Shown here: piece after piece, positions 1-35,259 of the stretch | How positions within the stretch are numbered: position 1 is the stretch's first letter | Layout of the letters: each line of letters starts with the position of its first letter | IMG/VR virus record: IMGVR_UViG_3300048997_000487 | Coordinates: 1 to 35,259 of that record | Source: a virus | Reading direction: 5' to 3' (one strand) | DNA length: 35,259 nucleotides | Program-made: the position numbers and the translations under genes | The notes under the pieces: model-generated | What the model saw: the letters and a program-made list of their open reading frames with translations, nothing else | What the model was told of the DNA's origin: nothing | Database searches by the model: none

Positions 1-1248
1 TCAAGAGGACTTCCGGCGGGTGATCTTCGGAGCGTCAGCGGGCGCATCGGTATCGGGACCTGTCCCACGATCTGTCCCACGCGGCCCATCCTGTCCCACG
101 AGGCGCAGCTCGGTCACCTCCGGATCGCCCAGTGCGGCCATCATGCGGTCCCGGGCGCCGGGGCTCTCCTGGATGTACTCGCGGGCGAGCTTGGGGTCCG
201 ACCAGCCCATGATGTCCATCAGCTCGAACAGATCGATCCCGCCGCGCGCGAGCCGTGTCGCGAACCCCCGGCGCAGCGCGTACCCGGATCGGCCCGGGAG
301 CTTGGCCTTGATGGCGGCCCGCTGCATGACCTGCCGCAGCGTGTTGTGGTCGAGCACGTTGCCGAGCTTGGTGCGGAACACCAGGTCGTGTCGGCAGGTG
401 ACGTCGCCGTAGTGCGACACGCCGCACGGCCGGGACATGTCCCGGCCGGCGACCCGGCGCTGGTAGATCTCGATCGCGCGAGTGGACAGCGGGATGGTGC
501 GCACGTCGTCGTCCTTGGGCCGGTCGCGCATCTTCTTCGCCCGCCGCACGTACACGGTCCGCACGGTGAGCAGCTTGCCGACGAGGTCGACCTGGTCGTC
601 GTGCAGGCCGGCCAGCTCGCCGGGCCGCAGACCGACCTCCATGTCGAATGCCACGACGTCCGCGTAGTCCTCGCGCAGCGCGGCGCTGAGTGGCTCGATG
701 TCCTCCACCGGCAGGGATGGCTTGGTGCGCCGAGGCACCTTGGGCAACTTGATGCCCTTGAGCGGTGAGGCGAACAGCACCGGCGGCTCACAGGCCACCG
801 CCGCGTTGATGGTCATCGCGAACTTGCCGTAGATCCCGTGCACGGTCCGCGGCTTGTAGAGCGTGCCCCGAGGTGTGCGCTGCTTACACAGGCTGTTGAC
901 CCATTTCTGGATGTCCGGTCGCTGGATCTCGTTGAGCGGCGTGTCACCCCACCGGGGCCGGATGTGCTTTTCGACTAGCGAGTCCTCGACGAGTCGGGTG
1001 TCACTCTCAAACTCGCGGTCGACGCACAGCAGCTCCCACCACTCGTCCCAGGTGATCGTGGCCGGCAGTGTCCCCTTGGCCCGGTTGGCCTGCCGGCGCG
1101 AGATCACCTGGGCCTCGTTCGCGGCCGCCAGGGCCTCGCTCGGCAGCCGAAACGTGCCCCCGACCCACACCTTCTTGCGGTTGCCGTCGACCTTGGCCCA
1201 GTAGCCGCCCCGGTAGCGGCCGGACGGCAGCTCCTCCTTGAACGCCAT
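1..1248 (-). CDS. int: Phage-type tyrosine recombinase (integrase)
   Basis: Site-specific recombinase of 415 aa that would insert the phage into, and with an excisionase remove it from, the host chromosome. Residues 1-50 look like an arm-binding domain (GGYWAKVDGNRKKVWVGG), about 65-175 like a SAM-like core-binding domain, and 180-370 is the catalytic domain. Visible catalytic positions are Arg208 (GLRPGELAGL), Lys245 (RPKDDDVRTIPL), Arg326 (ALRRGFATRL), Trp349 (IMGWSD) and nucleophile Tyr358 (AREYI). The usual His of the HxxR box is Tyr323. The C-terminal tail (375-415) is acidic and then basic, and probably disordered. Its ATG overlaps the stop of the upstream membrane-protein gene as TGATG, so the two are probably translated together. 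The stop codon lies at the first base of the window, so attP, which normally sits beside int, would be just outside. Family assignment is secure; the target site is unknown. Confidence 0.95.
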   Translation of the reverse strand: MAFKEELPSGRYRGGYWAKVDGNRKKVWVGGTFRLPSEALAAANEAQVISRRQANRAKGTLPATITWDEWWELLCVDREFESDTRLVEDSLVEKHIRPRWGDTPLNEIQRPDIQKWVNSLCKQRTPRGTLYKPRTVHGIYGKFAMTINAAVACEPPVLFASPLKGIKLPKVPRRTKPSLPVEDIEPLSAALREDYADVVAFDMEVGLRPGELAGLHDDQVDLVGKLLTVRTVYVRRAKKMRDRPKDDDVRTIPLSTRAIEIYQRRVAGRDMSRPCGVSHYGDVTCRHDLVFRTKLGNVLDHNTLRQVMQRAAIKAKLPGRSGYALRRGFATRLARGGIDLFELMDIMGWSDPKLAREYIQESPGARDRMMAALGDPEVTELRLVGQDGPRGTDRGTGPDTDAPADAPKITRRKSS

Positions 1249-1523
1249 CAGTCGACCTGGCGCAGGTGGGACCGACGCAGCGAGCCGGTGCTGACGAGCT
1301 CGGCCCTGGCCTCGTCGTGGGCACGATCGGCGCGAATGGCGTCGAGGGCACGCGACAAGTCACGCCCGACAGTGAGAGCCACGAACATGATCCAGGTACC
1401 GATGGCGACATTGGACGCGAGCGTCGGTCGCTGGGTGCCTAACGCGAAGAGGATGGCCGCCCCGGCGGTGGTCGCGATGGCGATGATCAATACTGCGATT
1501 TGGAATCTGGACACCGTTACCAT
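1248..1523 (-). CDS. Small two-helix membrane protein upstream of integrase
   Basis: Hypothetical protein of 91 aa. Residues about 7-28 (AVLIIAIATTAGAAILFALG) and 35-53 (ASNVAIGTWIMFVALTVG) are hydrophobic and would form two membrane helices, followed by a charged cytoplasmic tail rich in Arg, Asp and Glu. The stop codon shares one base with the integrase start, which implies co-transcription and coupling with int. Possible roles are superinfection exclusion or another lysogeny-associated membrane function, but nothing in the sequence shows which. A run of ten G (ten C on the coding strand) lies 21-30 bases upstream of its start. I do not recognise a family. Confidence 0.7.
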   Translation of the reverse strand: MVTVSRFQIAVLIIAIATTAGAAILFALGTQRPTLASNVAIGTWIMFVALTVGRDLSRALDAIRADRAHDEARAELVSTGSLRRSHLRQVD

Positions 1524-1647
1524 CCTGATCTTGCTGAAAGAGCGGGGGGGGGGTGCGTCCAGGCGGTGTTTCGGTTGGGATTCACAGACCGTTATCCTTG
1601 TCGGTCATTCATCACCCGTTTGGATTAATCCGCAACCCCGTTCGTGA
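1524..1647. other. Intergenic stretch with a G10 homopolymer
   Basis: These 124 bases between the minus-strand HTH gene and the membrane-protein gene hold a run of ten G at 1544-1553 and a perfect 10-bp palindrome, GGATTAATCC, at about 1622-1631. The stretch is much less GC-rich than its surroundings. A promoter for the membrane-protein/int pair could lie here on the minus strand, but I found no convincing -35/-10 pair. Confidence 0.5.
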
Positions 1648-2049
1648 TCAGCCCGTATCGCGGTGGTCGCGCTCCGCGTGCCGCCGCCGACGCTCGTCGA
1701 TCAGCCGAATGTCCTCGGTGGCCTCGCGCCGGAGCATCGTCCAGGCTTCGTCTGGACCTTTCTCAGCGCGCCACGCCTCGTACTTCACCCTCAGCGCGTC
1801 CCAGACCCGGTCCTCGGGATCGGCTCGCTCAGGTTCGATCAACGGTTCCATGGTGCCGCGCTCGATACTGCCTGCTTGCAAACGTAGGGCCCGCTCGACG
1901 GCACGTCTCTTGAGCTTCGTGCCTGCGCCTTTTCGCACGCGGTCCAGAGTGCTCAGGCTGATGTTGGCCAGCCGAGCTACGTCGATCCATTGCATGTCCA
2001 GTTCGACACGCCTGTCGTCAAGCGCCTCGTCGAGCGATGTCTCAGCCAT
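1648..2049 (-). CDS. Helix-turn-helix transcriptional regulator (candidate lysogeny repressor)
   Basis: DNA-binding regulator of 133 aa starting at the ATG at 2049. The reading frame stays open further upstream, but those residues (VSLLVTYGVDDG) look like translated promoter DNA. Residues about 10-50 contain a helix-turn-helix pattern (WIDVARLANISLSTLDRVRKGAG), a Cro/CI-like layout in which the recognition helix would be STLDRVRKG. The remainder is charged and helical (RREATEDIRLIDERRRRHAE), perhaps for dimerisation. It lies divergent to an XRE-type gene at 2200 across a 150-base region rich in TGTCA/TGACA half-sites, the usual arrangement of a phage immunity switch. Being transcribed towards int, it is the better candidate for the lysogenic repressor. 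It lacks the LexA-like peptidase domain of CI-type repressors, so induction would need another mechanism. HTH assignment is good; the repressor role is inference. Confidence 0.75.
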   Translation of the reverse strand: MAETSLDEALDDRRVELDMQWIDVARLANISLSTLDRVRKGAGTKLKRRAVERALRLQAGSIERGTMEPLIEPERADPEDRVWDALRVKYEAWRAEKGPDEAWTMLRREATEDIRLIDERRRRHAERDHRDTG

Positions 2050-2199
2050 CCCGTCATCTACCCCATATGTGACAAGCAACGACACGTCATTTGCCAACAC
2101 TAGACAACACATGCCAGCAACACCAGTCGTGACCTTGTCGTGACACTTCCTGACTCGTCAACACTTGTCAAGACGTGTCACTAAGCCTACGGTTGCGTC
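2050..2199. promoter_or_regulatory. Divergent immunity/switch control region with repeated TGTCA half-sites
   Basis: This is the intergenic region between two divergently oriented HTH genes. TGACAAG (2069-2075) recurs inverted as CTTGTCA (2164-2170), and ACACGTCA near 2083-2090 recurs inverted as TGACGTGT-type sequence near 2172-2178. Further TGACA/GTCAACA copies occur near 2141 and 2157. The copies cluster on both flanks, as expected for operators of a bistable switch. The minus-strand gene has a possible -10 (TAGATG) directly before its ATG, but this is weak. Operator function is inferred. Confidence 0.55.
2165..2193 (+). promoter_or_regulatory. Early promoter, TTGTCA-17 bp-TACGGT, predicted leaderless
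   Basis: The -35 element TTGTCA is at 2165-2170, followed by a 17-base spacer and the -10 element TACGGT at 2188-2193. The expected transcription start falls about seven bases further on, exactly at the ATG of the XRE gene (2200), and no Shine-Dalgarno sequence precedes that ATG. The early operon is therefore predicted to start as a leaderless mRNA, which is common in actinobacteria. The promoter overlaps the TGTCA-type operator half-sites. Confidence 0.6.
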
Positions 2200-2436
2200 A
2201 TGGCGAGGCAACCTCTCTCACTCCCCTTCAGTGCCTGCCGACTGCGGGAGGCCCGAGAGCGCAAGGGGCTTCTGATCAAAGAGCTGGCCAAGTTGGCCGG
2301 CATCAATCACTCGGCGATCGGTCGGTTCGAGAACGGCCAGCGCGTTCCCACTGCGCCGAACCTGGGCAAACTCGCAGACGCTCTTGACCTGGTGATCGAC
2401 GACTTGCTCGAACCGACCCAGGCGGTGACGGGATGA
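2200..2436 (+). CDS. XRE-family HTH regulator (Cro-like)
   Basis: Small DNA-binding protein of 78 aa with a classic XRE/HTH_3 domain over residues 12-70: FSACRLREARERKGLLIKEL, then AKLAGINHSAIGRFENGQ as the helix-turn-helix, then KLADALDLVIDDLL. First gene of the rightward operon, read from a predicted leaderless promoter and divergent from the other HTH regulator, so a Cro-like or early-operon autoregulator role is likely. The next gene starts inside its stop codon (ATGA). The fold is certain; its regulatory direction is not visible. Confidence 0.9.
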   Translation: MARQPLSLPFSACRLREARERKGLLIKELAKLAGINHSAIGRFENGQRVPTAPNLGKLADALDLVIDDLLEPTQAVTG

Positions 2437-2696
2437 CGGTCGAGACCACCGAGGCGCCAATCCCGCCAGCACCGCCGGTCGTCGGCCCCTGGCTGACCTC
2501 GCAGCAGGCCGCCGCCCGCGCCCAGCGGCACGAACGCACCGTCCGCAACGCCCTGCATCTGTACGTGTCCAGCCGGGGCAAGCGAGGCCTGCCCGGCTTC
2601 CAGGACGGCCCCGGCTGCTGCTGGCGCATCGACGTCGACGACGTCGACGCCTGGGTGCGCGGCGAGAAACCCCGCAAGTTGAGGAGTGCGCGATGA
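2433..2696 (+). CDS. Excisionase-like / HTH_17-type DNA-binding protein
   Basis: Protein of 87 aa. After a Pro-rich N-terminus, residues 19-85 fit the winged-helix pattern of MerR-like excisionases: WLTSQQAAARAQRHERTVRN (helix-turn-helix), a basic wing (SSRGKRGLPGFQDG), then WRIDVDDVDAWVRG, the typical closing helix. Such proteins bend DNA at attachment sites and turn the integrase towards excision. It overlaps the XRE gene by four bases. Its position as second early gene, away from int and on the opposite strand, suits expression on induction. It could equally be a transcription factor; the Xis role is inferred from size, fold and context. Confidence 0.65.
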   Translation: MTVETTEAPIPPAPPVVGPWLTSQQAAARAQRHERTVRNALHLYVSSRGKRGLPGFQDGPGCCWRIDVDDVDAWVRGEKPRKLRSAR

Positions 2697-2764
2697 GCGA
2701 CCGCATCAGCGGCAAGGACGTCGGGGTCGAGCAGCTCGTCGACCCCGTCCGCGACGACAAGTAA
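2693..2764 (+). CDS. 23-aa small ORF overlapping the excisionase-like gene
   Basis: A 24-codon reading frame encoding an acidic 23-aa peptide beginning MSDRISGKDV. The start overlaps the upstream stop as ATGA, and a good Shine-Dalgarno (GAGGAG) lies about seven bases before it, the same coupling used by the neighbouring genes. No family is recognisable at this length. The first twelve bases are the same as those of another mini-ORF at 7712. Confidence 0.45.
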   Translation: MSDRISGKDVGVEQLVDPVRDDK

Positions 2765-2828
2765 CCCCAGAAATGCGAGAAGCCGGCGGGTCCACGCCGG
2801 CTCCTGCGCCACCCGACAAGGAGATCGG

Positions 2829-3281
2829 ATGCCATCCACCACCGAGTCTACCGAAACCAGCTACCTGATCAAGTTCGAGCGGATCGGCCGCAACCACGAC
2901 GTGTCGCCCCTGATCGCCCGCGTCCGCGACGCCGACCACCTCGCCGACGTGGTCTACCGCTACGCCTGGCCACACCTGGGCTCCCGCGACGTCGAGGTCG
3001 TCGTGAACCTCGAGCCGGACAAGATGCTCGGCCTGATCATCGTGGGTGGCGGCTTCCAGTGCGGCGGGTCCTTCACCGTCGCCCCGATGCCGCTCACCTC
3101 CGTCGAGCTGCTCCGCAAGGCCGCCGCGGCAGTCGACCGCGGACCGACCCGCGACTACTACGAGCGCGCGGCCGCCGACCACGAGCGCAACGGCGGCGTG
3201 TGCCCGGCCGGCGGCAACTGCTGGTTCGAGCGCCAGGCCCGCGACGAGCTGGCCAAGGCCGGAACGCCGGTGACCGCATGA
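2829..3281 (+). CDS. Hypothetical early protein with C-terminal Cys pair
   Basis: Protein of 150 aa preceded by AAGGAGATCGG, a strong ribosome binding site. It looks like an alpha/beta fold with alternating strands (SYLIKFERIG, DVEVVVNLEP, LGLIIVGGG), and its C-terminus carries a charged helix plus the sequence CPAGGNCWFERQ. Its stop is overlapped by the LuxR-type HTH gene. I do not recognise the family; it is a conserved-looking early phage protein of unknown function. Confidence 0.75.
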   Translation: MPSTTESTETSYLIKFERIGRNHDVSPLIARVRDADHLADVVYRYAWPHLGSRDVEVVVNLEPDKMLGLIIVGGGFQCGGSFTVAPMPLTSVELLRKAAAAVDRGPTRDYYERAAADHERNGGVCPAGGNCWFERQARDELAKAGTPVTA

Positions 3282-3628
3282 AGGTCATCACCGTCCCCAC
3301 CGACCTGTGGGACACCAGCCGCAACGCCCTCGCCGCCGCCGGCGTGCGGCTGGACGAGGTCACGACCGGCCCCGGCCAGGCGCCCCGCTACGTGGCGAGC
3401 GAGCTGCGCCCCGGCGGCACGTCGACGAACCTGACGGACCGCGAGACCGAGGCGCTACGCGGGATCGCCGCGGGCCGGTCGAACGCGGAGATCGGCCGCG
3501 ACATCGGCGTATCCGAGGACACCGTGAAGTCGCACGTGAGCACCCTGCTTCGCAAGCTGGGTGCCCGCAACCGCTTCCACGTCGTCGCCCTGGCCTACGA
3601 GTCCGGCCTGCTCGGTGGTGCCAAGTGA
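3278..3628 (+). CDS. LuxR-type (GerE) HTH transcriptional regulator
   Basis: Protein of 116 aa with the start set by the ATGA overlap at 3278. Residues 1-50 are of unknown fold. Residues 52-112 form a complete GerE/LuxR DNA-binding domain: LTDRETEALRGIAAGRSNAE, then IGVSEDTVKSHVSTLLRKLG with the recognition helix VKSHVSTLLRKL, then the dimerisation helix. It lacks a response-regulator receiver or an autoinducer domain, so it is probably constitutively competent for DNA binding or senses through its short N-terminus. It is overlapped by the RapZ-C-like gene, so the two are produced together. Its target could be a later phage promoter; that is speculation. Confidence 0.88.
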   Translation: MKVITVPTDLWDTSRNALAAAGVRLDEVTTGPGQAPRYVASELRPGGTSTNLTDRETEALRGIAAGRSNAEIGRDIGVSEDTVKSHVSTLLRKLGARNRFHVVALAYESGLLGGAK

Positions 3629-3996
3629 CCATCACCATCACCAGCTTCGGCTACGGCCACGACGCGCCGCCGCCCGCGCACATCACCCTCGACGTGCGCA
3701 GCTTCTTCCGGGACCCCCACATCGACCCCGAGCTGCGCGAGATGACCGGCCGGGACCAGCGGGTCATCGACAGCGTCATGAAGCAGCCGCGTGCACACTG
3801 GACGGCCCTGCACTTCGCCGACATCCTGCGCGGCCTGGCAAGCGTGGGTGTCGATGTGCACCTGGCCATCGGCTGCACTGGTGGCAAGCACCGTGCCCCC
3901 GTTCTCGCCAACGTGATCGCCGGTCACGTCGGCGTGGCCGCGCAGCACCGGGACATCGACAAGCCGGTTCTCCCCAGGCGGGACGGTGCCCGGTGA
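3625..3996 (+). CDS. Stand-alone RapZ C-terminal-domain-like protein
   Basis: Protein of 123 aa using a GTG start that overlaps the previous stop (GTGA). The whole chain matches the C-terminal domain of RapZ (YvcJ family): ITSFGYGH at 5-12, LDVRSFFRDPHIDPELREMT at 22-41, and the signature AIGCTGGKHRAPVLAN at 81-96, followed by QHRDIDKP. In enterobacteria this domain binds small RNAs (GlmY/GlmZ) and glucosamine-6-phosphate and regulates cell-envelope precursor synthesis. The N-terminal P-loop kinase-like domain of full RapZ is absent. The motif is intact, so the ligand or RNA-binding pocket is probably functional. A role in phage or host RNA control is inference. Confidence 0.8.
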   Translation: MTITITSFGYGHDAPPPAHITLDVRSFFRDPHIDPELREMTGRDQRVIDSVMKQPRAHWTALHFADILRGLASVGVDVHLAIGCTGGKHRAPVLANVIAGHVGVAAQHRDIDKPVLPRRDGAR

Positions 3997-4133
3997 CCAC
4001 ACGCATCGGTGACCACGACGCCGAACCCCACGGCCGCCACCGCGACGACGACCCGACCCTCACGCCGGCGACGATGCTCATCGCCGCCGCCGAGGCACCG
4101 GTGTTCGGCACGATCACGGGCGTGCTCCGGTGA
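3993..4133 (+). CDS. Hypothetical 46-aa protein
   Basis: Short frame starting at a GTG within the previous stop (GTGA) and ending in the start of the next gene in the same way. The product is hydrophilic and His/Asp-rich at first (GDHDAEPHGRHRDDD), then a short hydrophobic segment (TMLIAAAEAPVF). Support comes only from the coupled overlaps at both ends; no family is recognised. Confidence 0.5.
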   Translation: MTTRIGDHDAEPHGRHRDDDPTLTPATMLIAAAEAPVFGTITGVLR

Positions 4134-4315
4134 GCGCCCACGCGACCCCGGTCCGCCACCGTCGCCTCGAGTTCGTCGTCGCCCTGGTGCACCGGCCGCT
4201 CACCGCCATCCTCGAGCACGACGCGCTCCTGGAACGGATCGTGGACTTCACCCAGCGGCTCACCCTGATCGGCGGCACCGTCGCCGCCATTGTCCTGGCG
4301 GTGGTCACCCGATGA
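4130..4315 (+). CDS. Small membrane protein, one C-terminal helix
   Basis: Protein of 61 aa with a GTG start overlapping the previous stop. Residues 1-40 are basic and amphipathic. The C-terminus (LTLIGGTVAAIVLAVVTR) is one strongly hydrophobic helix ending in Arg, typical of a tail-anchored membrane peptide. The next ORF starts inside its stop. Small membrane proteins in early phage operons often act in exclusion or takeover, but no specific function can be read. Confidence 0.6.
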   Translation: MSAHATPVRHRRLEFVVALVHRPLTAILEHDALLERIVDFTQRLTLIGGTVAAIVLAVVTR

Positions 4316-4494
4316 GTGCCGTGTCCATCAGCCCGTCCCAGCTCGACTCGATCGCCGCCACGTTCCGGGCCCGTGGGCGCACCCATCCCCGCGCACAGGC
4401 CGAGTGGCTGGCACTGTCCAACGCGGACCGGGAATGGTGGCGCACCGAGGTCACCATCGTGCTGGCAACCGGGAACGTGTTGGTGGCGCGGTGA
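4312..4494 (+). CDS. Hypothetical 60-aa helical protein
   Basis: Starts at an ATG overlapping the previous stop (ATGA). The 60-aa product contains SPSQLDSIAATFRARG, a Trp/Asp-rich segment NADREWWRTEVTI, and a hydrophobic end. No family is recognised. Both ends are coupled to neighbours by 4-base overlaps, which supports its being translated. Confidence 0.55.
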   Translation: MSAVSISPSQLDSIAATFRARGRTHPRAQAEWLALSNADREWWRTEVTIVLATGNVLVAR

Positions 4495-4634
4495 GCGCGC
4501 TCACTGACTCGAACCGGCGGCCGCCGCGCCGACCCGTCCGGGGAGAGCTCCCCGCGCACCGGGTTCCCTCGCCGCCCGACGGGCTGCCGGAACTGCGCCA
4601 CGCCGCCGGCCGCAGACCTGGGGGTGCCCGGTGA
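4491..4634 (+). CDS. Hypothetical 47-aa Arg/Pro-rich ORF
   Basis: A GTG-started frame of 47 aa in the chain of 4-base overlaps. The product is rich in Arg and Pro (SNRRPPRRPVRGEL), a composition that also arises in non-coding frames of GC-rich DNA. The overlaps on both sides are the main support, and it may be only a translational bridge between neighbours. Confidence 0.4.
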   Translation: MSALTDSNRRPPRRPVRGELPAHRVPSPPDGLPELRHAAGRRPGGAR

Positions 4635-5008
4635 ACCCAGTCGCCGCGCTGGCCCTCGTCCTCGGCGTCGCCTGCCTCGTCGCCTGCCTCGTCATCGTGT
4701 TCGCCTGGACCAACAGCACGCCCGTCGACCGGCGCCCCACCGCGCAACTCCGCGCCACCGACGCCGCCCTCGGCCCGCCACCACCCAGTGGCGACGACCT
4801 GTGGACCGGCATGACCGTGATCGTCCCGAACAACGACCTGTGGCAGGCGTTCACCGCCCCGACGCAACGCCCCGGCGAGGACGACCAGTGGTCCTCCTTC
4901 ACCGACACCGTCCCGAACATCCGGCGCCTGGCCGCCGCCGAACAAGCCACCCAACCCGTCGAGGACATCCCCGTCCCCGACAACCCTGAAGGGACAGCAC
5001 ACCCGTGA
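4631..5008 (+). CDS. Single-pass membrane protein with extracytoplasmic Pro/Trp-rich tail
   Basis: Protein of 125 aa. Residues 4-26 (VAALALVLGVACLVACLVIV) form an N-terminal signal-anchor. The rest is hydrophilic with two similar segments, DDLWTGMTVIVPNNDLW and DDQWSSFTDTVPNI, which look like an internal duplication of a D-D-x-W-x(5-9)-VPN pattern. GTG start overlaps the previous stop. Function unknown; topology suggests the repeats are outside the cytoplasm or along the membrane face. Confidence 0.65.
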   Translation: MNPVAALALVLGVACLVACLVIVFAWTNSTPVDRRPTAQLRATDAALGPPPPSGDDLWTGMTVIVPNNDLWQAFTAPTQRPGEDDQWSSFTDTVPNIRRLAAAEQATQPVEDIPVPDNPEGTAHP

Positions 5009-5346
5009 CGACCAAGTCCACACCGGACACCACCACGGAGCAGCGGACGTTCTCGTCCGTGCTCTTCGAGATCAACAAGGGCCGCACCCATGCCCAGCTC
5101 GGCGACGAGCTGCGCGCCCTGGTCGTCGCCGTCATGGAGACCGGCAAGCCCGGCTCCCTGACGCTGCGGCTGGACGTGAAGCCGTTGGGCGGCAACGACG
5201 AGGGCATCACCATCACCGGCCGCGTCGGCTCGAAGCTGCCGGCCTTCGCCACGCCGGCGTCGGTGTTCTTCGTCGACGACAAGCTCAACCTCAACCGCAC
5301 CCCCGGCAACCAGCCGCCCCTCTTCCAGGAGCCCGATTCCCGATGA
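5005..5346 (+). CDS. Conserved-type hypothetical early phage protein (DUF2303 partner)
   Basis: Protein of 113 aa from a GTG overlapping the previous stop. Sequence pattern: a helix (LGDELRALVVAVMET), then strands TLRLDVKPLG and GITITGRVG, then VFFVDDKLNLNRTPGNQPPL, typical of small beta-sheet phage proteins. The DUF2303-type gene starts within its stop codon. From memory, this type of protein sits beside DUF2303 genes in actinophages, suggesting a joint role in DNA metabolism, but no enzymatic motif is visible. Confidence 0.7.
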   Translation: MTTKSTPDTTTEQRTFSSVLFEINKGRTHAQLGDELRALVVAVMETGKPGSLTLRLDVKPLGGNDEGITITGRVGSKLPAFATPASVFFVDDKLNLNRTPGNQPPLFQEPDSR

Positions 5347-6206
5347 ACGCCGACCACATCAACGACCTGGTCGCGGCGGCCGCCGACCTCGGCCGCCGCG
5401 ACACCGAACGTCAGCTCACCACCACGACCGTCCACGAGGACACGTCCCTCGTCGTGGCCCGCCTGCGCCAGGACGAGCGCATCGCGGTGGAGAACCTCGA
5501 GAGGCACCTGGACGCGCCGCTGCGCTGCCGGGGCAACGCCGACCTGCACGACCCGAGCGACTTCACCGAGTACGTCAACCGCCTCGCCAACCCGCAGTAC
5601 ACCACCGTGTGGGCCGACCCCGACGCCGGCAAGTTTGTCGCGGTATTCGACGACCACGCCGACTTCGACGACGCCGGCTGGCGCTCCCACACCGCGACCC
5701 TCACCCTCAAGGCCGACCCCGACTGGGCCGCATGGCTGCTCCTGAGCAACAAGCCGGCCAGCCAGGCCTGGTTCGCCGAACACATCGAAGACCTGGCGCA
5801 CACGGTCATCGACCCGGACGCCGCGACGATGCTGGAACTGGCCCGCACCTTCGACGCCAAACGGAGCGTCAACTTCCGCAGCGGCGTCAAGCTGGAATCC
5901 GGCGACGTGCAGCTGACCTACGAGGAGACCACCAAGGCCCACGCCGGTGAGAAGGGTGAGCTGGAGGTCCCGTCCGCGTTCACCATCCGGGTCGCGCCAT
6001 TCCTGGGCGTGCCGCCCGCGGACATCTCCGCCCGGCTGCGGTGGCGCATCAGCGACGGCGAACTGTCCATCGGCTACGCGCTGCTGCGCCCGGACCGCGT
6101 CCGCCGCGACATCATCTCCGGCCTGATCATGGAGATGCGGGGCGAACTCGAGGACGTCCCGGTGTTCATGGGCACGCCACCGCCGGCCATCAAGCCAGCC
6201 GGATGA
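5343..6206 (+). CDS. DUF2303 (YfdQ-like) phage protein
   Basis: Protein of 287 aa. It begins with a helix and a stretch with the DUF2303 layout (RLRQDERIAVENLERHLDAP), continues with FTEYVNRLANPQYTTVWADP and VAVFDDHADFDDAGWRSHTA, and ends with a beta-rich region (FTIRVAPFLGVPP, ARLRWRISDGELSIGYALLR). DUF2303 proteins are found in recombination/replication regions of tailed phages and prophages (YfdQ in E. coli); biochemical function is unknown to me. Coupled by 4-base overlaps to genes on both sides. Family assignment rests on overall pattern recognition. Confidence 0.78.
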   Translation: MNADHINDLVAAAADLGRRDTERQLTTTTVHEDTSLVVARLRQDERIAVENLERHLDAPLRCRGNADLHDPSDFTEYVNRLANPQYTTVWADPDAGKFVAVFDDHADFDDAGWRSHTATLTLKADPDWAAWLLLSNKPASQAWFAEHIEDLAHTVIDPDAATMLELARTFDAKRSVNFRSGVKLESGDVQLTYEETTKAHAGEKGELEVPSAFTIRVAPFLGVPPADISARLRWRISDGELSIGYALLRPDRVRRDIISGLIMEMRGELEDVPVFMGTPPPAIKPAG

Positions 6207-6574
6207 CGTTGTCCCTCTTCGGGGACGACCCGCCGGACGCACTTCCCCCGCGCCCGAAGGTCAGCCCCGAAGTCCGCCGGCGGGAACGACAGGACGAGTG
6301 CCTCGCACACGGCCTGCACCCGCTGACGGCCGCAGTCGGATTCCCGATCCGGCTGCACCCCGAGGCAGCGCCGGCCGGCGACCGCACCGCCGCCGGCCGG
6401 CGCTGCTCCACCTGCCGCTTCCGCCGGCTCATCGGCTGGCACAACCGCAGCTACCCGAAATGCACCGTCGACGACTGGTCCCGCGCCAGCCACGGCGCCG
6501 GCACCGACGTCCGCGCCTGGTGGCCGGCGTGCGTCGACCACGAACCACGAGAGGAGGCAACCGATGGCAACTGA
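6203..6574 (+). CDS. Four-cysteine (zinc or Fe-S binding) phage protein
   Basis: Protein of 123 aa starting at the ATGA overlap at 6203. The C-terminal half holds a characteristic block: RRCSTCRFRRLIGWHN, YPKCT, then GAGTDVRAWWPACVDHEP. The four cysteines (CxxC, C, C) with conserved Trp and Asp residues resemble a small metal-binding fold common in actinophage early regions. The N-terminus is charged and probably flexible. A strong Shine-Dalgarno for the next gene (GAGAGGAGG) lies inside its 3' end. Metal identity and role are not visible. Confidence 0.7.
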   Translation: MTLSLFGDDPPDALPPRPKVSPEVRRRERQDECLAHGLHPLTAAVGFPIRLHPEAAPAGDRTAAGRRCSTCRFRRLIGWHNRSYPKCTVDDWSRASHGAGTDVRAWWPACVDHEPREEATDGN

Positions 6575-7058
6575 AGAGCGCTGCAAGAAGCACGACCTGC
6601 TGCCCGGCCAGTGCGCCGAGTGCCTGGGCCACGCCAGCATCGAGGAGCAGGTCGCCGCCGAGCGCGTCGAACTGCTGCACCAGCCCGGCTGGTTCCCCGC
6701 GAAGTTCGGCGGCACCTGCCGGCTCTGCGGCGAGCCGTTCACGCCGGACACCGCGATCCGGCGGCAGGCCGACAGCCAGGGCTACGTCGCCGAGTGCTGC
6801 GCCATGGCCACGCCGGAGACCGCCGGCCGTCGACCGGCCGCCGTCGGGCTGGGTCCACAACCGACGCACTCGTGCCCGTGCGGCTGCGGCCGCGACGTGG
6901 CGCGCGGCCTGTTCGCCTGCCGGGCCGGTTGGTACCGGCTGCCCTACGTGCTGCGGCGCGCGATCCACGCCACCTACAACCGTGACGCCGCAGCACACCT
7001 CGAAGCCATGGCCGCAGCCGACGAGTGGTACCGCGAGCACGCCGGAGTCCGCACATGA
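6564..7058 (+). CDS. Multi-zinc-finger hypothetical protein
   Basis: Protein of 164 aa with three Cys clusters: CKKHDLLPGQCAECLGH (residues 7-23), GTCRLCGEPFTP (about 50-61), and CPCGCGRDVARGLFACRAGW (about 104-123), which would suit two or three zinc sites. The middle CRLCG ... CC pattern is a common phage zinc-ribbon. Start chosen for the strong GAGGAGG site upstream; it overlaps the previous gene by 11 bases. It probably binds nucleic acid or protein, but no family is identified. Confidence 0.72.
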   Translation: MATEERCKKHDLLPGQCAECLGHASIEEQVAAERVELLHQPGWFPAKFGGTCRLCGEPFTPDTAIRRQADSQGYVAECCAMATPETAGRRPAAVGLGPQPTHSCPCGCGRDVARGLFACRAGWYRLPYVLRRAIHATYNRDAAAHLEAMAAADEWYREHAGVRT

Positions 7059-7321
7059 CCATGAGTCTCGCTCCGCGCCAACCACGACCCGGCCGTCGAC
7101 GCCCACGGCAGGTCGCCGGCCTGCGTCCGGCGCCCGCCCAGTCGGCCGTCGCCGCACCGGCGAGCGACATCATCGTCGACCGCGACCACTTCAACGGCCT
7201 CACCCGCCTGATCGTCCGCGATCCCATCCGGAGCGACCACTTCGTCATCAACTGGCTCAACGGCGACCAGGCCCGCCAGCTCGCCGCCAACCTGACCGAC
7301 CTCGCCGGCGGTGACCGGTGA
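7055..7321 (+). CDS. Hypothetical 88-aa protein with basic N-terminus
   Basis: The start at 7055 overlaps the previous stop (ATGA). A longer frame upstream exists but would run inside the preceding gene. The first 30 residues are highly basic (RQPRPGRRRPRQVAG), followed by IIVDRDHFNGLTRLIVRDP and FVINWLNGDQARQLAANL, a small alpha/beta segment. The basic tail suggests nucleic-acid contact. Function unknown. Confidence 0.65.
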   Translation: MTMSLAPRQPRPGRRRPRQVAGLRPAPAQSAVAAPASDIIVDRDHFNGLTRLIVRDPIRSDHFVINWLNGDQARQLAANLTDLAGGDR

Positions 7322-7701
7322 GCGCCGCCGAGCAGATCGTCCACCTCGTCGTGATCGACTGCCCGTCCTGCGCGTGGGACGAGTCCGGCCAGGGCGCGCG
7401 CCTCGAACTCGGCAACGAGTTCTACGGCCGCTACGAACACCTGCTGGACGCGGCGGCCCACGAGCTGATCCGGGCACACCTGCGCGACCAGTGGCACCAG
7501 TTGGGCCACCGCGTCCACCTCGTCGACCACCACACCTACGTCACCATCCGGCCGACACCGGACCTGGTCGAGATCCCCGACGAGCAGCGCTGGCAGGAGT
7601 GGCAGACCGCCGCCAACCAGATCACCGCCGTCGAGCTGATCCACGAGGCGCGCCTGACCGACGAGTGGGCCGCCTACCGCCGGGCACATCCCGAGTCCTG
7701 A
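7318..7701 (+). CDS. Hypothetical 127-aa early protein
   Basis: GTG start overlapping the previous stop. Beta-strand start VHLVVIDCPSCAWDESG with one CxxC pair, then helical segments LLDAAAHELIRAHLRDQWHQ and QRWQEWQTAANQITAVELIH. Acidic and soluble. The single CxxC pair could hold half a metal site, but no family is recognised. It is the last of the tightly overlapped run before a 49-base gap. Confidence 0.7.
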   Translation: MSAAEQIVHLVVIDCPSCAWDESGQGARLELGNEFYGRYEHLLDAAAHELIRAHLRDQWHQLGHRVHLVDHHTYVTIRPTPDLVEIPDEQRWQEWQTAANQITAVELIHEARLTDEWAAYRRAHPES

Positions 7702-7711
7702 AAGGACAGCC

Positions 7712-7732
7712 ATGAGCGACCGCGACTTCTGA
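7712..7732 (+). CDS. Six-codon mini-ORF (possible leader peptide)
   Basis: ATG-AGC-GAC-CGC-GAC-TTC-TGA (MSDRDF) with a well-placed Shine-Dalgarno AAAGGA five bases upstream. It lies in the short gap before the YqaJ-type nuclease, which has its own site (GAAGGG). It could be a translated leader that tunes expression of the nuclease, or a remnant. It shares its first twelve bases with the 23-aa ORF at 2693. Confidence 0.3.
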   Translation: MSDRDF

Positions 7733-7750
7733 GACCGAAGGGAAAACCTG

Positions 7751-8656
7751 ATGGAACTGGCCGGTACATTCGAGCCAGGCTCGCCCGAGTGGCACGCGTT
7801 GCGGGCCACGGGGATCGGCGCGTCCGAGGCCGCCGCCGTGCTCGGCCTGTCCCCCTGGGAAAGCCCGTACTCGCTGTGGCAGCGCAAAGCCGGCCGCATC
7901 GGACCGATGCCCGAGTCCGAGGAGATGACCTGGGGCCACTACCTCGAAGAGCCGATCGCGCGCCGGTTCGCCGACCTGCACCCCAGCCTCACCGTCGAGC
8001 GCACCGGCACGTGGCGCTCCACCGAGCTGCCCTGGCAGTTGGTCAACCCCGACCGGCTGGCCGTCGGCCTCGACGACGGCGTCGTGCCGGTCGAGGTCAA
8101 GTTCGCCCCCTACGGCCGCGAGTTCGGGGACTCCGGCACCGAGGACATCCCCCTGCACTACCGCGCCCAGATCCTCCAGCAGTGCGATGTGCTCGACGCC
8201 CCCTACGGCTGGCTCGTCGCCCTCGTTGGCGCCGACTACCGCGAATACCGCATCGACGCCGACCCGCTGGACATCGCCGTCCTACGCGAACGGTGCGGCC
8301 GGTTCTGGGCGTCCCTGCCCACCGAGAACAACCCCGCCGGCCACCCGCCCGCCATCGATGAGAGCGGCCACACCTTCCGCGCGCTCAAGGAGCTCCACCC
8401 CGACATCGACGACATCGACCACGAGGTCAACCCAGTCCTAGCCGCCCGGATCCGCGACGCCCAGTTTTTCGCCAAGGAAGCCGGCGACGGCCTGTTGCAG
8501 GTCAAGAACGAGCTACTCGACGCGATGGGCCGCGCCCGCCGCGCCCGCTACGGCGGCGAGTCCGTCGCCACCCGATACGTCAGCCGCGGCGCCCTCGCGC
8601 TGCGCCTCACCCCCCTGCCCAAGCCAACGGGCTCAACCCTCACGGAGCACCTATGA
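7751..8656 (+). CDS. YqaJ-type viral recombinase / lambda-exonuclease-like nuclease
   Basis: Protein of 301 aa in the lambda exonuclease/YqaJ family, which resects double-stranded DNA ends 5'-3' to allow single-strand annealing. Motifs are intact: GIGASEAAAVLGLSPWESP (21-39), WGHYLEEPIARRF with Glu66/67, VNPDRL with Asp101, VPVEVKF with Glu115 and Lys117 as the D-(D/E)XK core, and YRAQILQQCDVL with the conserved Gln140 and Gln143. The C-terminal 90 residues are helical. Preceded by GAAGGG. It should act with an annealing partner, but no RecT/Bet protein is recognisable in the window. Catalysis is expected. Confidence 0.9.
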   Translation: MELAGTFEPGSPEWHALRATGIGASEAAAVLGLSPWESPYSLWQRKAGRIGPMPESEEMTWGHYLEEPIARRFADLHPSLTVERTGTWRSTELPWQLVNPDRLAVGLDDGVVPVEVKFAPYGREFGDSGTEDIPLHYRAQILQQCDVLDAPYGWLVALVGADYREYRIDADPLDIAVLRERCGRFWASLPTENNPAGHPPAIDESGHTFRALKELHPDIDDIDHEVNPVLAARIRDAQFFAKEAGDGLLQVKNELLDAMGRARRARYGGESVATRYVSRGALALRLTPLPKPTGSTLTEHL

Positions 8657-9453
8657 CGACGACCCTGCGCGACGCCGTGGCCCAGCGAGCCGCGCGCCTC
8701 TCCGAACCACCACAGCGATCGACGATGTTCGAAACCCCGGCCGGTCCACTGTGGTCGGTCACCGCGATCGCCGAACGCGCCGAACCCCGCGAGGACCTGG
8801 TCACCTGGCAGACGTGGATGCTCAGCACCCTCGCCCACACCCACCGCGGCCGCCTCGAGCTGCTCGGCGCAGCCGGACCGCAATGGCTGCACGAACAGCT
8901 CATGGCCTACCGCGACGCCGCCGGCATCATGGGCCGCGCCGTGCACGACGCCCTGGACGCCCGCATCCTCGAGGCGCCGCGCCCGCAACCCACCGAAGAG
9001 CAGGCGCCGTTCGTCGCCGCATTCGAGCGGTTCGAGGCCGACCACACGCCGGGATGGGACGCCGCCGCCATGACCGTCGCGAAGATCGACGGCCCCGGCG
9101 CCACGTGGGCCGGGCGGGCCGACTTCTTCGCCATCATCGACGGCCGAATGGTTGTCGGCGACTTCACCACCGCCCGCCGCCTCGAGGTCGCCGCGCTCAA
9201 GCTCGTCGGGCTGTCCATGTGCGACACCGGCTGGGTGGTGCTGCGCGATGGCACGGAGGTCGAACCGCCCGAGGTCGCCGGCGCCGTGATCGTGCACCTG
9301 CGGCCCGACCTGTACCCCGACACCGGCTACCGGCTCGTGCCCGTCGACATCACCGACTGGACCATGGGCGCGTTCGAGGCGGCCGCGCTGATGGTGCACC
9401 GCTACGACCAGACGGGCGGCCTGTTCACCCCGCCCGCGACCGGTGGTGCCTGA
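8653..9453 (+). CDS. PD-(D/E)XK nuclease-like protein with degenerate active site
   Basis: Protein of 266 aa overlapping the exonuclease gene by four bases. Its layout matches Cas4/RecB-like PD-(D/E)XK proteins of phages: GRAVHDALDAR with His98 near the N-terminal helix, then TWAGRADFFAIIDGRMVVGD with Asp157 and Asp170. In active relatives the strand reads D-x-K-T (for example DYKT). Here it is DFTT, with Thr172 in place of the catalytic Lys, and the following Gln-Y helix motif is also not kept (ALKLVGLSMCD). It may be a non-cleaving structural or DNA-binding paralogue. Family placement is fairly confident; inactivity is inference. Confidence 0.72.
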   Translation: MTTTLRDAVAQRAARLSEPPQRSTMFETPAGPLWSVTAIAERAEPREDLVTWQTWMLSTLAHTHRGRLELLGAAGPQWLHEQLMAYRDAAGIMGRAVHDALDARILEAPRPQPTEEQAPFVAAFERFEADHTPGWDAAAMTVAKIDGPGATWAGRADFFAIIDGRMVVGDFTTARRLEVAALKLVGLSMCDTGWVVLRDGTEVEPPEVAGAVIVHLRPDLYPDTGYRLVPVDITDWTMGAFEAAALMVHRYDQTGGLFTPPATGGA

Positions 9454-10577
9454 TGGCCATCCTCACGCTCCAGCGCCGCTCCCGCGAGCTGGGCCGCATC
9501 CGCATCGGCCAGCAGGTCCCCACCGGCACCGAGGGCAAGACGCGGCCCGTGAAGCTGGACAAGTTCCGGCTCACCTCGGCCAGCCGGCCGCTACTGGAGA
9601 AAGCCGCCGCGCTGTACGGCGGCGAGGTCGTCGAGTGGAACAACGGTGGCAGCGCCCAGTTCGAGGTGTTCACCACCTCGACCCGGCTGCCGGTCCTCGT
9701 CCCACCCCAGCCGGTCAGTCAGTTCTTCGAGCTGTGGTCCGGCGGCGGCTGCCAACGCCGCTGCGACGGCGAACGCGAGCTCCTGACCGACCAGCCCTGC
9801 CTGTGCGACCCGGATCCGGAAGACCGGCTGTGCAAGCCCACCACCCGGCTCAACGTCGTCTTGCGCGACGTCGAGGGCGTCGGTGTGTGGCGCCTGGAAA
9901 GCCACGGCTACTACGCGGCGACCGAGTTGCCATCGACCGCCGAGTTCCTGGCCCAGCAGGCCGGCTACATCACCGGGTGGCTGTCCCTCGAGGCACGCAC
10001 CGTCGTGCGGAACGGGAAGACGAAGCGGTTCGCGGTGCCCATCATCGAGGTCGACGTCACGCCGGCCGCGCTGATGGCCGGCGGTGCCGGGCCGGCCGCG
10101 CTGCCCGCCGCACCCACGCCGGCCGCCGCGCCCAGCACGCCACCGGTCACCCTCGCCGACATCCAGGCCGCCGCGTCACACGACGAGTTGCGGGTGCTGT
10201 GGGACCGAGGCCGGGCCGGCGGTCAGCGCGACGACCGGGCACTGGCGGACGCGGTGCGGGCCCGCGCGACCGAACTGGAACGCGCCAGGCCCGAACCGGG
10301 CGCCGAGACACCGCCGGCCGAGGCGAGCAAGCCGCCGACCCGCGACCAGTTCGCCAAGATGCACGCCCAGCTCGCCGAGTGCGGCGTCACCGAGGCCGAG
10401 CGGCACGCCACCCTCGGCACGCTCGTCGGCCGGCAGATCACCTCGGCCAACGAGCTCACCGACGTCGAAGCCGGCTCGATCATCGAGCTGCTCGGCAGGT
10501 GCACCGGGCAGGCCGAGCCGGCCCGCGCCCTCGACCACTACCTGTCCAACCTCGACACCGGAAACGAGGAGTCATGA
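9453..10577 (+). CDS. phiC31 gp3-like protein (recombination directionality factor family) with C-terminal extension
   Basis: Protein of 374 aa; the start shares a base with the preceding stop (TGATG). Residues about 5-205 match the pattern I know for the gp3 family: RIRIGQ, KLDKFRLTSASRPLLEKAAA, LYGGEVVEWN, LPVLVPP, then FFELWSGGGCQRRCDGE with CLCDP and CKPTTRLN (Cys100, 104, 116, 118, 127, a probable zinc site), then GVWRLESHGYYAATELP. In phiC31 this protein tells a serine integrase to excise. Residues about 206-374 are an Ala/Pro linker and charged helices not in the minimal family. Its function here is uncertain because the element's integrase is a tyrosine recombinase; it sits instead with recombination nucleases. 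Confidence 0.75.
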   Translation: MAILTLQRRSRELGRIRIGQQVPTGTEGKTRPVKLDKFRLTSASRPLLEKAAALYGGEVVEWNNGGSAQFEVFTTSTRLPVLVPPQPVSQFFELWSGGGCQRRCDGERELLTDQPCLCDPDPEDRLCKPTTRLNVVLRDVEGVGVWRLESHGYYAATELPSTAEFLAQQAGYITGWLSLEARTVVRNGKTKRFAVPIIEVDVTPAALMAGGAGPAALPAAPTPAAAPSTPPVTLADIQAAASHDELRVLWDRGRAGGQRDDRALADAVRARATELERARPEPGAETPPAEASKPPTRDQFAKMHAQLAECGVTEAERHATLGTLVGRQITSANELTDVEAGSIIELLGRCTGQAEPARALDHYLSNLDTGNEES

Positions 10578-10711
10578 GGTGCGACTGCCCAGACGGCGAG
10601 TGCTATTGCCCCGACGGCAGCGAACCCCGCTGGTGCGGCCACGGCCCCGGCGGCACCTGCTCGGCAGGTCACTGCTTCGCCTGCGACGCCTGCTACTGCG
10701 GAGAGGACTGA
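10574..10711 (+). CDS. Cysteine-rich 45-aa protein
   Basis: Starts in the ATGA overlap at 10574 and encodes 45 aa with nine Cys and two His: MRCDCPDGECYCPDG, WCGHGPGGTC and HCFACDACYCGED. The even spread of CxC and CxxC pairs suits two zinc sites or a metallothionein-like cluster. Acidic overall. No family is recognised. The Cys codon pattern is unlikely to arise by chance in a non-coding frame. Confidence 0.65.
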   Translation: MRCDCPDGECYCPDGSEPRWCGHGPGGTCSAGHCFACDACYCGED

Positions 10712-10715
10712 CACC

Positions 10716-11009
10716 GTGGGAATCCACGCCAAACTCAGCGACCGCGAGACACAGCTCGCCGAGGACATGACCCGCGTCCTGGACTGGCTCTCCCGCGTGA
10801 TCCAGGGCCTGGACGGCGGCAACCTGTCCTACGCCGAGGAGAAGGCCGCAGCGCTGATCGAGCGCGTCGAGCAACTCGACATGCACCTACAGGCTGCGGT
10901 CAGCCACACCGGCCGGGAAGCCGCGGTGCGACCGGCCATGCTCAAGGCCGCGATCACCGAGTTCGCCCGGCACTACGCCGCCGGCCGGGCCCTGTACCCG
11001 GTGGAATAG
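10716..11009 (+). CDS. Hypothetical 97-aa all-helical protein
   Basis: GTG start preceded by GGAGAGGA. The product is almost wholly helical with heptad-like Leu/Val spacing (MTRVLDWLSRVIQGL, AAALIERVEQLDMHLQAAV, AAITEFARHYAAGRAL). It probably forms a helical bundle or dimer. No function known. Confidence 0.65.
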   Translation: MGIHAKLSDRETQLAEDMTRVLDWLSRVIQGLDGGNLSYAEEKAAALIERVEQLDMHLQAAVSHTGREAAVRPAMLKAAITEFARHYAAGRALYPVE

Positions 11010-11011
11010 CC

Positions 11012-11332
11012 ATGGACGCCCAGGACGACGAGCTGACCACCGCGCTGATCCCGGTCGCCGACCGGCTGGTCAGCGCGGTGCACGCATTGGACGCTGCAGC
11101 CGTCGCGCAGGCCTTCGCCGTCGCCGGCCAACTCGCCGGTGGTGAGCTGGCCGGCGCGCGGCACCTGGTGGTCGTCCTCGCCGCCATGTGCATCGAGGAC
11201 CAGCAAGCCGACGACGTCCTCGCCTGGACCCACAACCCCGACCAGTACGCCGACATGCGCGACAACGGCGTGCCGGCGCTACTGGCCTGCCTGCGCTCAG
11301 CCAGCGCGGTCCGCTACGGCGGTGCCGCGTGA
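11012..11332 (+). CDS. Hypothetical 106-aa helical protein
   Basis: ATG two bases after the preceding stop. Ala-rich helices (LIPVADRLVSAVHALDAAAV, HLVVVLAAMCIEDQQADDVL) followed by WTHNPDQYADMRDNGVPALL. Soluble and acidic. It is the last gene of the early run before the candidate origin. No family recognised. Confidence 0.65.
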   Translation: MDAQDDELTTALIPVADRLVSAVHALDAAAVAQAFAVAGQLAGGELAGARHLVVVLAAMCIEDQQADDVLAWTHNPDQYADMRDNGVPALLACLRSASAVRYGGAA

Positions 11333-11449
11333 AACAACAGCGTGAAACCACATATCCACAATTCCCAGGTCACGGCGATTTGGCGCCACATGACATTGTG
11401 TGCTCAACGCCGGGCGTACGGCCCCATGAGACAGAAGGGACCGAAGCAG
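11327..11449 (+). other. Left part of candidate replication origin: direct repeats and DnaA-like box
   Basis: The sequence GCGTGAAAC occurs twice (11327-11335 and 11340-11348), 13 bases apart. A DnaA-like box ATATCCACA follows at 11352-11360. GTCACGGCG (11369-11377) resembles the repeat family on the other side of the next gene. An imperfect inverted repeat CACA...TGTG lies near 11387-11402. The stretch is less GC-rich than its surroundings. Confidence 0.45.
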
Positions 11450-11779
11450 GTGACATTCTTCCCGCTCCCCGACGAGTTCTACGCCGACCCTCAGTTCATC
11501 CCCGCGTCCGACGCCTCAATCGTCCTCTGGGCACGAGCCGCGTCGTGGTCCGCACACCATCTCACCGATGGTTCTGTGCCGTCCTCGATCCTGCCCCTGC
11601 TCCATCGGGACGCCGACACGGCGGCGGCCGAGCTGGTGCAACTCACTGTCTGGAAACGAACCCGCGGCGGCTTCCAATTCGTCGTCTGGCCGAAGTTCGC
11701 CAGCCGTGCCTACGTGGAAGCAAAACGGGAGGGCAGTCGTGCCCGTCAACAGAGAAAGCGCAGCTCAGAGTCTGTTTAG
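11450..11779 (+). CDS. Short replication-initiation-type HTH protein
   Basis: Start chosen at GTG 11450 because the product then begins MTFFPLPDEFYADPQF, the typical opening of actinophage replication/primosomal proteins. ATG 11428 is the alternative, nearer upstream in the same frame. The 109-aa product continues ASIVLWARAASWSAHHLTDG (winged-helix-like), LLHRDADTAAAELVQLTVW, GGFQFVVWPKF, and a basic tail. Relatives usually carry a longer C-terminal part; here the chain ends with RARQQRKRSSESV, so this is a minimal or truncated form. It is flanked on both sides by DnaA boxes and repeats, which suggests it helps open the origin. Confidence 0.65.
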   Translation: MTFFPLPDEFYADPQFIPASDASIVLWARAASWSAHHLTDGSVPSSILPLLHRDADTAAAELVQLTVWKRTRGGFQFVVWPKFASRAYVEAKREGSRARQQRKRSSESV

Positions 11780-11821
11780 TCACGCCGTTAGTCACGCGTG
11801 ACAAACGCCGTGACTCACGCC

Positions 11822-11841
11822 GTGACTCACGCGTGAGTCAC
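11822..11841. repeat. Perfect 20-bp palindrome
   Basis: GTGACTCACG followed by its exact reverse complement CGTGAGTCAC. It shares its core (CACGCGTG) with the 12-bp palindrome at 11791-11802, and its left half belongs to the 12-bp tandem repeat. A likely binding site for a dimeric protein, perhaps the adjacent HTH protein or the later ParB-like protein. Confidence 0.8.
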
Positions 11842-12031
11842 ACCGCCCATACCAAGCCATACCAACTAGTACTTGGGGCACGCTGCCCCTTGCCCCCTGC
11901 GACCAACGACGCTGGCGCGCCGTTGAACGAACCAACGAACCGCACCTTTGTGCACAACGCGATTTACAACTCAAGCCCGAAAGGTGACCACAGCACGCGT
12001 GCGCGCGGATTGAATTGCGCGCGTCGCCGAG

Positions 12032-12063
12032 CTATCCACACCGTTGTCCACAATTTGCCCACA
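12032..12063 (+). promoter_or_regulatory. Cluster of three helically phased DnaA boxes
   Basis: CTATCCACA, TTGTCCACA and TTGCCCACA lie at 12032, 12044 and 12055. The middle box equals the actinomycete consensus and the outer two differ at one or two bases. All three have the same orientation and phasing of about one DNA turn. Confidence 0.65.
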
Positions 12064-12074
12064 GGGCGGCCGAC

Positions 12075-12350
12075 GTGAACCGCCGCAAGCCGCGCAGCGG
12101 CGGCCAGGGCCTGTTCTCGTGGGCACCCGCGTCCGGCGAAGTCGCCATCGGCGAAGTCCTCGCCAACCCGCTCACCGTCGCGTGCCGCTGGCCCACCTGC
12201 CGGGCACCCGTCGGCGACCGCTGCCGGCGCCTAGGCCTACGCGGCCGCCGCCACACCTGCCCGCCCCACCCCTGCCGGCACGACGACGCCACAGCACTCG
12301 CCACCGCCGCCCAGCACGCCCAGGAACCACGAACGGAGACACAACCATGA
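12075..12350 (+). CDS. Phage zinc-finger protein
   Basis: GTG start at 12075, immediately after the DnaA boxes, giving 91 aa. The frame is open further upstream but would translate the DnaA boxes, so this start is preferred. Residues about 30-65 carry the pattern of a small phage zinc-finger domain: VACRWPTCRAPVGDRCRRLG, then GRRHTCPPHPCRHDD, matching the usual Cys-x4-Cys-x-APVG-x-x-Cys and His/Cys arrangement. These proteins are common in actinophages and are thought to bind DNA. Its stop is overlapped by the ParB-like gene. Confidence 0.7.
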   Translation: MNRRKPRSGGQGLFSWAPASGEVAIGEVLANPLTVACRWPTCRAPVGDRCRRLGLRGRRHTCPPHPCRHDDATALATAAQHAQEPRTETQP

Positions 12351-13186
12351 TCGACCCGCCACCAGCAGACAGCGGCTCACGCAACGACGCTCAGCCCCCG
12401 GATGTCTCCCTGGTCGACGTCACGCCGGACCTCGCGCAGGTTTGGCTCGATCACAACACGCGGAATCGGTACATCCGGCAATCGACTGTCGAGGCGTACG
12501 CCCGCGACATGGCGGCTGGCCGCTGGCGGATCACCGGTGAGGCGTTTAAGTTCGCCGCCGACGGCACGCTCCTTGACGGCCAGCATCGCGCCAAGGCAAT
12601 CGTGCTGTCGGGCATCACGATCAAGACGTTCGTCATCTTCAACGTCGAGATCGAAGCCCAGGACGTCATGGACTCAGGGATCAAGCGCAGCGCTGGCGAC
12701 GCCCTCCACCTTGAGGGAATGAAGAACTCCAGCCGGCTTGCCTCAGCCGCACGGATCGCGCTGTGTCGCCAGGCCGGCCTGGCCGTCGGGACCATGAAGC
12801 ACTCCAACGCCGAGATCCACACCTTCGTCCGGGAGAACCCGGACCTCGTCGAAGCCATCGAACTATTGGGGCAACTCGGGCGAAGCTGCCCCATCCCGCC
12901 CAGTGTCGCCGATTACTGCTACTGGATCTTCAGTCGGATCGACCTCAACGACGCCCAGCGATTCTTCGAAGGTCTCGCAAGTGGCGCCAACCTCGCGACC
13001 GACAACGCGATCCTCGTCGTACGACGGCGTCTCACGGGCGAATACGGATCGGTCCGCCGAATCACCCAGGAAGAGCGACTCTCCCTCGTCATCCGAGCCT
13101 GGAACTACTGGCGCAAGAACCAGCCCATCAACCGCATCCTCGCACAAAGCCGCAGCGGCAAGATCGAGATCCCGGAGCCGATCTAA
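12347..13186 (+). CDS. ParB/sulfiredoxin-like domain protein
   Basis: Protein of 279 aa starting in an ATGA overlap. Residues 22-95 show the ParB/sulfiredoxin N-terminal pattern: VDVTPDLAQVWLDHNTRNRY, VEAYARDMAAGRWRITGEAF and LLDGQHRAKAIVLSGI, where DGQHR is the conserved nucleotide-binding/nuclease motif. The rest is helical (SSRLASAARIALCRQAG, IPPSVADYCYWIFSRIDL) without an obvious ParB HTH. Codon use is visibly less GC-biased than in its neighbours, suggesting separate acquisition. Roles could be partition, DNA modification or nicking; location just after the candidate origin favours a replication or maintenance role, but that is inference. Confidence 0.7.
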   Translation: MIDPPPADSGSRNDAQPPDVSLVDVTPDLAQVWLDHNTRNRYIRQSTVEAYARDMAAGRWRITGEAFKFAADGTLLDGQHRAKAIVLSGITIKTFVIFNVEIEAQDVMDSGIKRSAGDALHLEGMKNSSRLASAARIALCRQAGLAVGTMKHSNAEIHTFVRENPDLVEAIELLGQLGRSCPIPPSVADYCYWIFSRIDLNDAQRFFEGLASGANLATDNAILVVRRRLTGEYGSVRRITQEERLSLVIRAWNYWRKNQPINRILAQSRSGKIEIPEPI

Positions 13187-13512
13187 TGACCCAGTCACCC
13201 GACGACCAGTGCTACGTGCTGGCCGTCCCCACGCCGGCCGGCGCCACCGTGCCCGTCAGCGTCCGCACCACCGCACCACTCACCGACGCCGAAGTCGACA
13301 TGCTCGGCAACATCGCCCAGGCCGCCATCGCCTACGACCAGCGCGTCAACCCCCACGGCCCCGTCATCCAGGAGCTCATGCTCGCCAGCCGCGCAGCTAT
13401 CCGGCTGATACCGGACAACCCGTTCTTCGACCAGACCAAGGACCGGCTCCGCGCCGCCACCAACGCCGCCCGCGACGCGCTCCGCATGGCGCCCACCAGG
13501 ACCACCCGATGA
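13186..13512 (+). CDS. Hypothetical 108-aa protein
   Basis: ATG sharing a base with the previous stop (TAATG). Begins with beta-strand residues (QCYVLAVPTPAGATVPVSV), then TDAEVDMLGNIAQAAIAYDQ and helical MLASRAAIRLIPDNPFFDQT and LRAATNAARDALRM. Base use is back to the strongly GC-biased style of the phage. No family recognised. Confidence 0.65.
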   Translation: MTQSPDDQCYVLAVPTPAGATVPVSVRTTAPLTDAEVDMLGNIAQAAIAYDQRVNPHGPVIQELMLASRAAIRLIPDNPFFDQTKDRLRAATNAARDALRMAPTRTTR

Positions 13513-13880
13513 CCGCTTCGCGATGCGGCTGGTGTCGCGTCCAGCTCAACCCGGACGCCGCCTCGCCCGACTTCTGCGGCTCGGTCTGCCAAGACGCCTG
13601 GCACGCCCAGTGCGTCGGGCAACCCATCCCGCCCGGCGCCGTCCTCGCCCAGTTCGCGGTGGCGATGCGCCCGATCCTCGACGAGGTCACCCGCGCCTTC
13701 CAGGGCATCGCGGACTCGCTACGGCCCATGGTCGAGGCACTCCAGCGGGCCGGCGTGCTCGACCAACCAGCGACCGACCCGATGGCCCGCGCCCTGCACC
13801 TGCGCCGCACACGCAACACCGGACCCGCCGTCCGCCAACGGCCAGCCGCCCGCATCGACCCGACAAGGACGCGCCGATGA
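13509..13880 (+). CDS. Zinc-ribbon hypothetical protein
   Basis: Protein of 123 aa from the ATGA overlap. The N-terminus has a four-Cys site: CGWCRVQLN followed by FCGSVCQDAWH, typical of a treble-clef or ribbon finger. Then comes an amphipathic helix LAQFAVAMRPILDEVTRAFQ, and finally a basic disordered tail (RQRPAARIDPTRTRR). A small nucleic-acid-binding accessory protein is likely; family unknown. Confidence 0.65.
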   Translation: MTASRCGWCRVQLNPDAASPDFCGSVCQDAWHAQCVGQPIPPGAVLAQFAVAMRPILDEVTRAFQGIADSLRPMVEALQRAGVLDQPATDPMARALHLRRTRNTGPAVRQRPAARIDPTRTRR

Positions 13881-14509
13881 CCCCGCCCCGCACCGTGCGC
13901 CAGGCCCTCGCCGAGCTGCACACCGCCGCCCACGACCTGCTCGACCCCATCGAGCGCAAAGTCCTCCGCGACGGCGGCCATACCACCACGCACACCGCGC
14001 CCAGCCTGCTCGACCAGCTCGCCGACGCCGGCGGCCACAGCGGCGAGACCGGCCACTCGTCGCGCGGCGGCAGCCGGCTGCCCATCGACCCCGGCGCCGT
14101 CGACCTGCTCGTCGAGATCACCACCGGCGCCGGCGACCTACACGACCGCGTCATCGCCCACAGCCAGCTCGGCCCCGTCGACCACATCCGCGCCGTCATC
14201 GCCCTCGCCGAACACTGGGACGACGTCAATGCGGTCGACTGGGCCACCGGGTGGTTGCACCACTGGCAGCGCGCCATCACCAACCAGCTCGACCCACGCC
14301 GGCGGTGGCACCTCGCCGAAGCCTGCCCGGCCTGCCACGTCCACATGGCCACCACCGTCGACAGCGGCGACACCGTCCTCGTGCCCGCCCTCGTCGTCGA
14401 CACCACCACCGGCGCCGACTGCCGGGCCTGCGGCGCACACTGGGCACCCGAACAACTCGAGCGGCTAGCGGCCGATATCCGAGCGGCCCGAACACCCGAG
14501 GTGGCCTGA
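13877..14509 (+). CDS. DUF7341-like actinophage protein with C-terminal zinc ribbon
   Basis: Protein of 210 aa starting in an ATGA overlap. It opens with VRQALAELHTAAHDLLDP, contains SLLDQLADAG, then SSRGGSRLPIDPGAVDLLVE, a central helical region with WDDVNAVDWATGWLHHWQRA, and a C-terminal metal site (CPACHVH ... DCRACGAHWAP). This layout is common in actinophages between early genes and terminase, for which I recall the DUF7341 label. Biochemical role unknown. Confidence 0.65.
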   Translation: MTPPRTVRQALAELHTAAHDLLDPIERKVLRDGGHTTTHTAPSLLDQLADAGGHSGETGHSSRGGSRLPIDPGAVDLLVEITTGAGDLHDRVIAHSQLGPVDHIRAVIALAEHWDDVNAVDWATGWLHHWQRAITNQLDPRRRWHLAEACPACHVHMATTVDSGDTVLVPALVVDTTTGADCRACGAHWAPEQLERLAADIRAARTPEVA

Positions 14510-14511
14510 CC

Positions 14512-14631
14512 ATGCGCTCGTTCCTGCGAACCGTGACCGCCGACATCTGGCGCGGCCTGGTCCTCGCACTCCGGCACCCCGTCCGGTCGGCCACGGACGT
14601 CCTCGACGAACTGGGGCGCGTGTGGTGGTGA
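14512..14631 (+). CDS. Small 39-aa hypothetical protein
   Basis: ATG two bases after the preceding stop. The product is one amphipathic, basic helix pair (MRSFLRTVTADIWRGLVLAL, then HPVRSATDVLDELGRVWW). Could be membrane-associated. Support is placement and normal codon usage; no family. Confidence 0.5.
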   Translation: MRSFLRTVTADIWRGLVLALRHPVRSATDVLDELGRVWW

Positions 14632-14856
14632 CCTCACCGGACGCGACGTGCTGACACACGCTGGAACTGGACAAGACCGGCTGATCATCCGCATACTGAC
14701 CCCGCTTGGGTGACGTGTGCCCCAGGTCAGCAGCTACACCGCCAGCCAGTGGGAGATCGGCACCCACCGTCGGCCCGACCGGACGCCTCACCGCGACGGC
14801 ACAGGAGGTAGCGGACCGGTCCGACGCCGCCTCTCGCGCATAGTGGAAGTGACGCC
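14632..14856. other. Intergenic region before the packaging genes
   Basis: A 225-base gap without a convincing coding frame. No tRNA fold and no HNH endonuclease gene (often found here) is visible. It holds a promoter candidate (next entry) and ends in GGAAG, the ribosome binding site of the small terminase gene. It marks the early/late boundary. Confidence 0.5.
14668..14697 (+). promoter_or_regulatory. Candidate late promoter TGGACA-18 bp-CATACT
   Basis: TGGACA at 14668-14673 and CATACT at 14692-14697, separated by 18 bases, each one or two bases from the sigma-70-type consensus. It sits at the largest gap of the rightward gene array, about 160 bases upstream of the small terminase gene, where a late promoter is expected. 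No activator site could be identified. Confidence 0.4.
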
Positions 14857-15369
14857 GTGCAGCCTCCACTCACCCAAGCCGAACGCGACCGTATCCGCGA
14901 GCTGCACACCCAAGGCCGCAGCCGCAACGCCATCGCCGCCGAGCTCGGCCGCGGCGTCGCCAGCATCAGCCGGGCCGCGAAGGACATGGGCCTGTCGTTC
15001 GACCGCCGCGCCACCCAGGCCGCCACCGCCGCGAAGGTCATCGACGCCAAGGCCAAGCGCGTCGCGGAGATGAACGCGCTCCTGGACGACGCCAAGCGGT
15101 TGCGGCTGCAGCTGTTCGCCCCATGCACCATCCACGCGTTCGGCGGCAAAGAGAACACCTACAACCAGGCCCAGATCGAGCAGCCGCTGTTCGCCGACCA
15201 AGCGAAGATCATGCAGGCCTACGGCACCGCGATCGAGAAGAGCCTGCGCCTGGACGCCCACGACGGCGACGGCTCCATCGAGCAGGTCGGCAGCCTGCTC
15301 GGCAACCTGTTCGACTCGATCCGCGGCCGCGTCGGCGAGGACCAGGCGGCCGCCGACGACGATGCCTGA
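14857..15369 (+). CDS. Terminase small subunit
   Basis: Protein of 170 aa from a GTG preceded by GGAAG. Residues 5-45 form a helix-turn-helix (DRIRELHTQGRSRNAIAAEL then GVASISRAAKDMG) that would recognise the packaging site. The remainder is helical (AKVIDAKAKRVAEMNALLDD) and ends in an acidic tail. Overlaps the large terminase gene by eight bases. Both the HTH and the position directly before the large subunit support the call. Confidence 0.85.
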   Translation: MQPPLTQAERDRIRELHTQGRSRNAIAAELGRGVASISRAAKDMGLSFDRRATQAATAAKVIDAKAKRVAEMNALLDDAKRLRLQLFAPCTIHAFGGKENTYNQAQIEQPLFADQAKIMQAYGTAIEKSLRLDAHDGDGSIEQVGSLLGNLFDSIRGRVGEDQAAADDDA

Positions 15370-16651
15370 CCTGCGGCTCTCGCCCAAGCAGGAACGGTCC
15401 ATCGCGCAGTCCACCGCCCGGATCAACATCTGGGACGGCAGCGTCCGGTCCGGCAAGACCATCGCCAGCCTGCTGCGGTTCCTGATGTTCGTCGCCACCG
15501 CACCCCGCGGCGGCGCCATCGTGGTCGTCGGCAAGACCCTCGACACCGTCGCCCGCAACGTGTTCGGCCCGCTCACCGACCCAGCCATCACCGGGCCGGC
15601 CACCCGGCTGATCAAGTACACCCGAGGCGCGTCCACCGCGACGATCCTCGGCCGCACCATCGAGATCATCACCGCCAACGACGCCCGCGCCGAAGGCCGG
15701 CTACGTGGCCTCACCGCCGTCTGTGCCTACGTCGACGAGGCAACCCTGATCCCCGAAGCCTTCTGGGACCAGCTGCTCGCCCGCCTGTCGGTGCCCGGCG
15801 CCATGCTGTTCGCCACCACCAACCCGGACACCCCGGCGCACTGGCTACGCAAGAAGTTCATCCTGCGCGCCGGCGAGCTGAACCTGCGGTACTGGCACTT
15901 CACGCTCGACGACAACCACGCCCTGGACCCGGACTACGTCGCGGCGCTCAAGAAAGAGTTCGTGGGCCTGTGGTACCAGCGGTTCATCCTCGGCCGCTGG
16001 GTCCAGGCCGACGGCGCCGTCTACGACATGTGGGACCCCGACCGGCACGTCGTCGACGTCCTGCCGCCGATCACCCGCTGGGTCGGGCTCGGCGTGGACT
16101 ACGGCACCGTCAACCCGTTCGCCGGGCTGCTGCTCGGCGTCGGCACCGGCGCGGCGCCGCGCGACCCGGTCGTGCGGCCGCGGTTGTACTTCGCCGGCGA
16201 GTACCGGTACGACAGCCGGGCCAAACGCCGGCAGCTCACCGACAGCCAGTACAGCCGCCAGCTGCGCGCCTGGCTGGACGCGTTCCCCGTGCCGCACTCG
16301 CAAGGCCAGCGCGGTGTCCGACCCGAGTGGACCGTCGTCGACCCGTCCGCCGCGTCGTTCGTGACGCAGCTCTACGACGACGGCCTGACACCAACCCTCG
16401 CCGACAACGCGGTGCTCGACGGCATCCGGCTCGTCTCGTCGCTGCTGGGCAACGACGACCTGCTCGTCCACTCGTCCTGCACCGGCTGGATCGACGAGGC
16501 GCCCGGCTACGCCTGGGACGACAAGGCGACCGCCAAGGGCGAGGACAAGCCGATCAAGGCCGACGACCACTCGCTGGACGGCGGCCGGTACGTCGCGAAG
16601 ACCTGCGAGTTCACCTGGCGCCCCGAATTGAGCTGGGCGCAGGCCGCATAA
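15362..16651 (+). CDS. Terminase large subunit (PBSX-type)
   Basis: DNA-packaging motor of 429 aa. The N-terminal ATPase has Walker A GSVRSGKT (26-33), Walker B VCAYVDEATLI with Asp125-Glu126, and the coupling motif ATTNP (151-155). The C-terminal nuclease domain has its first catalytic Asp at 246 (GLGVDYGTVNPFAGL), an aspartate in VVDPSAASF, and a late acidic site (KADDHSLDGGRY). Length is typical of the family. It pumps DNA into the prohead through the portal and cuts it. Opening LSPKQERSIAQS and overall pattern fit PBSX-type phage terminases. Confidence 0.95.
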   Translation: MPDLRLSPKQERSIAQSTARINIWDGSVRSGKTIASLLRFLMFVATAPRGGAIVVVGKTLDTVARNVFGPLTDPAITGPATRLIKYTRGASTATILGRTIEIITANDARAEGRLRGLTAVCAYVDEATLIPEAFWDQLLARLSVPGAMLFATTNPDTPAHWLRKKFILRAGELNLRYWHFTLDDNHALDPDYVAALKKEFVGLWYQRFILGRWVQADGAVYDMWDPDRHVVDVLPPITRWVGLGVDYGTVNPFAGLLLGVGTGAAPRDPVVRPRLYFAGEYRYDSRAKRRQLTDSQYSRQLRAWLDAFPVPHSQGQRGVRPEWTVVDPSAASFVTQLYDDGLTPTLADNAVLDGIRLVSSLLGNDDLLVHSSCTGWIDEAPGYAWDDKATAKGEDKPIKADDHSLDGGRYVAKTCEFTWRPELSWAQAA

Positions 16652-16666
16652 CCGAAGGGACACAGC

Positions 16667-16906
16667 ATGATCCGCGCGAAGTTCAAGTGCATCTCCGAGA
16701 CCAAATCGGCCTACGGCCAAGCAGGGTCACGAACCGTCCGGTTCCAGGCCATGTACGACGCGAGCCTGCCCGAGGACCAGCGGTTCGCGAAGGCCACGCC
16801 GAGCGGCAGCGTCGAAATCACCGTCGACAACCCGGCCGCGCAGTTCGAGCTGGGCGCCGACTACTACCTCGACTTCACCAAGGTCGAGCAGGAAGCCGGC
16901 GCCTGA
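16667..16906 (+). CDS. Hypothetical 79-aa protein
   Basis: Preceded by GAAGGGA. The small product is beta-rich: RAKFKCISETKS, RTVRFQAMYDASLPEDQRFA, GSVEITVDNPAAQFELG, DYYLDFTKVEQ. Such small proteins commonly follow the terminase in actinophages. The next gene starts in its stop (TGATG). No function known. Confidence 0.75.
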   Translation: MIRAKFKCISETKSAYGQAGSRTVRFQAMYDASLPEDQRFAKATPSGSVEITVDNPAAQFELGADYYLDFTKVEQEAGA

Positions 16907-17238
16907 TGGCCAAGAGCGAAACCGAGCTGCACGTCAAGGTCATCCCCGACCTGAGCGAAGTCCACAAGGCTATGCACACGCCAGCCGTCGGCCGGATCGT
17001 CCACTACGTCAGCTTTGGCACTCCCGGTGGCGAGTACCAGTCGGAGTGCCGCGCCGCGATCATCACCGCCGTCGACGAGTACCAGAAGCCCGAGAACCAG
17101 GAGTTCGTCGGGCACGTCGACCTCTGCGTCCTCAACCCCACCGGCCTGTTCTTCAATCGGGGCGTGCACCACGCCTACGCCGACATCGAGACGGGCACCC
17201 ACCGCGGTGGCACCTGGCATTGGCCGGAGCGCGTCTGA
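16906..17238 (+). CDS. Hypothetical 110-aa protein
   Basis: Coupled to its neighbours by TGATG junctions on both sides. Sequence: ETELHVKVIPDLSEVHKAMH, GRIVHYVSFGTPGGEYQSEC, RAAIITAVDE, FVGHVDLCVLNPTGLFFNRG, GTHRGGTWHWPE. The HxxY/HRGGTWHWPE end and the beta strands are features I recognise from actinophage structural regions without a known function. Confidence 0.72.
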   Translation: MAKSETELHVKVIPDLSEVHKAMHTPAVGRIVHYVSFGTPGGEYQSECRAAIITAVDEYQKPENQEFVGHVDLCVLNPTGLFFNRGVHHAYADIETGTHRGGTWHWPERV

Positions 17239-17516
17239 TGGCCCAGCGCCGACGGTACCTCGGCGGTGCCGAGGTGGCCGACATGCTCGGGCGACGGCTG
17301 CACCAGGCGATGCCGGATCTTGGCCGGCTCGCCGCCTACGGTGCCGCCGGACTCATGATCGACGAGCTGGCCGCCCTCGGTGTCGACGTGGGCGCCCTCA
17401 TCAAGGCCGAGGTCGACGAGGCCGACGTCGTCACCTATCCGGAGCGCGACCGCACGCTGGCCGAGCGCCTGGCGCGCGGTCAGCCGCGGATCACGCTGAG
17501 CGGTACGAGGAGGTGA
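17238..17516 (+). CDS. Hypothetical 92-aa protein
   Basis: Starts in TGATG after the previous gene. Helical (AEVADMLGRRLHQAMPDL, AAYGAAGLMIDELAALG) with a basic end. The ribosome binding site of the next gene, GAGGAGG, overlaps its last codons. No family recognised. Confidence 0.6.
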   Translation: MAQRRRYLGGAEVADMLGRRLHQAMPDLGRLAAYGAAGLMIDELAALGVDVGALIKAEVDEADVVTYPERDRTLAERLARGQPRITLSGTRR

Positions 17517-17518
17517 CG

Positions 17519-18022
17519 ATGCCCCAGCCAGGTGACTTCGGCCTCGTCGCGATCCGAGGCAACGTCGGCAAGCTCATCCGCATCGGACAGTGGATGAACG
17601 GCGACGGCTTCGGCGACTACCAGCACGCCGTGCTGGCGCTGTCCAACGGCGAGCTCATCGAGGCCGAGCCCGGCGCCGACGGCGCGCGGATCCGGCCGCA
17701 GAGCGAGTACGCCAACACCAACATCATCTGGTCGGACTGGGACCTGACCGACGCCGACCGCGCGTTGCTCGACGCCGCCGGCCGGGCGCGCGAAGGCATC
17801 CCGTACTCGGCGCTGGACTACGGCGCGCTGGCCGCGCACCGCCTGCACATCCCGCTGCCCGGCCTGCGCAGGTACATCGACAGCAGCCGGCACGAGATCT
17901 GCTCGCAGCTCGTCGACCTGGTGTACAAGGACGCCGGCCTGACCATGTTCGCCGACGGGCGTTGGTCGGGCTACGTCACGCCGATGTCCCTCGTGCGCGC
18001 GCTGCACGGACCGGTGACCTGA
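17519..18022 (+). CDS. Permuted NlpC/P60 (papain-like) peptidase
   Basis: Start chosen at ATG 17519, six bases after a GAGGAGG site; GTG 17513 is an alternative. The 167-aa product reads PGDFGLVAIRGNVGKLIRIG, YQHAVLALSNGELIEAEPG (His36, Glu48) and, later, SSRHEICSQLVDLVYKDAG (Cys128). His before Cys is the order in permuted NlpC/P60 enzymes (YiiX-like), which cleave amide bonds in peptidoglycan or other substrates. It lacks a signal peptide. Its place between terminase and portal is unusual for a lysin; it might be a virion-associated peptidase. Family confidence is good, substrate unknown. Confidence 0.78.
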   Translation: MPQPGDFGLVAIRGNVGKLIRIGQWMNGDGFGDYQHAVLALSNGELIEAEPGADGARIRPQSEYANTNIIWSDWDLTDADRALLDAAGRAREGIPYSALDYGALAAHRLHIPLPGLRRYIDSSRHEICSQLVDLVYKDAGLTMFADGRWSGYVTPMSLVRALHGPVT

Positions 18023-18159
18023 TGCCGATCGGTTGGGGCGACTGGCTGGCGGGTTGCTGGCGCAGTGTGCCAGCGCCCCCGAAGATCGGTCACCCGCACC
18101 GTGATCGGCAAGTGGTCAAGATCAAGCGACGAGCGGCACGCCTCAATCGCCGGAGGTGA
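18022..18159 (+). CDS. Small basic 45-aa protein
   Basis: ATG within the previous stop (TGATG). MPIGWGDWLAGCWRSVPAPP followed by a highly basic tail (KIKRRAARLNRRR). Likely to bind nucleic acid or to be a virion-internal peptide; nothing more can be said. Confidence 0.45.
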   Translation: MPIGWGDWLAGCWRSVPAPPKIGHPHRDRQVVKIKRRAARLNRRR

Positions 18160-18161
18160 TC

Positions 18162-18326
18162 ATGCCCGGTCCGCGCACCTTCAGCAGTAGGGCCCAGTGG
18201 CGGTTCGCGTTCGCCAAGTTCGGCGCCGACCCCGCGAAGTGGCCACGCCGGTGGGCCGAGGCCAACAAGGCCATCAAGCCGTTCCACTCGCTGCCTGCCC
18301 GCAAGTCGATCAGGAAGAAGGTCTGA
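18162..18326 (+). CDS. Small basic 54-aa protein
   Basis: ATG at 18162 preceded by GGAGG. Contains WRFAFAKFGADPAKWPRRWA and a Lys-rich end (ARKSIRKKV). Very basic and Trp-rich. Lies directly before the portal gene. The strong ribosome binding site is the main support. Confidence 0.55.
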   Translation: MPGPRTFSSRAQWRFAFAKFGADPAKWPRRWAEANKAIKPFHSLPARKSIRKKV

Positions 18327-18327
18327 C

Positions 18328-20058
18328 GTGCCGTTGCCCGCCGGCGGGAACATGACGTGGCCGCCGACGTCGGTCGCGGTCGCCTACGAGAAGTTCGTCC
18401 CCTGGGCCGCGTGGTACTCCGGTGACCCCGACGAGCTGGCCGCGTTCTACATGCAGGTCAGTCAGCGCGTCACCAACCGGCCACACGCGCGCCCGTCGCA
18501 GTACCGCGGCGGCCTGGTCGGCACGCTCGCCCGCTGGTTCTGGGGCCAGCCGATCCCCCAAGGCGAGAAGCGCAGCAAGATCCACGTGCCGCTCGCCGCG
18601 GATATCGCGTCGACGTCTGCGGACCTGCTGTTCGCCGAGCCACCCAACGTGATCCTGCCCGAGAACGCCGGCGCCGGCCTGGAGTCCACCCAGGAGAAGC
18701 TCGACGAGCTGGTCGACGACGAGTTCTACACCGCGCTGCTCGAAGGCGCCGAGGTCAACGCCGCCCTGGGTGGCGTGTACTTCCGCGTGGTGTGGGACAA
18801 GTCGGTGTCCGACAAGCCGTGGATCAACGCCGTCCACGCCGACGCCGCGGTGCCCGAGTGGAGGTTCGGGCACCTGTCCGCGGTCACGTTCTGGCGCGTG
18901 CTGCACCAGGATGCGAGCAACGTCGTGCGCCACCTCGAACGCTACGAGATGGCCGGCAACGAGGCGGTCTGGCTGCAAGCCGTCTACAAAGGCGGCCCGA
19001 CCAACCTCGGCAACCCCCAGCCGCTGGGCGACTACCCGGAGACCGAGAACTTCGTCGACCTCCTGGAGTCCGACGGGCAGACGATCCGGCTGGGCATCGA
19101 CCAGCTGCCGGTCGTGTACGTGCCGAACATGCGGCCCAACCGGATGTGGCGCGACCAGCCTGCCTGCGCCCACTTCGGACGGTCGGACTACGCCGGCGTC
19201 GAGGGCCTGTTCGACGCGCTGGACGAGACCATGTCCAGCTGGATGCGCGACGTGCGTCTCGCGAAGGGCCGCGTCCTGGTGCCCGATCAGTACCTGCGTG
19301 ACCGCGGCCCGGGTCGCGGCGCGCAGTGGGACGCCGAGCAGGAAGCCTACGAGGGCTTCATGATGCTGCCCGGCCAACCGCCGCAGATCACCATCCAGCA
19401 GTTCGCGATCCGCGTGGCCGAGCACTCCCAGACGATCCAGGAGATCATGACCATGGCCGTCGGGCTGGCCGGCTACAGCGGCCAGACGTTCGGCCTGACC
19501 GGTGAGGTCGCCATGACCGCCACCGAGGTCTCCGCGAAGGAACGTAAGTCGCTGATCACCCGGAAGAAGAAGCTCACCTACTTCCGGCCGCCGCTGGCCG
19601 ACCTGTTCCAGGTCCTACTCAAGGTCGGCAACGCCGCGTTCAACTGGGGCGTGCAGCCGCTGCGGCCGGACATCGAGTTCGGCGACGTGGTCCAGCAGAA
19701 CCCCGGCGAGCTGGCCGCCAGCCTGCTCGCGCTGCGCCAGGCCGAGGCCATGTCGACCCTGACGATGGTGCAGACGCTGCACCCCGACTGGTCCGCGGAC
19801 GAGCAGAAGAACGAGGTCAAGCGGATCATGCACGAGAAGGGCATGGTCGTCGCCAACCCCGACACCATCGGCACACCCGGCGGAATGCCCGCCGCGGCCG
19901 GCCAGCCCACCGAAGTGGACACCGAGACCGACGACATTCCGCTGTGGGTGCCGCACTACGTTGACCAGGCGCCGTCCGGCGAGCCGGACCTGCCGCCCGA
20001 AGGCCTCACGCCGGCCCAGCCACCGGTGATCAGCCCGGCCGCATACGTCGGGCAGTAA
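18328..20058 (+). CDS. Portal protein (SPP1 gp6-like)
   Basis: Protein of 576 aa from a GTG one base after the previous stop. It has the layout of SPP1-type portals: WAAWYSGDPDELAAFY near the start, RSKIHVPLAADIASTSADLL, a long central domain with FGRSDYAGVEGLFDALDETM, the helical region MTMAVGLAGYSGQTFGLTGE then ATEVSAKERKSLITRKKKLT, and a Pro-rich C-terminus. Twelve copies would form the ring through which DNA enters and leaves the head. Gene order terminase-portal-minor capsid supports the call. Confidence 0.92.
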   Translation: MPLPAGGNMTWPPTSVAVAYEKFVPWAAWYSGDPDELAAFYMQVSQRVTNRPHARPSQYRGGLVGTLARWFWGQPIPQGEKRSKIHVPLAADIASTSADLLFAEPPNVILPENAGAGLESTQEKLDELVDDEFYTALLEGAEVNAALGGVYFRVVWDKSVSDKPWINAVHADAAVPEWRFGHLSAVTFWRVLHQDASNVVRHLERYEMAGNEAVWLQAVYKGGPTNLGNPQPLGDYPETENFVDLLESDGQTIRLGIDQLPVVYVPNMRPNRMWRDQPACAHFGRSDYAGVEGLFDALDETMSSWMRDVRLAKGRVLVPDQYLRDRGPGRGAQWDAEQEAYEGFMMLPGQPPQITIQQFAIRVAEHSQTIQEIMTMAVGLAGYSGQTFGLTGEVAMTATEVSAKERKSLITRKKKLTYFRPPLADLFQVLLKVGNAAFNWGVQPLRPDIEFGDVVQQNPGELAASLLALRQAEAMSTLTMVQTLHPDWSADEQKNEVKRIMHEKGMVVANPDTIGTPGGMPAAAGQPTEVDTETDDIPLWVPHYVDQAPSGEPDLPPEGLTPAQPPVISPAAYVGQ

Positions 20059-20061
20059 CCG

Positions 20062-21192
20062 GTGCCGGCCGACCGCACGCTGGCCAACGACCTCGCCCAG
20101 GCCCTCACCGAGATGTACGCCGGCGCGCAGCAGGAGATCGCCCAGAACATCGCCGATCGCCTCAAGGTCGGCATCGACCAACCCGGCTGGGATCACGCCA
20201 AGCTGGCCGCACTCGGCGAGCTCCGCAACGGCATCCAGGGTGTGCTGCACCGGTTGGCCACCGACACCACCGGGCAGGTCCAGCAGACGATCGTGCTGGC
20301 CTTCGCCCGCGGTGCCGACGCCGGCGTCGACGAGCTGGCGAAGATAGCCGGCTGGTCGGACAAGCAGCGCGCCGAGTTCCAACGGGCCGGCCTCAACGTG
20401 CACGCCGTGCACACCCTGGCGTTCGCGCTGCGCTCGACCCTGCTGGGCACGCACCTGCGAATCCTGCGGTGGTCGCTGGACGCCTACCGCGAGGTCGTGG
20501 CCAAGGCCGCGGCCACCGGTCCCGGCCTGATCGGCACACGCACCCGCCGGCAGGTTGCCCAGAAGGCATGGTCGGAGCTACTCCGGCAGGGCATCACCGG
20601 GTTCGTCGACAAGGCCGGCCGGCGGTGGCAGCTCGCCAGCTACGTCGAGATGGCCACGCGCACCGTCATCACGCACGCCGTGGTGCAGGCCCACTCCGAC
20701 CAGCTCGACGCGCTCGGCGTGGACCTGCGGATCGTGTCCAACGCGCCACAGGAATGCGCCAAATGCCGGCCGTGGGAAGGCAAGATCCTCACCGCCCACA
20801 ACGAGCGATACATCCTGATGCGGACCAGGTCCGTGGTCACCGGCGAACCGATGGTCGTGCGGATCGCAGGCTCGGTGGACTACGCGATCTCCCGTGGCCT
20901 GCTGCACCCGAACTGTCGGCACACGATCAACGCCTACCTGCCCGGCGCCACCAAAGTCCCGACCAACACGGCCGACCCGGACGGCGACAAGGCGCGGCAG
21001 CAGCTACGCGCGCTCGAGCGCGAGGTGCGCGCCGCCAAGATGCAGGCCGCGGCCGCGATCGACCCGGCCGCGGCGGCCGCCGCACGAGCGAAGGTCCGCG
21101 CGGTGCAGGCCCAGATCCGCCAGCACATCGCGACCGCGCCGACCCAGCTGTTCCGGCAGTCCCACCGCGAACAGATCGGCACCGCCAGATAG
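20062..21192 (+). CDS. Phage minor capsid protein (min_cap2 / MuF-like)
   Basis: Protein of 376 aa, three bases after the portal stop. The N-terminal half is helical; residues about 225-290 contain QECAKCRPWEGKILTAHN and SRGLLHPNCRHTINAYLPG. This Cys-x-x-Cys plus HPNCRHT pattern is the hallmark of minor capsid protein family 2, related to MuF. Such proteins sit in the prohead near the portal and may be ejected or aid head assembly. The C-terminus is a long Ala-rich helix (AAAAARAKVRAVQAQIRQHI). Confidence 0.88.
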   Translation: MPADRTLANDLAQALTEMYAGAQQEIAQNIADRLKVGIDQPGWDHAKLAALGELRNGIQGVLHRLATDTTGQVQQTIVLAFARGADAGVDELAKIAGWSDKQRAEFQRAGLNVHAVHTLAFALRSTLLGTHLRILRWSLDAYREVVAKAAATGPGLIGTRTRRQVAQKAWSELLRQGITGFVDKAGRRWQLASYVEMATRTVITHAVVQAHSDQLDALGVDLRIVSNAPQECAKCRPWEGKILTAHNERYILMRTRSVVTGEPMVVRIAGSVDYAISRGLLHPNCRHTINAYLPGATKVPTNTADPDGDKARQQLRALEREVRAAKMQAAAAIDPAAAAAARAKVRAVQAQIRQHIATAPTQLFRQSHREQIGTAR

Positions 21193-21201
21193 GAGATCAC
21201 C

Positions 21202-21369
21202 GTGGCCAAGATGGCGCCGCCCGGCACGGGCGCACGGTTCAAGATGCTCGCCGCCAAGCTGGCGACGAAGGGTGCGACCGATCCGGATGCGCTCGCGGCC
21301 AAGATCGGCCGCAAGAAGTACGGCAAGAAGGCGTTCCAGATGATGGCCGCCGCCGGCCGCAAGAGCTGA
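21202..21369 (+). CDS. Small basic 55-aa protein
   Basis: GTG preceded by AGGAGA. The product is Lys-rich and helical: ARFKMLAAKLATKGATDPDA, then KIGRKKYGKKAFQMMAAAG. Small proteins of this exact style lie next to minor capsid genes in many actinophages. Function unknown; perhaps DNA-neutralising. Confidence 0.7.
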   Translation: MAKMAPPGTGARFKMLAAKLATKGATDPDALAAKIGRKKYGKKAFQMMAAAGRKS

Positions 21370-21371
21370 CC

Positions 21372-21620
21372 GTGTCGGCATTCGACAAGCTCGACCCGGC
21401 AGCTCGACGAGCCGCGTTCGCGCACATGTCGGCCGCCGGCAAGGTGGCCCGAGCCAAGAAGCCAGGCCACCGCACGGCGGCCCGCAAGATGGCCACCGCA
21501 CATGATCTGAAGGCGGCACAGGACGCCCGTATCCGAGCCGCCACCCGATCGCGCATCCAGTCCGACATCGCCGAGACCAGGCGTCAACAGGCGATCTGGG
21601 CACGACGCCCGAGCAAGTAA
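21372..21620 (+). CDS. Small basic 82-aa protein
   Basis: GTG two bases after the previous stop. Helical and basic throughout: FDKLDPAARRAAFAHMSAAG, KVARAKKPGHRTAARKMATA, AETRRQQAIWARRPSK. Shares with the preceding protein a composition suited to binding DNA or to acting inside the head. No family recognised. Confidence 0.6.
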   Translation: MSAFDKLDPAARRAAFAHMSAAGKVARAKKPGHRTAARKMATAHDLKAAQDARIRAATRSRIQSDIAETRRQQAIWARRPSK

Positions 21621-21651
21621 TACCTATCACCGTCCCGAAAGGACAGCTACG

Positions 21652-22365
21652 ATGCCGGACATCCCGTCGACGGCGCCAGGCGCGCCAGCCGACGCGGGAA
21701 CTGGTGGCCAGGCGCCGACCGGAACCCAACCGCCCGCAGCAACACCGCCCGTACAGACCGGTCAGCAGCCAGGGCCTGGCGCCCAGCCGCCGGCGACCGG
21801 CCAGCCGCAGGACATCTCGTCGCTGCCGGACTGGGCACAGAGGATCATCACCGAAACCCGCGCCGAGGCCGCCCAGCACCGCACCGCCAAGCAGACCGCG
21901 ACGCAGGAGGCCCAGGCGGCCAAGACGCAGCGCGATCAGGTGCTGAAGGCCATGGGGCTCAACCCCGACGGCACCGACGCACCAGCCACCACCGAGGCCT
22001 TGACGGCCCAGGTGGAGCAGCAACAGGCAGTCGCCTGGACGGCGGCCGTCGAGCTCAACGTGTTCCGCACGGCCCAGGCGGCCGGCGCGAACGGTGAGGC
22101 CCTACTCGACTCACGGGCGTTTGTCGACTCGCTCGACGCGTTCACCGAGGACGACCCGCAGTCGCCGGACTTCCGGACCAAGCTCGAGGCCCACATCAAG
22201 GCCTACGTCGAGCAACACCCGACGTTCAAGGCGAACGCCACCACGACCACCGCACCACCACGCGCCGGCGGCGACCGCCCGGCGGGCGGCAGCGGCACCC
22301 AACCCCAACGCCCGCAAGGACTCGGTGCGGCCATCAAGGCCCACTACGGCCAACGCGGCAGCTGA
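21652..22365 (+). CDS. Scaffolding protein
   Basis: Protein of 237 aa preceded by GAAAGGA. Pro/Gln/Gly-rich disordered N-terminus (1-55), then a long Ala/Gln/Lys coiled coil (IITETRAEAAQHRTAKQTAT, QEAQAAKTQRDQVLKAMGL), then helices and a Pro-rich tail ending in a basic C-terminus (LGAAIKAHYGQRGS). Size, composition and place directly upstream of the major capsid gene are standard for phage scaffolds, which organise the procapsid and then leave. Confidence 0.85.
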   Translation: MPDIPSTAPGAPADAGTGGQAPTGTQPPAATPPVQTGQQPGPGAQPPATGQPQDISSLPDWAQRIITETRAEAAQHRTAKQTATQEAQAAKTQRDQVLKAMGLNPDGTDAPATTEALTAQVEQQQAVAWTAAVELNVFRTAQAAGANGEALLDSRAFVDSLDAFTEDDPQSPDFRTKLEAHIKAYVEQHPTFKANATTTTAPPRAGGDRPAGGSGTQPQRPQGLGAAIKAHYGQRGS

Positions 22366-22388
22366 CCCCAGCAAAGTAGGAGGCGACT

Positions 22389-23462
22389 GTGCCTGTCACC
22401 CTGGCACAAGCGGCACTGAACACCCTGGTCGACATGGACTTCTCCGTGATCGACAACTTCCGGCGCTACAGCTGGCTCTACGACCACATCGTGTTCGACG
22501 ACACGGTCACCCCCGGCACCGGCGGCGCGTCCCTGACCTACGGCTACACCCAGCTCGTCACGGCGGCCTCGGCCGCATTCCGTGCCTACAACACGGAATA
22601 CGTGCCCGGCCAGGCCGTGCGGACCCAGAAGAATGTGAACCTCAAGCCGATGGGCGCGGCGTTCACCGTGGACCGAGCACTGGCCAACCTCGGCCCGTCG
22701 GCCACCAACGAGGTCACGTTCCAGATGCAGCAGGCGATGACCTCGCTGAAGACCCAGGCCCAGTTCGCCTTCGTCAACGCGGACAGCAGCGTCGACGCCA
22801 ACGGGTTCGACGGGCTCAACAAGACCCTGACCGGCACGTCCACGGAGTATTTCCCGAACTCCTCGACGACCAACTTCCTGGACATCAGCCAGGCCACCAT
22901 GGCGGCCACCACCCAGCTGGGCGGCTACCCGGCGGCCGCGGCCAGCGCGCTGGACATCATCGACGACGCGCTGTCGCGGATCGTGCCCTCGCACACCGGT
23001 TCCGGCGACCAGGGCGCGCCCGGCGCACTACCGCCCGGCGTGAAGGCCGTATTGGGCAACACCACGTCGATCCTGCGGATGCGCAGCCTGGCCCGCGCGG
23101 CCGGCCTGTACACCCAGACCAAGGACGACTTCGGCAACCCGATCGAGACCTACGGCGACTGGGTCCTGGTCGACATCGGTAACAAGCCCGACGACTCCGC
23201 GCCGATCATCCCGCTCGGCGCCCGCAACGTCGGCGGCAGTGGCGGCAACCAGACCGGCGTCACCGACCTCTACGCGGTGTCCTTCGGCCTGGATGCCGTC
23301 CACGCGGCGGCCGCAGCCGGCAGCCCGCTCATGCAGTCCTGGCTGCCCGACTTCAGCATCGCGGGCGCGGTGAAGACAGGCGAGATCGAGATGGGTCCGT
23401 TCGCGCTGGTCATCAAGAACACCAAGGCCTGCGCCGCGATCCGCAACATCAAGGTGGCGTGA
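22389..23462 (+). CDS. Major capsid protein (HK97-fold)
   Basis: GTG start after GTAGGAGG, the best ribosome binding site in the structural region, as expected for the most abundant protein. 357 aa: VTLAQAALNTLVDMDFSVID, LYDHIVFDDTVTPGTGGASL, GQAVRTQKNVNLKPMGAAFT, TNEVTFQMQQAMTSLKTQAQ (spine helix-like), then a P-domain region and the C-terminal ACAAIRNIKVA. It lacks an N-terminal delta-domain/protease, consistent with the separate scaffold gene. Confidence 0.9.
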   Translation: MPVTLAQAALNTLVDMDFSVIDNFRRYSWLYDHIVFDDTVTPGTGGASLTYGYTQLVTAASAAFRAYNTEYVPGQAVRTQKNVNLKPMGAAFTVDRALANLGPSATNEVTFQMQQAMTSLKTQAQFAFVNADSSVDANGFDGLNKTLTGTSTEYFPNSSTTNFLDISQATMAATTQLGGYPAAAASALDIIDDALSRIVPSHTGSGDQGAPGALPPGVKAVLGNTTSILRMRSLARAAGLYTQTKDDFGNPIETYGDWVLVDIGNKPDDSAPIIPLGARNVGGSGGNQTGVTDLYAVSFGLDAVHAAAAAGSPLMQSWLPDFSIAGAVKTGEIEMGPFALVIKNTKACAAIRNIKVA

Positions 23463-23465
23463 ACC

Positions 23466-23825
23466 ATGGCCCGATACCGCATCGAGACCCCCGTCCAGGG
23501 CGCGACCACCGATCTCGGTCCGGTCCACTTCCACCAGGGCGTGGCCGAGGTCGACGAGGTGCCGCACTGGCTGCGCAACTACTGCGAGCAGAACGGCTAC
23601 CCGATCACCGACACCCAGCCGCCCGTCGACGAGGACCAGGCCGACGGCGGCGTCGAGGACGACGACGCCAACCCGCTCACCCCACCGCCGGCCAACGCCA
23701 AGGTGACGGTCTGGCGCGAGCACGCGATCGCCGTCGGCGGCGATCCGGAGCTCGTCAACAAGATGAACCGTGACGAGCTGGTCGCCCAGTTCGGCACCAC
23801 GACCCAGGAAGGACAGTCGGCATGA
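23466..23825 (+). CDS. Hypothetical head-region protein
   Basis: Protein of 119 aa. N-terminal beta segment (RYRIETPVQGATTDLGPVHF) followed by GVAEVDEVPHWLRNYCEQNG, an acidic linker, and a short SAP-like helical end (WREHAIAVGGDPELVNKMNR). This form, a small structural domain with an acidic linker and a SAP-like tail, is common after actinophage major capsid genes. Role unknown. Overlaps the next gene by four bases. Confidence 0.75.
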   Translation: MARYRIETPVQGATTDLGPVHFHQGVAEVDEVPHWLRNYCEQNGYPITDTQPPVDEDQADGGVEDDDANPLTPPPANAKVTVWREHAIAVGGDPELVNKMNRDELVAQFGTTTQEGQSA

Positions 23826-24445
23826 CCGAGCTCGGTCGCTACACCGGCATCTACCGCGACGAGCTGGCCGGCGTGGCCGACAGCGTCCGGCAGGACATGG
23901 CCGGCCTGTCCCTCGTCACCGACGTCGGCGGGAAGTTCCACCGCTACAACATCCCCCGCTGGTCGGTCTCGGCCGACCTGGCCGCGCTCACCACCCAGAT
24001 CATGACCTCGACGCCGCTGTTCCTGCGCAAGGGCGACGTGGTCACCAACCTGTCGTTCATGTCCGGCGGCACCGCCGCCGGCACGCCGACGAACTGGTGG
24101 TTCGCGCTGTACAACACTGCGGCCACGCCGGCGCTGGTGGCCCAGACCGCCGACCAGCTCACCGCGGCCTGGGCGGCGAACACCGTCAAGACGCTGGCCC
24201 TGTCGGCGCCCTACACGGTGCCCGCCGACGGCATCTACTGGGCGGCCGCCATGGTCAAGGCCACCACGGTGCCGACCCTGGCCGGCGCGCCGTCGGTGCG
24301 CACGCCGGCGGCGGCGGCGATCTTCGCGGCGGACGGCGAGCAGCCGCTGGCGCAGACCTTCGGGTCCGCGCTCGTGGGCACCGCGCCAGCCACGATCGCC
24401 ACGCCGACGACCGTCGCGACGATCCCCTGGGTCGCCGCGAACTGA
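23822..24445 (+). CDS. Hypothetical structural protein (capsid-associated)
   Basis: Protein of 207 aa, beta-rich and Ala/Thr-rich: FHRYNIPRWSVSADLAALTT, MTSTPLFLRKGDVVTNLSFM, TPTNWWFALYNTAATPALVA, YTVPADGIYWAAAMVKATTV. The regular strand pattern suggests a jelly-roll or Ig-like fold, perhaps a decoration or fibre on the head. It starts inside the previous stop (ATGA) and is followed by a stem-loop. Confidence 0.68.
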   Translation: MTELGRYTGIYRDELAGVADSVRQDMAGLSLVTDVGGKFHRYNIPRWSVSADLAALTTQIMTSTPLFLRKGDVVTNLSFMSGGTAAGTPTNWWFALYNTAATPALVAQTADQLTAAWAANTVKTLALSAPYTVPADGIYWAAAMVKATTVPTLAGAPSVRTPAAAAIFAADGEQPLAQTFGSALVGTAPATIATPTTVATIPWVAAN

Positions 24446-24460
24446 CCGTCTCGAACCACG

Positions 24461-24495
24461 GTGCCCCCGGCCGGTTGACAGACGGCCGGGCGCAC
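24461..24495 (+). terminator. Stem-loop without U-tract between head genes
   Basis: CCCGGCCG (24466-24473) pairs with CGGCCGGG (24483-24490) around a 9-base loop, extended after one mismatch by GTGC/GCAC. There is no T-run, so it is more likely an attenuator or mRNA-stabilising hairpin than a full terminator. Confidence 0.45.
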
Positions 24496-24514
24496 CGTCC
24501 CGAATGGAGCATCC

Positions 24515-24772
24515 ATGCCCACCTACGAGAAGCGGGACGCCGACGGCACCGTCCTCGAGCGCACCGTCACCCTGCCGCCCGACCGCGACGGCTCCGGCTA
24601 CGACGAGCAGATGGCCGCACTCGCCGCCGCCGACAACATCCCCTGGCACCTGGTCGACGAGCACCCGGCCGCCATCGACCCCACCCCGGCGGCCTACTCC
24701 GCTGCGGCCGCCGCTGCCAGCACCGCCGTCCCGCCGTTCGCCCACGACGACCTGAAGACCGAGGAGGTCTGA
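24515..24772 (+). CDS. Hypothetical 85-aa protein
   Basis: Preceded by GAATGGAGCATCC. Begins with PTYEKRDADGTVLERTVTLP, then helical YDEQMAALAAADNIPWHLVD, and an Ala-rich linker with an acidic end. Soluble, acidic, of unknown function in the head-gene cluster. Confidence 0.65.
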   Translation: MPTYEKRDADGTVLERTVTLPPDRDGSGYDEQMAALAAADNIPWHLVDEHPAAIDPTPAAYSAAAAAASTAVPPFAHDDLKTEEV

Positions 24773-24773
24773 C

Positions 24774-25121
24774 ATGGCACGCACCGCGCGTACCGCCGTC
24801 AACGCCAAGACCCAGCCCAACATCGTCGTCGTCCCGTGGCAGGTCGACTCGGCCAACGGCGAGTCCTTCGCCTACGCCGGCGGCGCGAACAAGCTGATCG
24901 TGAACAACGGTTCGGCCGGCTCGATCACCGTCACGGTCCGCGCCACCACCGGCGCCAAGCTCGCCGACGGCACCGCCATCGCAGACAAGGTCGTCACCGT
25001 CGGCATCGGCGCACTCCAGTGCATCAACGAGGCCTCCACCGAGCAGCAGGCCGACGGGAACGTGTACGTCGACTACTCGGCCACCGGCGCGGCGATCCTC
25101 GCCTACGTCCTGCAGGGCTGA
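24774..25121 (+). CDS. Small beta-sandwich structural protein
   Basis: Protein of 115 aa. Strong beta-strand alternation (NIVVVPWQVDSANGESFAYA, KLIVNNGSAGSITVTVRATT, GNVYVDYSATGAAILAYVL) typical of a capsid decoration or stabilising protein. Preceded by GAGGAGG. The decoration role is inferred from fold and position. Confidence 0.7.
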   Translation: MARTARTAVNAKTQPNIVVVPWQVDSANGESFAYAGGANKLIVNNGSAGSITVTVRATTGAKLADGTAIADKVVTVGIGALQCINEASTEQQADGNVYVDYSATGAAILAYVLQG

Positions 25122-25124
25122 TCG

Positions 25125-25574
25125 GTGACCAGCGCGTTCGTCCCGGTCTACGCCACCCTGGCCGACCTGACCGCGTACGCGCCCGCCGAGGTCGCCTCGG
25201 AACTGCCGACCGGGGCGGAGGCGACCCGGATCCTGACGAGCGCGTCGATGACGATCTACAAGGCCACCAAGACCGCCATCTACCAGACCGACAACACCGG
25301 GCTGCCCTCGACGGAGCCGTTCATCACCGGGTTCAAACGGGCCACCTGCGCACAGGTCGTGTGGTGGCTGGAGACCAGCGACGAGCTGGGCATCGCCGGC
25401 TCGTTCGCCAACGTCAGCATCGGCGGTGTGACCCTGGCCCGCGGCGGCCGCGGTGACACCACCACCGTCACCGGCGTGCAGCTCGCGCCGCAGGCCCTGA
25501 TCGAGCTGGAGATGTGCCAGGCCCGGCCGAACACGGTCGCCCAGATCTACCCTTGGGAGCAGGCATGGCCCTGA
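25125..25574 (+). CDS. Head-tail connector (gp6/adaptor-like)
   Basis: Protein of 149 aa from a GTG. Contains YATLADLTAYAPAEVASELP, MTIYKATKTAIYQTDN, FKRATCAQVVWWLETSD and APQALIELEMCQARPNT, the helical outline of head-completion adaptors that sit under the portal. First of the connector series (adaptor, stopper, gp10-like, terminator). Overlaps the next gene by ten bases. Confidence 0.72.
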   Translation: MTSAFVPVYATLADLTAYAPAEVASELPTGAEATRILTSASMTIYKATKTAIYQTDNTGLPSTEPFITGFKRATCAQVVWWLETSDELGIAGSFANVSIGGVTLARGGRGDTTTVTGVQLAPQALIELEMCQARPNTVAQIYPWEQAWP

Positions 25575-25879
25575 TCCCGCGGTTCCTGTTGCAGCACAGG
25601 GCGATCATCGAGCCGTACCTGGGGACCTCGGCGAAAGGCCCCCAGTACGGCCCACCCGTCACGGTGCGATGTCTCGTGGTGGACAAGCGGAAGCTGGTCC
25701 GCGGCGCCGACCAGGACCAGGTGATCTCCTCGACGCAGGTATTCTGCCGGCCCAGCGTGGTCGCGCCGGTGCATTCCCGAGCCACGGTGAACGGCAAGTC
25801 CGCCACCGTGATCACCCAGGACAACGCCGATGGCGGCTTCCTGCCGACCCCGGACCATATCCAGCTGTACCTGACCTGA
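25565..25879 (+). CDS. Head closure / stopper protein
   Basis: Start chosen at ATG 25565, five bases after GGAGC; an in-frame start further upstream would overlap the previous gene much more. The 104-aa beta-rich product (IIEPYLGTSAKGPQYGPPVT, VRCLVVDKRKLVRG, ISSTQVFCRPSVVAPVHSRA, DHIQLYLT) resembles the small beta-barrel stopper proteins following adaptors. Function inferred by order and fold. Confidence 0.65.
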   Translation: MALIPRFLLQHRAIIEPYLGTSAKGPQYGPPVTVRCLVVDKRKLVRGADQDQVISSTQVFCRPSVVAPVHSRATVNGKSATVITQDNADGGFLPTPDHIQLYLT

Positions 25880-25892
25880 CCGGCGGTGGCGC

Positions 25893-26264
25893 GTGGACAA
25901 CGTGCATGTGGACTGGTTCGGCGACAAGGTCGACACCATCGTCACCGGCGCCGCGCGTCGCGGCCTGAAGCTGGCGATGGAGCACCTGCTGCAGGTGTCG
26001 AACGAACGCGTGCCCATCGAAGAGGGCACGTTGATGCGGTCCGGGAAGGCCGGCGTGGACGAGGCCGAGCTGATCGGCATGGTCACCTACTCGGCCCGCA
26101 ACGACAAGGACGACTACGACTACGCGGTGCGCCAGCACGAGGACCTCACCCTGCGGCACGCGGCCGGGCGGACCGCGAAGTTCCTCGAGGCACCGCTGCT
26201 CGAGGAAAAGGACACGATGGCGAAGATCGTGGCCGAGACGATCCGCCGCGCCAGCCAGGGATGA
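25893..26264 (+). CDS. HK97 gp10-like neck protein
   Basis: Protein of 123 aa from GTG. KLAMEHLLQVSNERVPIEEG, TLMRSGKAGVDEAELIGMVT, YDYAVRQHEDLTLRHAAGRT, KFLEAPLLEEKDTMAKIVAE: the pattern V-P-x-x-x-G-x-L-x-x-S followed by Y-A-x-x-x-H-E is characteristic of the HK97 gp10/tail-completion family. It joins head and tail. Confidence 0.82.
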   Translation: MDNVHVDWFGDKVDTIVTGAARRGLKLAMEHLLQVSNERVPIEEGTLMRSGKAGVDEAELIGMVTYSARNDKDDYDYAVRQHEDLTLRHAAGRTAKFLEAPLLEEKDTMAKIVAETIRRASQG

Positions 26265-26271
26265 GAGAGCC

Positions 26272-26700
26272 GTGACTCCAACGCTGATCGAACAGGTCGC
26301 CGCACTGCTGGGCCAGCGCGAGCTCGGCGTGTACGCGCCGGACGACACGACCGGCACGATCTTCCTGGCCGCACTGCCCGAACAACCGGTCCAGGCGATC
26401 ACCGTCGCCCAGTACCCCGGCATCGAGTCCGACGCGAAGCTGGGCTACGACCAGCCCTCCATTCAGATCCGCGTGCGCGGTTTGGACACCGACGCCACCG
26501 ACGCGCTGCGAACCGCCCAGCGCGTCTACGACGCCCTGCACGGCCTGTCCAGCATCACCCTGCCCGGCGGGATCTGGCTGGTGTCCTGCGTGGGCACCCA
26601 GGCCGGCCCTGCCTACATCGGGCGGGACCTGTCCGGCCGGCACGAGTACACCGTCAATTTCCGGATGCACGTCCGCAACACCGCCGGCGGGCGGGAATAG
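26272..26700 (+). CDS. Tail terminator / minor capsid protein
   Basis: GTG start. 142 aa: LIEQVAALLGQRELGVYAPD, QAITVAQYPGIESDAKLGYD, IQIRVRGLDTDATDALRTAQ, RVYDALHGLSSITLPGGIWL, YTVNFRMHVRNTAGG. Fold pattern (helix, strand, helix, strand) and place before the tail tube match phage tail terminators, which cap the tube and bind the head. Confidence 0.78.
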   Translation: MTPTLIEQVAALLGQRELGVYAPDDTTGTIFLAALPEQPVQAITVAQYPGIESDAKLGYDQPSIQIRVRGLDTDATDALRTAQRVYDALHGLSSITLPGGIWLVSCVGTQAGPAYIGRDLSGRHEYTVNFRMHVRNTAGGRE

Positions 26701-26710
26701 GAGAACCATC

Positions 26711-27166
26711 ATGGCCGTGGCCAAGCTCCCGGCACGCGCGATCATCTTCCAGGTCCAGGCCGCCGACGGCGTCACCTGGCTCGCGGTCGGTGGCCTCAAC
26801 GACTTCCAGGCCGACCCGAGCGCGAACTCGGCGACCGCCGACACCACCACGTTCGACTCCGGCGGCAACTACGAGCAGCGCGTCATGCAGCGCGGCGCGA
26901 TGATCACCCTCGCCGGCCTGCGCCTCGCCGACACGGTGACCGGCACCCTGGACGCCGGGCAGGCCCGCCTGGACTTCCTCGGCGTCCAGACCGGCGAGGC
27001 CTCCGCGGGCACCGCCCGGTTCCGGTTCGGCGCCGCGGATCCGCAGTGGCGCGTGTGGACGTGCACCGTGGACCCCTCGCCGTTGGGCGGCAAGAACAAC
27101 GACGAGACCTCGTGGGGGGCCAAGATCACCCGGTCCGGCGCGACGACCCTCACCACCGCGCCGTGA
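26711..27166 (+). CDS. Major tail (tube) protein
   Basis: Protein of 151 aa preceded by AGGAGAACC. Typical opening of actinophage tube proteins: AIIFQVQAADGVTWLAVGGL then NDFQADPSANSATADTTTFD, GNYEQRVMQRGAMITLAGLR, and a final VWTCTVDPSPLGGKNNDETS. Forms stacked hexamers of the flexible tail. The assembly chaperone gene starts in its stop (GTGA). Confidence 0.88.
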   Translation: MAVAKLPARAIIFQVQAADGVTWLAVGGLNDFQADPSANSATADTTTFDSGGNYEQRVMQRGAMITLAGLRLADTVTGTLDAGQARLDFLGVQTGEASAGTARFRFGAADPQWRVWTCTVDPSPLGGKNNDETSWGAKITRSGATTLTTAP

Positions 27167-27684
27167 CCGCCCTGGGCAAGCCGGTCGTCGACGAGGCGGT
27201 CGGGCTGGAGCAGGACGACTTCCTCGCGTTCTGGCGTACCCGCCAGGCCGAGGCCGCACCGGAGACCAAGCGCATCCTCGGCGTCGAGGTGGTCGTGCCC
27301 ACCGACATGCCGCTGCGGGTCGAGACGATGGCCGCGCAGATGCAGGACACACAGGATTCGGCCGAACTCAAGGCACTCCTGGCGGAACTGTTCGGTGCCG
27401 ACCACCTGGACGCCTGGATCGCCCACGGCCTCACGGCCCAGATGATGAAGGTCATCGTCGCGTGGGGCATTGCCAACGCCACCGGCACGCCCTGCACATT
27501 CGAACGCGCGATGGAACTGGCCGAGCAGGCCGAGGCCGACGAAGCGGGAAAAGCTCTGCCGGTGGCCAATCGCGCGGATCGGCGGGTCTCATCTGGCACC
27601 GGCAAGTCCGCGAGCACTGGGCGCTCATCGTCGCCGACTTCCGCCGCGAGTACGACCTCACGCCGACGCAAATCGGCGAGCTGA
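27163..27684 (+). CDS. Tail assembly chaperone, short form
   Basis: GTG overlapping the tail tube stop. In the zero frame it gives 173 aa: LEQDDFLAFWRTRQAEAAPE, LRVETMAAQMQDTQDSAELK, LFGADHLDAWIAHGLTAQMM, CTFERAMELAEQAEADEAGK. After the slippery site at 27546 the zero-frame sequence becomes Ser/Thr/Arg-rich and low-complexity, suggesting that the -1 frame is the functional continuation. Corresponds to lambda gpG. It binds the tape measure during tail assembly and is not expected in virions. Confidence 0.85.
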   Translation: MTALGKPVVDEAVGLEQDDFLAFWRTRQAEAAPETKRILGVEVVVPTDMPLRVETMAAQMQDTQDSAELKALLAELFGADHLDAWIAHGLTAQMMKVIVAWGIANATGTPCTFERAMELAEQAEADEAGKALPVANRADRRVSSGTGKSASTGRSSSPTSAASTTSRRRKSAS

Positions 27685-27809
27685 CCAGCCGCACGTTCGC
27701 CTGGTATCTCCGCGGGTTGTCCGAGCAGTCGGTGTGGCGGATCACCGTCAGCAATGAGCCACCGACGCTCACCGGCCAGGCCGCCCAGGATTGGCTCAAC
27801 ATGATGTAG
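27163..27809 (+). CDS. Tail assembly chaperone, -1 frameshift fusion (G-T type)
   Basis: Reading 130 codons to 27552, slipping back one base on GGGAAAA, and continuing gives about 215 aa. The -1 frame adds GLIWHRQVREHWALIVADF, REYDLTPTQIGELTSRTFAW, LRGLSEQSVWRITVSNE and ends in DWLNMM. This second part has normal codon usage and resembles the gpT part of other siphoviruses; it has no good start of its own. As in lambda, a small ratio of fusion to short form is expected. Confidence 0.82.
27546..27552 (+). other. Programmed -1 ribosomal frameshift site GGGAAAA
   Basis: The heptamer is in the exact phase G-GGA-AAA of the upstream gene (codons GCG GGA AAA), so both tRNAs can re-pair after slipping -1. 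It lies just where the coding signal passes from the zero frame to the -1 frame, and between the two halves of the tail chaperone. Confidence 0.85.
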
Positions 27810-27840
27810 CACAACAACTTCATAGTGAGGGCGGTGAGTC

Positions 27841-29943
27841 GTGGCGCTCACCGTGGCGGACCTGATCGGCTACCTCAAGCTGGACAAGGAAGGGTTCACC
27901 GCCGGGCTGGCGACCAGCAAGGAGGAGTTCGGCAAGTTCGGTAAGGACCTGAACACCCAGATCAAGGGCGTCGCCCCGGTCATGGGCTTCCTGGGGCAGT
28001 TCATCAGGTCACAGGCCCAAGGCTCCGCGACCGGGATCCTGGACCTGACCAAGAAGTTCGCCATGATGGGCGCCGCCGCGGCGGCTGGGTCGCTCGTCGC
28101 CGGCGGCGCGCTGGCCGGTATCCCGCTCATCGCGGCCGCGGTCGCCGGGAAGCTGCTGGCCAGCAATGCCCAGCTCAAGGCCAGCTACACCGCGCTGGGC
28201 CAGCACATCAAGACCCAGCTCACCGCGGATGTGCAGTCCCTGGTGCCGGTGGCCCAGCAGGTCGCCAAGCAGCTCGGGTCGGCCTTCGCGCAGATCAATC
28301 CCCAGATCAAGTCGATCTTCTCCGCGCTGGGTCCACAGATCCAGGACTTCATCGACGGCATCACCGGCATGATCTCCAACCTCATGCCCGGCATCCTGGC
28401 CGTGGTCCAGGGCAGCGGCACCGTGATCTCCGCTCTCGCGGACGGACTGTCCCAACTGGGCACCGGGTTGTCCGGGTTCTTCCAGGGCATGCTGTCCGGA
28501 GCGAACGGCGCCGCCGCCGGCCTACACGCCCTGCTGGCCGGACTGGGCCAGATCCTGCCCGTCCTCGGCCAGCTCATCGGCGCGCTCGCGCAGGCCGGCG
28601 GCCCGATCCTCGCCGCGCTGATGCCGATCCTGCAGCAGATCATCACCGTGCTGGCCGGCGCGCTGATCCCGCTGTTCCAGAACCTCGGCCCGGTGATCGC
28701 CTCGCTGCTGCCGGCGCTGTCCCCGGTGGTCGCCGCGTTCGGCCGGCTGCTGCAGATCGCGCTGCCGGTGGTCGAGTCACTGGGCACGCAACTGGCCGAC
28801 GTGCTCACCATGCTGGCCCCGCTGTTCGTGCAGATCCTCGACGCGATCGCCCCGCTGATCCCGTCGGTGGTCTCGCTGATGGGGCCGTTCACCGATCTGG
28901 TGCCGGTGTTCGCGCAGATCGTGACCCAGCTGATCACCGGGCTGGCGCCGATCCTGGTCGACCTGGTGCCGATCATCGGGCAGATCGTGTCCGCGTTCGA
29001 GGAACTCATCGCCAACGGGCTCACCTCGCTGCTAGCCGCGATCATGCCGCTGATACCGCCGCTGGGGAAGCTGGCCGTCATCATCGCCCAGGCCCTGCTC
29101 AAGGCGTTGACGGAGATCGGCCCGGTCTTCCTCAAGGTGTTCCAGGCGATACTACCGATTCTCGTGCCGGTCGGTTCGCTGCTCAATCTGCTACTGAAAT
29201 TGCAGCCGATTCTGCCGCTGCTCGTCATCGGGTTTATGGCCTTCAAGGTGATCACCACGCTAGTCGGCGTGTTCAAGATCGTGCAATCAGCTTTTAGCAC
29301 AATGACCACGATCCTGGCCGCGAACCCGTTCATCCTGATCGCTATCGCGGTCGCCGCCATCGCCCTGCTGATCATCACCAACTGGACCCACATCAAGGGT
29401 TTCCTGGGTGACGTGTGGCACGCGATCGCCAGCGTCGCTGGCACAGTGTGGCACTCGATCACCGGGTTCTTCGGCGACGTCGTGCGCGACATCGAGGGCA
29501 TTCTCGGTGGGATGGGCCGGATCGGCGCACATTTGTGGGACTGGCTCGGCGCTGGGCTGAAGGCCGTCGTCGACGGTGTGATTCACGGGATCAACTGGAT
29601 GATCGACCGGATAAACGGCCTGATCCATGGCGTCAATGACGTTACCGGCATCGTCGGTATCCCCCACATCCCGGACATCCCCCACGTGCCCTACCTGGCG
29701 GCCGGTGGTCTGCTCACCGCCGGTGGTCTCGCACGGGTCGGCGAGGGTGGCGCGGAGACCGTGGCGCTGCCCAGGGGTGCCGCGGTGTTCCCGCACGGCA
29801 GCGAGCCGGCTGGCGGCGGGAACGGTGGCGGGACGGTGTTCCAGATCATGCCCGGCGGCAGCCGCCTGGATCGGCTGTTCGTGGAGTGGCTGAAGACGGT
29901 TGTCCGCGAGCGGGGAGGTAACCCGGTGGTGTTCGGCCCATGA
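27841..29943 (+). CDS. Tape measure protein
   Basis: GTG start; 700 aa, directly after the chaperones. The N-terminus (VADLIGYLKLDKEGFTAGLA) is typical, the middle has glycine/alanine hydrophobic segments and long helical repeats of the type LxPxLxxLxxAL (for example GLGQILPVLGQLIGALAQAG), and there is a hydrophobic stretch around 470-515 (FILIAIAVAAIALLIITNW). The C-terminus has GGLARVGEGGAETVALPRG, a common end. At roughly 0.15 nm per residue the tail would be about 100 nm. Base use relaxes near 29150-29330, possibly a mosaic joint. Confidence 0.92.
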   Translation: MALTVADLIGYLKLDKEGFTAGLATSKEEFGKFGKDLNTQIKGVAPVMGFLGQFIRSQAQGSATGILDLTKKFAMMGAAAAAGSLVAGGALAGIPLIAAAVAGKLLASNAQLKASYTALGQHIKTQLTADVQSLVPVAQQVAKQLGSAFAQINPQIKSIFSALGPQIQDFIDGITGMISNLMPGILAVVQGSGTVISALADGLSQLGTGLSGFFQGMLSGANGAAAGLHALLAGLGQILPVLGQLIGALAQAGGPILAALMPILQQIITVLAGALIPLFQNLGPVIASLLPALSPVVAAFGRLLQIALPVVESLGTQLADVLTMLAPLFVQILDAIAPLIPSVVSLMGPFTDLVPVFAQIVTQLITGLAPILVDLVPIIGQIVSAFEELIANGLTSLLAAIMPLIPPLGKLAVIIAQALLKALTEIGPVFLKVFQAILPILVPVGSLLNLLLKLQPILPLLVIGFMAFKVITTLVGVFKIVQSAFSTMTTILAANPFILIAIAVAAIALLIITNWTHIKGFLGDVWHAIASVAGTVWHSITGFFGDVVRDIEGILGGMGRIGAHLWDWLGAGLKAVVDGVIHGINWMIDRINGLIHGVNDVTGIVGIPHIPDIPHVPYLAAGGLLTAGGLARVGEGGAETVALPRGAAVFPHGSEPAGGGNGGGTVFQIMPGGSRLDRLFVEWLKTVVRERGGNPVVFGP

Positions 29944-32702
29944 GCAGCGACCTGGTCACCGAGCTGTACACCGGGCCGGCCACCGGGTGGGTCGCCGGCA
30001 GCGTCTACACCCGCGACAACGTCGCCATCGCCCGCGGCACGGGCGACGAGTCCACCTCGGCCGTCCCGTCCACAGCGGACTTCAGCCTCAACAACCGGGT
30101 TGGCAACAACTGGGATCCGCGCAACCCGACCGGGCTGTACTACGGGCAGATCGGCAAGAACACGCCCTGCCGGATCGGGCTGACCACACTGACCGACTCG
30201 TTCACCCGCACCGTGGCGTCCGGATGGGGCTCTACGCCGGCCCCGGTCTCGCTGGCATGGACCGCGGTCGGCTCCGGCGGCACGGTCAACCCGACCGACA
30301 CGTCCGTGTCCGGCGGCTTCGGGCTGCACAGCGTGCCGGCCACGAACGCCTACCGGCTCAACGTGGTCACCGGCGAGACCTACCTCGACGTCGACGTGCG
30401 GGTGGACTGCCTCGTGCTGTCGGGCACGAACGTGACCGGCGGCAACATCGAGCCCGCCAACGTGATCGTCCGCTACACCTCGAGCAGCGCCTACTACATG
30501 GCGCGGGTCAGCATCGACACCAGCCAACAGGTCAGCATCGGCATCCTCTACGTCGACGGCTCGGTGCTCGTCGCATCGGTCGCGGTCGCCGGCCTGACCC
30601 ACACCGGCGGAAACACACTGCGGGTGCGGTGCCAGGCCGAGGGCCAGTCGATCCGCGCGAAGGTGTGGGACGCGGCCAAACCCGAGCCCTACGACTGGCA
30701 GGTGGCCGGGAACTACATCTCGCTGGGCAAGCCGGTGGCCGACGCCGCCGGCGGTTTCGGGGTGCGCTCCGGTGTCGCTACCGGCAACACCAACGCCGCG
30801 CCCGTGGTGTTCTCCTACGACAACCTGGTCGTGTCATCGCCGCGGTTCGCCGGTGAGGTCGGCGGCTGGGTGCAGGGCGCCGACCAAACCAACCAGGACC
30901 GCTACGTCAAGGTCTCCGCGGCCGGCCCGCTGCGGCGCCTGGGACAGCCCAGCAGCCCCGTGCTGAAGTCCACCCTGCGCCGCTCCATCCCGACGCTGGG
31001 GTCGCAGCTGGTGGCGTACTGGCCCTGCGAGGACGGCACGAACGCCACGTCGATCGCGTCCGGCCTGCCCGGCGGCGTGCCGATGGCGATCGTCGGCGCG
31101 CCATCGATGGCGTCCTACACCGGGTTCCCGTCCACCGCGCCGATTCCGACGATGGCCGCGGCCGGCACCACCTCGTCCCTGGTGGGCACCGTGCCGCAGT
31201 ACGCCGCGACCGGCTCGTGGCAGGTGCGGTGCTTGGTATTTCTCGCCAACGCCACCGACGGATCGGTGCTGGTGCGTGTCAACTCGTCCGGCACCGCGAC
31301 GACATGGGACGTCAGCTTTGCAGCGCCGAACGACCTCAACGTCAAGGTGTATAACACCTCCGGCACGAAAATCTATGACCAGACAATCGGGTTCGCGGTG
31401 AACAACACCGCATTCCGGATGTCGCTACAAGTGACGCCGTCCGGCGGCAACTTGTCCTACACACTGTCCACTTTGGGGCTCGGCGTGGGCCTGGCCGCTG
31501 GCTATTTCACCGACACCATTACGGGACAGAGCGCACCGTCGGTCACGGCCGTCAGCATCAACCCGTTCAGCCAGGCTGGCAATTGTTCGTTCGGACAGAT
31601 CACCGTCGAGTCGACGACGACCGATATCTTCGCGCTGGTCGCCCAATTCAATGCCTACCAGGGCGAGAGCGCGATCGACCGCATGATCCGGTTGTGCGGC
31701 GAGAACAATGTCAACTTCGACTTCGCCAGGACCAGTCTGGTCTCGGCGTTGATGGGGCCGCAGGGCATCAACACCCTGGTGAACCTGCTCAACGAGGCGG
31801 CCGCGCTCGACATGGGACAGCTGTGCGAGACCCGCGGCCGGGTCGGGCTGCTCTACCTCGGCCTGGGATGGCACTACAACCAAGCGGCCACCCTGACCAT
31901 CGACGTCACCCAGCTGGCCAGCCCACCGCTGCCGGTCGACGACGACCAGCAGACCCACAACGACGTCACCGTCACCCGCCAGGGCGGCTCATCGGCCAAC
32001 GCCACGCTGACCACCGGGCGCATGTCGACCTTGCCGGCCGGCCAAGGCGGCATCGGCGACTACCCCATCGGCCCGACCCTCAACGCCAACGCCGACAGCC
32101 AGCTGCCCGACCTGGCCGGCTGGCAGCTGCACCTGGGCACCGTCGACGCCGCGCGCTATCCGCAGCTGCCGCTGCGGCTCGTGCATCCACCGTCCGCGGC
32201 CAAGCGGGGCCTGTTCCTGGCGGCGTTGGCGGTCACGATGCCCAACAAGATCGTGGCCACCGGGATCACCCCGGACTCGCTGCCGCTGCTCGCGCGGGGC
32301 TACACCGAGACCTACGCGTTCTCCTCGCCCGGCCTGCTGATCGACTTCGTGTTCAACTGCGTGCCCGGTTCGCCCTACGACATCCTCACCCTGGACGACA
32401 CCACGCTGGGCCGGCTGGACTCCGACACCACCACCCTGCACGACGCCACCATCAGCTCGAGCGTCACCTCGTTCCAGGTGGACATCGGCGACGGGACACT
32501 GTGGACAACCACCGCGGGTGACTGGCCAGTGAAAATCAAAATGGGTGGCGAGGTCATGTCCGTCGGCGCGATCTCCGGCACCAGCTCGCCGCAGACGTTC
32601 TCCAGCGTCACCCGCTCGGTGAACGGGGTCGTGAAAGGCCACAGCGCGGGCGAGCAAATCCACGTGGCGCAACCGGTGTATCTGGGCCTGGGGAGGAACT
32701 GA
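29940..32702 (+). CDS. Large minor tail / baseplate protein with inserted lectin-like domains
   Basis: Protein of 920 aa overlapping the tape measure gene by four bases. Residues 1-80 (LYTGPATGWVAGSVYTRDNV, FSLNNRVGNNWDPRNPTGLY) match the N-terminal tail-tip pattern of actinophages. About 85-300 is a concanavalin/LamG-like jelly-roll (TDSFTRTVASGWGSTPAP, AYRLNVVTGETYLDVDVRVD), about 350-550 a second such domain (LVAYWPCEDGTNATSIASGL, SWQVRCLVFLANATDG), and the C-terminal part returns to a tail fold (ESAIDRMIRLCGENNVNFDF). Probably the host-contact protein of the tail tip. The 31250-31700 region is less GC-biased, hinting at domain exchange. Confidence 0.85.
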   Translation: MSSDLVTELYTGPATGWVAGSVYTRDNVAIARGTGDESTSAVPSTADFSLNNRVGNNWDPRNPTGLYYGQIGKNTPCRIGLTTLTDSFTRTVASGWGSTPAPVSLAWTAVGSGGTVNPTDTSVSGGFGLHSVPATNAYRLNVVTGETYLDVDVRVDCLVLSGTNVTGGNIEPANVIVRYTSSSAYYMARVSIDTSQQVSIGILYVDGSVLVASVAVAGLTHTGGNTLRVRCQAEGQSIRAKVWDAAKPEPYDWQVAGNYISLGKPVADAAGGFGVRSGVATGNTNAAPVVFSYDNLVVSSPRFAGEVGGWVQGADQTNQDRYVKVSAAGPLRRLGQPSSPVLKSTLRRSIPTLGSQLVAYWPCEDGTNATSIASGLPGGVPMAIVGAPSMASYTGFPSTAPIPTMAAAGTTSSLVGTVPQYAATGSWQVRCLVFLANATDGSVLVRVNSSGTATTWDVSFAAPNDLNVKVYNTSGTKIYDQTIGFAVNNTAFRMSLQVTPSGGNLSYTLSTLGLGVGLAAGYFTDTITGQSAPSVTAVSINPFSQAGNCSFGQITVESTTTDIFALVAQFNAYQGESAIDRMIRLCGENNVNFDFARTSLVSALMGPQGINTLVNLLNEAAALDMGQLCETRGRVGLLYLGLGWHYNQAATLTIDVTQLASPPLPVDDDQQTHNDVTVTRQGGSSANATLTTGRMSTLPAGQGGIGDYPIGPTLNANADSQLPDLAGWQLHLGTVDAARYPQLPLRLVHPPSAAKRGLFLAALAVTMPNKIVATGITPDSLPLLARGYTETYAFSSPGLLIDFVFNCVPGSPYDILTLDDTTLGRLDSDTTTLHDATISSSVTSFQVDIGDGTLWTTTAGDWPVKIKMGGEVMSVGAISGTSSPQTFSSVTRSVNGVVKGHSAGEQIHVAQPVYLGLGRN

Positions 32703-33178
32703 TGACGTTCACCGCCGGCCAGACCGCGACAGCCGCGGCATTGAACGGCGCGTCCGGAGTGCAGACCGCCGGCGGCATCTGGCGCGTCACGAACTCGGCG
32801 TCCACATCGGCTACCACCGAGCTGGTGTGGGGCACCACACCCACCCTGGCGCTGGCCGCGTCCAGCACCTACGAGGCCATCGCCGACGTCTACCTGCTCA
32901 ACTCCGGTTCAGCCGTGGACCTGTATATCGTGCGGATCCGGGACACCAACGTGGCCGGCACCATCCGGCAGGCCATCGACGCCTACCCCACCACCACCTC
33001 GGGCACCGGGCCGTACCCGGTGCGGTGCGTCTACACCTTCACGACGTCGACGGCGGGGAACTTCGTGTTCGCCGGCACGATCCAACGGGCCAGCGGCGCG
33101 GAAACTGCGCAGGTCGTCGCCGGCTCGAAACTCGAGGTCGTCCTCAAGGGATCGTCCAGCGTGTACTCGACGGTATAG
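32702..33178 (+). CDS. Tail fibre / tip-associated protein
   Basis: Protein of 158 aa; start shares a base with the preceding stop (TGATG). MTFTAGQTATAAALNGAS is a typical start of small actinophage fibre proteins. The rest is beta-rich (TSATTELVWGTTPTLALAAS, VDLYIVRIRDTNVAGTIRQA, NFVFAGTIQRASGAETAQVV), compatible with a jelly-roll knob. Presumed to attach to the large tip protein. Confidence 0.72.
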   Translation: MTFTAGQTATAAALNGASGVQTAGGIWRVTNSASTSATTELVWGTTPTLALAASSTYEAIADVYLLNSGSAVDLYIVRIRDTNVAGTIRQAIDAYPTTTSGTGPYPVRCVYTFTTSTAGNFVFAGTIQRASGAETAQVVAGSKLEVVLKGSSSVYSTV

Positions 33179-33243
33179 AGAATCGTCGCGGCTATCCGAA
33201 GATTGGCGCCCCGGACCACGGCGCCGAGAGAGGCAGATACCTC

Positions 33244-33537
33244 ATGACAACTCCGGAAGCACCCACCAGCGGTGAACTGCTGCGCGCTATCGGGCGGCTG
33301 GAGAAAACCACCGATCAACTCGGCGGGAAGATCGACCGACTGGACGACAGGTGGGACGGCCACGCCGAGCAGATCACCCGCGGCGAAGTGCGCCTGTCCA
33401 ATGTGGAGAAGACGCTCGACTCGGAACGGCAGGCCCGGATGGCATTGGGTGTCCAGATCAAGGCGGCGCTGGTGGCCGGCTGTGTCGGTGTCGTCGGCGG
33501 TGTCGCCGCCTCCTGGATCTCGCTCGTCCACCACTGA
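33244..33537 (+). CDS. Holin candidate, XhlA-like: coiled coil plus one membrane helix
   Basis: Protein of 97 aa from ATG 33244, preceded by GAGAGAGG. Residues 10-65 form a charged coiled coil (LLRAIGRLEKTTDQLGGKID, RLSNVEKTLDSERQARMAL) and 69-92 a single membrane helix (IKAALVAGCVGVVGGVAASW) with a short tail. This layout equals XhlA/DUF2746-type proteins that act with or as holins. The endolysin gene follows 16 bases later. A second, canonical holin is not visible. Confidence 0.72.
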   Translation: MTTPEAPTSGELLRAIGRLEKTTDQLGGKIDRLDDRWDGHAEQITRGEVRLSNVEKTLDSERQARMALGVQIKAALVAGCVGVVGGVAASWISLVHH

Positions 33538-33553
33538 AGGGAGGTGTCCCGCG

Positions 33554-34372
33554 ATGACCCGCAAGATGGCCGACGCCGTCAACCCGTTCAATATTCCGGT
33601 CGGCGTCTACCCGCTGGTCGCCGGCTACATCAACGGGCCGATCAGCCAGTGGCCGGCGGCCGGCTGGGCTCGGCACGCCGGGCACTCGATCCTGGTCCGC
33701 ATCACCGTGACGGCCGCCGTCAACGACGGACATGTGCTCGATGTGGAAAAGGGCGACGCCACCCCGACGCAGGCCCCACCCTGGGTGAAGATGCGCCGCG
33801 CGGCCGGCGCCGACCCGACTGTCTACTGCTCGGAAGCGGCCTGGCCAGCGGTCCGGCAGGCATTCATCGACGCAAAGGTTCCCCAGCCGCACTACTGGGT
33901 GGCCGCCTACCCCGGCGAAGGTGCGTCGGTCATCCCGGCCGGCGCGATCGCGCACCAATACGTGGACCTGGGACCACTCGACGAATCCATCGTGGAGAAT
34001 CCCTGGCCCGGCGTCGACACGGAGGTTGATGTGCAGATCACCGATCCCGTCCCGACCAACCCCGTCCCGGGCTCGGTCGGCGCGGCGCTCAACGACGTGC
34101 TGTACGGCCAGGACGGCGTGCGCCCGGCCGGCCAGCTCGCGCTGGACATGTTCACCGTCAAGACGCAGCTGGCCGCGCTGGCCGGCGCGCTGCCGGCCGA
34201 GCACGCCGAGGTGCTCGCCGCGATCCAGGCCGTCCCGGTCGCGCAGGTCGACCCGGCCGCGCTGGAAGCGGCGGGCCTGCCACAACAGATCGTGGCCGCG
34301 CTCCTGGCGGCCATCAGCAAGGCGGCCACCCCGGCCGCACCCGCCATCACCACCGGAGGTTCTCCAGCATGA
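33554..34372 (+). CDS. Endolysin, GH25-like lysozyme
   Basis: Protein of 272 aa from an ATG with GGGAGG upstream. Residues 8-160 follow the GH25-like pattern of actinophage lysins: VGVYPLVAGYINGPISQWPA, GHVLDVEKGDATPTQAPPWV with the acidic Asp-x-Glu pair, DPTVYCSEAAWPAVRQAFID, VPQPHYWVAAYPGEG and IPAGAIAHQYVDLGPLDESI. It would cut the glycan chain of peptidoglycan. The remainder is Ala/Val-rich and helical and may bind the wall. No signal peptide, so a holin must release it. Next gene starts in its stop. Confidence 0.85.
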   Translation: MTRKMADAVNPFNIPVGVYPLVAGYINGPISQWPAAGWARHAGHSILVRITVTAAVNDGHVLDVEKGDATPTQAPPWVKMRRAAGADPTVYCSEAAWPAVRQAFIDAKVPQPHYWVAAYPGEGASVIPAGAIAHQYVDLGPLDESIVENPWPGVDTEVDVQITDPVPTNPVPGSVGAALNDVLYGQDGVRPAGQLALDMFTVKTQLAALAGALPAEHAEVLAAIQAVPVAQVDPAALEAAGLPQQIVAALLAAISKAATPAAPAITTGGSPA

Positions 34373-34626
34373 GCACTCCCACCCCCGCCGAGCCCACCGC
34401 GCAGACCGTCGTGGCCGACGTGCACCAGGTGCTCGACACCGCCAAGACGGGCGCCCTGGAAGTCGTGGCCGCGGTCGAGCACATCGACTTCGGCACCGTC
34501 CTGGACGACGCCAAGCGGGTCATCCACGACAGCATCGAGGCCCTCAAGGCGAGCCTGCACGACCTGTTCCACGGCGCGCAGCCCAGCGCCCCGGCGGTGC
34601 CGACGCAGGTGCCCCCGACGTCCTGA
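34369..34626 (+). CDS. Small helical protein at the end of the lysis cassette
   Basis: Protein of 85 aa in an ATGA overlap with the endolysin. Two amphipathic helices (VVADVHQVLDTAKTGALEVV and FGTVLDDAKRVIHDSIEALK) and a Pro-rich tail. No membrane helix. May assist lysis; nothing in the sequence proves this. The late operon ends just after it at a strong terminator. Confidence 0.65.
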   Translation: MSTPTPAEPTAQTVVADVHQVLDTAKTGALEVVAAVEHIDFGTVLDDAKRVIHDSIEALKASLHDLFHGAQPSAPAVPTQVPPTS

Positions 34627-34637
34627 CGGCGGCGGCA

Positions 34638-34690
34638 AGCGGCCCCCGTGCTCACCATCTCGGTGAGCACGGGGGCCGCTTTTTTTCTTT
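34638..34690 (+). terminator. Strong rho-independent terminator of the late operon
   Basis: A perfect 19-bp stem (34638-34656 with 34662-34680) and a five-base loop, followed by TTTTTTCTTT. Arms begin AGCGGCCCCC and end GGGGGCCGCT. It closes the structural and lysis operon and protects the convergent minus-strand genes from read-through. No A-run precedes it, so it works for rightward transcription only. Confidence 0.93.
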
Positions 34691-34733
34691 CGTGCGCCCG
34701 GCCAGGTCTCGTCTGCGGGCCGTCGGCGCGGTG

Positions 34734-34838
34734 TTATCGGGCGCGGTGACGGCCACGCCCCTGTGGCCCGATCTCCCGGATCGCGGCGATAGCGCCGAGG
34801 CACATGCCGAGCACGTCGAACACGACCAGCGCGATCAT
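34734..34838 (-). CDS. Tiny 34-aa membrane protein
   Basis: ATG at 34838 overlaps the stop of the upstream gene (ATGA). The peptide has one hydrophobic helix (MIALVVFDVLGMCLGAIAAI) and a basic tail. Last gene of a three-gene minus-strand operon. Function unknown. Confidence 0.5.
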   Translation of the reverse strand: MIALVVFDVLGMCLGAIAAIREIGPQGRGRHRAR

Positions 34839-35080
34839 GCCGACTCGATAGCCCGCACATCTGACATCCCGGCGTCGACGACGTCGTCCGCCTCCAACTC
34901 GGCCGCGCGAGTCCGCAGCAGGAAGACCATGGTGTCGAGGTACGCGGCCATGTCGCGCAGGCCAGCGGCAGGCAGCAGGCCGTCCTCGGTGAGGCGACCG
35001 AACAGCGCGAGTACCTCTTGGCCGACCGTCAGGTTGACTTCCGCCACCCGCGCCAGCAGCTCCCGGTCCGCCGCGATCAC
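34835..35080 (-). CDS. Hypothetical 81-aa helical protein
   Basis: GTG at 35080 overlaps the upstream stop (GTGA), which decides this start over longer upstream frames that would be Arg/Pro-rich. Product: LLARVAEVNLTVGQEVLALF, GRLTEDGLLPAAGLRDMAAY, LDTMVFLLRTRAAELEADDV, wholly helical and acidic, perhaps a dimer. No family recognised. It may be a lysogeny-expressed gene. Confidence 0.65.
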   Translation of the reverse strand: MIAADRELLARVAEVNLTVGQEVLALFGRLTEDGLLPAAGLRDMAAYLDTMVFLLRTRAAELEADDVVDAGMSDVRAIESA

Positions 35081-35259
35081 GCCGACCCCCGGTGTCCGTC
35101 GCGGCCGCCGTGCAGCTGCCGCCGTGCCGCGATGCGGGCACGGGCGTCCCGTCTGCGCCGGCGAGAGCGCTGGGCCGGTGACTCCAGCCACGCGATCCCG
35201 AGCGCGGCAGCCACGATCACGGCCACCGGCAGGATGGAATCCAGAGCCGCCGCGGTCAC
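35077..35259 (-). CDS. Small membrane protein, possibly partial at the window edge
   Basis: The frame begins with GTG at the last base of the window and gives 60 aa: a membrane helix (ILPVAVIVAAALGIAWLE) and then a very basic tail (RSRRRRRDARARIAARRQ). Whether this GTG is the true start cannot be seen. Coupled by GTGA to the next minus-strand gene. Confidence 0.55.
   Translation of the reverse strand: MTAAALDSILPVAVIVAAALGIAWLESPAQRSRRRRRDARARIAARRQLHGGRDGHRGSA

Follow-up and report, generated by a model that had tools for sequence, protein, structure and literature searches.

A stand-alone RapZ C-terminal domain with an intact phosphate pocket, encoded by a probably temperate actinophage

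The window analyzed here, 35,259 bases long with a G+C content of about 69%, is an entire virus record; a megablast search of its positions 1–25000 against phages gave no match. A reverse-strand frame at 1–1248 (−), which we take to be integrase-like from reading its sequence and not from a search, precedes a Cro/CI-type HTH_3 gene at 2200–2436, behind which runs a rightward string of overlapping genes. The record probably represents a temperate phage whose host is a soil actinobacterium. The string includes a 150-residue protein with no assigned function (2829–3281, +), which has a homologue in the sibling phage locus L241 described below and matched neither Pfam nor PHROGs, and a LuxR/GerE-type HTH protein of 116 residues (3278–3628, +; PF00196, E = 9.2e-17). 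Next come the gene studied here (3625–3996, +) and a 46-residue gene (3993–4133, +) that matches an 87-residue frame of L241 (51% over 41 residues, E = 1.7e-9). Four-base overlaps occur at the junctions at 3278, 3625, 3993, 4130 and 4312, and the LuxR gene shares the bases GTGA with the following gene in a different frame. The first-pass annotation had described these two genes as translationally coupled: the overlap is real and coupling is plausible from the gene arrangement, but it is generic in the window, since all five junctions share the four-base overlap and 25 of the 56 adjacent same-strand pairs overlap by 4 or 1 bases. The sibling phage, moreover, carries the LuxR gene without its partner.

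The frame at 3625–3996 (+) runs uninterrupted from a GTG start to a TGA stop, encodes 123 residues and is also selected by a codon-scored gene caller. Its product is the C-terminal domain of RapZ (RapZ-C) without the P-loop half, as the first-pass annotation had recognized. Pfam profile PF22740 is matched at E = 6.6e-24 (84.8 bits, with a cut-off of 27) over profile positions 1–120 of 121, so the whole domain is present; the product also matches phrog_18111 (E = 9.4e-30), and a PDB sequence search returned RapZ at E = 8.9e-12. An AlphaFold model built with 97 relatives has a pLDDT of 95.6 and a pTM of 0.89. It superimposes on the solved Escherichia coli RapZ-C (5o5s) in a VIA comparison with Z = 16.9 and an rmsd of 1.6 Å over 111 residues, and Foldseek places it at E = 2.2e-8 and TM 0.79 to the solved RapZ domain; the predicted fold is thus the same. 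PF22740 was the sole Pfam match in the 123 residues, and the N-terminal P-loop profile PF03668 was not found. The P-loop domain is absent, the frame starting within the overlap with the upstream LuxR gene, which uses another frame. Lacking this domain, the product matches the RapZ equivalog NF003828 (NCBIfam) over profile positions 160–278 only, reaching 74.5 bits against a cut-off of 244. A PADLOC search gave no match for this protein.

Two segments that had drawn attention in the first reading, LDVR...DPELREMTG and GCTGGKHR, are intact in the translation. The latter (residues 83–90, codons 3871–3894, +) is a C-x5-R phosphate loop, in which Cys84 ends a strand (78–84) and Arg90 starts a helix (90–102) of the model; they correspond to C247 and R253 of E. 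coli RapZ. His32 (codon 3718–3720, +) aligns with H190, which is named with C247, H252 and R253 among the E. coli pocket residues in the excerpted text of PMC5737377. Compared with 5o5s, the window protein shares H190, C247, T248, G249, H252 and R253, whereas it lacks the N-terminal domain, has Gly in place of K170 and R238, and ends in a short and different C-terminus.

Residue conservation was compared across 64 viral stand-alone copies, 20 stand-alone copies found by profile and 77 full-length rows, after two partial loci (L072 and L073) and identical rows had been dropped. Because the viral set was collected with the motif GCx[GA]G[RK]H, its Cys and His conservation is biased; the 20 profile-found copies do not have this bias. 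C247, H252 and R253 do not vary in any of the three sets, and the 20 profile-found copies all keep C-x-G-G-x-H-R, including the G250 equivalent (20/20), so these pocket residues are not lost in homologues. H276 is present in 100% of the viral, 100% of the profile-found and 96% of the full-length rows, and H190 in 81%, 95% and 47%, respectively; at the Thr248 position, stand-alone copies mostly have Ala or Val. Residues along the RNA track behave differently. K170 is basic (K/R) in 90% of full-length rows, 23% of viral rows and 0% of the 20 profile-found copies, and R238 is basic in 100%, 6% and 0%; both are Gly in the window protein. R184, R196 and K251 (as K/R), which also line the path of GlmZ, are kept in all row sets, and K203, R211 and K270 show little conservation, full-length rows included. 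In the tail, the counterparts of K281, R282 and K270 are K, P and a gap; the terminal PRRDGAR of the window protein is basic but unaligned, and no more than 4% of full-length rows have a basic residue at K270. The dimer strand YVFD of E. coli reads ITLD here and has diverged across the stand-alone lineage. In the excerpts of PMC9841335, E. coli RapZ is inactive with K170A, C247A or C247S, and GlmZ does not co-elute with the variants that were examined by pull-down; K170 is required for the binding of GlmZ. The stand-alone lineage keeps an intact phosphate pocket and has lost K170 and R238.

A colinear sibling phage, IMG/VR contig 3300049259_000230 (loci L241 and L244), shows how the gene sits in its surroundings. 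The two DNAs are about 80–91% identical in long blocks and 77% in two short ones. In L241, the LuxR gene (4456–4809) encodes a protein 80% identical to that of the window and is directly followed by the 87-residue frame (4806–5069), whose C-terminal half matches 3993–4133; neither L241 nor L244, which between them cover nearly the whole 19.6-kb contig, yielded a RapZ-C. In the window, a 15-base imperfect repeat, GGTGCCNNGTGACCA, bounds the RapZ-C gene exactly, with a left copy at 3617–3631 (+) and a right copy at 3985–3999 (+). These are its only two matches in the window, against none in 100 shuffles; a stop/start overlap falls within each copy, so that some resemblance between them is a little more to be expected. 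A single copy, GGTGCCCGGTGA, lies in L241 at the LuxR stop, the same junction. Since the sibling has LuxR without RapZ-C and the repeat flanks the gene, RapZ-C looks like a one-gene cargo, and the simplest reading of these sequences would be a one-gene insertion or replacement at this junction.

The domain is already common in phages, plasmids and other mobile elements. Its function had first been put forward as new for a phage, a claim that does not hold: phrog_18111 exists, Streptomyces phages such as YDN12 and TP1604 carry a copy annotated ‘RNA binding protein’ or ‘ATPase’, and tblastn matched 54 of 50,697 phage records, although not all of these are true phage stand-alones. Seven of the 54 were opened; the other 47 include many unannotated records, some of them probably bacterial DNA. 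Five of the seven hold the lone domain (Geonosis, YDN12, P1312, Tarzan and RHph_Y1_11), MaAM05 has a full-length gene and phi16 a fusion to an AAA_33 domain; look-alikes thus occur in Gordonia as well as Streptomyces phages. A single-protein scan of viral contigs found no relative, but an alignment query recovered 65 IMG/VR loci with stand-alone RapZ-C, none of which has a Walker A motif upstream in frame. Among plasmids, 109 of 72,556 PLSDB entries match, 56 of them from Streptomyces, and some may hold full-length genes. RapZ-C-like folds were also seen in giant viruses (BFVD), for example in Hyperionvirus and Klosneuvirus; BFVD entries with such folds include A0A3G5A6C5, A0A1V0SIZ8 and A0A481YXD0. 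In open-licence PubMed Central, judged by listings and abstracts, we found no study of lone RapZ domains in phages; such work may exist elsewhere.

The closest known counterparts are phrog_18111 (‘ATPase’, category other) and YDN12 gp55, which are the same stand-alone domain in the same length range, with an intact C-x2-G-x-HR loop. The Streptomyces phage copies are 39–44% identical to the window protein and adjoin a helicase and a membrane protein, whereas the window copy adjoins LuxR. The Streptomyces plasmid copies (e.g., NZ_CP108667.1; 37–46% identical across the full domain length among the 30 rows listed) share the mobile-element setting and are presumably stand-alone, given their likeness to those that were opened. 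Phage copies have been deposited as ‘RNA binding protein’, ‘ATPase’ or ‘nucleotide-binding protein’, and the plasmid matches listed are mostly called ‘RNase adapter RapZ’. From their sequences, the stand-alone copies do not appear to merit the names ‘ATPase’, in that the ATPase domain is missing, ‘RNA binding protein’ or ‘RNase adapter RapZ’; ‘ATPase’ and ‘RNase adapter RapZ’ were probably transferred from full-length RapZ.

Host genomes place these copies in context. A strong PF22740 match is present in all 121 Streptomycetaceae genomes, with a best score per genome of about 153–163 bits, as for full-length RapZ; 30 of the 121 have one to four further matches of about 85–106 bits (among those listed), counts that include the seed genome G002, chosen for its further matches. 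In a phylum-wide draw of Actinomycetota, 141 of 149 genomes have a RapZ domain match, with more than one only in the seed genome G001. Since all Streptomycetaceae and most Actinomycetota keep a match and the extras are patchy, the lone copies are patchy accessory genes. A quick tree of few columns (127 rows by 124 columns, every second full-length row left out) separates lone from full-length domains by one branch of one change, with an SH-aLRT of 91, or 93 without six long rows. This one-branch split argues against recent capture from hosts, and the stand-alone copies would form a lineage of their own on mobile elements, apart from the full-length RapZ of the hosts. The relatives of the window protein are under purifying selection, with a median dN/dS of 0.32 (40 of 41 close stand-alone pairs giving a ratio; the pairs overlap, and the window copy, which has no close relative, is excluded).

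A survey of 76 loci (69 non-redundant at 90%) revealed no constant gene partner of stand-alone RapZ-C. The commonest neighbor, in 14 of the 69 non-redundant loci, is a membrane protein family (e.g., L022:6444–6917, +; L202:4662–5132, +; and relatives), weakly DUF3307-like in the two members tested. Two clusters of large proteins, in 9 and 8 loci, we take to be FtsK/Tra-like. Pfam was run on 121 of the 184 listed neighbors, a list from which 11 near-duplicate loci had been left out, and returned PycTM four times, dCTP deaminase-like proteins, DUF5983 and dUTPase three times each, and others less often. In four non-redundant loci (L193:3245–3715, −; L194:3489–3965, −; L013:6640–7128, +; L030:5373–5819, +), a PycTM membrane protein, a Pycsar effector, is encoded one or two genes away from RapZ-C. 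NUDIX genes were considered as an enriched neighborhood and rejected, at 7 of 975 nearby genes; one NUDIX fusion alone was kept as a hint. In this fusion (L204:3998–4810, +), from Streptomycetaceae genome G107, RapZ-C (PF22740, 1.9e-25) and NUDIX (PF00293, 3.8e-23) share one frame. In Corynebacterium phage phi16 (L007:3584–4678, +), an AAA_33 kinase-like domain (E = 4.3e-6) is fused to RapZ-C, followed by a Cys/His-rich tail that is HNH-like by eye and has no Pfam match at 0.01; Gordonia phage Tarzan carries a separate HNH gene, which overlaps the one for RapZ-C. Both fusion partners, NUDIX and AAA_33, are phosphate-chemistry domains, which is a hint only.

A homology of the C-x5-R loop to cysteine phosphatases was noted for E. 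coli RapZ by Khan and Goerke (2020), who, in the excerpts of PMC7199280, also suggest hydrolysis of glucosamine-6-phosphate (GlcN6P); in a crystal with GlcN6P, the density is said to resemble a transformed product (PMC9841335, in excerpt). The stand-alone profile was aligned by hhalign with a profile of 26 tyrosine/dual-specificity phosphatase (PTP/DSP) sequences from Streptomyces and related loci, which placed Cys on Cys and Arg on Arg with P = 2.3e-4. The best of 33 control families reached P = 0.0087, six reversed profiles run against the full-length RapZ profile gave 0.36–0.75, full-length RapZ matched the same 26 sequences more weakly (P = 1.9e-3), and single PTP groups ranged from 1.9e-4 to 0.57. 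In VIA, the first non-RapZ structures are dual-specificity phosphatases (7ncy, Z = 5.8; 3s4o, 5.5; 5tsr, 5.2). PTP/DSP chains span Z 4.4–5.8; values of 5–6 count as common by the tool’s own scale, and the fold alone does not decide because phosphofructokinase (Z = 5.0) and methyltransferase (Z = 5.1) chains tie with them. PTP/DSP enzymes such as 7ncy and PRL-3 (5tsr) share the C-x5-R loop between strand and helix, but they have His before the Cys where the window protein has Gly. No PTP/DSP Pfam profile (PF00782, PF22784 and others) matched the window protein. Among the 98 members of alignment A3, a Pfam scan gave weak non-RapZ matches only, none in more than 6, with PF04179 (Rit1 DUSP-like) in 3 (best E = 0.03); a PDB search with their profile, at E up to 10, returned nothing but RapZ. 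Together, hhalign and VIA support kinship of the loop, not catalysis.

We would give even chances to the reading that the window RapZ-C is a cargo-encoded phosphate-ligand domain of a temperate actinophage. The protein would be a small, probably dimeric binder, and perhaps a phosphatase, of a phosphorylated ligand held by the C-x5-R loop; the ligand could be a nucleotide or a sugar phosphate, GlcN6P for example. It might tune the phosphometabolite or envelope state of the host in lysogeny or early infection, and would not deliver RNA to RNase E. Sensing of cell-wall precursors, as proposed in the first-pass annotation, is possible on this sequence, since the pocket is kept. True catalysis is less likely than a phosphate-ligand role. 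It is a tentative idea, with the odds against it, that the mobile-element copies are working cysteine phosphatases, minimal C-x5-R enzymes that are retained separately from host RapZ and strip phosphate from a host sugar phosphate or nucleotide; if so, they would reset envelope-precursor or nucleotide signals in favor of actinobacterial phages, plasmids and integrative elements.

Rather unlikely, in our judgment, is that the lone domain pairs with or competes against host RapZ, disturbing envelope-precursor control and changing the cell surface. Its outcome would be superinfection exclusion, an idea motivated by the resistance to phage JS09 on rapZ loss, or lysogenic conversion. A target is at hand in the RapZ domain protein of 121/121 Streptomycetaceae and 141/149 Actinomycetota genomes; the E. 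coli C-terminal domain alone dimerises and binds GlcN6P (PMC5737377 and PMC7073468, in excerpt), and a rapZ mutation blocks adsorption of JS09 to E. coli through an LPS change, according to the available portion of PMC8546717. However, the dimer strand has diverged, and the stand-alone lineage lies far from host RapZ-C.

The reading that the deposited name ‘RNA binding protein’ also implies, in which the domain is a RapZ-like adaptor that hands an RNA to RNase E or shields one while infection proceeds, strikes us as improbable. The isolated E. coli domain does bind sRNA, as stated in the excerpts of PMC7073468 and PMC5737377, and since R184, R196 and K/R251 are kept, stand-alone copies may make some RNA contact. 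The proposal that the phage protein binds RNA to steer infection nevertheless loses ground on K170 and R238, which full-length RapZ conserves as basic residues and which the stand-alone lineage has lost, the window copy included. Without the N-terminal domain, moreover, there is no RapZ-type tetramer, which is essential for RNase E contact according to the excerpted PMC7199280, and little of the E. coli RNA surface is conserved in general, since K203, R211 and K270 vary even among full-length rows. We lend slightly less credence to neutral or decaying cargo with no selected role: the sibling phage does without the gene, which is inserted between overlapping genes, but its frame is intact, its pocket residues are invariant and its relatives are under purifying selection. 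A two-gene switch in which RapZ-C senses a ligand for the LuxR protein is hardly credible despite the shared overlap and operon-like string, since the sibling retains LuxR at 80% identity without RapZ-C, and the LuxR protein had only two weak matches besides itself (E = 6.6e-10 and 5.1e-9) among the genes called on the loci collected up to that stage.

RapZ has so far been studied as one two-domain protein. A lone-domain lineage that is under selection, keeps the pocket and has lost two residues of the RNA track is a natural test of the pocket alone, and it bears on the question raised for E. coli in 2020 of whether this pocket hydrolyses GlcN6P.

Follow-up and report, generated by a model that had tools for sequence, protein, structure and literature searches.

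Gp3-like proteins related to the phiC31 directionality factor: probable phage exonuclease partners in the place of RecT

Gene content of the locus

The window is the whole stretch of DNA that was analysed, an IMG/VR virus contig of 35,259 b, which is classed 'linear' and is possibly a fragment. A tyrosine integrase is encoded on the minus strand at 1-1248 (PF00589, E 3.7e-16; PF14659, E 5.9e-7). The plus-strand gene at 2433-2696 codes for a Xis/MerR-like HTH protein (HTH_17, E 1e-5; phrog_66 excisionase, E 6e-4), which is likely the real directionality factor of this integrase. Both proteins had been recognized in an earlier note made from the letters alone, and the profile matches bear this out. 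The same note had named a serine integrase elsewhere in the element as an argument against its view. No gene with a Resolvase domain (PF00239) was found within the possibly partial record, beyond which a serine integrase is conceivable. A protein with a RapZ C-terminal domain (3307-3996; PF22740, E 6.8e-23) is encoded in the phage early region. Upstream of the module described below lies the gene for a DUF2303/phrog_210 protein (5343-6206, E 9e-55).

The module comprises three genes on the plus strand. A nuclease of the YqaJ/lambda-exonuclease family (7751-8656; PF09588, E 1.2e-20; phrog_434 RecE-like, E 7e-73; TIGR03033, E 2.6e-24) has residues that resemble the active site of this family (NPDRL, VEVK, Q). 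It is followed by a homologue of the PD-(D/E)XK exonucleases of phrog_298 (8653-9453, E 1.4e-9), a family that is an exonuclease by its PHROG name, and by the gene for a Gp3-like protein of 374 aa (9453-10577), an open frame with an ATG start. The genes overlap head to tail, with ATGA between YqaJ and the exonuclease homologue and TGATG between the latter and the Gp3-like gene. Thus, the gene is indeed located among recombination nucleases, as had been claimed. An ORF of 45 aa that belongs to no family (10574-10711, plus strand) overlaps the Gp3-like stop codon (ATGA).

The N-terminal domain of the Gp3-like protein

The N-terminal 200 residues had been said to resemble phiC31 gp3. The proposed profile comparison reveals a clear relation: Residues 13-200 match PF18897 ('Gp3-like / Recombination directionality factor-like') with E 1.4e-44 and 152.7 bits (cut-off 23.6), and the match comprises model positions 1-190 of 191, i.e. 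the whole domain. With phmmer, the protein matches the phiC31 RDF chain 9teh_I (E 1.2e-9). Its AF2 model (pLDDT 88.6, pTM 0.60) aligns with 9teh_I over 192 residues (Z 18.6, rmsd 3.5) and has the same fold as the solved gp3. The phiC31-gp3 domain spans residues 10-202 (9480-10058, plus strand) and is composed of an OB-like beta core with the conserved cysteines CDG...PCxC; C104 and C116 are invariant. For RDFs of the phiC31 type, four zinc ligands have been predicted from models (PMC11530663). In the gp3-like proteins of phages Eden and Liebe, the zinc-site cysteines are lost.

In structure comparisons, the N-domain yields weak matches to many OB-folds of SSB and RPA proteins (Z 3-4.2). No relation to the RecT/Rad52 core was detectable. 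The RecT core profile (PF03837) matches neither the Gp3-like protein nor anything else in the record. A Rad52-type fold is absent from the aligned structural matches to the Gp3-like models, an absence that proves nothing.

The C-terminal tail

The C-terminal extension noticed earlier is present and about 165 residues long. It contains a helical linker module (residues 234-278; 10152-10286, plus strand), for which AF2 predicts helices at 234-239, 243-255 and 262-278. This module is common to the long-tailed Gp3-like clade, and its profile matches 138 Gp3-like ORFs and, weakly, also 2 RecT ORFs. Residues 291-355 (10323-10517, plus strand) form a C-terminal domain (CTD) of the RecT/Red-beta type according to fold and profile matches. 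Its model aligns with the Red-beta CTD 8tg7_A over 65 of 66 residues (Z 9.0, rmsd 2.1) and with 6m9k_F, which is bound to lambda exonuclease, at Z 8.7, with the next match far lower at 4.5; helical bundles may match by chance at such Z. A profile built from the RecT C-termini of the exonuclease census described below matches the window CTD with E 3.4e-11 among 29,404 ORFs, and in a control with shuffled tails it recognized 0 of 1,230 at E<0.01. In addition, the RecT family phrog_4171 matches the window protein (E 2.5e-6). A sequence search of the PDB with the CTD alone found nothing. The CTD of Red-beta interacts with the exonuclease and with SSB in lambda but not with DNA (PMC8303780). The window CTD is homologous to RecT C-termini and is of the type of the Red-beta exonuclease/SSB docking domain.

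Among the fetched loci, the RecT-type CTD is carried by 56 RecT proteins, 10 Gp3-like proteins including that of the window and 2 others. A small private C-terminal domain restricted to Gp3-like proteins is found in 123 ORFs (e.g. L059:8957-10042) and may dock on their own exonucleases. RecT is not recognized by a general profile built from the tails of all Gp3-like proteins because most of these tails are this different, private domain. When the majority domain was modelled separately from phage mu1/6, neither a match to Red-beta nor any other clear structural match was obtained. Therefore, the result for the window CTD is not to be generalized to the family. The phiC31 branch of Gp3-like proteins has no C-terminal tail domain.

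Linkage to phrog_298 exonucleases and the RecT slot

Profile searches for Gp3-like proteins yielded 83 viral and 80 bacterial loci, mostly from Streptomyces, Nocardioides and their relatives, with at least three viral contigs counted twice under two locus ids. Altogether, 229 phage records contain a Gp3-like relative. Two of the genes (L126 and L133) lie outside Actinomycetota, on MAG contigs that were classified as Burkholderiales and Chloroflexi. Upstream room of at least 1.2 kb is available in 159 loci, and every one of these encodes a phrog_298 exonuclease homologue ahead of the Gp3-like gene in the same orientation, within 1.5 kb in 156 of them and within 3.3 kb in the rest. In bacterial genomes, this applies to 80/80 loci. 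The family profile matches the proteins of mu1/6, VWB, SF3, MinS1 and Shady as well as phiC31 gp1 with E 3e-30 to 5e-59. The Shady protein (gp27, L006:7940-8758) is annotated as 'DNA helicase', yet its match to phrog_298 has E 5e-59. The gene for phiC31 gp3 itself lies two genes after the phrog_298 exonuclease gp1. In tail-less gp3 loci, the exonuclease is found upstream in 56 of 61 within the sequence covered, at distances of up to 5.8 kb.

The position after the exonuclease can be filled otherwise. RecT occupies the slot behind an exonuclease of the same family that has no Gp3-like neighbour in the phages Hirko, Kukla, Frokostdame, Sleepyhead and Sonali. A census seeded with the exonuclease comprised 87 loci: RecT was found in 68, a Gp3-like gene in 12, neither of them in five, and two loci were too short. 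Both together were present in 0 of the 80 classified loci. Likewise, RecT was found in 0/50 and 0/49 of two sets of records with Gp3-like genes, and ERF and Rad52 in 0/50 each. The exonuclease tree shows one change between RecT and Gp3-like as partner, and each exonuclease lineage retains its partner, which fits cognate pairs. Due to this single split, the mutual exclusion goes back to one old exchange and not to many independent ones.

The nuclease module of the window

YqaJ, the nuclease on which the earlier note had focused, turned out to be an exception, as the general partner of Gp3-like genes is the phrog_298 exonuclease. YqaJ was considered as general partner and rejected, since PF09588 is found in 0/50 relatives; it is encoded directly upstream only in the window and in its closest relative, L009. 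Elsewhere, relatives of the window YqaJ are followed by RecT. When the source of the RecT-type tail was sought among these relatives, only RecT types outside the profiles used were encountered.

The exonuclease homologues of the window and L009 share a second peculiarity. All 165 other exonucleases have E, K and Q at the positions equivalent to 139, 172 and 183, which are A, T and K in these two. Based on its sequence, the window protein (8653-9453; E139A, K172T, Q183K) is predicted to be catalytically dead. Between window and L009, dN/dS amounts to 0.29 for the exonuclease homologue, the same value as for the Gp3-like gene (0.29). The homologue, predicted to be inactive, is thus kept by purifying selection. 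We infer that the module was rebuilt: The nuclease would have been replaced, the old exonuclease would remain as a scaffold and the Gp3-like protein would have acquired a RecT-type tail.

Gp3-like genes and integrase type

On the tree of Gp3-like proteins, long-tailed and tail-less forms are cleanly split with support 100. For the long-tailed clade, to which the window belongs, 50 records of at least 35 kb were surveyed for integrase type versus gene presence, as had been suggested. The gene is kept with either type: Tyrosine integrases were found in 28 and serine integrases in 12 of these records, and one record has both. Ten integrase switches are required on the Gp3-like tree, some of them between near-identical proteins (L039 with a tyrosine, L043 with a serine integrase). 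In the tail-less phiC31 branch, 32/49 records have a serine and 0/49 a tyrosine integrase. In the rest no integrase was found, and some of these phages are lytic. One of them is Eden, where exonuclease and gp3-like genes are annotated, the full annotation lists no integrase and neither the Resolvase nor the Phage_integrase profile finds a match (L198 = G051). Eden gp30 (L196:22210-22947) and its relatives carry the label 'recombination directionality factor' in Microbacterium phages without integrase. An 'RDF' gene has also been described in BAjuniper, a lytic phage without integrase (PMC10652889). Control of serine integrases may be confined to the tail-less branch, although serine integrases also occur in 12 of the long-tailed records.

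Mutation of G27, C117 or G119 in phiC31 gp3 abolishes integrase binding (PMC5814800). All three residues are conserved in the seven proteins compared, those of the window and of phages with tyrosine integrases included. As they are kept whatever the integrase, they probably report folding.

Comparison with known systems

The window protein shares with phiC31 gp3 (PF18897, PDB 9teh) the homologous N-domain and the location downstream of a phrog_298 exonuclease. It differs by its 165-residue tail with the RecT-type domain and by an element that has a tyrosine and no serine integrase. With RecT/Red-beta (PF03837, SynExo modules) it has in common the position after a PD-(D/E)XK exonuclease and the homologous CTD, whereas its core is a gp3 domain that is unrelated in sequence and a putative annealing protein only. 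Long-tailed Gp3-like proteins are also encoded by the Streptomyces phages mu1/6 (gp14), VWB (gp9) and SF3 (gp49), where they are annotated as 'hypothetical'. There, the genes for a phrog_298 exonuclease, a DnaQ-type exonuclease and RuvC adjoin the Gp3-like gene, and the integrases are outside the serine family. In contrast to the window, the exonuclease motif of these three phages is intact, YqaJ is missing and the C-terminal domain of the mu1/6 protein is the private one, not one of the RecT type. T7 gp2.5 and herpes ICP8 are proposed as functional analogues, i.e. OB-type annealing proteins; there is no sequence relation, and the OB matches are weak. Another RDF, Bxb1 gp47, also takes part in replication of the phage DNA (Savinov et al., 2012, as cited in PMC3836970). 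This protein belongs to a family unrelated to Gp3-like.

The role of Gp3-like proteins

The earlier note had offered two readings, an original role in recombination or replication from which the phiC31 function is derived, or a relic left behind after replacement of the integrase. The former is strongly supported by the exonuclease linkage, the RecT slot, the RecT/Red-beta-type CTD, the indifference to integrase type and the lytic phages. The latter finds no support. It would regard the gene as the lingering RDF of an earlier serine integrase, in agreement with the gp3 fold of the window protein and with the tail-less branch, in which all identified integrases are serine enzymes (32/49 versus 0/49 tyrosine). 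However, the gene persists beside a tyrosine integrase in 28/50 records, integrases flip repeatedly between close relatives, dN/dS of 0.29 indicates purifying selection, domains were gained and not lost, and lytic phages retain the gene (Eden; PMC10652889). This makes a relic extremely improbable. Scarcely better is the assumption that the protein is still a directionality factor that binds the tyrosine integrase and aids excision. Conservation of the integrase-binding positions G27, C117 and G119 in the window protein agrees with it, but the same positions are kept regardless of the integrase and look structural, and a Xis-like gene is already present in the record. Furthermore, tyrosine integrases are without a zinc domain and coiled coil. 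These are the parts to which gp3 binds (PMC5814800). We regard such a function as very improbable.

More serious is the idea that Gp3-like proteins are cofactors or mediators which bind the exonuclease and ssDNA or SSB like lambda Orf or SSB, while annealing is left to a host or other protein. The OB-like N-domain is nearer to SSBs than to Rad52-type annealases. Host RecA could provide strand exchange. The Red-beta CTD fold also occurs in lambda Orf, a mediator (PMC8303780). Nevertheless, the slot position and the exclusion against RecT specifically, as well as the RecT-homologous tail, indicate the slot of an annealase. Moreover, an OB-fold does not preclude annealing: T7 gp2.5 is an OB-fold protein that anneals. 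The same holds for herpes ICP8 (PMC12409425). A mere cofactor role is thus unlikely.

In our opinion, Gp3-like proteins are probably phage exonuclease partners that replace RecT, bind ssDNA and may anneal it, and directionality control in phiC31 is a co-opted second job. Such a role would explain the presence of the gene in lytic phages and in phages with the other integrase type. Whether the proteins perform true strand annealing is a nearly balanced question that leans slightly to the negative. Somewhat doubtful, too, is the most far-reaching version: a new family of annealing proteins with an OB core, unrelated to RecT/Rad52, in which the phiC31 RDF is a member with a second job and the window combines a foreign YqaJ, a RecT tail and a dead-exonuclease adaptor.

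The following course of events can be envisaged. A 5'-3' exonuclease, of the phrog_298 family in most relatives and YqaJ in the window, would resect phage DNA ends. In the window module, the inactive old exonuclease would be retained as a probable adaptor. The Gp3-like protein would load on the new 3' single strand, in the window by docking via its Red-beta/RecT-type CTD. Its N-terminal gp3 domain with the OB-like core would then cover the 3' strand and might promote annealing, which would join phage ends in replication, repair or recombination. Among the tail-less proteins of the phiC31 branch, this core would in addition have been recruited to bind serine integrases as RDF. Published observations on phiC31 support the scheme independently. 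Deletion of gp3 prevents plaque formation, an effect beyond that predicted from an excision defect, which the authors took to mean that gp3 is needed for DNA replication (PMC3836970). Gp3 also self-associates (PMC3132441). An argument against the scheme is that gp3 without integrase did not bind att-site DNA, for which duplex DNA was used (PMC3132441). The weak OB-fold matches, the N-domain with no detectable relation to the RecT/Rad52 core, the restriction of the RecT-type tail to 10 Gp3-like ORFs and the single partner change on the exonuclease tree likewise count against it. In a limited literature search, no link of gp3-type proteins to exonuclease-annealase modules was found.

Significance

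Together, phiC31 integrase and gp3 serve as a standard tool in genome engineering, and the other function of gp3 is still without a mechanistic explanation. If the proposed role as exonuclease partner is true, it would correct the label 'recombination directionality factor' on many actinophage genes. Candidate pairs for recombineering in Streptomyces, Microbacterium and Arthrobacter would be a further gain. Finally, phiC31 gp3 would be a clear case of an RDF that was recruited from a recombination protein.

Follow-up and report, generated by a model that had tools for sequence, protein, structure and literature searches.

The O protein of phage lambda is an initiator with its binding repeats inside its own gene. 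One account places ori-lambda inside the O gene (PMC6022878). In SPP1, the direct repeats of oriL are bound by the gp38 protein; oriL is located within gene 38, next to an AT-rich unwinding element (PMC6316719). In pSK41, the N-terminal winged helix of Rep (about 120 aa) binds boxes central in rep; the linker encoded by the ori is dispensable and the C-terminal domain is variable (PMC5703833). Replication origins of actinobacteriophages are poorly mapped, and the literature searched describes only those of a few extrachromosomal mycobacteriophages (such as Miko and Jeeves), with a RepA of 320-350 aa of the pMSC262 plasmid kind, where the authors found no repeats (PMC7157519).

The window analyzed here is a whole viral record of 35,259 bases (IMG/VR IMGVR_UViG_3300048997_000487), with a GC content of 69% and all genes on one strand. 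A tyrosine integrase is encoded at its left end (1-1248), a RecE-like exonuclease is encoded as well, and the terminase, portal, capsid and tape-measure genes are found to the right. Judged from its relatives, this is a temperate tailed phage of an actinobacterium. No close relative of the whole phage was found by megablast of the phage collection or with the gene at 12350-13183 as query, and the 109-aa protein described next, used as query, gave one distant match only. Rfam and tRNA scans were empty, as was a scan for consensus sigma-70 promoters and intrinsic terminators. In our reading, the stretch from 11776 to about 12065 would be a theta origin, used after induction or infection and served by a 109-aa initiator, with a probability of roughly 0.85.

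The 109-aa protein matches PHROG 2447 (E 1.2e-23; profile positions 3-113 of 295, with 107 of its 109 residues) and PHROG 3926 (E 1.8e-15), both labelled "replication initiation protein" and with members of about 295-312 aa. The window protein stops at residue 109, so that it has neither the full length nor the C-terminal region of the family. By tblastn, 342 actinophage records encode a relative, and the hosts in the tally are all actinobacterial. In the AlphaFold2 model (mean pLDDT 93), a confident winged helix is joined to a long basic helix at the C terminus. The top viral fold match is gp45 of Propionibacterium phage Anatole (121 aa), followed by replisome organizers. Structural re-ranking is led by the N-terminal domains of RepA from staphylococcal multiresistance plasmids (4pql, 4pt7, 5kbj, 4pta), with Z of 6.8-7.3, values not above background and level with unrelated winged helices; the modelled resemblance to RepA is suggestive only. 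A sequence search of solved structures gave no match for the window protein and the fold searches nothing decisive. There is no Pfam match either, the RepA_N domain not being recognised by sequence, and the best Pfam match among 42 family members is DUF7302 (E 5.7e-4).

Initiators of 109-130 aa are encoded at 9 of the 136 non-redundant loci with the stop codon in view (window included), which bears out the claim of a minimal initiator made in an earlier note on this DNA. Because the truncated length is common to eight other short members, the 109-aa form is best read as a recurrent short variant, neither unique nor an artefact. Read-through or a frameshift into the open +2 frame (11188-12078) was considered and rejected. 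Between 11780 and 12078, GC3 is 0.59-0.66 in every frame, unlike the genes on either side; because it is flat across this stretch, the open frame is no gene, and by this measure 11780-12074 is non-coding. The features of the locus are given in Table 1.

Table 1. Features in and around the candidate origin (positions in the window)
Feature	Position	Strand	Basis or remark
Initiator gene leader, containing tandem GCGTGAAACMACA and a ATATCCACA box at 11352	11327..11449		Repeat and box lists
GCGTGAAACMACA, two tandem copies upstream of the initiator gene	11327, 11340		Direct reading
Short replication initiator, 109 aa	11450..11779	+	GTG start, TAG stop; winged helix-turn-helix and basic C-terminal helix; lacks the C-terminal half found in the family
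AACGAACC, three copies	11655, 11926, 11934		Direct reading
Iteron array: GTGACTCACGC direct and inverted, 12-bp and 20-bp palindromes	11776..11841		Presumed initiator binding sites
TTAGTCACGC, two copies	11776, 11788		Direct reading
12-bp perfect palindrome GTCACGCGTGAC	11791-11802		Direct reading
GTGACTCACGC, three copies	11810, 11822 direct; 11831 inverted		Direct reading
20-bp perfect palindrome GTGACTCACGCGTGAGTCAC	11822-11841		Direct reading; the window has a second 20-bp palindrome, at 428
Degenerate C-rich array CCATACCAAG CCATACCAAC, period 10 (two pentamers)	11847..11866	+	At the position of the (CCCGA)n-type array of the family
CCATACCAA, two copies	11847, 11857		Direct reading
Hairpin GGGGCA-CGC-TGCCCC, directly behind the array	11875..11889		DNA fold of 11840-11905, -7.1 kcal/mol
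AT-richer stretch containing AACGAACC repeats, TTGTGCACAA and an inverted repeat with GCGCGC arms	11926..12023		Composition and repeats
Three DnaA-like boxes: CTATCCACA (12032), TTGTCCACA (12044, exact), TTGCCCACA (12055)	12032..12063	+	Spaced 12 and 11 bp
Cys-rich zinc-finger-like protein, 91 aa	12075..12350	+	Starts right behind the DnaA-box cluster; cysteine pattern, GC3 0.85

The repeats, palindromes and DnaA-like boxes listed in the earlier note are all present on direct reading, with the restriction that only one of the boxes, the middle one of the cluster, is exact. When the record is cut into 1,172 overlapping windows of 120 nt, the three with the highest content of short-range direct repeats start at 11731-11791. 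Two more such spots, at 1-180 and 4591-4770, are weaker than the origin stretch, and the second perfect 20-bp palindrome (428-447) falls within the integrase gene. The iterons at 11776-11841 are typical and resemble closely those of another short-initiator phage (L183) and of M. abscessus prophages; over 87 nt, the stretch is 76% identical to DNA within the initiator gene of these prophages. The array is a weaker version with runs of two C (CCATACCAAGCCATACCAAC), with a lag-10 run of 9 that is found elsewhere in 1 of 95 tiles. The hairpin GGGGCACGCTGCCCC has a loop unlike the TNAC or TAAA loops of the family, to the hairpins of which it would be equivalent. Further on, GCGCGC arms flank GATTGAATT (near 12000-12023) and the 60-nt windows at 11930-11960 show a mild drop in GC (0.52-0.57); 11926-12023 is a candidate unwinding element. 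The leader at 11327-11449 probably controls the initiator gene.

The 91-aa protein encoded behind the boxes matches PHROG 8924 (E 5.7e-9), of unknown function, and is possibly a separate partner of the initiator. In three other short-initiator loci (L183, L223, L052), a small gene whose product begins like "M.RTEVERLAAA...LRPDW..RSL.TFL", also a possible partner, lies right behind the non-coding origin, at the place of the Cys-rich gene of the window. In L046, the initiator carries a fused Cys-rich domain CGQC...CPxCHP, which L016 encodes in a gene of its own behind the origin, an arrangement that looks as if the gene had been split at the origin.

The comparison covers about 140 relatives, most of the loci being metagenomic, with subsets of 77 (found with a relative's protein alone), 82 non-redundant and 136-138 loci. 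In the 77, dense iterons, a C-rich array and an AT-rich step lie 280-650 nt past the initiator start, often together with a hairpin. In the meta-profile of the 82 non-redundant loci, aligned on the initiator start, direct repeats at +280..+520 reach at most 83% of loci, against about 20% elsewhere, and GC dips from 0.68 to 0.62. A C-rich pentamer or hexamer array occurs in 65 of the 77 loci (84%) and in 20 of 514 control windows (4%); on the sense strand its unit is in most cases CCCGA or CCCGT, and in some CCAAC or the hexamer CCCGTA. The motif of C3 runs is strand-specific: per bin, it reaches 46% of loci on the sense strand but about 1% on the other. Four or more C3 runs with a spacing of 2-3 nt form a G-quadruplex motif on the opposite strand. 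Right behind the array, the AT content of the relatives is 0.51 (about 0.32 otherwise), and a hairpin with a stem of at least 9 directly follows it in 26% of 62 loci (0.3% in controls). The arms of these hairpins vary between phages with the pairing kept, and the loops TAAC, TAAA, TGAC and TTAC recur.

Searches starting from the DNA lead to the same gene. The exact double iteron GTGACTCACGCNGTGACTCACGC occurs in 7 of 2.9 million viral contigs and in 1 of 11.3 million genome contigs, and an initiator relative is encoded at all eight loci (shown by tblastn or profile for seven and, for L020, by reading a gene cut by the contig edge). An exact scan for (CCCGA)4 yields at least 119 loci; among the matches listed, 77 of the 117 testable have an initiator upstream on the same strand, at 350-700 nt in the loci measured, and those with no initiator are mostly on low-GC contigs. 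In six lower-GC contigs with no initiator (L122, L131, L149, L155, L177, L182), (CCCGA)n arrays recur at intervals of about 1 kb, with two or more per contig, a different use of the repeat. The layout is not universal, because the relative in phage VWB has no C-rich array. With most relatives carrying iterons and a C-rich array at the same position relative to the initiator, the origin claim of the earlier note is well supported; the GC skew, offered there as a check, shows no turning point at the origin stretch. A plasmid origin was rejected as well (just three plasmid records match, 0 typed mobilizable).

In most relatives, the origin repeats sit inside the initiator ORF and encode linker peptides (VTHAVTHA, PDPTRPDPTRP). 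They could thus be low-complexity coding linkers with no function as DNA, decayed in the window. Against this, the array has a period of 5, no codon multiple, and window-type iterons are read in at least two frames, even inside one protein. At the nine non-redundant short-initiator loci (window included), the stop codon precedes the array, and iterons and arrays persist as non-coding DNA; in the window, perfect palindromes are kept in a stretch that is non-coding by GC3. The coding-linker explanation is largely refuted already, and we regard it as highly improbable. Because the repeats persist outside coding sequence and are read in different frames, selection is judged to act on the DNA rather than on the peptide. 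The "mucin-2" annotation of an initiator relative in Streptomyces phage Darolandstone (NC_048072.1, 30667-30816) perhaps arose because the origin repeats translate into proline-rich sequence.

Regulators are common among winged-helix proteins, some of the iteron sequence is palindromic and a repeat is present also in the leader of the initiator gene, all of which would fit operators through which the 109-aa protein or a repressor controls transcription, with the origin elsewhere. In most loci, however, the iterons lie inside or behind the gene and not at a promoter, and they are followed by array, AT-rich step and hairpin. The family is moreover classed as replication initiation protein, and in some phages genes for replication proteins adjoin: in Dropshot, a helicase loader and a DnaB-like helicase are directly downstream of the initiator relative. 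Operators with a distant origin are thus an unlikely explanation. Some features of the window count against a functional locus. The short ORF, the degenerate array with its two-C runs and the hairpin with no family loop could mark a broken remnant, the initiator having been truncated by mutation and the phage no longer replicating from here. Yet the eight other short-initiator loci carry perfect arrays, Anatole gp45 comes from an isolated, plaque-forming phage, and the iterons and palindromes of the window are intact; we hold decay of this kind to be quite unlikely.

The iterons of the relatives were sorted by eye into five classes, covering 69 of 138 loci, before the automatic test. Similarity of the winged helix shows no association with iteron class (1-nearest-neighbour 0.39, within the shuffled range), whereas similarity in the 20-40 residues past the winged helix predicts the class, with a value of 0.70 against a shuffled maximum of 0.39. 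The segment ERQRxSRER occurs with GTGACTCAC, RERMRxLRA with TTCGGGCGAA, AGRxGGxxSG with AAGCAAA and GNHxRWH with ATCGCCCC; these motif pairs were drawn up after the groups had been seen, and the conclusion rests on the automatic nearest-neighbour test. The initiators of L037, L058, L098, L099 and L101 contain an inserted GNHxRWHxxxGxxxPxCxxC, like an HNH or zinc-finger fragment, that accompanies ATCGCCCC-type iterons. The window protein ends just past the basic segment (SRARQQRKRSSESV). From the co-variation, it would keep all that is needed for sequence-specific binding and lack the variable C-terminal part only.

Taking as DnaA-like any box within 1 mismatch of TTRTCCACA, the window has further boxes at 11352 and 11948/11949 (one palindrome) besides the three of the cluster, which is about 140 bp beyond the hairpin. 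A chain of three such boxes appears in 0 of 1,000 simulated 35-kb sequences and in 0 of 20,000 simulated 744-bp regions. Among relatives, exact boxes occur in 4 of 137 bins at +400..+700 and in 6 of 1,737 control bins (Fisher p 0.004). The proposal that the origin depends on DnaA is therefore only weakly supported: a cluster like this is not expected by chance, but few of the relatives' origins (about 3%) contain an exact box, so that the expected conservation of the boxes fails and they are rejected as a feature of the family. Host DnaA could still be the main initiator, with the 109-aa protein dispensable, as the one-turn spacing of the three boxes and the slight excess at relatives' origins would allow. 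About 97% of the relatives keep iterons and array with no exact box there, and the iteron type tracks the basic segment of the initiator, which makes a leading part for DnaA improbable. Because exact boxes are rare at relatives' origins, DnaA is plausible as an accessory but does not define the system; the cluster probably brings it in locally.

For the origin served by the 109-aa protein, we infer the following steps. The initiator would bind the GTGACTCACGC iterons that directly follow its gene, through the winged helix and the basic segment SRARQQRKRSSE, and the binding would open the adjoining C-rich and AT-richer DNA. Melting may be helped by a G-quadruplex or by a protein on the C-rich single strand, and the hairpin may be a site of priming or of helicase loading. 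Because none of the window ORFs scanned (a subset) was recognised as a phage helicase, the helicase loader, DnaB, primase and polymerase recruited would be those of the host. Where most relatives would carry the origin within the initiator gene as a linker, in the window a stop codon precedes it and the DNA is left non-coding; the C-terminal domain may have been lost or replaced by another protein.

Evenly balanced, in our estimate, is the broader proposal of an undescribed modular origin cassette of actinophages: a winged helix, an exchangeable basic segment, matching iterons, a C-rich array whose opposite strand can fold into a G-quadruplex, and a hairpin with a TNAC or TAAA loop as a possible site of priming or helicase loading. 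Such a cassette would normally be hidden in the initiator gene and, in the window, be freed from coding by the stop codon. We found no description of the array, hairpin and iterons of the PHROG 2447/3926 family in the full-text literature searched, which covers few subscription journals and is a weak sign of novelty. The comparison predicts where the origin lies in hundreds of sequenced phages and may explain odd annotations, the proline-rich "mucin-2" products and VTHAVTHA linkers being translated origin DNA. It suggests a testable specificity code between a short basic protein segment and the iteron sequence. Phages with short initiators, which separate the origin from coding sequence, are well suited to a clean test, and small vectors for actinobacteria could be derived from them.

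The closest likeness is within the PHROG 2447/3926 family itself (Anatole gp45, Microbacterium phage Dropshot gp42), with which the window protein has the N-terminal domain in common over its whole length. Like the window protein, Anatole gp45 is short, and its stop codon is followed by iterons and a (CCCGTA)n array. Most members differ in having the C-terminal half and the origin inside the gene, and the window in having two-C pentamers and an extra DnaA-box cluster. Compared by arrangement, not by sequence, SPP1 gp38/oriL also has initiator repeats linked to the initiator's own gene and an AT-rich element, but SPP1 brings its own helicase loader and helicase, and oriL is inside gene 38 (PMC6316719). 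In pSK41 and other RepA_N replicons, the iterons differ and no C-rich array is described (PMC5703833). Lambda O and ori-lambda similarly combine an initiator, iterons in or beside its gene and a melting region, with the differences of four 19-bp iterons, a need for lambda P and no C-rich array (PMC3985674). The RepA of Miko and Jeeves is likewise an actinophage initiator with its origin in or beside its gene; it serves prophage maintenance, whereas the window phage has an integrase (PMC7157519). An extrachromosomal RepA-type origin, with parABS in place of an integrase, was rejected, the window having a tyrosine integrase and a protein of another family. The earlier view that this is not a standard phage O/P system finds no support in that form, an initiator with repeats in or beside its own gene being established in SPP1 gp38/oriL, in RepA_N plasmids and in lambda O. 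The comparison with the relatives supports an origin of the initiator-gene-linked type in the window, like SPP1 oriL or the pSK41 ori.
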